From Polyangiaceae bacterium (lineage in GTDB: Bacteria; Myxococcota_A; Polyangia; Polyangiales; Polyangiaceae), in assembly GCA_029941785.1 (NCBI GenBank), contig JAPYTK010000040.1:1-32375 (forward strand): 32,375 bases of DNA. Direction: 5' to 3'. The notes under the pieces are model-generated. The model saw nothing but the letters and a program-made list of their open reading frames with translations. It was not told the origin of the DNA and ran no database searches. Within the stretch, counting starts at the first letter, position 1, and every line of letters begins with the position of its first letter. Made by a program: the position numbers and the translations under genes. Positions 1-32,375 of the stretch are shown here, piece by piece.

Positions 1-5
1 CCACA

Positions 6-1352
6 GTGGAGCGGGGTCCGAACCTCTTCGAGCGGGCGGAGCGCCGCGATCCTGAGGGAACGGTCCCCTTGGCCGATCGCGTTCGTCCGAGGGCGCTAGC
101 CGAGATGTGTGGGCACCTCGAACTACTCGGGGCGGAGGGCTCGCTGGCGCAAGCGATAGCGGACGACCGTTTGGGAAGCATCATTCTGTGGGGGCCACCG
201 GGCTGCGGCAAGACCTCCCTGGCTCATGTGATCGCGGAAAGTACTCGGGCACGTTTTGTCGCCTTTTCTGCCGTGCTCGGCGGCGTCGCGGAGTTGAGGA
301 AAATTGTTGCCGCGGCAAAGGTCCACCGGCAGAGCGGCGGCGGCCGGACGCTGTTGTTCGTCGACGAAATCCACCGCTTCAACAAGGCCCAGCAAGATGC
401 CTTCTTGCCGCATGTCGAAGATGGAAGTGTCACACTGATCGGCGCCACAACCGAGAACCCGTCCTTCGAATTGAACGCGCCGTTGTTGTCACGGTGCACG
501 GTGTACCGACTCGAGCCGCTGACGCCAGAAGCTGTCGAGCATCTCGTGCGGCGCGCGCTCGACCATCCTCAAGGCCTTGCTGAAAAGGTCAGGGTCGATG
601 AGCAAGCGATCGCGTTCATCGTCCGTGCTGCAAGAGGCGATGCTCGTCGCGCACTCGGGTGGCTCGAACGCGCCGCCTTGCACGCGATCCGACGGGCGGA
701 CGGACATATCACTGCAGCGCTGCTCGAGACGCTCAGTGCTCACGACCCCATTCGGTATGACAAGTCGGGTGACGAGCACTTTGATGTCGTCAGCGCTTTC
801 ATCAAGTCGATGCGCGGCTCCGATCCCGACGCGGCCATCTATTGGATGATGCGCATGGTCGAAGGTGGAGAGGATCCACTGTTCATCTTGCGTCGCATCA
901 TGATCTTCGCGAGCGAGGACATCGGTGTGGCCGATCCGCGCGCGCTCACTGTGGCCGTGGATGCAGACCGCGCTTTTCGGCGCTTGGGCATGCCGGAGGG
1001 GCTGTATGCGATGGCGCAAGCGACGATCTATCTGGCCTGTGCACCCAAATCGAATGCGACCAACGTTGCCTGGCATCGGGCACGCGAAGCGGTCCGTGAA
1101 CATGGGGCACTGCCCGTACCGCTCGCGCTGCGCAATGCACCAACGGGTCTGATGAAACAACTGGGCCATGGCCGTGGGTACCGTTATCCGCACGACGAGT
1201 CCGGTGGTGTCGCGAGGGGCGCCGAGTACCTTCCCGCGGCCCTGCGTGGCGCACAATTTTACGAGCCGACCGAGCGTGGGCTGGAAGCAAAAATCCACAG
1301 CTGGCTGGCCGGCGTCCGGTCGCCGAAGTCCGATGATGGCGAAGAAGACTGA
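6..1352 (+). CDS. rarA: Replication-associated recombination protein A (RarA/MgsA), AAA+ ATPase
   Basis: RarA is a clamp-loader-like AAA+ ATPase that acts in the cytoplasm at stalled replication forks. The Walker A motif GPPGCGKT is at residues 63-70 and Walker B LLFVDEIH at 116-123. The sensor-1 stretch LIGATTENPSFE follows near 144-155, a RarA/MgsA hallmark. The C-terminal half contains the family's tetramerisation region (GGEDPLFILRR and SEDIGVADP). At 448 aa it is full length. The GTG start at base 6 is the only start seen before the conserved NLFERA segment, but the window edge lies five bases upstream, so an earlier start cannot be excluded. It converges with the TPR gene 30 bp downstream and has no visible operon partner. 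Confidence 0.95.
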   Translation: MERGPNLFERAERRDPEGTVPLADRVRPRALAEMCGHLELLGAEGSLAQAIADDRLGSIILWGPPGCGKTSLAHVIAESTRARFVAFSAVLGGVAELRKIVAAAKVHRQSGGGRTLLFVDEIHRFNKAQQDAFLPHVEDGSVTLIGATTENPSFELNAPLLSRCTVYRLEPLTPEAVEHLVRRALDHPQGLAEKVRVDEQAIAFIVRAARGDARRALGWLERAALHAIRRADGHITAALLETLSAHDPIRYDKSGDEHFDVVSAFIKSMRGSDPDAAIYWMMRMVEGGEDPLFILRRIMIFASEDIGVADPRALTVAVDADRAFRRLGMPEGLYAMAQATIYLACAPKSNATNVAWHRAREAVREHGALPVPLALRNAPTGLMKQLGHGRGYRYPHDESGGVARGAEYLPAALRGAQFYEPTERGLEAKIHSWLAGVRSPKSDDGEED

Positions 1353-1382
1353 GCAGCTACGGCGGGCCGTGCGCCTCTGACT

Positions 1383-1724
1383 TCAGATCCCCGTTACACT
1401 CGGGGGTGGGGGCACTTGGTTCAAGGCCTCCTCCAGTTCGCGCAAGGCGTGATCGTTGCCGGTGCTCCGTGCATGAAGCAAACCACTCTCCAGCCACTCG
1501 CGGCCCTCAGTAGGCCGGTCCGCTCCGACCAACATGGTGCCGCACATCAGGTACATGGGCACGTAGTCCGCCTGCTTGATTCGGAGGGTCGTGTAGGTCC
1601 GAAGGGCCTCGTCCACTCGCTTCAGACCCGCGTATTCGAGCGCCAGAGCATACCAGGCAAAAGCATCGGCTTCACCGCTGGCGGTCACCTTCTCAAGCAT
1701 CTCGAGTCGTTCTTCTTGTGCCAT
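1383..1724 (-). CDS. Small TPR-repeat protein
   Basis: This 113-aa cytoplasmic protein has no signal peptide. About two tetratricopeptide-like helix pairs are visible across residues 18-105 (AFAWYALALEYAGLKRVDEA, then PTEGREWLESGLLHA). TPRs are protein-interaction scaffolds, so no enzymatic role is implied. The ATG start at 1724 lies 14 bp after the hpt stop codon, so it is probably the second gene of a hpt-TPR operon. Its own stop converges with rarA. The partner is unknown and I cannot assign a specific function. Confidence 0.8.
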   Translation of the reverse strand: MAQEERLEMLEKVTASGEADAFAWYALALEYAGLKRVDEALRTYTTLRIKQADYVPMYLMCGTMLVGADRPTEGREWLESGLLHARSTGNDHALRELEEALNQVPPPPSVTGI

Positions 1725-1738
1725 GAGCTTGTTCTCTC

Positions 1739-2269
1739 CTACTCGTTATCGACCACGCCAATAAAAGGCAGGTTGCGGTAGCGTTGTGCCCAATCCAGCC
1801 CGTACCCCACGACGAAATGGTCTTCGATCGTAAATCCTAGGTAGTCGATCGGCACGTCAATTCGAGTGCGCGCCGGCTTGTGCAACAAGGAGCAGACCTT
1901 CACGCTCGCCGGTTTTCTCGTCTTGAAAAGCTCGAGCAAATGTGAAATCGTCAGCCCGGTATCGACGATGTCTTCCACGATCAGAACGTGTTCATCTTCG
2001 ATGGATTTGGTGAGATCTTGGGTAATTTGCACCACTCCCGTCGACTCGGTTCCCTCGCCGTAGCTCTGCACGCCAAGAAATTCGATGCGCAGGTTGACGC
2101 GCTCATCGATGACGCGAGCCAAGTCTGCGGTGAAGACGAAGCTGCCCTTGAGGACGCAAACCAACACGAGTTTTTGGTTCGCGTACGCTTCGCTGATCTC
2201 GGCTCCCAGCACCGTCACGCGCTCGGCGAGCTGCTCCGACGAAAACAGGGTGGCCAAATTGTCGCTCAC
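1739..2269 (-). CDS. hpt: Hypoxanthine(-guanine) phosphoribosyltransferase
   Basis: This enzyme salvages hypoxanthine and guanine to IMP and GMP using PRPP. The PRPP-binding signature VLIVEDIVDTGLTI lies around residues 95-108, with the acidic pair E99/D100 followed by the DTG loop. The upstream VLKGSF segment (39-44) and the C-terminal FVVGYGLDWAQRYRNLPFIG segment are typical of bacterial HPRT. Its 176 aa is the usual length for the family. It is the first gene of a minus-strand pair with the small TPR gene and is divergent from cysD across a 143-bp region that contains a perfect inverted repeat. Confidence 0.95.
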   Translation of the reverse strand: MSDNLATLFSSEQLAERVTVLGAEISEAYANQKLVLVCVLKGSFVFTADLARVIDERVNLRIEFLGVQSYGEGTESTGVVQITQDLTKSIEDEHVLIVEDIVDTGLTISHLLELFKTRKPASVKVCSLLHKPARTRIDVPIDYLGFTIEDHFVVGYGLDWAQRYRNLPFIGVVDNE

Positions 2270-2287
2270 GATGCTACCGCTACCACC

Positions 2288-2323
2288 AAACGCGCCTGGA
2301 GCACAGCATCAGCGGGCGCGTTT
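2288..2323. promoter_or_regulatory. 9-bp perfect inverted repeat between hpt and cysD
   Basis: AAACGCGCC at 2288-2296 is mirrored by GGCGCGTTT at 2315-2323, with an 18-base spacer, just upstream of hpt in the divergent region. It could be a two-half-site operator or an RNA hairpin in a leader. No regulator is identified and the role is inferred from position only. Confidence 0.4.
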
Positions 2324-2370
2324 CCCGACATCTAAGGCCTTTTCTCGGTTCGCGTTGGTGGCCGCCACAA

Positions 2371-2384
2371 AATGCTTCGGCATT
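2371..2384 (+). promoter_or_regulatory. UUCG-tetraloop mini-hairpin in the cysD leader
   Basis: AATGC-TTCG-GCATT forms a five-base-pair stem closed by a very stable UUCG loop, ending 28 bases before the cysD GTG. No T-tract follows, so it does not look like a terminator. It may stabilise or pace the 5' leader of the cysDN mRNA. Confidence 0.35.
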
Positions 2385-2412
2385 CCTCCCGCGCGTGGGT
2401 TATGCCTGAGCC

Positions 2413-3333
2413 GTGAGCGACGTGATCGACCAGCGCGGCCTGACTCATCTGCGTCAGCTTGAGGCGGAGAGTATCCACATTCTGCGGGAGGTCGTGGCCG
2501 AGTTCGACAACCCGGTGATGCTCTACTCCATCGGCAAGGACTCGTCGGTGATGCTCCGCTTGGCGCTGAAGGCCTTCTATCCTTCGCCCCTGCCCTTTCC
2601 GTTGCTGCATATTGACACGACCTTCAAGTTTCGCGAGATGATTACGTTTCGCGACGATTTCTGTCGCGAGCACGGACTCGAGCTCATCGTGCACACCAAC
2701 GAGCAGGCTCTGGCGCAAGGCATCAACCCCTTCGATCACGGCAGCGCGAAATACACCCATCAGCTCAAGACGGCAGGACTGCTCCAAGCACTTGCCAAGG
2801 GAGGCTACGACGCGGCCTTTGGCGGTGCTCGTCGCGACGAAGAACAAAGCCGCGCGAAAGAGCGCATCTACTCTTTTCGGGATGCTCGCGGCAGTTGGGA
2901 TCCGAAGAATCAACGGCCGGAGCTGTGGAGCCTGTACAACGCGCGGATCAACAAGCAAGAGAGCATCCGTGTGTTTCCGCTCTCGAATTGGACGGAGCTC
3001 GATATCTGGCAGTACATCTACCTCGAGTCGATTCCGATCGTGCCCTTGTACTTTGCTGCCGAGCGGCCCGTCGTCACCAGGGACGGTCAGTTGTTGATGG
3101 TCGATGACGAGCGCTTGCCGTTGGCGGAAGGTGAGACGCCCCAATTCGAGCAGGTCCGGTTCCGCACTCTCGGCTGTTACCCATTGACGGCGGCGGTTCG
3201 TTCTTCGGCCACCACCTTGCCCGAGATCATCGGGGAGATGCTGCTCGCGCGCCATTCTGAACGGCAGGGTCGCCTCATCGACTTTGATGAAGAAGGCTCG
3301 ATGGAAACGAAGAAGCGCGAGGGGTACTTCTAA
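2413..3333 (+). CDS. cysD: Sulfate adenylyltransferase subunit 2 (CysD)
   Basis: CysD is the PP-loop catalytic subunit that, together with CysN, makes adenosine 5'-phosphosulfate (APS) from sulfate and ATP. The PP-loop SIGKDSS is at residues 39-45, and the family signature [16 protein letters not shown] at 137-152. The remaining sequence ([30 protein letters not shown]) and the [13 protein letters not shown] tail are typical of full-length CysD (306 aa). A GTG start is used. Its TAA stop shares one base with the ATG of cysN (TAATG), so the two subunits are translationally coupled. No PAPS reductase, sulfite reductase or sulfate transporter genes are visible nearby. Confidence 0.97.
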
Positions 3334-5126
3334 TGCACGACCTGTCACGTGCCGAGGATGTTGAGGCCTATCTCGAACAGCACGAGCAAAAGGAACTCTT
3401 GCGTTTCGTCGCGGTTGGCTCCGTCGATGATGGCAAGTCCACGCTCATCGGGCGTCTTCTGCACGACACCAAGGCGATCTACGAAGATCAACTCGCCTCG
3501 GTGCAGCGAGCGAGCAAGCGCGTGGGAACGACGGGCGGCGATATCGACTTTGCTTTGCTGACGGATGGGCTGAAGGCCGAACGCGAACAGGGGATCACGA
3601 TCGACGTTGCGTATCGTTATTTCTCAACGGCGAAGCGCAAGTTCATCATCGCCGACACGCCCGGTCACGTTCAATACACGCGGAATATGGCGACCGGGGC
3701 GTCCACCGCGAATGTTGCGCTGATCTTGATCGATGCGCGGCACGGTGTGTTGCAACAGTCGCGTCGCCATGCCTTCATCGCTTCCTTGCTCGGGATCCCG
3801 CATCTTGCGGTTTGCATCAACAAGATGGATCTCGTCGATTACGCCGAGTCGGCCTTCGACTCGATTCGCGAAGAATTCAGCACCTTCGCGTCGGGCCTTC
3901 GCTTCAAGGATGTCAGCTTTTTACCGATCAGCGCCGTGGCGGGAGACAACGTCGTCGCCAAGAGCCCGGCCACACCCTGGTACCGTGGAACCACCTTGCT
4001 CGAGTACTTGGAGGCGGTGCCCATTTCTCGGGACCAAAACCTCTCCGAGTTGCGTTTTCCCGTGCAGTACGTTCTGCGCCCGAATCTCGATTACCGAGGA
4101 TTCTGTGGGCAGCTAGCGTCCGGTGTCGTTCGGCCGGGGGACGATGTCGTCGTCCTGCCGTCGGGTCAGGCGACCAAGATTCTGGCCATCGATGGCTACA
4201 CCGGCGAGCTCGATGAAGCCTTCGCTCCCATGTCCGTGACCATCCGTCTCGCTGACGAGGTCGACGTGAGCCGAGGCGATGTGATTTCGTGTGTGGATGG
4301 CCGACCCGAGGTGACCCGTCGCATCGAGGCTCACCTCGTGTGGATGAGTGAGGTCCCGCTCGATCCGGAGCGCGCGTACTTTCTCAAACACACGACGCGA
4401 ACCGTTCGGGCGACGGTAAGCCGCGTGGCGGGCAAAGTCGATCTCGAGACATTGAACGAAGTGCCCACGGAGCGTTTCCATCTCAATGACATCGGTCGGG
4501 TTGAGATCCTCTGCAATCAACACCTGATGGTCGACCCCTACGAGCAGAATCGTCACACTGGGGCCTTCGTGCTCATCGACGAGCTTAGCAACGATACGGT
4601 GGCGGCGGGCATGATCGTGCGCGGCTTTGCCGATGATGCCCATCCACTCGAGCGGCGCTTGGCGAGTCAGATCTCGGCGGAGCGTCGGGCTGAACGTTTG
4701 GGTCAGCGTGGCCTCGCCGTGTGTTTCGCTGGCGTTCCGCACGCCGGTCAGTCTGACGTTATGTATGACTTGGAGCGTCGTCTCTTCGACATGGGCCACG
4801 CGGCTTGCGTCATCGATGTCGCGGCGTTGGCGGACGGCACCCGCAGCCCTTCATTGTTCGCCGATCTCGGCTCGCAGTGCGTACGCGCGGGCATGATTGT
4901 GCTGTACAGTACCGGACTGCCGCGCCCTTCGGATCGACTTCGATTGCGCGAGCAACTCGGCCCCGAGCAGTTGCTGGTCGTGTTCGCCGATGATGCCGCT
5001 CCCGCCTCCGTTTCGGCGTCGTCGGAGAGCCTCCATTGTGCGCTAACTGTGGACGAACGCGATCGAACGATTTCCCTACTAAGCAAGGCGATTGCCGCGC
5101 GCTGCAAGGTCGTTTCCGACGGTTGA
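3333..5126 (+). CDS. cysN: Sulfate adenylyltransferase GTPase subunit CysN with a decayed C-terminal APS-kinase-like domain
   Basis: Residues 1-440 are a canonical CysN: the GTPase P-loop GSVDDGKST at 29-37, DTPGH at 108-112 and NKMD at 163-166, followed by EF-Tu-like beta-barrel domains. It couples GTP hydrolysis to APS synthesis by CysD. Residues about 440-597 resemble the APS kinase half of bifunctional CysNC proteins (RLGQRGLAV, LERRLFDMGH, VRAGMIVLYSTGLPRPSDRL). The kinase P-loop is broken, however: residues 467-475 read GVPHAGQSD, with Gln473 in place of the invariant Lys. The LDGDN, DR-EN-RR and lid segments of APS kinases are also missing. The tail is therefore very unlikely to phosphorylate APS. 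It may be a structural or regulatory remnant, and APS kinase or direct APS reduction would have to be encoded elsewhere. Confidence 0.95.
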   Translation: MHDLSRAEDVEAYLEQHEQKELLRFVAVGSVDDGKSTLIGRLLHDTKAIYEDQLASVQRASKRVGTTGGDIDFALLTDGLKAEREQGITIDVAYRYFSTAKRKFIIADTPGHVQYTRNMATGASTANVALILIDARHGVLQQSRRHAFIASLLGIPHLAVCINKMDLVDYAESAFDSIREEFSTFASGLRFKDVSFLPISAVAGDNVVAKSPATPWYRGTTLLEYLEAVPISRDQNLSELRFPVQYVLRPNLDYRGFCGQLASGVVRPGDDVVVLPSGQATKILAIDGYTGELDEAFAPMSVTIRLADEVDVSRGDVISCVDGRPEVTRRIEAHLVWMSEVPLDPERAYFLKHTTRTVRATVSRVAGKVDLETLNEVPTERFHLNDIGRVEILCNQHLMVDPYEQNRHTGAFVLIDELSNDTVAAGMIVRGFADDAHPLERRLASQISAERRAERLGQRGLAVCFAGVPHAGQSDVMYDLERRLFDMGHAACVIDVAALADGTRSPSLFADLGSQCVRAGMIVLYSTGLPRPSDRLRLREQLGPEQLLVVFADDAAPASVSASSESLHCALTVDERDRTISLLSKAIAARCKVVSDG

Positions 5127-5144
5127 AACGACGTTACGAACCGT
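5119..5144 (+). terminator. Possible weak terminator hairpin at the cysN stop
   Basis: ACGGTT at 5119-5124 and AACCGT at 5139-5144 form a perfect six-base inverted repeat overlapping the cysN TGA. A nested AACG-a-CGTT lies inside it, and TGGTTTTCC follows. The T-run is short, so termination is only possible, and the hairpin also abuts the first DnaA-box-like site. Confidence 0.25.
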
Positions 5145-5574
5145 TGGTTTTCCACAGCTTGTTCAGGGTCCCCAGGTTGTCCACAACCGTGCCGCCACAT
5201 CAGATTGTTCAAGGGAGGGCTCGGACGCGACTCGAGCGCTCACGATGAAGTATCTACCGCGGTAAGAGGATGTGTGCGACGCGCCGCGTTGATATCTGCA
5301 ATTACGTGAAACAACGGAGAAATTGTCATAATTTTCCGTTCCTTCACACCAATGAATATCAGGTGCCGAATGAATCATATTTGTGTCGGTCAAGCCTAAT
5401 TCGTCGAAATAAAACGTTACGAGGTCTTTTTCTTGACTGGGGATAAGCTGTTGTTCGACGGACACGACGTTGTTTTCCCACAGGCAGGGTAGCGGTGCTT
5501 CTTTCGAGGAAGCGGCTTGCGCCATGTCCGGCCTTCGGGCACAGATTAGCCGAGCTTTCGCGGGATATTCAGCC
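5127..5574. other. 448-bp AT-rich intergenic region with DnaA-box-like sites
   Basis: There is no convincing gene here. Bases 5291-5440 are 61 % A+T by direct count (92 of 150), clearly above the surrounding coding DNA. DnaA-box-like 9-mers flank this stretch: TTTTCCACA at 5148-5156, TTGTCCACA at 5177-5185 (inside the palindrome GGTTGTccACAACC), TTATCCCCA on the minus strand at 5438-5446, and TTTCCCACA at 5474-5482. A further TCGTCCACA lies on the minus strand at 5048-5056 inside cysN. Candidate roles are a replication origin, a DnaA-titration site or a DnaA-controlled dapF promoter. No dnaA, dnaN or gyrB is present in the window. Confidence 0.45.
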
Positions 5575-6366
5575 ATGATTCAATTCGAGAAGTGGCATGG
5601 TTTGGGCAATGACTTCATCGTGACCCGCGAGGCGGTGTCCGCTGAGGATGCGGTTCGCCTATGTGATCGTCGCCGTGGGATCGGGGCCGACGGTGTTCTG
5701 GTCGTCGAGCGAAGCGACGAAACCTGGCGCATGGTGGTGCTCAACGCGGATGGATCGCGGCCGGAGATGTGTGGCAACGGCTTGCGTTGTGTCGTCGCCC
5801 ACCTCGCCCAAGAAGGGCCCGATGGGGGTGCGCTTTCCATCGAGACGGATGCCGGGCTCAAGCGCTGCCGTTATGAACGACAAGCTGATGATCGCTATCG
5901 GGTTCAGGTCGACATGGGGCTTGCCACTGTTGGCGACACCCTTGGAGGCCCGGCGGGTTCGCGCTGTTACCACTTGGTCGATGTCGGCAATCCGCATGCC
6001 GTGAGCTTCGACCCTTTCGAAGAGCCTGACGTCGATGTGGATGGTCCGGCGATCGAGGCGGCCATCGCGGGCGGCTGCAATGTTGAATTTGTTCGTGTGC
6101 ACGACGACGGCCGCAGGCTCGAGGTGGTCGTGTGGGAGCGGGGCGTCGGGCGAACCGAGGCCTGTGGCACGGGCGCGTGCGCGGTCGCAGCGGCGGCGGT
6201 AGCAAGCCAGCGGAGTCCGGCGGACACGACGCTTGCGGTGATCCTGCCTGGGGGACAGCTCGACATCGTGGTAAGCGAAGCGCCCCATCAAGTGAGCATG
6301 ACGGGTTTAGCGGTTTGCGTGTTTCGTGGCTACTGCCCTCCTTCCGGATCTGACAACGATGACTAA
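5575..6366 (+). CDS. dapF: Diaminopimelate epimerase
   Basis: DapF converts LL- to meso-diaminopimelate for lysine and peptidoglycan synthesis, by cofactor-independent two-base chemistry. The two catalytic cysteines are present: Cys66 in MCGNGLRC and Cys197 in EACGTGACA. The N-terminal FEKWHGLGNDFIV and the central VDVGNPHAV segments are typical. I chose ATG 5575 because MIQFEKWHGLGNDF matches the usual DapF start. In-frame TTG 5470 and ATG 5524 upstream would add an atypical 17-35-residue extension. From this start the protein is 263 aa. Its TAA overlaps the ATG of the following aminotransferase by eight bases, indicating translational coupling. Confidence 0.95.
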   Translation: MIQFEKWHGLGNDFIVTREAVSAEDAVRLCDRRRGIGADGVLVVERSDETWRMVVLNADGSRPEMCGNGLRCVVAHLAQEGPDGGALSIETDAGLKRCRYERQADDRYRVQVDMGLATVGDTLGGPAGSRCYHLVDVGNPHAVSFDPFEEPDVDVDGPAIEAAIAGGCNVEFVRVHDDGRRLEVVVWERGVGRTEACGTGACAVAAAAVASQRSPADTTLAVILPGGQLDIVVSEAPHQVSMTGLAVCVFRGYCPPSGSDNDD

Positions 6367-7561
6367 GCTTTCCGAGCGAGGAAACGGCGCCCCCTCTTCA
6401 CCGATCCGTCGTTTGACACCTTTTGCGGAAGCGGCCCGCGCCCGGGGCATCGTCGTGCACCAGCTGAACATCGGACAGCCTGACATCGCCACACCGCAGG
6501 TCATGCTCGACGCTTATCGGAACATCACGGACGATGTTATCGCCTATTCTCCGAGTGATGGTTTTCGCGACTACCGCGAAAAGCTGGCCGCGTACTACGC
6601 TCCGCTCGTTGGCGAAACCCGGCCCGTGACGGCCGAGGACATCGTGGTGACGGTGGGCGGCTCTGAGGCTCTGTGTTTTGCCATTGCTGCGACATGTGAT
6701 CCCGGCGACGAGATCATCGTCTGTGAACCGTTTTACACGAACTATGCAGGCTTCTCACATATGCTGTCCGTTCAGATCAAGCCGGTGACGACCTACGCGC
6801 AAGAGGGTTTTCGCATCGATGTGTCCCGTCTGGCCGAAGCCGTTGGCCCTCGCTCGCGGGCCATCTGCTTGCCCTCGCCAGGGAACCCCACCGGAGTCGT
6901 TCTGTCGCGAGACGAGCTGAAGGCCATCGCAGAGCTCTGCAAAGAAAAGGACATCTTCTTCATTTGCGACGAGGTGTACCGCGAGTTCGTCTACGACGGC
7001 GATCCTGGTAAGCTCGCCCCGTCGATCCTGTCGATACCTGGGTTTGAGGACCACGCCATCGTCATTGACTCCGTCTCCAAGCGGTACAGTGCGTGTGGTG
7101 CTCGCGTGGGCGCTTTGGTGACCCGGCAGCCGGCGGTGCGTGATGCCGCCTTACGTTTTGCCCAAGCGCGCCTCTCGCCAGCGACAGTTGATCAGTATGC
7201 TGCAATGGCGGCGCTCGACACGCCTGAATCCTACTTTCGCGACGTCGTGGATGAGTACCGCGCTCGTCGTGACGCTTTGGTCAGCGGCTTGCATGGGATC
7301 GGCGTCACGTGCGCCTGTCCACAAGGGGCCTTTTATCTCGTGGCGACCTTGCCGGTCGACGACGCTGACGCCTTTTGCGAGTACCTGCTGGAGTCCTTTA
7401 GTCTCGAGGGGGAGACCGTGATGCTTGCGCCCGCGTCCGGCTTTTACGCGACGCCCGGCCTCGGCAAGAACGAGGTGCGAATCGCTTACGTCCTCGATCG
7501 TCCCCGCCTCGAGCGGAGCGTCCGGATCCTAGGCGCAGCGATCGAAGCCTATACGGCTTAG
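6359..7561 (+). CDS. PLP-dependent class I/II aminotransferase (aspartate-type; possible diaminopimelate-pathway role)
   Basis: This is a 400-aa fold-type I aminotransferase. Visible landmarks are the Tyr-containing substrate loop YSPSDGFRDYRE (63-74), SPGNPTG (173-179), CDEVYREF with the PLP-ring aspartate D204, the Schiff-base lysine K241 in SVSKRYSACGARVG, and the carboxylate-binding R374 in NEVRIAYV. The SVSKRYSACGAR motif resembles aspartate-aminotransferase-like enzymes. The start overlaps the dapF stop (ATGACTAA), favoured over GTG 6326 because the conserved N-terminus begins soon after it. Coupling to dapF suggests it supplies an amino group in the diaminopimelate pathway, for instance as a DapL-like LL-diaminopimelate aminotransferase, but plain aspartate aminotransferase is equally possible. 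Confidence 0.9.
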   Translation: MTKLSERGNGAPSSPIRRLTPFAEAARARGIVVHQLNIGQPDIATPQVMLDAYRNITDDVIAYSPSDGFRDYREKLAAYYAPLVGETRPVTAEDIVVTVGGSEALCFAIAATCDPGDEIIVCEPFYTNYAGFSHMLSVQIKPVTTYAQEGFRIDVSRLAEAVGPRSRAICLPSPGNPTGVVLSRDELKAIAELCKEKDIFFICDEVYREFVYDGDPGKLAPSILSIPGFEDHAIVIDSVSKRYSACGARVGALVTRQPAVRDAALRFAQARLSPATVDQYAAMAALDTPESYFRDVVDEYRARRDALVSGLHGIGVTCACPQGAFYLVATLPVDDADAFCEYLLESFSLEGETVMLAPASGFYATPGLGKNEVRIAYVLDRPRLERSVRILGAAIEAYTA

Positions 7562-7573
7562 CATGAGCCCTCC

Positions 7574-9598
7574 TCAGGCGTTCAAGCCGAGCCGTTCGAG
7601 CAGAGGACCCTGCTCTGGCTCGCGGCCCATGAACTGTTGAAACAAGGTGGCGGGATCTTCTTCATCGCCCCGGGCCAGGACGGTATCTCGAAACGCGGAG
7701 CCAGTCTGAGAATTGAAGATCCCCTCCTTCTTGAACCGCGTGAAGGCGTCCGCGTCGAGGACCTCCGCCCACTTGTAGCTGTAATAGCCGGCGGCATAAC
7801 CAATCGGGTCGCCAAACAGATGGTCGAAGGCGGCGATGATGGCGTAGTCCTGCGGCAAGGGTACCGGTGAGTGGGCCTGCAGGACGTCCCGGGCAAAACT
7901 CACCGGATCACGCTCAGGGTCGTCGTCGATGTGTAACCGTAGATCGACTGTGGCGAGCCCCAACTGTCGCATCTGCCCATTGGCCGCGCGAAAGGTTCTC
8001 GCGCGACTCATCGACTCGATCAAATCGTCGGGGATCGTTTCCCCGCTTTCGGGGTGGCGCGCAAAGCGGTCCAGCGCCGCGCGTTCCCAACACCAGTTTT
8101 CGAATATCTGCGATGGAAGCTCCACGAAATCCCAGGCGACGCTCGTTCCCACCTGGCTGCGGATCTCCGCCGTGCTCAGGCAGTGGTGCATCAGATGACC
8201 GAACTCGTGAAAGAGCGTTTCCACCTCGCGATGGGTCAGCTGGGGCTCGCCGTCAGCCACTGCGGGTGTGACGTTGGCCGCGAGCAAACCAAGATGCGGC
8301 CAGTCATTCGGCGTGCCCCCGTGACGAGCGAGTAGTCCGTTCATCCACGCTCCGCCCTGCTTGTTTTCGCGCGGAAAGGCATCGACGTAGATCCCCGCGA
8401 TCCACCTGCCCTCCGGATCCAAGATCTTGTACGCGCGGACGGAGTCGTCCCAGCTCGGCGCGTCTGCCCATGGCTTGAACCGTATGCTGTAGAGTGATGC
8501 GGCGATGTCGAAGAGCCCCCCGATGACCCGATCGAATCGAAAGTAGGGACGCAGGACTTCGTCGTCGAATTGGTACCGCGCGAGCCGAAACTTCTCTGCA
8601 TGGTAGGCGAGGTCCCATGCCTGAAGCGTGACGTCGGATCCCAAGGCACCCTGGCAGTGGGCAAGCAATGCCTCGTTTTCTGCCTGAAAATAATCCAGGG
8701 TTGTTTTCTTTAGGTCTTCTACGAACCGGCTCGCTCGCTCGCCGCTTTTGGCCATTCGTTCCTCGGTGACGAAATCGGCGAAATGCTCAAATCCAAGCAG
8801 CTTGGCTTTCTCGGATCTCAAGGCGACGATGGCCCGCACAAGAGGACGGTTGTCGTGCTCCTCGGAGCTGCAGCGGGCCGTCATGCCCCGATACATGGCC
8901 TCGCGAAGATCTCGATCGTCGAGGTGCTTCATGGCCGCGATATAGCTCGGAGCTTGGAGGGTGAAACGATAGCCGCTCTGTCCCTTGCTTTCTGCACTTT
9001 GGCGGGCGGCGGACTTGGCGCTCTCGGGCAAGCCTCTCAGGCGTGTCTCGTCTTCGATCAAGAGTTCGAATGCGTGGGTAGCGTCGAGCACATTCTGCGA
9101 AAACTGTAGGCAGTATTTGGTGAGCGCGACCTCAATTTCAGTGAGCCTCTGCTTACCGGCATCGCCCAAGGCGGCTCCATGGCGGCGGAAGTAGCTCGCC
9201 CACTTTTTGACGCAACGTTCGCGTGGCCCCTGCAAAGATCGGGCGTCTTCTGTCGCGAGGTAATCCTTGAGCGCCTGATACAGTCCGGAGGACAGAGGGA
9301 TCGAGCTGCAGAGTTCACTGACTCGAGGCTTGGCCGCGTTGATCGCTTCACGCAAGGCAGCGGAGCTCGCCGTGCTCTCGAGGTGGGAGACGATGCCGAT
9401 GGCGTAGTCGAGGTTTTCTGTGATCGCCTCGAGGGCGAGGATCGTGTTGTCGAAGCAGCGTGGCGCGTCGTCACGGACGATGGCATCGATTCGAGAGCGA
9501 GCTTCATGCAACAGGGTGTCGATGGCGGGCGCGACGTGCTGTGCGTTCACACGGTCGTAGGGGATCGGAAAGGCGGGCTTGAGGAGCGGGTTGTCCAT
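7574..9598 (-). CDS. prlC: Oligopeptidase A, M3 family zinc metallopeptidase
   Basis: This is a cytoplasmic metallopeptidase that degrades short peptides, including cleaved signal peptides in characterised relatives. The zinc motif HEFGH is at residues 464-468, and the third ligand is probably E493 in DFVELPSQIFENW. The long helical N-terminal domain and the AGIYVDAFPRENKQGGAWM segment (401-419) are typical of M3A enzymes. The length of 674 aa is normal and no signal peptide is seen. It ends 12 bp from the convergent aminotransferase gene and is divergent from the di-iron protein gene across 108 bp. Confidence 0.95.
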   Translation of the reverse strand: MDNPLLKPAFPIPYDRVNAQHVAPAIDTLLHEARSRIDAIVRDDAPRCFDNTILALEAITENLDYAIGIVSHLESTASSAALREAINAAKPRVSELCSSIPLSSGLYQALKDYLATEDARSLQGPRERCVKKWASYFRRHGAALGDAGKQRLTEIEVALTKYCLQFSQNVLDATHAFELLIEDETRLRGLPESAKSAARQSAESKGQSGYRFTLQAPSYIAAMKHLDDRDLREAMYRGMTARCSSEEHDNRPLVRAIVALRSEKAKLLGFEHFADFVTEERMAKSGERASRFVEDLKKTTLDYFQAENEALLAHCQGALGSDVTLQAWDLAYHAEKFRLARYQFDDEVLRPYFRFDRVIGGLFDIAASLYSIRFKPWADAPSWDDSVRAYKILDPEGRWIAGIYVDAFPRENKQGGAWMNGLLARHGGTPNDWPHLGLLAANVTPAVADGEPQLTHREVETLFHEFGHLMHHCLSTAEIRSQVGTSVAWDFVELPSQIFENWCWERAALDRFARHPESGETIPDDLIESMSRARTFRAANGQMRQLGLATVDLRLHIDDDPERDPVSFARDVLQAHSPVPLPQDYAIIAAFDHLFGDPIGYAAGYYSYKWAEVLDADAFTRFKKEGIFNSQTGSAFRDTVLARGDEEDPATLFQQFMGREPEQGPLLERLGLNA

Positions 9599-9676
9599 GC
9601 GGTAACGATGCTGGCGTGCCTTGGCAGGTGGTGCAACGGCTCTTGGTATCTGCCCGCTGACAGTATACGATTTGAT

Positions 9677-9696
9677 GGTGGTCGGGGGGAACCACC
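9677..9696 (+). promoter_or_regulatory. Hairpin directly upstream of the ribosome-binding site of the di-iron protein gene
   Basis: GGTGGT (9677-9682) and ACCACC (9691-9696) are perfect complements separated by eight bases. They are followed immediately by GGAG (9697-9700), six bases before the ATG at 9707. A stem ending at the Shine-Dalgarno could modulate translation. No regulator or ligand is identified. Confidence 0.35.
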
Positions 9697-9706
9697 GGAG
9701 TTCACC

Positions 9707-10774
9707 ATGCCAGCCACGAAACCAGGGGCGCCGCCCAATCTCGAATTACCTGAGCAAGCGACGGTTGAGCAAGAGCCCGGTGCCGGCGGTCTGGACATTC
9801 GCATGCCAGAGCCTCCCGCGGGCAGCGATATGTTGGACACGGCTTTTTCGTCGATCCTCCAGTGGGACTACAGCGTGCAGCGCCGCGATCTCCGAAACCT
9901 GTACGAGAAGTCGAAAGGGGCCATGTGGAACGCACAGCTCGACGTCGACTGGTCCGTGGACGTCGATCCCGAGGCGGAAAATACGCCCAACGAGATGGTG
10001 CCGATCTTTGGAACCCCCATGTGGGACAAGCTCGACAAGAAGCGGGAGCTCCCGAAACTACGTCGCCTGATGATGGGCTACATGCTGTCGAATTTTTTGC
10101 ACGGTGAGCAGGGAGCGCTTCTCGCCGCTTCGCAGATCGTGAGCGCCGTGCCCGACACCGACGCAAAATTCTACGCGGCGACGCAGGCGATGGACGAGGC
10201 CCGGCACGTGGAGGCCTACGATCGTTATCTGCGGGAAAAAGTGGGGATCACGTTTCCCATCTCTCCCCATTTGCGAAGCTTGCTCGACGGGATCTTGTGC
10301 GAGAGCCGCTGGGACTTGAAGTACTTGGGCATGCAGATCATGGTCGAGGGCTTGGCTCTCGCTGCCTTCGGCGTAATAACGAAGACCTCCCGCGAGCCCT
10401 TGTTGCGGGAGCTCGTGCACAAGATCATGCTCGACGAGGCCCGGCATGTTGCCTTCGGTGTCATCGCGCTTCGCGGAACCTACGCGGACATGAGCGCGTC
10501 GGAATTACGGGACCGGGAGGACTTCATCATCGAGGCCTCACGTCTGATGCACGATCGGTTCTTGGCGCAGGAAGTGTGGGAGCACATGGGGATGCCGGTC
10601 GAAGAATGTGTGGCCGCCGTGCAGCAGAGTGAGACGCAGCGGATGTTTCGTCAGATGCTGTTTTCGAAGATCGTGCCCAACGTGAAAAGATTAGGCCTGC
10701 TCACACCTGCTGTGCGCAATGGTTTCAACGAGTTAGGCGTAATTCACTTCGAAAATTGGGAAGCGTCGGCCTAA
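9707..10774 (+). CDS. Ferritin-like di-iron carboxylate protein (R2-like fold), function unknown
   Basis: A complete set of six candidate metal ligands is visible: E134 in FLHGEQGAL, E164 and H167 in DEARH, E214 in MVEGLAL, and E244 and H247 in a second DEARH. This E-ExxH-E-ExxH pattern defines the four-helix dimetal carboxylate fold shared by ribonucleotide reductase R2, R2-like ligand-binding oxidases and AurF-type N-oxygenases. The first 45 residues are Pro/Glu-rich and probably disordered. ATG 9707 is chosen for its GGAG ribosome-binding site and because the in-frame upstream sequence overlaps the divergent prlC coding region. The protein is 355 aa. No R1 subunit or biosynthetic partner is adjacent, so the substrate is unknown. 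Confidence 0.85.
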   Translation: MPATKPGAPPNLELPEQATVEQEPGAGGLDIRMPEPPAGSDMLDTAFSSILQWDYSVQRRDLRNLYEKSKGAMWNAQLDVDWSVDVDPEAENTPNEMVPIFGTPMWDKLDKKRELPKLRRLMMGYMLSNFLHGEQGALLAASQIVSAVPDTDAKFYAATQAMDEARHVEAYDRYLREKVGITFPISPHLRSLLDGILCESRWDLKYLGMQIMVEGLALAAFGVITKTSREPLLRELVHKIMLDEARHVAFGVIALRGTYADMSASELRDREDFIIEASRLMHDRFLAQEVWEHMGMPVEECVAAVQQSETQRMFRQMLFSKIVPNVKRLGLLTPAVRNGFNELGVIHFENWEASA

Positions 10775-10797
10775 TCGTATTGTCGGAAACTTAGCCG

Positions 10798-13700
10798 GTG
10801 GTTGCCAGCATGATACGGCAGCGTATCATGGGTGTGTCGGTAGTTTCGGCGTCGCAAGACGACCAGTTCATTCGTTCCTTGGCAGCAGAGCTCGGTGAGA
10901 TACGGAGCATGTTGGAGGCCGTATTCGACGAGCCAGAAGCCTCGCCGCCACGCGAGCGCTTGGCGGAGACTCTGCGAAGCTTCTCCGCTGAGGCGGCGGC
11001 GATTGGTCTCGACGGCTTGGTTGAAGACCTGAGCGCGTGCGACGGCATCTTGCAATCGGCGGCGGTGCTGGGTCAGCTCGACTTTCATGATGGGGACTTG
11101 CTCAGCGAGGCGCTCGACCGCATTGCCGATAGCGTGCGTACGCGCCTAGCATGTGAGATCACCCCGTCCTCGGGCTCGATCAAGACATTGATCCCCGCCA
11201 CCGGCGTGCCCGGTGACGGAGAGATGCGGGACGTCGAGCCCGGTCACGTGTTGATCGTGGCGGCAGCGACGGTGGTTGACGGCTTGGTCCTCAACGGAGA
11301 AGAAATTCTCGAAAGCGGTCCTCCCCTCGCAATCGAGCAAGTGTCCGACGTCGTGGCCGGCCGTGAGGTCGTGCGGGCTTTGGGGCCCGACATCATCGTG
11401 TTGGACACCGGGCTCGAGGGTGCGCGGTCCTTCGTCGAGGCCCTCGTGAACGACGAGCTGACCGATGCCATCCCCATCGTCGCCATCGGTAATTGGGCCT
11501 CCCCGGAGGACGCTGCGCCGTACATTGCGCTCGGAGTGGCGAAGCACTTGAACAAGCCAGTGTCGCCCAGAGGGCTTCGCCGGGCGCTTGCCGAATTGTC
11601 GCCGACCGACGGGGCTGGCTTCGAGCCGATTGGTGAGGGCACGCTCGACACCATCAGCGCAAGATTGGCCGACGAGCTGCACCGCGGCCTGTGCGACGCC
11701 GCCACGGAGAGCAGCCGTAACCGAGCGATCGACGTGGGTGACGGTTCGGATGTTCTCGCGACACTCTGGTCCGCCGTGGGCCGGATCCGGGAGCTTTTGA
11801 CGGTCAAAGCAGGCGGTCAACTGCAGTTCGCATCGGGTGGTTCGGCGGAAGCTGTTGTCAATGGGCCGTGGATGGGAGGCAGTCTGTCGAGCCGCTTGGC
11901 GAAGCCGAGTGCACGGCGAGCGGCTGACGACGAAAGTCTGGAAGGCTTGACCGTCTTGGTTGCCGAGGGCGACCTCTCGATGAACTGGTTTCTTTGCGGC
12001 GTGCTTCGCGACGCGGGCGCTGAGGTGATCGATTCCTTTGATGGCCAGCTCGCGCTTTCGACGGCTTATCAATCTGTTCCTGACATCGTCCTTTGCGATG
12101 TGCTCCTTCCCAAGATTGATGGGGCCACGCTGTGTCGGACATTTCGAAAGGATGTCGTGCTGGGGAGCGTTCCCTTTCTTCTCATGTCGTCCAAAGACGA
12201 GCTGTTGCAGCGGGCGCACGAGTTGGGAGTCGGTGCGGACGCGTACTTGCGAAAAGAGAGCAGCGGCGAGCGAATCGTGAAGCACCTGTTGGATGTCTCG
12301 GTTCCGTCTCGTCGTATCGCTTCACGGTTGGCTCTGGGCGGCAGGGTGCGCGGCCGCCTGAGCGGGTTGAGCGTCTACAGTCTCTTGCAGCTCGCGTGCA
12401 AACATCGGCCCAGTTGCCGGTTTAACTTGAGCGACGCGACGCGCAAGTTTGAAATAGAGATTCGTGAGGGTCGACCGATTTCCGCGACGGTGACGGATGT
12501 CGCCGGCAAAACTGTCAGCGGTTCGGAGGTCTTGGAACTGTTGGTTGGTGTCGGCATGGGTCGCTTCGATGTCGAAGACATACGCGACGATGAGTACTCC
12601 ACCGTGGAACTCGACGGGAGTTTGCAGGACTTGGTCGCCACGCCGCTTGCGAAGGTACGGGGGGCGCAGAGTCTGCTCACGGGTAGCGGGCTTGTTGGTG
12701 TGCAGCGTGTTCATTTCCGCGATCTGCACGGCCGCGTGTGTCTCGAGTCGATGCCAACGTTCGACCGAGACCTGCTGTTGGCGATTCAGCGCGGCGCATC
12801 ACCGCGTGAGCTCATCGTGACCGGACAGGCCGCCGCTCAGCACATCGAAGCCGTTCTATGCGACGTGGCGAGGCGATCGAGCATCGTCGGTATCATACTC
12901 TACAACGGTACCGACGCTCTCCCGCACGCCATCGAACAGCAGTGCGCTCTCTTGTGTGGTTCGGCGGACTACAGCGCGGTCATGGAGGCTCACAGCGCCG
13001 CGCTCGTTTCAGTGTTGTCCAAGGTGCCGATGGCCGGGCTCACCGAATCACCCTTTCACCGCGACGAGACGCAGATCGGACCGGTCGTCACTCGCGTCGG
13101 CTCGCCGTGTTCTGTTCAACCAAGCCGCGGCAACACCGCTGTTCCGCCGGCGGTGGCCGTGCAAGTTGCGCCCGTCGTGGATGTGGGAATCGCCCTGGAG
13201 GTCTCTCCTGATCGTCTTGAGGACTCGCCAGGGGGCGACTGTGTGATCATGCGGACCACCACTCCCACCGGTGAGGATCTACGGTACAGGGGACCGTTGG
13301 GTCGACAACGCGAGCCGGTCATCATCGACGAGCGTCACTGCACACCGATCCTCGCCTCGGCCTCGGTGGCCTTGTCCGCGCCATGCCACAGCGAGACGCC
13401 CATCCTCGCGACGGCGGCGGTAGATGGCCTCGATTCACAACGAGCGTTGTTGGCCGATGCCTCCGCCTCCGCCGCCGACGTTGAACGACAGCGGAATTCA
13501 GAAGCAGGGTTTACGACTGCACGCGAGTCTATCCCGGACGGCGAGGACTTTCCCGCGCTACCTCGTTTGCCTCGGCCTTCAGCCTACGCCAAGCGAGCCG
13601 TGACATCCCCGGAGTCAAAACCGAGCCGCGCGTCCCGCTTCTTGTGGCCCCTCCTTTTCGGGGTGGTCGGAGTCTGCATGGCGATCGGAGCACGTTGGAT

Positions 13701-14097
13701 GCGTGACAGCGCACCGGTTCCTGCGCCGACTCTGCCCGCGACGGACGAGGCTGCCCCAGCCCCTCAAGAGCCGATCGAGAAGGCTTCTGCTCCCGACTCG
13801 AGCCAAGTGGACACGCCGCCGGCCGCTCGCCCGCAGATTTTCGATCTCACCCCCAAGGAACGGGCCTCCCTGCGCACGGGGCAAGGCCTTTTGGAGGTGG
13901 TGGCTGGCCGCAGGCACAAGATCGCCGTGGATGGTAAGGAGATCGGCGTAGGACCGGTGCAGAAAGTCGCTCTCGACGCGCGCGAGAAGACCTATGAGAT
14001 CAACGTCACGATGCTCGGCGAGCAGCGGGTACGCTACGTGAGGGTGACTATGGACAAACGAACGCGGATTCGGGTTGCGCCTCCCTGGTCGCGGTAG
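10798..14097 (+). CDS. Multidomain receiver protein: helical N-domain, two REC, PATAN (DUF4388), TM segment, C-terminal PEGA-like domain
   Basis: Domains read from the sequence (numbered from GTG 10798): a helical, Hpt-like bundle at about 20-120; a degenerate receiver at 148-268 with D203 and K253; a better-preserved receiver at 384-502 with acidic E390/D392, phospho-acceptor D434 in LCDVLLPKIDG and K486; a PATAN/DUF4388-like domain at about 515-595 (GRLSGLSVYSLLQL, IREGRPISATV); a further domain to 745; and a low-complexity linker. A single hydrophobic helix follows at 948-967 and a PEGA-like beta domain at 1030-1094. Receivers would be cytoplasmic and the PEGA end probably periplasmic, which is unusual. 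Starts at GTG 10798, ATG 10810 (preceded by GGTGG) or ATG 10828 are all possible. No cognate histidine kinase is in the window. Confidence 0.85.
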   Translation: MVASMIRQRIMGVSVVSASQDDQFIRSLAAELGEIRSMLEAVFDEPEASPPRERLAETLRSFSAEAAAIGLDGLVEDLSACDGILQSAAVLGQLDFHDGDLLSEALDRIADSVRTRLACEITPSSGSIKTLIPATGVPGDGEMRDVEPGHVLIVAAATVVDGLVLNGEEILESGPPLAIEQVSDVVAGREVVRALGPDIIVLDTGLEGARSFVEALVNDELTDAIPIVAIGNWASPEDAAPYIALGVAKHLNKPVSPRGLRRALAELSPTDGAGFEPIGEGTLDTISARLADELHRGLCDAATESSRNRAIDVGDGSDVLATLWSAVGRIRELLTVKAGGQLQFASGGSAEAVVNGPWMGGSLSSRLAKPSARRAADDESLEGLTVLVAEGDLSMNWFLCGVLRDAGAEVIDSFDGQLALSTAYQSVPDIVLCDVLLPKIDGATLCRTFRKDVVLGSVPFLLMSSKDELLQRAHELGVGADAYLRKESSGERIVKHLLDVSVPSRRIASRLALGGRVRGRLSGLSVYSLLQLACKHRPSCRFNLSDATRKFEIEIREGRPISATVTDVAGKTVSGSEVLELLVGVGMGRFDVEDIRDDEYSTVELDGSLQDLVATPLAKVRGAQSLLTGSGLVGVQRVHFRDLHGRVCLESMPTFDRDLLLAIQRGASPRELIVTGQAAAQHIEAVLCDVARRSSIVGIILYNGTDALPHAIEQQCALLCGSADYSAVMEAHSAALVSVLSKVPMAGLTESPFHRDETQIGPVVTRVGSPCSVQPSRGNTAVPPAVAVQVAPVVDVGIALEVSPDRLEDSPGGDCVIMRTTTPTGEDLRYRGPLGRQREPVIIDERHCTPILASASVALSAPCHSETPILATAAVDGLDSQRALLADASASAADVERQRNSEAGFTTARESIPDGEDFPALPRLPRPSAYAKRAVTSPESKPSRASRFLWPLLFGVVGVCMAIGARWMRDSAPVPAPTLPATDEAAPAPQEPIEKASAPDSSQVDTPPAARPQIFDLTPKERASLRTGQGLLEVVAGRRHKIAVDGKEIGVGPVQKVALDAREKTYEINVTMLGEQRVRYVRVTMDKRTRIRVAPPWSR
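10809..10830. promoter_or_regulatory. Perfect 8-bp inverted repeat spanning candidate start codons of the receiver protein gene
   Basis: CATGATAC (10809-10816) and GTATCATG (10823-10830) are exact complements separated by GGCAGC. Both arms contain in-frame ATG codons (10810 and 10828). It could be a repressor operator or an mRNA hairpin that hides the start; the sequence alone does not decide which. Confidence 0.45.
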
Positions 14098-14123
14098 ACT
14101 CGCTACGGCGTACAAAGCCGGCT

Positions 14124-16415
14124 ATGGAAGCGCTGATGTTAAGGTGCGCGGTCGTCCGGCTCGGGCTACTGAGCTTGTTGCTCGGTGGACTTACGGTATT
14201 GGGCTGCGACGGAAAGGACCCGTCGACGGGTAGACCGGTAGCGGGCGCTAGCGTGCGGGAGCCCACGGCCGGCGGGTTGCCGGCGGTGAAAACGGTGCAC
14301 GTCATCTACTCCTTCATCGATTCTCTGGATCGTTGTGACGTCGACCACCGGGGCCTGTTGCTCGACTTTGGCACGGACGACATGTCCCGTCGTTATGGCT
14401 GGGCCTTCACTCCTCCAAACGGGATTGTTCATACCCAACACGACGGCGCAAGCTGGGCGAGGGTTTACGAGAAGCGGCTCGTTGTGCGTTTTTACATGCC
14501 AGAGCCTTCCCGCGTGTTTGTTGCGCTACGGGCATTGGGCAGAGATGCGAGCCGGGTGCGCGTGTTGATCGATGGCTACTCCATCGCCTCGCTGCGCCTC
14601 CATCGCAAACGCGTCGCGACGACCAAGACTCCCCTCACCCGCTTGCCTCTAGACGCCGGCCTACACGAGATACAATTGCGCTTCGCGGGAGGTCGGCGCG
14701 CGACGGCGTCTGATCCTTTCGCTGAAATTGATTGGCTCAAGGTGGCGGGTCCCGACCGAGTCGATGAATCCTATGGTGCGCCCACCCGTTTTCATCTCGT
14801 GGAGCCCAAGGCGGTGGTCTCTAAGGTTCCCCATCGCGCGATAGCGTTGCGGGCGCCGAGCACCTTACGCTGCGCCCTGTTGATCCCTCAACGTGCTCGG
14901 CTTCGTTTTGACGTCGGCATGCGTGGTGCAGGGTCGGCAGAACTTACCGTCCGTCTTCGACGGGACGGTCGATCCGCGACGGAGTTAGCTCGTTTTTCGG
15001 TGCAAGGTGGGGACAAGGCTTCGTGGCAGGCGGTGGATCTTCCTCTAGAGGACCAAGCTGGCAAGGTCGTTGCGATCGAACTTGGCGTACCGCGGGAGGC
15101 AGGTACCGGGCGCCTCTTTATCGGGGAGCCACGTATCGTCGTCCCGGACGTCGAGTCGGTCGATGCGCCAGTCGCGAAACGCGTGGTCGTGGTGGTGCTC
15201 GACGGCGTTGAGCGAGACGACCTGCCGCCATGGCGTAAGGGCCCCACTCCACATCTCCCGAATTTGAGCATGCTGGCGCGTGATGCCACGGTGTTCTCGA
15301 ATCATCGTGGCGCGTCCACGTCGGTGGCAGCTTCTGTCGCATCGCTCATCAGCGGTCGTCCGCCTCTTGGACACGGCGTACTCGATTCGGGTCGCGTTCT
15401 GCCGACAGCGGTGGTGACCATCGGTTCGCTGGCTCGGGAGGCGAGCGTCGTGGCGTCGATGTTCAGCGCCGTGCCGATGACATCGCGTGCGTTCGGGTTC
15501 GCCAAGCAATGGGATGACTTCTCGTGGTATCCGCCCAACGGAGGACGCCTGGCAAGCGCGCCATTTTCCGATGCTTCTTTGTGGCTGTTGCGTACGGCGG
15601 CCAAGAAGAGGGCTCTCGCGATGATTCACGCTCGGGGCGGGCACCCGCCATTCGATATTACCTCTAAAGAGGCCAAACGGCTGCCGCCCAATGATTACGC
15701 GGGCTATCTTGGACCTCGACGGGCCGCGCAGGAATTGTTGACGGCGAGAGGTAAACTAGGTCGCCTGTCCGAAGCCGATCGGGACCGTCTTCGGGCGCTG
15801 TTCATGGTATCGCTTGCCGGTCAAGATCACGCCTTGGGTGAGCTGATCCGCAGCTTGAGCGATGTCAATTTGTACAACGACACGCTCTTGATCGTGACCA
15901 CGGATGTGTCTTCGGGACGTCGCACCTTGTTCGGTGATGGTTTACCTCTCGACGAGATGCGCTTGAAGCTGCCACTGTATGTGCACTTTCCCGGTGACCA
16001 TCAGGCTGGCAAGCTGAGCCTCGTTCCGACCGAGTCTTACGACGTGACACGCACCGTGCTCGATGCACTCCAGATCAAGGCGCCAGCCGAGATCAGGGGG
16101 CGCAATCTGTCGAAGTTGGTTTCACCGAAGCAAGCGTTCCTTTCGTCACTTCGTTTTGCGCAGGTCAATGACCAATATTCTGTGCGTCTTGGCGAGTATG
16201 TCTTGCATGGAAAGCTCAATCAGCGACCCCGATTGTGTCATCTTTCTGTCGACCCGAGCTGTGCTTTCGACCGTCGTTTTGCGCTGCCCCTCGTCACCGA
16301 TATGTTGTTTCGTCAGGCCGCGGCCTTCGTCGCGAGCGAGGAGCCGGCTGCGGGCGATCCCATCGTGATGGACTCCGAAACCGCCGCTTCGTTGAAGGTC
16401 TGGGGAGCGTACTAG
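14124..16415 (+). CDS. Lipoprotein with beta-sandwich N-region and degenerate sulfatase-like (alkaline phosphatase superfamily) domain
   Basis: A hydrophobic signal ends in the lipobox VLGC, with lipidated Cys28. Residues 60-340 look like one or two beta-rich carbohydrate-binding-type modules. From about 352 the fold resembles sulfatases: VVVVVLDGVERDD (metal Asp360), TPHLPNLSMLARDATVF, LISGRPP and HARGGHPPF. The canonical C/S-x-P-x-R nucleophile motif is absent (ASTSVAASVASLISG at 397-411 instead). The usual Asp-His metal pair reads TTDVSS, with Val595 in place of His. It is therefore probably impaired or altered in sulfatase activity, and could be a phosphotransferase variant or a binding protein. 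It lies 26 bp after the receiver gene and is probably co-transcribed. ATG 14136 is an alternative start. Confidence 0.75.
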   Translation: MEALMLRCAVVRLGLLSLLLGGLTVLGCDGKDPSTGRPVAGASVREPTAGGLPAVKTVHVIYSFIDSLDRCDVDHRGLLLDFGTDDMSRRYGWAFTPPNGIVHTQHDGASWARVYEKRLVVRFYMPEPSRVFVALRALGRDASRVRVLIDGYSIASLRLHRKRVATTKTPLTRLPLDAGLHEIQLRFAGGRRATASDPFAEIDWLKVAGPDRVDESYGAPTRFHLVEPKAVVSKVPHRAIALRAPSTLRCALLIPQRARLRFDVGMRGAGSAELTVRLRRDGRSATELARFSVQGGDKASWQAVDLPLEDQAGKVVAIELGVPREAGTGRLFIGEPRIVVPDVESVDAPVAKRVVVVVLDGVERDDLPPWRKGPTPHLPNLSMLARDATVFSNHRGASTSVAASVASLISGRPPLGHGVLDSGRVLPTAVVTIGSLAREASVVASMFSAVPMTSRAFGFAKQWDDFSWYPPNGGRLASAPFSDASLWLLRTAAKKRALAMIHARGGHPPFDITSKEAKRLPPNDYAGYLGPRRAAQELLTARGKLGRLSEADRDRLRALFMVSLAGQDHALGELIRSLSDVNLYNDTLLIVTTDVSSGRRTLFGDGLPLDEMRLKLPLYVHFPGDHQAGKLSLVPTESYDVTRTVLDALQIKAPAEIRGRNLSKLVSPKQAFLSSLRFAQVNDQYSVRLGEYVLHGKLNQRPRLCHLSVDPSCAFDRRFALPLVTDMLFRQAAAFVASEEPAAGDPIVMDSETAASLKVWGAY

Positions 16416-16441
16416 GCCGGGAGGCGCTGTCGTTTCGTCTG

Positions 16442-16459
16442 CCATCGAGTTGGCGATGG
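16442..16459. terminator. Small hairpin between convergent genes
   Basis: CCATCG (16442-16447) and CGATGG (16454-16459) form a perfect six-base stem with a six-base loop in the 58-bp gap between the sulfatase-like gene and the minus-strand operon end. There is no T-tract on either strand, so a terminator role is only suggested by position. Confidence 0.25.
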
Positions 16460-16473
16460 GGCCTCGAGCGGTA

Positions 16474-17019
16474 CTACAGCGCGTCGTGGGCCACGATGTC
16501 CCCGTCGACCTCCATGAGACCCTCGGAGAAGGCGAGAAGTTCGGGACTCAGGTCGGTGCGCAATTTGCGAAGCCCTGCAGCCAGTTCGTGGCGCTGGTCG
16601 CCATTGAGCCAGCCTCCCGTGGCGTTCTTGGGACGCAAGAACCATGGCAGTCTCGTTTGATCGAGCAACTTGTCGATCAGTTTGGCCACCCGCTGATCGT
16701 CTCGCAATGGTTCGTAGGCACGTAGTCGACCCTCGAGGGAGAGATGCTCACTGGTGAAAACTGGAGACATCGAGCGCTTCTTGCTGATGCGACGCACCGA
16801 GGCCATCACTACGCGGCTGCGCGGGTGCTCTTCGGGCAAGAGGAAGCGATCGACGAGACGTGCGTCTCGCTGAAGATCCTCGGCAACCGTCGTGCTCAGC
16901 TCGAGTAGCGCCGCGAGTGTGGCCGCGTCGTTGTTCTTCAGCACGGTCTTGAGGTCGCCGGACAGGGCCTTGAGGGCGCTCCTATCGAGTTCGTACAGCG
17001 TGAGGGTATGGCGGCTCAC
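16474..17019 (-). CDS. Uncharacterised protein, last gene of the tatA-protease operon
   Basis: This 181-aa soluble protein has no signal peptide or membrane segment, and I recognise no family. It starts MSRHTLTLYELDRSALKAL and is largely helical, with a basic stretch near residues 76-85 and an acidic end (EGLMEVDGDIVAHDAL). The GTG start overlaps the TGA of the preceding gene (GTGA), so the two are translationally coupled and probably function together. A role alongside the secreted S41 protease is inferred from context only. Confidence 0.75.
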   Translation of the reverse strand: MSRHTLTLYELDRSALKALSGDLKTVLKNNDAATLAALLELSTTVAEDLQRDARLVDRFLLPEEHPRSRVVMASVRRISKKRSMSPVFTSEHLSLEGRLRAYEPLRDDQRVAKLIDKLLDQTRLPWFLRPKNATGGWLNGDQRHELAAGLRKLRTDLSPELLAFSEGLMEVDGDIVAHDAL

Positions 17020-17690
17020 GAGGCCTCGCTTTGACTGCGATTCAACACCTCGGCTACCCGTTCAGAGCCGAACCGAGCGATACAGTCCCGGCCGTGAGCG
17101 AAACCCGCGTAGCGGGCAGCGGCGGCGGTATCGGCGCATGCGCCGTCGATCTCGAGATCCCGAGCCGCTACCGTGCGGGCGAGAGCGGGGTCGCAAAACA
17201 ACAGATCCACCAAGCCGTGCCGGGAGCTCTCCTCGGCCTTTGCGTCGATGCGGCACCACGCGAGTGCCCAGGCAGGCGCCTTCAGCGCCGTGGCCCGTTG
17301 CCGCAGCTCCTCCGCCTGGTCGTGGCCGCCAAGCGCCGCTGCGGTCTGCAGTTGCAAACGCCAGCGGGCGGGATCTTGCGCCAAGATGACGAGAAGAGGC
17401 TGCAATTCGTTTTCGTCCTCTGCCTCGAGCGCGGCTGCGGCACGGATCGCAGTTCGCAGACCGCCCCCCCGATCCATCTCCCGAAGCAGCTGCCGCATTC
17501 GGGAGATGTCTCCTGCCTCGCGCGCCTCGAATGCGTCTTCGAGACTCTGCTGCGGCGCCTCCATGCTGTCGCTCAGTGGTGGTCGATCGGGCCGGCTACG
17601 ACGTTGCGCGCGCGGCTCAGCGTCATCCTCTTCAATGTCTTCTGGACTGAGGATCCCGAGGGCAACTTTGGCTTTGTCGATCCAGCTCAC
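17016..17690 (-). CDS. Uncharacterised helical, TPR-like protein
   Basis: This 224-aa protein lacks a signal peptide. Residues 18-50 form a charged, Pro/Arg-rich and probably disordered segment. Residues 50-150 are Ala/Leu-rich helical pairs reminiscent of TPR or other solenoid repeats (SLEDAFEAREAGDISRMRQL, WRLQLQTAAALGGHDQAEEL). The rest is Ala-rich with several Cys. It begins with GTG only seven bases after the protease stop codon, without a strong ribosome-binding site, and overlaps the next gene by three bases. That placement makes it a co-expressed accessory candidate for the protease operon. I cannot name a family. Confidence 0.75.
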   Translation of the reverse strand: MSWIDKAKVALGILSPEDIEEDDAEPRAQRRSRPDRPPLSDSMEAPQQSLEDAFEAREAGDISRMRQLLREMDRGGGLRTAIRAAAALEAEDENELQPLLVILAQDPARWRLQLQTAAALGGHDQAEELRQRATALKAPAWALAWCRIDAKAEESSRHGLVDLLFCDPALARTVAARDLEIDGACADTAAAARYAGFAHGRDCIARFGSERVAEVLNRSQSEAS

Positions 17691-17697
17691 GAGCGGC

Positions 17698-20600
17698 CTA
17701 TTTGCTCACGGCGTCGAGAAGGAAACGAAAGTCGGCGCTCGGTTGCTTGGCGGTTTTCAGGATCCGACCATCCTTGCCGTCACGTCTTACGACGACCGTC
17801 CTGCGGGTTGTGGTGTCGGGGGACTCGCGGGCAACGACGGTGATGAGGTTGACCCCAGGCTGCAGTGGGGCATCGAAGCTAAAGGACGCGCGCTTCGGAT
17901 CGTCGCTGCCGCGGTTGGACTGGTAGTAGAGCTTATGAGGTCCCACGAACATGTACATGTCCAGAAGCTGTTGGCCGTCGATCGCCTCGACCTCGACCTT
18001 TACCTTGTCCTTCCGCGTCGCCATCGTGGCTGCTCGGACGGTGAGGCGAGGCGGATCGTGTCGATAGATTCGCGTGTAATCGGTCGTCGCGGCGGGAGTC
18101 TTGGTCGGCGCCGCCACCAGATCGTCGGCTGCCACAAAGGCGAAACGGCCCTTCCCAAGCGCGATCTTGCTCATTTTGCCGTGGCGGCCCAGCAAGGTGA
18201 GTGGTGTATCCGCTGCGAGGCGGCCGAAGCTGGCTCGTTGGCCGCGGACGTCGCCGAACAGTTCGAGCGGGACTTTGTTCGTTACTACGCCCTTGGCATC
18301 TGCGACCTCGGTTGGTGGCGAGACGGGGATCCGCACCTTTTCATTGACGAACTCGCGTAGATCCCTGTCACCGACGGACAAGGCGAGGACGACCTGCTTT
18401 TCGCGTAGTTGCGGTTCGACGTCGAAGGTGAACGCCACGTGTCGTTCTTCACCGGGCTTCATGTTCGAAATGTCGAAGCGACCTTTGCGGAGCAGTACAC
18501 CATCGCCGGATCGGTTGGCGAGGTTCGCCTGGGTATCGAAAGAGTGGCCGGTGCCGACGTTCTTCGCGGTGAGGAAAACGGTCACGCGCTCTCCACGCTG
18601 AAGCAAGCCGTCTCCATTGCCCTCGATGTTGTCGCTGATTTGGTAGCTGTACTGAAAGAGCGGTCGCGGTAGGGCTTGGATGGTAGGCCGAATCTCCGCC
18701 GTCGCAGGCGTGTAGCCTCCGGCGGAATCGAACAGGACCTTCACTCCGTCGCTACGGGACAATGCCTCCTTGGGGATCTTGCACACGCGCTTTTTGTTTT
18801 TCGGTCGCGGGCGAACGGACAGACCGCGTCGCTTCTCGAAGTCACACCACGAGAGCGGAGTTTGTGCCGTCTTGCTTTCGCCTGGCCCGATCTTTCCAAA
18901 GACCACCTCACGCTCATCGAAGTAAGGGTTGTCGCTTTGGGTTCGACCTCGCAGGCGATACACCGGCACCTTGCCCCCGTTCTTCACGGTGACCAAGAGC
19001 TTCATTCCCTGGCCGGCCTCGATGGTGTTGTTGGGCTTGTCGCTGCCGAGCGTGACCTCAAACTCTTCTTCTGCGGGGCCCTCGGTGATCTTCGTCTTGG
19101 GGAGACTCCAGTCGACATCTACCGTGGAGAGCTCATTCGACACCTTGGCAATTTCTTGGTTCCGGATCCGCTCGATGAGCTTGCTGTTCTTCTCGAGCTG
19201 AATGCTCGCGGGTCGGCCTTTGGCAGAGTTTGCCGCGAGATCTCGCGCAAAGCGGATGGCGAAATCGAGCTCGAAGTCGTCGCCGATATCTCCGCCATTG
19301 AGCCGCCGTTCGAGCCGTTCGGCTTGCGGGAGATAGTAACGAAGGGTCTGCGCGGGCTGACTCGGCGTGGCAGCGTGATAGCTCGAGAGATGCTTGGAAA
19401 GGTCTCGCTCACGCACGCCACTTCGCTGCACCGTGAGGTCCATCTCGAGCGGGTCCACCGTCATCGCATCCAGCTCGATGTGGGGCGTGACGCCCACGCT
19501 CTGGATCGAGCGATCACCGGGTGTGAGATACTGGGCAATCGTCAGCTTGAGTGCGGCATGATCGGGCGTGACATCGTTGAAGACCAGCTGAACGGACCCT
19601 TTTCCAAAGGTGGTCTGTCCCACGATGATCGCGCGCTGGAGGTTTTTTAGGGCGCCGGCGACGATCTCACTGGCACTCGCTGACGAGGAGCCGACGAGGA
19701 CCACGAGCGGATAATCAGGCTGGGTGCCCTGGGAGTGAGCCCGCTTTTCTTCACGTGCCTCTGCGCCGCCGACGGTGGAGACGAGCACGCCACGACGAAT
19801 GAAAAGATCGGATATCTTCGCGGCTTGATCCAGCAGCCCGCCTGGGTTTCCGCGAAGGTCGAAGACCAGGCCCTTGAGCGGGCCGTCCTTTTGGAGGCTC
19901 TCGAAGGCGGAGAGCATTTCGAGCGTCGAGGTCTGTTGGAATTGCTTGAGCCTGACGTAGCCAATATCGCCATCGAGCCGCCGCGAGACCACGCTCCGTA
20001 CTCGGATCCGTTCGCGGGTGAGTTCGAATTTGCGCGTGCCCTTCCAACCGCCATCGCCTTCGCGGGCGATCCAGACGACGACTTTCGTGCCAGGTTCGCC
20101 CCGGAGGCGCCGCACCGCATCGTCGAGGGGCATGTTGAGCGTCGACTCGTTGTTGATCTTCATCACCCGGTCAAAACGCTTGAGCCCGGCGCGGCCAGCC
20201 GGGGTGTCGGGCATGGGCCGTATGATGGTGAGAAGCTGGTCGCGGATCGAGATGACGATACCGAGGCCACCGAAGTGACCAGAGGTCGACAGGTTCATTT
20301 CCTTGTAAGCCTCTGGGCTGAGGAATACCGAGTGCGGATCGAGCGTACGGAGGAGGCCGTTGCAGGCTGCGTACTCGACCTCTCGCAGATCGACTTCGGT
20401 GCCGGCGAGGTGCTTTTGCAGGAAGGTGAAGACCTCTCGCAATTTGGCGGCCACGTCCCACGGGCCGAGTACGTTGTCGACCCGCAGTTTCTTCTCGTGG
20501 GTCTCCACTCGCAATTTGACGATGCCTTTCTCTCCGGACGGAAAGATGATCACCTGGGCGACGTCCCGCTGAATGAAGTTGAGCGCCGAGAGCAACATGT

Positions 20601-20865
20601 CACGGGGCTTGACCCGATCGGGTTCGACGTAGCGGTCGCGAATCAACTTGAGCGTCGCGTTGACCGCCTGCAGACGAGTGAGATCGTAGTTGCGTTTCTT
20701 CTCGGGCTTCGCGATGGCAATGGCGGAGCTGAAGCCGTGCCACAGTCCGCCCGTGCCGAATCGGTGAGCGAGGAAGCCCGCCAGCACGAAGGTGCCCACG
20801 AGCGCGAGTATTTTTCCCAATCGTTCGATGCCGCGCATATCCGTACCCGGCTGTCCGATGGTCAT
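17698..20865 (-). CDS. Very large S41 C-terminal-processing protease with PDZ domain and long beta-rich C-terminal extension
   Basis: A hydrophobic segment at residues 16-34 should anchor or export the protein. It is followed by the CtpA-type core: LRTLDPHSVFLSP (172-184), a PDZ domain at about 192-290 (GGLGIVI, RAGLKRFDRVMKIN), and the protease domain with FDLRGNPGGLLDQA (335-348). The serine motif SSSASASE is at 393-400, and the general-base Lys422 is in TTFGKGSVQ. Beyond residue 520 lies a 500-residue extension containing CARDB-like beta domains (VTVKNGGKVPVYRL; LTAKNVGTG), a probable SH3-like part near 880-930 and a further beta domain. At 1055 aa it is more than twice the usual Ctp size. 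ATG 20865 has a GAGG ribosome-binding site eight bases upstream. It follows tatA by 54 bp. Confidence 0.93.
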   Translation of the reverse strand: MTIGQPGTDMRGIERLGKILALVGTFVLAGFLAHRFGTGGLWHGFSSAIAIAKPEKKRNYDLTRLQAVNATLKLIRDRYVEPDRVKPRDMLLSALNFIQRDVAQVIIFPSGEKGIVKLRVETHEKKLRVDNVLGPWDVAAKLREVFTFLQKHLAGTEVDLREVEYAACNGLLRTLDPHSVFLSPEAYKEMNLSTSGHFGGLGIVISIRDQLLTIIRPMPDTPAGRAGLKRFDRVMKINNESTLNMPLDDAVRRLRGEPGTKVVVWIAREGDGGWKGTRKFELTRERIRVRSVVSRRLDGDIGYVRLKQFQQTSTLEMLSAFESLQKDGPLKGLVFDLRGNPGGLLDQAAKISDLFIRRGVLVSTVGGAEAREEKRAHSQGTQPDYPLVVLVGSSSASASEIVAGALKNLQRAIIVGQTTFGKGSVQLVFNDVTPDHAALKLTIAQYLTPGDRSIQSVGVTPHIELDAMTVDPLEMDLTVQRSGVRERDLSKHLSSYHAATPSQPAQTLRYYLPQAERLERRLNGGDIGDDFELDFAIRFARDLAANSAKGRPASIQLEKNSKLIERIRNQEIAKVSNELSTVDVDWSLPKTKITEGPAEEEFEVTLGSDKPNNTIEAGQGMKLLVTVKNGGKVPVYRLRGRTQSDNPYFDEREVVFGKIGPGESKTAQTPLSWCDFEKRRGLSVRPRPKNKKRVCKIPKEALSRSDGVKVLFDSAGGYTPATAEIRPTIQALPRPLFQYSYQISDNIEGNGDGLLQRGERVTVFLTAKNVGTGHSFDTQANLANRSGDGVLLRKGRFDISNMKPGEERHVAFTFDVEPQLREKQVVLALSVGDRDLREFVNEKVRIPVSPPTEVADAKGVVTNKVPLELFGDVRGQRASFGRLAADTPLTLLGRHGKMSKIALGKGRFAFVAADDLVAAPTKTPAATTDYTRIYRHDPPRLTVRAATMATRKDKVKVEVEAIDGQQLLDMYMFVGPHKLYYQSNRGSDDPKRASFSFDAPLQPGVNLITVVARESPDTTTRRTVVVRRDGKDGRILKTAKQPSADFRFLLDAVSK

Positions 20866-20919
20866 CGGCTCAACCTCACTATGGTCGACTTTGGCACGCC
20901 TGAAGCCGGCGCGCCTTCG

Positions 20920-21120
20920 TCAATCGTCGTCGCCCTCGTCGCCCTTGTCGCTCTTGGTGCCGCTGGCCAGTTTTTCGGGCTCGTCATCGTCTTTGAGCCC
21001 CTTCTTGAAGTTCCGGATCCCTTCGCCTAGGCCTTTGCCCATGTCAGCGAGTCTTCCGGCTCCGAAAAGAAGGAGGCATATCGCGAGGATGATGAGAATT
21101 TCTGTCAATCCTGGTCGCAC
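20920..21120 (-). CDS. tatA: Twin-arginine translocase subunit TatA/TatE
   Basis: TatA forms the translocation pore of the Tat system, which exports folded proteins. This 66-aa protein has the typical layout: a short N-terminal transmembrane helix (LTEILIILAICLLLF), the FG hinge at residues 19-20, an amphipathic helix (LADMGKGLGEGIRNFKKGL) and an acidic, disordered tail. GTG is the only plausible start. There is no tatB or tatC next to it. Instead it heads the operon containing the giant S41 protease and two unknown genes, which is unusual company for tatA. Confidence 0.92.
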   Translation of the reverse strand: MRPGLTEILIILAICLLLFGAGRLADMGKGLGEGIRNFKKGLKDDDEPEKLASGTKSDKGDEGDDD

Positions 21121-21204
21121 ACTTGTGACGTATCACTCGAAGGGCGCGGCCGCAAACCGCCGGCATCATGCTTTGGCGGGATTGTCGGTCATCGCCACGC
21201 CATG

Positions 21205-21214
21205 CTCAATTGAG
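21205..21214. promoter_or_regulatory. 10-bp perfect palindrome upstream of the lipoprotein gene
   Basis: CTCAATTGAG lies in the 132-bp divergent region between tatA and the lipoprotein gene, 39 bases before the lipoprotein ATG. It has the form of an operator half-site pair, but no matching regulator is known from the sequence. Confidence 0.25.
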
Positions 21215-21252
21215 TAGCGTGTCCACCAGCAAACCGATCTATCCTAAACTCC

Positions 21253-22323
21253 ATGATTTCCCGCTTCTTTCGCCCTTCGAACCTTGCCCCGAGCAGCTTG
21301 GCCCTCATCGTGTTCGTGCTCGCGGTGGTCGGCGTCGGCTGTCCGTGCTTGCGTGGACCGGTTAACGCGAGTCCGGCATTGCGCTGGTGGTTGTTCTCCA
21401 CCTTCGGGGCGAGCAAGATTTGCCCTGAGCTCATGAAGCGGGGGATCGGGTTGAAGGTCCAGGACCAGGGGCCTTCGGTCGGGCGCTTCTATCCGGGGAG
21501 TTGTCGTATCGAGGTCAATTCGGAGTTTCAGGTCGTCACGGTTCACTTTCAGGGTTCCGGCTACGCCTTCACGCCAGTGAGCAAACGGGTCGGATTCACA
21601 TGCTCCGCGTCGGTGCAATACCGTCCTGATTTCTTCATGGCGCCAGACGCGGTGTATGTGTGGGGGAAGGTAAATCGAATCGTCAGCGGGCCCACCTTCA
21701 AGCTCGGTTATGTCGAAGACCCCCTGGCCGGAGCTGCGGCGGCCGTGACGCCTCTTGGCATCGTCGCCAATTCCTTCGGCAACCAGATCGCGGCTGGCGA
21801 GCTGACCCGTGGGTTTACCGTGGTTCAGGACTACGACACCGAGAGCAACAGTTTCGCTCTCGGGGTGGTGAAGCCGCCCCACAAGCCGCGGACGCCGTAC
21901 GATGTTGCGGGCAGCGAGCGGCACACGTTTGGTAACGAGACGATCGAAGTTCACTACAACCAGCGAGACTTTCTCGGACCCTTCGAGGTCGTCGAGAACG
22001 GTCAGGCGATCACGATGAAGTACTTCGTGCAGGGGCCAGCGGTCGACGCGATGGTCGTGACGCGGGCCGTTGGTGAAGCGTGGCGCCAGTCGTATCAGCA
22101 GGGGCAAAGGCTAGGTCCTCCGCCGGGTCCGGTCATCGCGGGAGCGCCGCTGGCGGGTGGTCGGGAGACTCTCGCCTCCTATCGGCTGCCTCCTGGTCAG
22201 TATTATGTCGTGATCGACAACACGGCGTACGCGGGAACGGTGGCGCCGCGGGCCATCCCCCTCGATCCGCTTGGTGGCCAAACCGCGCGCATCAGTTACT
22301 TGGCGCAGCTCGCCGAAGAATAG
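21253..22323 (+). CDS. Uncharacterised lipoprotein
   Basis: A hydrophobic signal ends in VGVGC, with predicted lipidated Cys30, placing the 356-aa protein in the inner or outer membrane on the periplasmic side. The mature part is largely beta-type, with a Gly/Ala-rich amphipathic middle (GAAAAVTPLGIVANSFGNQI, near residue 161-180). Towards the end, RLPPGQYYVVIDNTA resembles the edge strands of jelly-roll modules. Four further cysteines occur within the first 120 residues (32, 57, 83 and 117). I recognise no named family. It is divergent from tatA and convergent with the fur-like gene. Confidence 0.75.
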   Translation: MISRFFRPSNLAPSSLALIVFVLAVVGVGCPCLRGPVNASPALRWWLFSTFGASKICPELMKRGIGLKVQDQGPSVGRFYPGSCRIEVNSEFQVVTVHFQGSGYAFTPVSKRVGFTCSASVQYRPDFFMAPDAVYVWGKVNRIVSGPTFKLGYVEDPLAGAAAAVTPLGIVANSFGNQIAAGELTRGFTVVQDYDTESNSFALGVVKPPHKPRTPYDVAGSERHTFGNETIEVHYNQRDFLGPFEVVENGQAITMKYFVQGPAVDAMVVTRAVGEAWRQSYQQGQRLGPPPGPVIAGAPLAGGRETLASYRLPPGQYYVVIDNTAYAGTVAPRAIPLDPLGGQTARISYLAQLAEE

Positions 22324-22360
22324 TCGGGATCGAGACTTGAGCCGTCGCTCGATATCGACG

Positions 22361-22840
22361 TCAGCTTTGGTCTTTCCGGCACTTGGGGCACAAGCCGTAG
22401 ATTTCGTGCTTGTGCGATAGGATGCTGAATTCAAAGCGTCGAGCCACCGCATCCTGAAGCTGTTCGATCGCGTCGTCGTGAAATTCGACGATGGCGTCGC
22501 AAGAGAGGCAGATCAGATGATCGTGATGGTGCTGGGTGCTCTCGTCGCTGAGTTCGTAGCGGCTCAGTCCATCGCCGAAGTGGCGCTCTTCGGCGATCCC
22601 GCTCTCGGTGAACAGCTTGAGCGTTCGATACACGGTCGCGTAACCAATGCGGCCATCGATTTTTCGTGATTCGGCGAGCACATCCTCGATCGTCACGTGG
22701 TCCGAAGCGCTGAAGAAGGCTTCCGTGATCGCGCGACGTTGAGCGGTCGAACGCAACCCCTTCTCGCTCATGTACGCTTCGAGCTTGCTGCGAAGCACGT
22801 CGAAGTCGGGCTTCGAGTCCCCACCGGTCATCACGTGCAT
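22361..22840 (-). CDS. Fur-family metal- or peroxide-responsive transcriptional regulator
   Basis: Fur-family proteins are dimeric winged-helix repressors that bind DNA when metallated. The DNA-binding domain covers residues 24-90, with the recognition helix near RIGYATVYRTLKLF (64-77). The metal-binding segment HHHDHLICLSC (104-114) and a second CPKC pair (Cys151/Cys154) suggest a structural Zn(Cys)4 site. Which of Fur, PerR or Zur it is cannot be told from sequence alone. ATG 22840 is used; ATG 22831 is equally possible, and a longer frame would run into the divergent L,D-transpeptidase gene. About 95 bp separate the two divergent starts, so it may control itself and that neighbour. Confidence 0.92.
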   Translation of the reverse strand: MHVMTGGDSKPDFDVLRSKLEAYMSEKGLRSTAQRRAITEAFFSASDHVTIEDVLAESRKIDGRIGYATVYRTLKLFTESGIAEERHFGDGLSRYELSDESTQHHHDHLICLSCDAIVEFHDDAIEQLQDAVARRFEFSILSHKHEIYGLCPKCRKDQS

Positions 22841-22935
22841 CTTCGGAGGATCGTTGACGGTGGTCAAGCATGACGGACGACAACGCTCATTTCTTGGCCG
22901 TTTTTTGCCCTGGCTGCTACCGCCGAAGAGAGGCG

Positions 22936-24573
22936 ATGCGATATCGAGCGGCAGTTTTGGCGCTATTGTGCGCGGTAGGCGGGCTGTGTTGTCAGCACTT
23001 TGTGCGCTTTCGTTTGGACCGTGAAACGGTGTTTGTCGCTCGCGCATCGAGTCGATTGGCGGCGGTGATTGAGGCGGCGGCGGTCGTCTCGGCCGACGGT
23101 TTGGCGTTGGCCGAGCTTCGCCGTCAGGCCCGAGTGATCGACCCCAAAGTGCCCGTGGTGGCGCCGGTCTTCTCCCGCGTTCACCTGACGGAGCCTGCCG
23201 AGCCGCTGGTTGGGCGGGACATCGATGGGGAGTCGACCGAGCCCGAGGAAGACCCTGTCATCGTGAGCATTGCGCGAGAGACTTGGATCCATGCGGCGCC
23301 CCGGTGGAGTAGTTCGAAACTCGGTTATCTGCGGGCCGGGACGGTGATTGAACGAGGGCGCGAGATCGAGGGTCGTCGGCGGTGCAAAGGTGGGTGGTAT
23401 CGGATCGAACCCCGAGGCTACGTGTGCATCGGCATGTCGGCGACGGTGAAGCGCTCGCACGCTGTGGCGCAACTTTCGGCGCGGCGCCCGCGGCGTAATG
23501 GGCTACCTTTTGACTACGTCGCGACGCGCTATCCGACGCCCCCTCTCTATGTGCGCCTACCGACGAAAGAGCAGCAACAAGAGGCCGAGCCTAACCACGA
23601 TTATCACGAGCGTCGCCATCGTAAGCTTGCCCGCGATCCTGACTTCGTGGCTTTGCCTTCGGTCGATCCGATCCCCCCCGGTTTAGAGGACAACGCGCTC
23701 GTGCCGGGGCTCGGTGCGGAGCGACGGGGTCGAGAGCAAGTCGTGGATGGCCGCGCCGGCATGCGTTCCGCATTTGCTCTTCTCGGTAGCTACCAGCACG
23801 AAGGTCGGCGGTTCGGACTGACCACCAACCACACCATCATTCCGCTGGACCGGACGCGACGCATCAAGCAATCCGCGTTTCGAGGCGTGCCGCTCGCAGG
23901 CGACATGAAGTTGCCGATCGCATTCGTCCGTAGCACCGTGGCGAAGAAGTGGGTGTGGCATGCCCCGACCAAGGGTTTTGCGATCGACGGCCGCTTGGCA
24001 AAGAACAAGGCGGTGGCTCTCTCCGGCAAGTTCAAGCGTTCACGCGGTTTTCGTTATCTCGAGACGCGCCATGGCCATTGGGTTCGTTCTGATCGGGTGC
24101 AGCGCGTGGACGGCATCGCCGAAGTACCTCATTGGGCGAAACGAGGGGACAAGTGGATCGACGTGTCCATCGTTCAGCAAGCGCTCGTCGCTTATCAAGG
24201 CGAGTCTCCGATCTACGCGACGCTCGTGTCCACCGGCAAAGACGGCCTCGATGATCCGGCGGAAACCCACGCGACCATCCAAGGTACCTTTCTCATTCAC
24301 ACCAAGCATGTGAGCGTCACGATGGACGGCGCTGAAGAGGGGGACGAGTTCGATCTGCGGGACGTACCCTTCGTTCAGTACTTCAAGGACGGCTACGCTT
24401 TGCATGCAGCATACTGGCACGAGGATTTCGGGCGGCCTCGTAGTCATGGCTGCGTCAATCTGTCACCCATCGATGCCGCGTGGATCTTCGGCTTCACCGA
24501 TCCGCCAGTCCCAGAAGACTGGCACGCGGCGCTCTCCTTGCGCGAAGGCACCTTGGTCCGCGTGCGTCCCTGA
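22936..24573 (+). CDS. L,D-transpeptidase (YkuD domain) with SH3-like domain
   Basis: L,D-transpeptidases make 3-3 peptidoglycan crosslinks or attach proteins to peptidoglycan in the periplasm. The catalytic motif SHGCVNLSP puts the nucleophile at Cys506 and a key His at 504, preceded by IQGTFLIHTKH and ALHAAYWH. A bacterial SH3-like module lies at about residues 108-165 (ETWIHAAPRWSSSKLGYL; RGYVCIG). I start at ATG 22936 because MRYRAAVLALLCAVGG gives a clean signal peptide. ATG 22870 upstream would add 22 residues ahead of it. The 545-aa length is large for the family because of a charged linker. The gene is divergent from the Fur-like regulator. Confidence 0.9.
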   Translation: MRYRAAVLALLCAVGGLCCQHFVRFRLDRETVFVARASSRLAAVIEAAAVVSADGLALAELRRQARVIDPKVPVVAPVFSRVHLTEPAEPLVGRDIDGESTEPEEDPVIVSIARETWIHAAPRWSSSKLGYLRAGTVIERGREIEGRRRCKGGWYRIEPRGYVCIGMSATVKRSHAVAQLSARRPRRNGLPFDYVATRYPTPPLYVRLPTKEQQQEAEPNHDYHERRHRKLARDPDFVALPSVDPIPPGLEDNALVPGLGAERRGREQVVDGRAGMRSAFALLGSYQHEGRRFGLTTNHTIIPLDRTRRIKQSAFRGVPLAGDMKLPIAFVRSTVAKKWVWHAPTKGFAIDGRLAKNKAVALSGKFKRSRGFRYLETRHGHWVRSDRVQRVDGIAEVPHWAKRGDKWIDVSIVQQALVAYQGESPIYATLVSTGKDGLDDPAETHATIQGTFLIHTKHVSVTMDGAEEGDEFDLRDVPFVQYFKDGYALHAAYWHEDFGRPRSHGCVNLSPIDAAWIFGFTDPPVPEDWHAALSLREGTLVRVRP

Positions 24574-24593
24574 CGCGTTGCGTTGTTTTCTTT
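24564..24593 (+). terminator. Possible terminator after the L,D-transpeptidase gene
   Basis: GCGTC-CCT-GACGC (24564-24576) overlaps the stop codon and is followed by a T-rich stretch (GTTGTTTTCTTT). The stem is only five pairs and the T-run starts late, so it is a weak candidate. Confidence 0.3.
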
Positions 24594-24641
24594 AGGCGAA
24601 AGCTCGTCTCACAGGGCTCGACACGCTCGAAAGCTACGGCT

Positions 24642-25835
24642 ATGGCACGGCCCATGACGGAGCGGCTAAGCATCGAAGCGTTGATCGCGATGGACGAGCA
24701 CCTCAGCGAGGAGGAGCGGAGCGTTCGAGACACGGTGAGGCGGTTTGTACGTGAACGCTATTTGCCTCGCGCCGGCGAGCTGTTCGCCGAGGAGAAATTT
24801 CCAACGGACCTCATTCCCGAGATCGGGGCGATGGGTTTGCTGGGCGCCTCCATCGAGGGTTACGGTTGCGCGGGCATGAGTGCCGTGTGCTACGGCTTGT
24901 CGCTCGAGGAACTCGAGTATGGCGACAGCGGACTTCGTAGCTTCGTCAGTGTGCAGGGCTCGCTCGTGATGTGGCCGATTTCCGCCTACGGAACGGAAGA
25001 ACAAAAAGAGAGGTTTCTTCCGAAGATGGCCAGCGGCGAGATGATCGGCTGTTTTGGCCTGACCGAGCCGGATAGTGGATCCGATCCTAGTTCCATGACA
25101 ACGCGCGCTCGCAAGGACGGCGATCACTACGTCATCAGCGGAACGAAGATGTGGATTACGAGCTCTCCCGTGTGTCACTTGGCGCTCGTCTGGGCGAAGG
25201 TCGGCGACGGCGGCGCCGAATCGGTTCGTGGCTTCATTGTCGAGCGGGGGATGGATGGGTTCACGACGCCTACCGTGCACGGCAAGATGAGCCTCCGCGC
25301 CAGCCCTACCGGCGAGATCGTGCTCGACGAGGTGCGGGTCCCGGTGGCGAACATGTTGCCCGGAGTCCAGGGGCTCAAGGGGCCACTGTCGTGCCTGACG
25401 CAAGCCCGTTTCGGTATCAGTTGGGGCGTGATGGGTGCGGCTCGCGCGTGTCTCGACTCGGCGATCGCTTATGCCTGCGAGCGCGTGCAATTCGACAAGC
25501 CCATCGCGAGCAAACAGCTGATCCAAGGCCAGTTCGCCGAGATGGCGACCGAGATAGCGCGTGGCAAGATCATGGCGCTTCACTTCGCTCGTTTGAAAGA
25601 CAAAAACGGCAAGATCTCTTCGGTGCAGGTTTCGCTGTGCAAGCGAAGCAATTGCAAGGTGGCGCTCGACATCGCTCGGGGCTGCCGCGGAATCCTCGGT
25701 GGGAACGGTATCTTGCTCGAGTATCCGGTGATCCGTCACATGCTCAATCTCGAGAGCGTGTACACCTACGAAGGGACCAACGAGGTTCACAAGCTGATCC
25801 TCGGTCTCGCGCTCACCGGTCATAACGCCTTCTGA
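24642..25835 (+). CDS. gcdH: Glutaryl-CoA dehydrogenase (acyl-CoA dehydrogenase family)
   Basis: This FAD enzyme oxidatively decarboxylates glutaryl-CoA to crotonyl-CoA in lysine and tryptophan catabolism. The fold markers are GCFGLTEPDSGSDPS (136-150), KMWITSSP (169-176) and ARGCRGILGGNGI (345-357). The catalytic base E377 sits in YTYEGTNEVHKLILG. Arg99 in DSGLRSFVSVQ matches the glutaryl-binding Arg of characterised glutaryl-CoA dehydrogenases and separates it from short-chain acyl-CoA dehydrogenases. ATG 24642 gives 397 aa, the usual length. The longer in-frame extension overlaps the preceding gene and lacks homology-like sequence. No other lysine-degradation gene is adjacent. Confidence 0.92.
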   Translation: MARPMTERLSIEALIAMDEHLSEEERSVRDTVRRFVRERYLPRAGELFAEEKFPTDLIPEIGAMGLLGASIEGYGCAGMSAVCYGLSLEELEYGDSGLRSFVSVQGSLVMWPISAYGTEEQKERFLPKMASGEMIGCFGLTEPDSGSDPSSMTTRARKDGDHYVISGTKMWITSSPVCHLALVWAKVGDGGAESVRGFIVERGMDGFTTPTVHGKMSLRASPTGEIVLDEVRVPVANMLPGVQGLKGPLSCLTQARFGISWGVMGAARACLDSAIAYACERVQFDKPIASKQLIQGQFAEMATEIARGKIMALHFARLKDKNGKISSVQVSLCKRSNCKVALDIARGCRGILGGNGILLEYPVIRHMLNLESVYTYEGTNEVHKLILGLALTGHNAF

Positions 25836-25893
25836 AAACGTCACTGCCGACCTCGGTGCGCACACGAGGGGGCGTGGCGAGCGGCTTTCATTC

Positions 25894-26331
25894 ATGAACG
25901 GTGACGAAAAAGATCGTTGGATTCGGCGCCTCCACGGCGCGCTCACCGTTGGGCTCGCGGCGATGATGATCCTCGTGGGCGTGACGCATTTCCTCAACCC
26001 GCCGATCTTCATGCGGATCGTTCCCGACTGGCTTCCGGCTCCGCGCGCGCTCGTGTTGATCAGCGGTTTCTTCGAGATCCTCGGCGGATTGGGTCTCCTG
26101 CTCGCGCGCACGAGACGACTCGCGAGCTTCGGTCTCATCGCGCTGTACATTGCGGTGTTCCCCGCCAATATTCACATGGCGACACATGGCATCCAAATCG
26201 ACCCCGCCTCGCCCTTGCCCCAATGGGGGATGTGGTTACGTCTCCCCTTCCAAGCGGTGCTCGTGGCCTGGGCTTGGTACGCTGGCCGTTACGGTTCGCG
26301 GCGACCGAGCCCGACCAAGAAAATCTCGTAA
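25894..26331 (+). CDS. DoxX-like integral membrane protein
   Basis: This 145-aa protein has about four transmembrane helices (near residues 14-32, 51-70, 75-95 and 114-130) and the DoxX-family segments THFLNPPIFMRIVPDWLP and GFFEILGGLGLLL. DoxX-like proteins are small quinone- or redox-associated membrane proteins whose individual roles are mostly unknown. It lies 58 bp after gcdH and may be co-transcribed. Its 3' end overlaps the convergent rlmE coding sequence by 43 bases. Confidence 0.85.
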   Translation: MNGDEKDRWIRRLHGALTVGLAAMMILVGVTHFLNPPIFMRIVPDWLPAPRALVLISGFFEILGGLGLLLARTRRLASFGLIALYIAVFPANIHMATHGIQIDPASPLPQWGMWLRLPFQAVLVAWAWYAGRYGSRRPSPTKKIS

Positions 26332-26897
26332 CTCATCGCACGGACCGCCGCGGGCCGGATGGTTCGAACTTTCCCGTAGAGCTTGCGTACGCGCTCACGA
26401 GCTTCGGGGAATTCGCCGCTCATGAAGATCTTGCCGACGAAGTGGCCGCCGGGTTTCACCAGTTGGCTCGAAAGCTCGAGTGCGCGAGAGAAGAGGTGAA
26501 AGCTCCGAAGCTGGTCGATGATCTTGTCGCCTGTGGTGTTGGGCGCCATGTCGCTGACGACCGCGTCGTAGGGTGCGAACTGCTGGAGCGTCTCGTCGAG
26601 CTCGTAGATGTCCCCTTCGACCACGTGGGCCCATGCGGGCAGCGCCTGGGTCAGAGGCTCCAGATCGATCGCGAGCAGCTTGCCCGTCTGACCGATTTGT
26701 TTGGCGGCGTAGGCAGACCAAGAGCCGGGCGCAGCGCCTAGATCAAGGACGTGGTCGCCCTGCTTGAAGAGTTCGACGCGGCGATCGATCTCCTCGAGCT
26801 TGAAGACGCTCCGCGCTGCGTAGCCCGCTTTTTTTGCGGCTAGCGTTCTGGCGTCCACATCGAAGTACGGACGCTTGCCCCGGTGTTTACGAGCCAT
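26289..26897 (-). CDS. rlmE: 23S rRNA 2'-O-methyltransferase RlmE (FtsJ)
   Basis: RlmE methylates the 2'-OH of U2552 in the A-loop of 23S rRNA late in 50S assembly, using S-adenosylmethionine. The SAM-binding motif LDLGAAPGSW is at residues 51-60. The catalytic K-D-K-E tetrad is readable as K33 (VFKL), D116 (SDMAP), K156 (GKIF) and E191 (YEIF). Its 202 aa is the normal length. It follows rplC by 47 bp on the same strand, a functionally sensible ribosome-biogenesis pair. The end of the gene overlaps the convergent DoxX-like gene. Confidence 0.95.
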   Translation of the reverse strand: MARKHRGKRPYFDVDARTLAAKKAGYAARSVFKLEEIDRRVELFKQGDHVLDLGAAPGSWSAYAAKQIGQTGKLLAIDLEPLTQALPAWAHVVEGDIYELDETLQQFAPYDAVVSDMAPNTTGDKIIDQLRSFHLFSRALELSSQLVKPGGHFVGKIFMSGEFPEARERVRKLYGKVRTIRPAAVRAMSYEIFLVGLGRREP

Positions 26898-26944
26898 GCC
26901 CAGGTGACCTCGCGCGTAGGATAGCCTCGCGCGCTAGAGCGAGC

Positions 26945-27601
26945 CTACTTGCCGCCGTTCTTTTTGACGGCGCCCTGCACGCGAACCACGCTGTTCTTGG
27001 CGCCGGGAACGGAGCCTTCAATCAACAGGAGCTGCTGCTCGGGAAGGATCTTGGCGACGCGCTGATTGAGCACGCTGACGATCTTGTTTCCCTCTTGGCC
27101 AGCCATCTTCTTGCCGGGCCAGACGCGGCCTGGCGTCGTCGCCATGCCGATCGAGCCTCCGTGACGGTAGACCTCATGCGCGCCGTGAGTCGCCTTGGCC
27201 CCTCGGAAGTTGTGACGCTTCATGACGCCGGCGAAGCCCTTGCCGTTGGAGCGGCTCCGCACGTCTACTTTTTGGCCTACGGCGAAGATGTCTTCGAGCT
27301 TGAGCTGCTGACCGAGCTCGGCAGCCTCGACGGCCTCCGCGGTGGCGCGGATCTCCTGCACATGCCTGGGCGTCTTCTGGCCGCGCTTCTCGAAGGAGGT
27401 GCGCAGGGCCTTGGTCGTGTGCTTGTTCTTGCTTTCTCCCAAGCCGAGGACGAGCGCGCTGTAGCCGTCCTTTTCTTGCGTGCGCTTTCCGACGACGGTG
27501 CAGCCGGCGTGGATGGCGGTGCACAGAACGACCTCACCGTTCTCGGTGAAGAACTGGGTCGTGCCGACCTTGATGCCAATGATTCCTGGATGAGTATTCA
27601 C
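26945..27601 (-). CDS. rplC: 50S ribosomal protein L3
   Basis: L3 nucleates 50S assembly and lies near the peptidyl-transferase centre. The typical landmarks are GIKVGTTQFF (the usual GMTQ reads GTTQ), KGFAGVMKRHNFRG, THGAHEVYRHGGSIGM, TTPGRVWPGKKMAGQ and IEGSVPGAKNSVV. At 218 aa it is full length. The start is GTG with a GAGG ribosome-binding site about nine bases upstream. Normally rplC sits in the S10 operon between rpsJ and rplD; here neither is adjacent and it is followed by rlmE. This may be a relocated sole copy or a paralogue. Confidence 0.95.
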   Translation of the reverse strand: MNTHPGIIGIKVGTTQFFTENGEVVLCTAIHAGCTVVGKRTQEKDGYSALVLGLGESKNKHTTKALRTSFEKRGQKTPRHVQEIRATAEAVEAAELGQQLKLEDIFAVGQKVDVRSRSNGKGFAGVMKRHNFRGAKATHGAHEVYRHGGSIGMATTPGRVWPGKKMAGQEGNKIVSVLNQRVAKILPEQQLLLIEGSVPGAKNSVVRVQGAVKKNGGK

Positions 27602-27684
27602 GTTTCAGACCCTCGTCGCAAAGCTCCGCGGGACGAGCCCGGAGCATGTGTATCCATCAATTTTTCGACTCCTCCTCGCCACCT

Positions 27685-27704
27685 GGGGTCCGGTCTGGGA
27701 CCCC
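27685..27704 (-). promoter_or_regulatory. Perfect 7-bp hairpin in the rplC leader
   Basis: GGGGTCC (27685-27691) and GGACCCC (27698-27704) are exact complements around a six-base loop, 84 bases upstream of the rplC start. It could be an attenuator or a ribosomal-protein binding element. It does not resemble a known leader class that I can name. Confidence 0.35.
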
Positions 27705-27907
27705 GTCGACGCAAGATGCGGCGACAGGCGAACTTGGAGCGGGAGGCGGAGTGTACTCATCTGAGACTGAAAAGAAAGGGGTTGTTCGCCCAAAAGAGGG
27801 CTAAATGTGCGGTTTCAAGCCCACTTTTCGGCAAATGTCGCCGATCGGACGGGCATGACTCCTCATCTGTACAGTGCTTTTGGCGGGCAGCCTGGATCCC
27901 AATTCGT

Positions 27908-27937
27908 TTGAATGAGCGCCGCAAGGTCTCGTCTAAT
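27908..27937 (+). promoter_or_regulatory. Weak sigma-70-like promoter upstream of the Cys-rich lipoprotein gene
   Basis: TTGAAT (27908-27913) and TCTAAT (27932-27937) are separated by 18 bases. Both deviate from consensus, and chance occurrence is possible. If real, it gives a leader of roughly 165 bases. Confidence 0.2.
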
Positions 27938-28107
27938 GTGTGCTTCTGGCGTGCTATAACCAGAAATCTAAGATATTTTGAGAGTGAAGAGCTTGCCCCC
28001 TTGCTTGAGCCCGTGACAAGACTGCGGTTGGGATGTGATCGGCGTTGGATGTCGGTCGTGTTCGGGGCAACCACCCACAGTACAGCGTTCTTTTTGGAGG
28101 AACAGAG

Positions 28108-28569
28108 ATGAGTCACAAGCTTCTTTTGATTGCAGGTTCGGTCGGGGCGATGGTCCTCGCGGCGGCGGCGTGTACCGTCGAGGTAAACGATGATGGTGGT
28201 TACGGCGGCGCGGGCGGCGGCACCGGCGGTACGTCTTCTGTCGGTAACGGCACCGGCGGCACCGGCGGCAGTGTCGGCGATGGCGGCGCGGGCGGATCGG
28301 TCGCGTGCATGGGTTGTGCGGCTTTCCTGACCGCATGCAACATGGGCGCATGTCCCGACGATCCCAACTTCTGCGATGGATCTGAGACTCTCGTCACCGA
28401 CGCCACGAGTTGCGTATGCGCGGCGGACGTTTGTGGTACCGAGTGCGCAGCGACCTGCACGGAGATGGGCGACGATGAATCGACCTGCGTAGGTTGCATG
28501 GCTGCGGCGCTGACGAGCAACGCGGATGAGTGCTTGGATGAAGGCCAAGCGTGCTTCGCGGACATGTAA
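28108..28569 (+). CDS. Cys-rich surface lipoprotein with Gly/Thr/Ser linker
   Basis: A strong GGAGG ribosome-binding site (28096-28100) lies seven bases before ATG 28108, which is why the longer frame from 28045 is dismissed. The signal ends in the lipobox AAAC with Cys22. A low-complexity Gly/Thr/Ser linker spans residues 29-64, then a compact domain with 14 cysteines (67-149), an even number compatible with seven disulfides. The CMGC at 67-70 and CVGC at 127-130 each start a similar run, suggesting an internal duplication. The layout is typical of extracellular lipoproteins of myxobacteria-like organisms. No enzymatic motif is seen. A strong terminator follows, so it is probably monocistronic and well expressed. 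Confidence 0.85.
   Translation: MSHKLLLIAGSVGAMVLAAAACTVEVNDDGGYGGAGGGTGGTSSVGNGTGGTGGSVGDGGAGGSVACMGCAAFLTACNMGACPDDPNFCDGSETLVTDATSCVCAADVCGTECAATCTEMGDDESTCVGCMAAALTSNADECLDEGQACFADM
28195..28302 (+). repeat. Low-complexity GGC/ACC coding repeat (Gly/Thr linker)
   Basis: Irregular iterations of GGCGGC and GGCACC units encode the Gly/Thr/Ser linker of the Cys-rich lipoprotein. Such tracts are prone to length change by slippage, so linker length may vary between strains. Confidence 0.7.
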
Positions 28570-28604
28570 AGTAAGCTATCAACCGATTGTATCGGGGCAC
28601 CGAG

Positions 28605-28642
28605 GCGACGGGCGGCATCTGCTGCTCGTCGCTTTTCATTTT
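28605..28642 (+). terminator. Strong Rho-independent terminator
   Basis: A 12-base-pair stem with two G-U pairs (arms 28605-28616 and 28621-28632) closes an ATCT loop. TTTTCATTTT follows immediately. It lies 36 bases after the Cys-rich lipoprotein stop codon and should end that transcript before the nucleotidyltransferase gene. Confidence 0.85.
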
Positions 28643-28702
28643 GTGATCCGCGCCGATCGGCTCACAGGCGACGCGCCCTCCGAAGCGGGGTAAGGCGGTG
28701 CT

Positions 28703-29470
28703 GTGAAGCCGATCATCATTGGAGCTGGGCGCGGCCGCCGCCTGGGGGCGTTGACCGATGACATCCCGAAGACCTTGGTCCCCATCGTCGGCAAGCCGAT
28801 GCTCGAGCATATCTTGGCAGCCTATGAGGCGAGCGGGTTTCGTCGCGACCAGATGGTCTTCATCTGTGGCTACAAGGCTGAGATCATCCAGGCGCGTTAT
28901 CCCGAGTTTGACTACGTAAGAAACGACGACTGGCCGAACAACAACATCCTGCGGTCCTTGCTCTACGCGCGGGAACACCTCGGCGACGGCTTCATCAGCA
29001 GCTACTCCGATATCGTGTACCGACCGGAGGCCATCGCCTGTGCGCTGCGGTCGCCTCACGACCTCACCCTGGTATGCGATCGGGACTGGCGACGGCGATA
29101 TGTGGATCGTAGCGAGCATCCGGAGACGGACGCGGAGAAACTGCGTGCCGAGGGGGATCGCGTCGTCGAGTTGTCACGGGGGATCGACTCGGAGCGGGCG
29201 ACCGGCGAGTTCATCGGCGTGATGAAGCTGTCTGCCCGCGGCGCGACGCAGTTTATCGAGGCCTACGATGAGGCGCGCGCCAGCTACGCGGATGACGCAG
29301 AGTTTTGTGAGGGGCGGACCTTTCAAAAAGCGTATCTCATCGATTTGCTCAAGCGAATGATGGCTTCGGGCGTCGCCGTGCATGCCGCTTTCATCGACGG
29401 CGGTTACATGGAGATCGATACGACTCAGGATGCCGCATGCGCCGAAGGTTGGTGGCGCGGCGGTCCCTGA
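28703..29470 (+). CDS. LicC-like nucleotidyltransferase (sugar-1-phosphate or phosphocholine type)
   Basis: The NTP-binding signature GAGRGRRLGALTDDIPK at residues 7-23 (catalytic-type Lys23) marks a nucleotidyltransferase that activates a phosphorylated sugar or alcohol to its NDP/CDP form. The metal Asp is probably D103 in FISSYSDIVY. The DRDWRRRYVDRSEHP stretch (126-140) resembles phosphocholine cytidylyltransferases (LicC), and GGYMEIDTTQD closes the active site. The 255-aa length fits that group. No choline kinase, transferase or polysaccharide gene is adjacent, so the substrate is uncertain. The GTG start is the first in-frame start; the gene begins 60 bases after the terminator of the previous gene. 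Confidence 0.85.
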   Translation: MKPIIIGAGRGRRLGALTDDIPKTLVPIVGKPMLEHILAAYEASGFRRDQMVFICGYKAEIIQARYPEFDYVRNDDWPNNNILRSLLYAREHLGDGFISSYSDIVYRPEAIACALRSPHDLTLVCDRDWRRRYVDRSEHPETDAEKLRAEGDRVVELSRGIDSERATGEFIGVMKLSARGATQFIEAYDEARASYADDAEFCEGRTFQKAYLIDLLKRMMASGVAVHAAFIDGGYMEIDTTQDAACAEGWWRGGP

Positions 29471-29480
29471 CTTGCGACGC

Positions 29481-29996
29481 TCACCAGCTGATCGTGAGCT
29501 GCGACTCGATCCGCGGAGGTGCGTCGGAGGGGCTGTTCGCGCCATCGGCGAGCGCGCCGTCGACCTCCATCATGCTGAGGGCTTCGAGCACGCAGCGCTT
29601 TGTCTTCGGATCGATGCGGCTCTTCGGATCGAGGTGCAGAGTGGCGCCGTCTTCATCCGCCACGACCCGCACGCGCAAGCGCGCGCGCTGCTTGGGCCGG
29701 CAAGTCTGGAGCGACTCGGTGACCGGCGCGAGCATGACTCCCGCTTGTTCGGGACTGATCCCTTGAAGTTGGTCGATCCTGAGCTCGGCATCCAACATGG
29801 CGGCCACCTCTTCATCGGGCAGGACGCCTTCGATGGCCGGCGTAAAAGACGTCGCGGACGGTTGTGCGGTAGGCGCTTCGGTGCTGAGCCTCGCTTCGTT
29901 CGGCCTCACCTGCGCTGGCATGTTGGGACGGGTTGTCGTCCACGTGCAGGCCGAAAGGCAGACCGCGAGCGGAAATCCGAGGCGCCACCGCGCCAC
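29481..29996 (-). CDS. Small lipoprotein downstream of secG
   Basis: From GTG 29996 the protein is 171 aa and opens with MVARWRLGFPLAVCLSAC, a basic n-region and lipobox LSAC with lipidated Cys17. TTG 30026, which overlaps secG by 26 bases, would add ten residues and is less likely. A Pro/Thr-rich linker precedes a compact C-terminal domain containing RVRVVADEDGATLHLDP and TKRCVLEALSMM. That pattern loosely recalls the TonB-like/AgmX C-terminal fold, with two cysteines spaced for a disulfide, but the similarity is weak and I do not name a family. It is the last gene of the pgk-tpiA-secG unit. Confidence 0.7.
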   Translation of the reverse strand: MARWRLGFPLAVCLSACTWTTTRPNMPAQVRPNEARLSTEAPTAQPSATSFTPAIEGVLPDEEVAAMLDAELRIDQLQGISPEQAGVMLAPVTESLQTCRPKQRARLRVRVVADEDGATLHLDPKSRIDPKTKRCVLEALSMMEVDGALADGANSPSDAPPRIESQLTISW

Positions 29997-30000
29997 GAAG

Positions 30001-30276
30001 TCAGCGATTCTCTTGCATGCGGTCAAAATACTTCATCTCCCGGTCGCCGGCCGAGGAGAGGAAGGCCAGACCGATACTGGAGAGCATGAACAGCACCGCC
30101 AGTACGCTCGTGAGCCGCGTCATGAAGTTGCCGGCGCCGCGCCCGCCGAAGATCTGTGATGCGCTACCGCCCAAGGCGCCTCCGAGGCCGCCGCCCTTGG
30201 ATTGTTGCAGCAGGATGACGAGGATCAAGAACAGGCACACGAGGACGTGCGCGACGTTGATGATTGATTGCAGCAT
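30001..30276 (-). CDS. secG: Preprotein translocase subunit SecG
   Basis: SecG is the small non-essential subunit of the SecYEG channel that assists ATP-driven protein export. Two transmembrane helices are visible (VAHVLVCLFLILVILLQQ and MTRLTSVLAVLFMLSSIGLAFL, the latter from residue 52), flanking the family signature SKGGGLGGALGGSASQIFGG (26-45). The length of 91 aa is normal. It follows tpiA by 49 bp, an arrangement (tpiA-secG) common in many bacteria. Confidence 0.95.
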   Translation of the reverse strand: MLQSIINVAHVLVCLFLILVILLQQSKGGGLGGALGGSASQIFGGRGAGNFMTRLTSVLAVLFMLSSIGLAFLSSAGDREMKYFDRMQENR

Positions 30277-30325
30277 GGTTGTCTTCGTTTCGCGTTCGCC
30301 GCATTCGCGGGCGAGGACGGGGAAC

Positions 30326-31117
30326 CTAATGCGTTTTGGCCTGCTGCGCTAGTCCTTGGGCGATTTCGGCGATTTTCGTGAAGCCGCTGGCCTGGAGCGA
30401 TGCCCCGCCGACGAGCCCGCCGTCGATGTCGTGTTGGGACAGTAAGCCTTCGGCATTGTTCGGTTTCATGCTTCCGCCGTAGAGGATTCGGGTGCTCGTC
30501 GCCAGTTCTGGAGAAACTTCGTTGAGCAGTCCACGGATGTGGCTGTGTACCTGCTGAGCATCTTCGGGGCTGGCGACTTTCCCGGTACCGATGGCCCAGA
30601 TCGGTTCGTAGGCCACGACGCCATAACCAGGTGTGGCCCCCAAGTGGCCGGTGACGGCGCGGACTTGAGCCGCCACCACCTCGAGGGTCTGCCCGGCCTC
30701 ACGCTGGTCGAGAGTCTCGCCGACACACACGATGGGTCTGATCTCGGCCCTGCATGCGGCAGCAACCTTGTCCCGTACGAAGCCATCGCTTTCGCCCAGC
30801 AATTGTCGGCGTTCGCTGTGCCCGATGATGACCCATGTCGCGCCGCAGATCTTGAGCATCGACGAGCTGATTTCGCCCGTGAAGGCGCCGGCGTCTTCCG
30901 GATGCATGTTCTGGCCGGCGACGGCGATGCTCGACTTGTTCTTGTTGAGCTCGTTCGAAACGGCCGCGAGGGCGGTTGCGGGTGGCGCGATGACAATGTC
31001 GACATCGCCCGTCTCGCGGAGCGACTTGGCGAGCGCAGCGGCCAGCTCGCAACCGTCCGCTCCACCAGCGTTCATCTTCCAATTGCCCGCAATCAGCGGG
31101 CGGCGTGAGGGGTGCAT
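30326..31117 (-). CDS. tpiA: Triosephosphate isomerase
   Basis: TpiA interconverts dihydroxyacetone phosphate and glyceraldehyde 3-phosphate in glycolysis. All catalytic residues are present: N12 and K14 in AGNWKMN, H100 in IGHSERR, and E171 in AYEPIWAIGTGK (169-180). The phosphate loop ILYGGSMKPNNA (211-222) and GLVGGASL follow. The protein is 263 aa. It begins 14 bp after pgk, consistent with one pgk-tpiA-secG transcript. Confidence 0.97.
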   Translation of the reverse strand: MHPSRRPLIAGNWKMNAGGADGCELAAALAKSLRETGDVDIVIAPPATALAAVSNELNKNKSSIAVAGQNMHPEDAGAFTGEISSSMLKICGATWVIIGHSERRQLLGESDGFVRDKVAAACRAEIRPIVCVGETLDQREAGQTLEVVAAQVRAVTGHLGATPGYGVVAYEPIWAIGTGKVASPEDAQQVHSHIRGLLNEVSPELATSTRILYGGSMKPNNAEGLLSQHDIDGGLVGGASLQASGFTKIAEIAQGLAQQAKTH

Positions 31118-31131
31118 GATTCCAATTCTGT

Positions 31132-32375
31132 TCAGTGGGTGTTTTGACGAAGGGCTTCAATGCCCGGGAGTTGCCGGCCTTCGATGAAACGCAAGGACGC
31201 GCCACCTCCGGTCGAAATGTGATCGAAACGCGAGGCGATCTCCTCACCTGCTTGCCGAACGGCCGCGGCGCTGTCTCCGCCGCCCACCACCGTGAAGCCG
31301 GGGGCTGCGCTCATGGCGCGGGCCACGGCGAAGGTGCCCGTGGCGAAGGGCTCCGATTCGAAGAGGCCCATCGGACCGTTCCAGAAGATGGTCTGAGCTT
31401 TTGCGATGTGCTGCGAAAAACGCTCGATGGTTGCGGGTCCGATGTCGAGGGCCGTCGTGCCTTGCGGCACAGCGCTCACTGGAACGACCATGCCGTCGGC
31501 TGCATCGAGCGATTCGGCGACCATGACGTCGCTTGGCAAGACCAGCTCGGCGCTCTGCTGCTGTGCTTTTTCGATGAGGGTTCGGGCCAAGGCGAGTTTG
31601 TCTTCTTCAACGAGGCTCTTTTGCATGTCGTGGCCCTTCGCTGCGAGGAAGGTATTGGCCATCGCTCCGCCGATGCATACGACGTCACAGCGTTGGAACA
31701 GCGCCTCGATCACGTCGAGCTTGTCGCTGACCTTGGCGCCTCCGATGATCGCGAGATACGGCGAGGTCGGGGACGCCACCAATCGGCCCAAGCTCTCGAG
31801 TTCGCGCCGGACCAGCATTCCTACCCCGCGGTCGCGTTTCGTCTTGGGCAGAGCATGGACCGATGCATGTTTCCGGTGCACGGCACCAAAGGCGTCGTTG
31901 AGGTAGACGTCGAACAAGTCGCCTAGCGCGCGCGCAAATTCCTCGTCGTCGGCCGTTTCGCCGGGATAAAAGCGCAGATTCTCGAGCAAACACAACTGGG
32001 GCGTACCGTGCTGACTTCCCGTCTTGGAGGCGACGCGCAGGTCGTGAACGAGTTTCTTCGGCGCATCGCCGATGCTCTCTTCCGGCAGGAGCACTTCGTA
32101 GCCGCTCAGCTCAGCGAGCCGTGAGCCCGCAGGCTCGAGCGACAAGCTCTCGACTCGCTTGCCTCCGGGCCGGCCGAGGTGAGAGCCGATGATCAACTTC
32201 GCGCCCGCTTCGATGAGGAACTGAATCGTCGGCAAGACCGCCCGTATGCGCGTATCGTCCGTGATTTGCCCGTCCTCGTCGAGCGGCACGTTGAAGTCGA
32301 CACGCAAGAAGACGCGCTTGTTCCTCAGCCACTCGCCCTCGTCGAGCGGGCCCAACTCGAGCGCTTCAACTGTGG
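31132..32375 (-). CDS. pgk: Phosphoglycerate kinase (5' end cut by the window edge)
   Basis: Pgk transfers phosphate from 1,3-bisphosphoglycerate to ADP in glycolysis. Visible signatures are RVFLRVDFNVPLDEDG near the N-terminus, IGSHLGRPGGKR, SPYLAIIGGAKVSDKLDVI, and the C-terminal FTVVGGGDSAAA nucleotide loop with ISTGGGASLRF. The frame is open to the window end, and the residues before the TTG at 32355 (TVEALEL) look like coding sequence, so the true start is probably just outside the window and only a few residues are missing. It is the first visible gene of a minus-strand glycolysis and secretion unit. Confidence 0.96.
   Translation of the reverse strand, partial: TVEALELGPLDEGEWLRNKRVFLRVDFNVPLDEDGQITDDTRIRAVLPTIQFLIEAGAKLIIGSHLGRPGGKRVESLSLEPAGSRLAELSGYEVLLPEESIGDAPKKLVHDLRVASKTGSQHGTPQLCLLENLRFYPGETADDEEFARALGDLFDVYLNDAFGAVHRKHASVHALPKTKRDRGVGMLVRRELESLGRLVASPTSPYLAIIGGAKVSDKLDVIEALFQRCDVVCIGGAMANTFLAAKGHDMQKSLVEEDKLALARTLIEKAQQQSAELVLPSDVMVAESLDAADGMVVPVSAVPQGTTALDIGPATIERFSQHIAKAQTIFWNGPMGLFESEPFATGTFAVARAMSAAPGFTVVGGGDSAAAVRQAGEEIASRFDHISTGGGASLRFIEGRQLPGIEALRQNTH

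Follow-up and report, generated by a model that had tools for sequence, protein, structure and literature searches.

What can a protein do that carries receiver domains in the cytoplasm and, beyond a single transmembrane (TM) helix, one more domain on the far side? The question is raised by an open reading frame at 10798-14097 of a contig from a Polyangiaceae bacterium. The window, in what follows, is the whole of that contig, C40, which is 32,375 nucleotides long and belongs to a source assembly of 6.0 Mb in 415 contigs. A first-pass annotation of the sequence had described a helical N-terminal domain, two receivers, one of them degenerate, and a PATAN domain, all joined through a long linker to one TM helix and a PEGA-like domain, and had proposed that signals run from inside to outside. 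The order of the domains agrees with Pfam, with the family alignment and with orthologues of nearly full length; it is given, with coordinates, in Table 1.

Table 1. Coordinates in the window of the receiver gene, its parts and the neighbouring partner gene
Feature	Position	Strand	Basis or remark
Whole gene	10798..14097	+	1099 aa; listed start is GTG
Four-helix HPt-derived domain, residues 17-118	10846..11151	+	Pfam in orthologues, CheA P1 profile match, AF2
Phospho-His column, here Arg60	10975-10977	+	family site table
REC1, degenerate receiver	11239..11583	+	Pfam, family alignment, site table, AF2 (alternating beta/alpha)
Conserved inter-receiver helical segment (W, R, G invariant)	11611..11832	+	family alignment
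REC2	11953..12288	+	Pfam and family alignment
REC2 Asp434	12097-12099	+	family alignment
PATAN / DUF4388 domain	12352..12597	+	Pfam; DUF4388 in 20/38 orthologues
Helical, winged-helix-like region 3' of PATAN, conserved to residue ~716	12598..12945	+	alignment, AF2
Variable low-complexity linker, 231 residues	12946..13638	+	family alignment
Single TM helix FLWPLLFGVVGVCMAIGAR, N-in/C-out (predicted)	13639..13695	+	hydropathy, charge bias
PEGA-type beta domain, periplasmic side (predicted)	13873..14094	+	Pfam in orthologues, AF2, Foldseek
Lipobox-bearing sulfatase-fold protein, active site lost	14124..16415	+	26 bp downstream; Pfam, synteny, active-site comparison

The gene and its cytoplasmic domains

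The frame encodes a real protein. Its best orthologue alignment, with G002, covers residues 21-1099 at 41% identity (E 2e-207), and those with G026 and G001 are also near full length: with full-length orthologues, an assembly chimera or a frame error is ruled out. The frame 11146-12285 on the opposite strand is rejected as a GC-rich shadow of this gene's conserved core. Since similarity to orthologues begins only at about residue 19, the start codon is uncertain, and the true start is possibly an ATG, at 10810 or 10828, instead of the listed GTG. In an alignment of 41 sequences, consisting of the window protein and 40 orthologues fetched with their surroundings (more were added later), a conserved core at about residues 20-716 is followed by the variable linker, the TM helix and the C-terminal beta domain.

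The helical N-terminal domain can be described more sharply. Taken by itself, the window copy is not matched by Pfam Hpt (PF01627). Judged at family level, by sequence and model together, the domain is homologous to HPt: 23 of 40 orthologous copies match the Pfam entry (best 5.6e-7), the family profile matches the CheA P1 domain 1tqg (E 3.8e-4) with its phosphorylated histidine aligned to the family's conserved one, and the AF2 model has four helices. The phospho-accepting histidine, present in 37 of the 59 members, is absent at this site of the window protein, where an arginine (Arg60) is found, as in its four nearest relatives; the five make up a single clade (SH-aLRT support 99%).

Pfam Response_reg (PF00072) matches two stretches of the window protein, the better one at residues 386-497 (REC2, E 4e-19). 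In REC1, AAA replaces the acidic pair and Gly the Thr/Ser, while Asp203 and Lys253 are kept; across the family the acidic pair is inconsistent and the Asp is present in 49 of 59 sequences. By these residues REC1 is a pseudo-receiver, in line with the degenerate receiver of the earlier description. Most family members have a canonical REC2, with the motif DDD, Asp and Ser each in 57 of 59, Lys in 56 of 59, and the signature LLSWKEDLLQR. The window copy has Asp434, Ser464 and Lys486, but in place of the Asp-Asp of nearly all relatives it has Glu390-Gly391, and it is without one Mg-binding Asp. As a change of one residue in a draft assembly, Gly391 is possibly a sequencing error, yet the branch of the window protein is long (0.83). 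In another orthologue of the same clade, also on a long branch (L045:6694-10380, minus strand), REC2 is affected too, its phospho-Asp being lost to Gly. For the segment between the receivers we found no family match and, by profile search, no credible solved relative; its pLDDT in the AF2 model is low.

When the core was submitted to Foldseek, the matches were filled by receivers, so that the folds of the linker and of PATAN were hardly covered. In PleD it is the first of the two receivers that is phosphorylated. PleD (1w25), the best fold match of the core, likewise has tandem receivers, one of them an adaptor; it differs in being soluble with a GGDEF output, and in the window protein REC1 is degenerate. 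A pseudo-receiver is used as an interaction module in FrzS of Myxococcus xanthus (PMC11580455) which, unlike the protein described here, is a single receiver with a coiled coil, without PATAN or TM helix.

The PATAN domain proposed before is confirmed by a DUF4388 (PF14332) match at residues 519-600, whose 25.1 bits are just above the curated cut-off of 25.0. A profile of PATAN plus its tail found no credible solved relatives. The linker was also rightly called long, with some 230 low-complexity residues separating the TM helix from the signalling domains; in the family its median length is 196 residues, and its range 61-680.

The membrane helix and the periplasmic domain

Of the 59 family sequences, 58 have a TM helix past the linker; in the window protein it lies at about residues 948-966, with a mean hydropathy of 1.78. 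Lysine and arginine are more numerous in the 20 residues before the helix than in the 20 after it in 41 sequences, against 7 with the reverse (Wilcoxon p 3e-7), and this excess on the N side argues for an N-in/C-out topology. In a diderm protein whose single TM helix lies close to the C-terminus, the domain beyond it should be periplasmic. The inside and outside of the first-pass annotation are thus supported, and its cell-surface binding module is not, since the predicted location is the periplasm.

The window copy of this domain has no Pfam PEGA (PF08308) match. The assignment as PEGA-like is carried instead by 19 of 31 orthologous copies, with a best match of 1.5e-7, and by an AlphaFold model of the window domain that is all-beta, with eight strands (pLDDT 82, pTM 0.71). 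A pattern G.GLLEV...I.VDG..VG.GP aligns through most copies, and VDG..G.GP is found in the window copy too. About ten relatives are without PEGA (L049, L057, L060, L066, L070, L046, L050, L072, L186, L079), and either stop soon past the TM helix or bear an unrelated tail. Since these relatives keep the helix, the sequences indicate that PEGA is dispensable and the TM helix is not.

Foldseek places first, for the PEGA model, PpkA's periplasmic domain as solved bound to RtkS (9k1u, chains B and D), with a probability of 0.99 and a weak E of 0.06; the same entry came up in a sequence-profile search, at E 0.86. VIA-align gives middling Z scores, 8.7 for a hydrazine dehydrogenase chain and 7.1 for 9k1u, on a common beta-sandwich arrangement.

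A conserved partner gene and the spread of the family

An all-against-all comparison of the loci reveals one conserved neighbour: a sulfatase-fold gene present in 36 of 41 loci, in 34 of them downstream on the same strand. Two of the five loci without it are near contig ends, and G005 and G002 have the gene elsewhere. The spacing is commonly -4 to +40 bp, larger negative gaps at some loci being an effect of calling the longest frame; gaps this short in many loci suggest an operon, and the receiver gene and 14124-16415 probably share one. The partner family is found in 59/59 genomes, usually as a single copy in the window's family. No other neighbour is broadly conserved across the fetched loci, and none points to a pathway. 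Next door in the window, at 9383-10771, is an AurF-like di-iron oxygenase whose listed frame begins well upstream, at 9179; the window also encodes an MXAN_5808-type serine peptidase, as suits a myxobacterium.

The product of 14124-16415 matches Pfam Sulfatase (PF00884) at 4.6e-17, and begins with the lipobox-like LTVLGC, read from the sequence. It shares its fold and several conserved positions with the phosphonate monoester hydrolase/sulfatase family (4upk), from which it differs at the active site: Val takes the place of the nucleophilic Cys and also that of the CxPxR Arg, and Asp-Val that of the metal-binding Asp-His. As nucleophile, Arg and metal His are all replaced, the window partner is most likely a pseudo-enzyme. 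Other families of the order, unlike that of the window, largely retain the active-site motifs (IDTLRA, NWTKPS, TSDHGEEF). Sulfatase-fold genes with intact sites stand beside the receiver gene at L061, L063, L069, L071, L073 and L074, where NWTKPS has Thr in the nucleophile region.

A survey for the same architecture in Myxococcota, suggested by the first-pass annotation, matched 58 of the 59 genomes of the order; most matches are orthologues, and a handful extend only over a receiver. A peptide-pattern scan of genome contigs gave no matches when the window protein was used by itself, and found five orthologues when the REC2-PATAN alignment was used, its many other matches being ordinary receivers. 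Strong matches of the PATAN-tail profile come from the order and from one other family of the class (f20), and only weak ones from elsewhere in the phylum. The f20 proteins form one tree branch with 100% support; they have a receiver, the PATAN region, a TM helix and usually a PEGA-type end, and no sulfatase neighbour. Their neighbours include SIR2 and Lgt genes, which we read as housekeeping. From the sequences compared, the architecture is common to the order and f20, and the gene pair is seen in the order only.

In the searchable literature, mostly without subscription papers, "PEGA domain" is never joined with response regulators or myxobacteria, and DUF4388 is named in one unrelated paper only. 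The earlier statement that no described system has this order of domains holds within that literature, but the order belongs to a whole family in Myxococcota and not to one genome. The parts are of known kinds; their combination is order-wide and comes with a conserved partner gene.

What the pair may do

The Polyangiales family looks like a trans-envelope signalling scaffold, in which a membrane-anchored receiver/PATAN protein carries a periplasmic domain. Serratia marcescens provides a possible model: RtkS binds PpkA at the periplasmic domain, making PpkA more stable and more active (PMC6082577). In both cases a cytoplasmic signalling part is attached to a periplasmic beta domain, and a linked gene supplies a separate partner in the periplasm (9k1u; PMC6082577). 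The output of PpkA is a Ser/Thr kinase for the T6SS, whereas the window family has HPt, REC and PATAN domains; Pfam finds no kinase domain in the window protein, so that the two systems would be alike in how they work only. No sulfatase fold is reported for RtkS, and the structural likeness is one of fold only, and weak.

By analogy with this pair we tentatively favour, at a little less than an even chance, a membrane-anchored scaffold whose PEGA domain docks the pseudo-sulfatase as PpkA docks RtkS. The HPt-derived domain, pseudo-receiver REC1, REC2, PATAN and winged-helix-like tail would control a protein partner via PATAN, whose output state would be set by REC2. The TM helix would anchor the scaffold at the inner membrane, and in the periplasm PEGA would dock the lipoprotein of the next gene. 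That partner, in the window's family most likely no longer catalytic, would probably be a ligand sensor or an envelope tether, so that the system would serve outside-in sensing or tethering. Three observations count against docking. Most of the PEGA-less relatives still have the partner gene, hence PEGA cannot be the sole contact; f20 has PEGA without a sulfatase neighbour; and VIA-align ranks other beta-sandwiches as high as the weak Foldseek match.

The output of PATAN would most likely be protein binding, perhaps control of type IV pili as in cyanobacteria. The cyanobacterial regulators PixE, PixG and LsiR are not known to have an HPt-derived domain, a TM helix or PEGA. What they share with the window family is a PATAN joined to a receiver (PMC7690835). 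In Synechocystis, the PATAN of PixE has PilB1, a pilus motor, as its target (PMC7690835); in Myxococcus, SgmX, a regulator of pili, co-occurs with two PATAN proteins (PMC11580455); and the genome that holds the window encodes PilB. The link to pili, borrowed from other PATAN proteins, is a lead only. A frame of 744 amino acids at locus L001 (G000:C110:13417-15603) matches DUF4388 and, weakly, the N-terminal part of PilB, and is possibly a fusion of PATAN with a GspE/PilB N-domain.

The helix and PEGA might instead do nothing but bring a cytoplasmic PATAN regulator to the membrane or cell wall, with the neighbouring pseudo-sulfatase co-inherited and doing another job. This would suit the retention of the helix where PEGA is lost, and the few genomes, such as G005 and G002, in which the partner gene is not adjacent, but it leaves unexplained the tight pairing, with 4 bp overlaps, across many genera, and we consider it rather unlikely.

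The reading of the first-pass annotation, that phosphorylation of REC2 changes PEGA, and through it the lipoprotein, on the outside, would make use of a REC2 quartet kept in nearly all relatives and of a domain and partner that are both outside. Its topology stands; its conformational route would have to cross a linker as long and variable as the one described above, and the relatives that keep the helix without PEGA also speak against it. In the window protein phosphorylation is a poor candidate for the switch, with arginine at the HPt site and the second acidic residue of REC2 missing, though Asp434, Ser464 and Lys486 remain. It is one of several mechanisms, not the likeliest for this copy, and as a whole we judge it improbable. 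That the window gene is simply decaying in this lineage is very unlikely, for despite the long branches of its clade (0.83 for the window protein, 1.41 for L045), the lost HPt histidine and REC2 sites lost in two of five members, the frame is open over 1099 codons and retains all domains and the C-terminal APPW motif.

Under the docking model, the switch in the window's clade would work with little or no phosphorylation. A bolder conjecture, which we hold as doubtful, is that both halves of the pair turned from enzyme into binder in one lineage: a scaffold without its phospho-histidine and with a crippled receiver would be connected through PEGA to an envelope-sensing pseudo-sulfatase lipoprotein.

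Membrane response regulators with a domain on the far side are seldom met. The two genes make up a system in which to ask how cytoplasmic receiver/PATAN outputs connect to the envelope in myxobacteria, and a pseudo-sulfatase that has relatives with intact sites offers a way to ask how an enzyme turns into a sensor.
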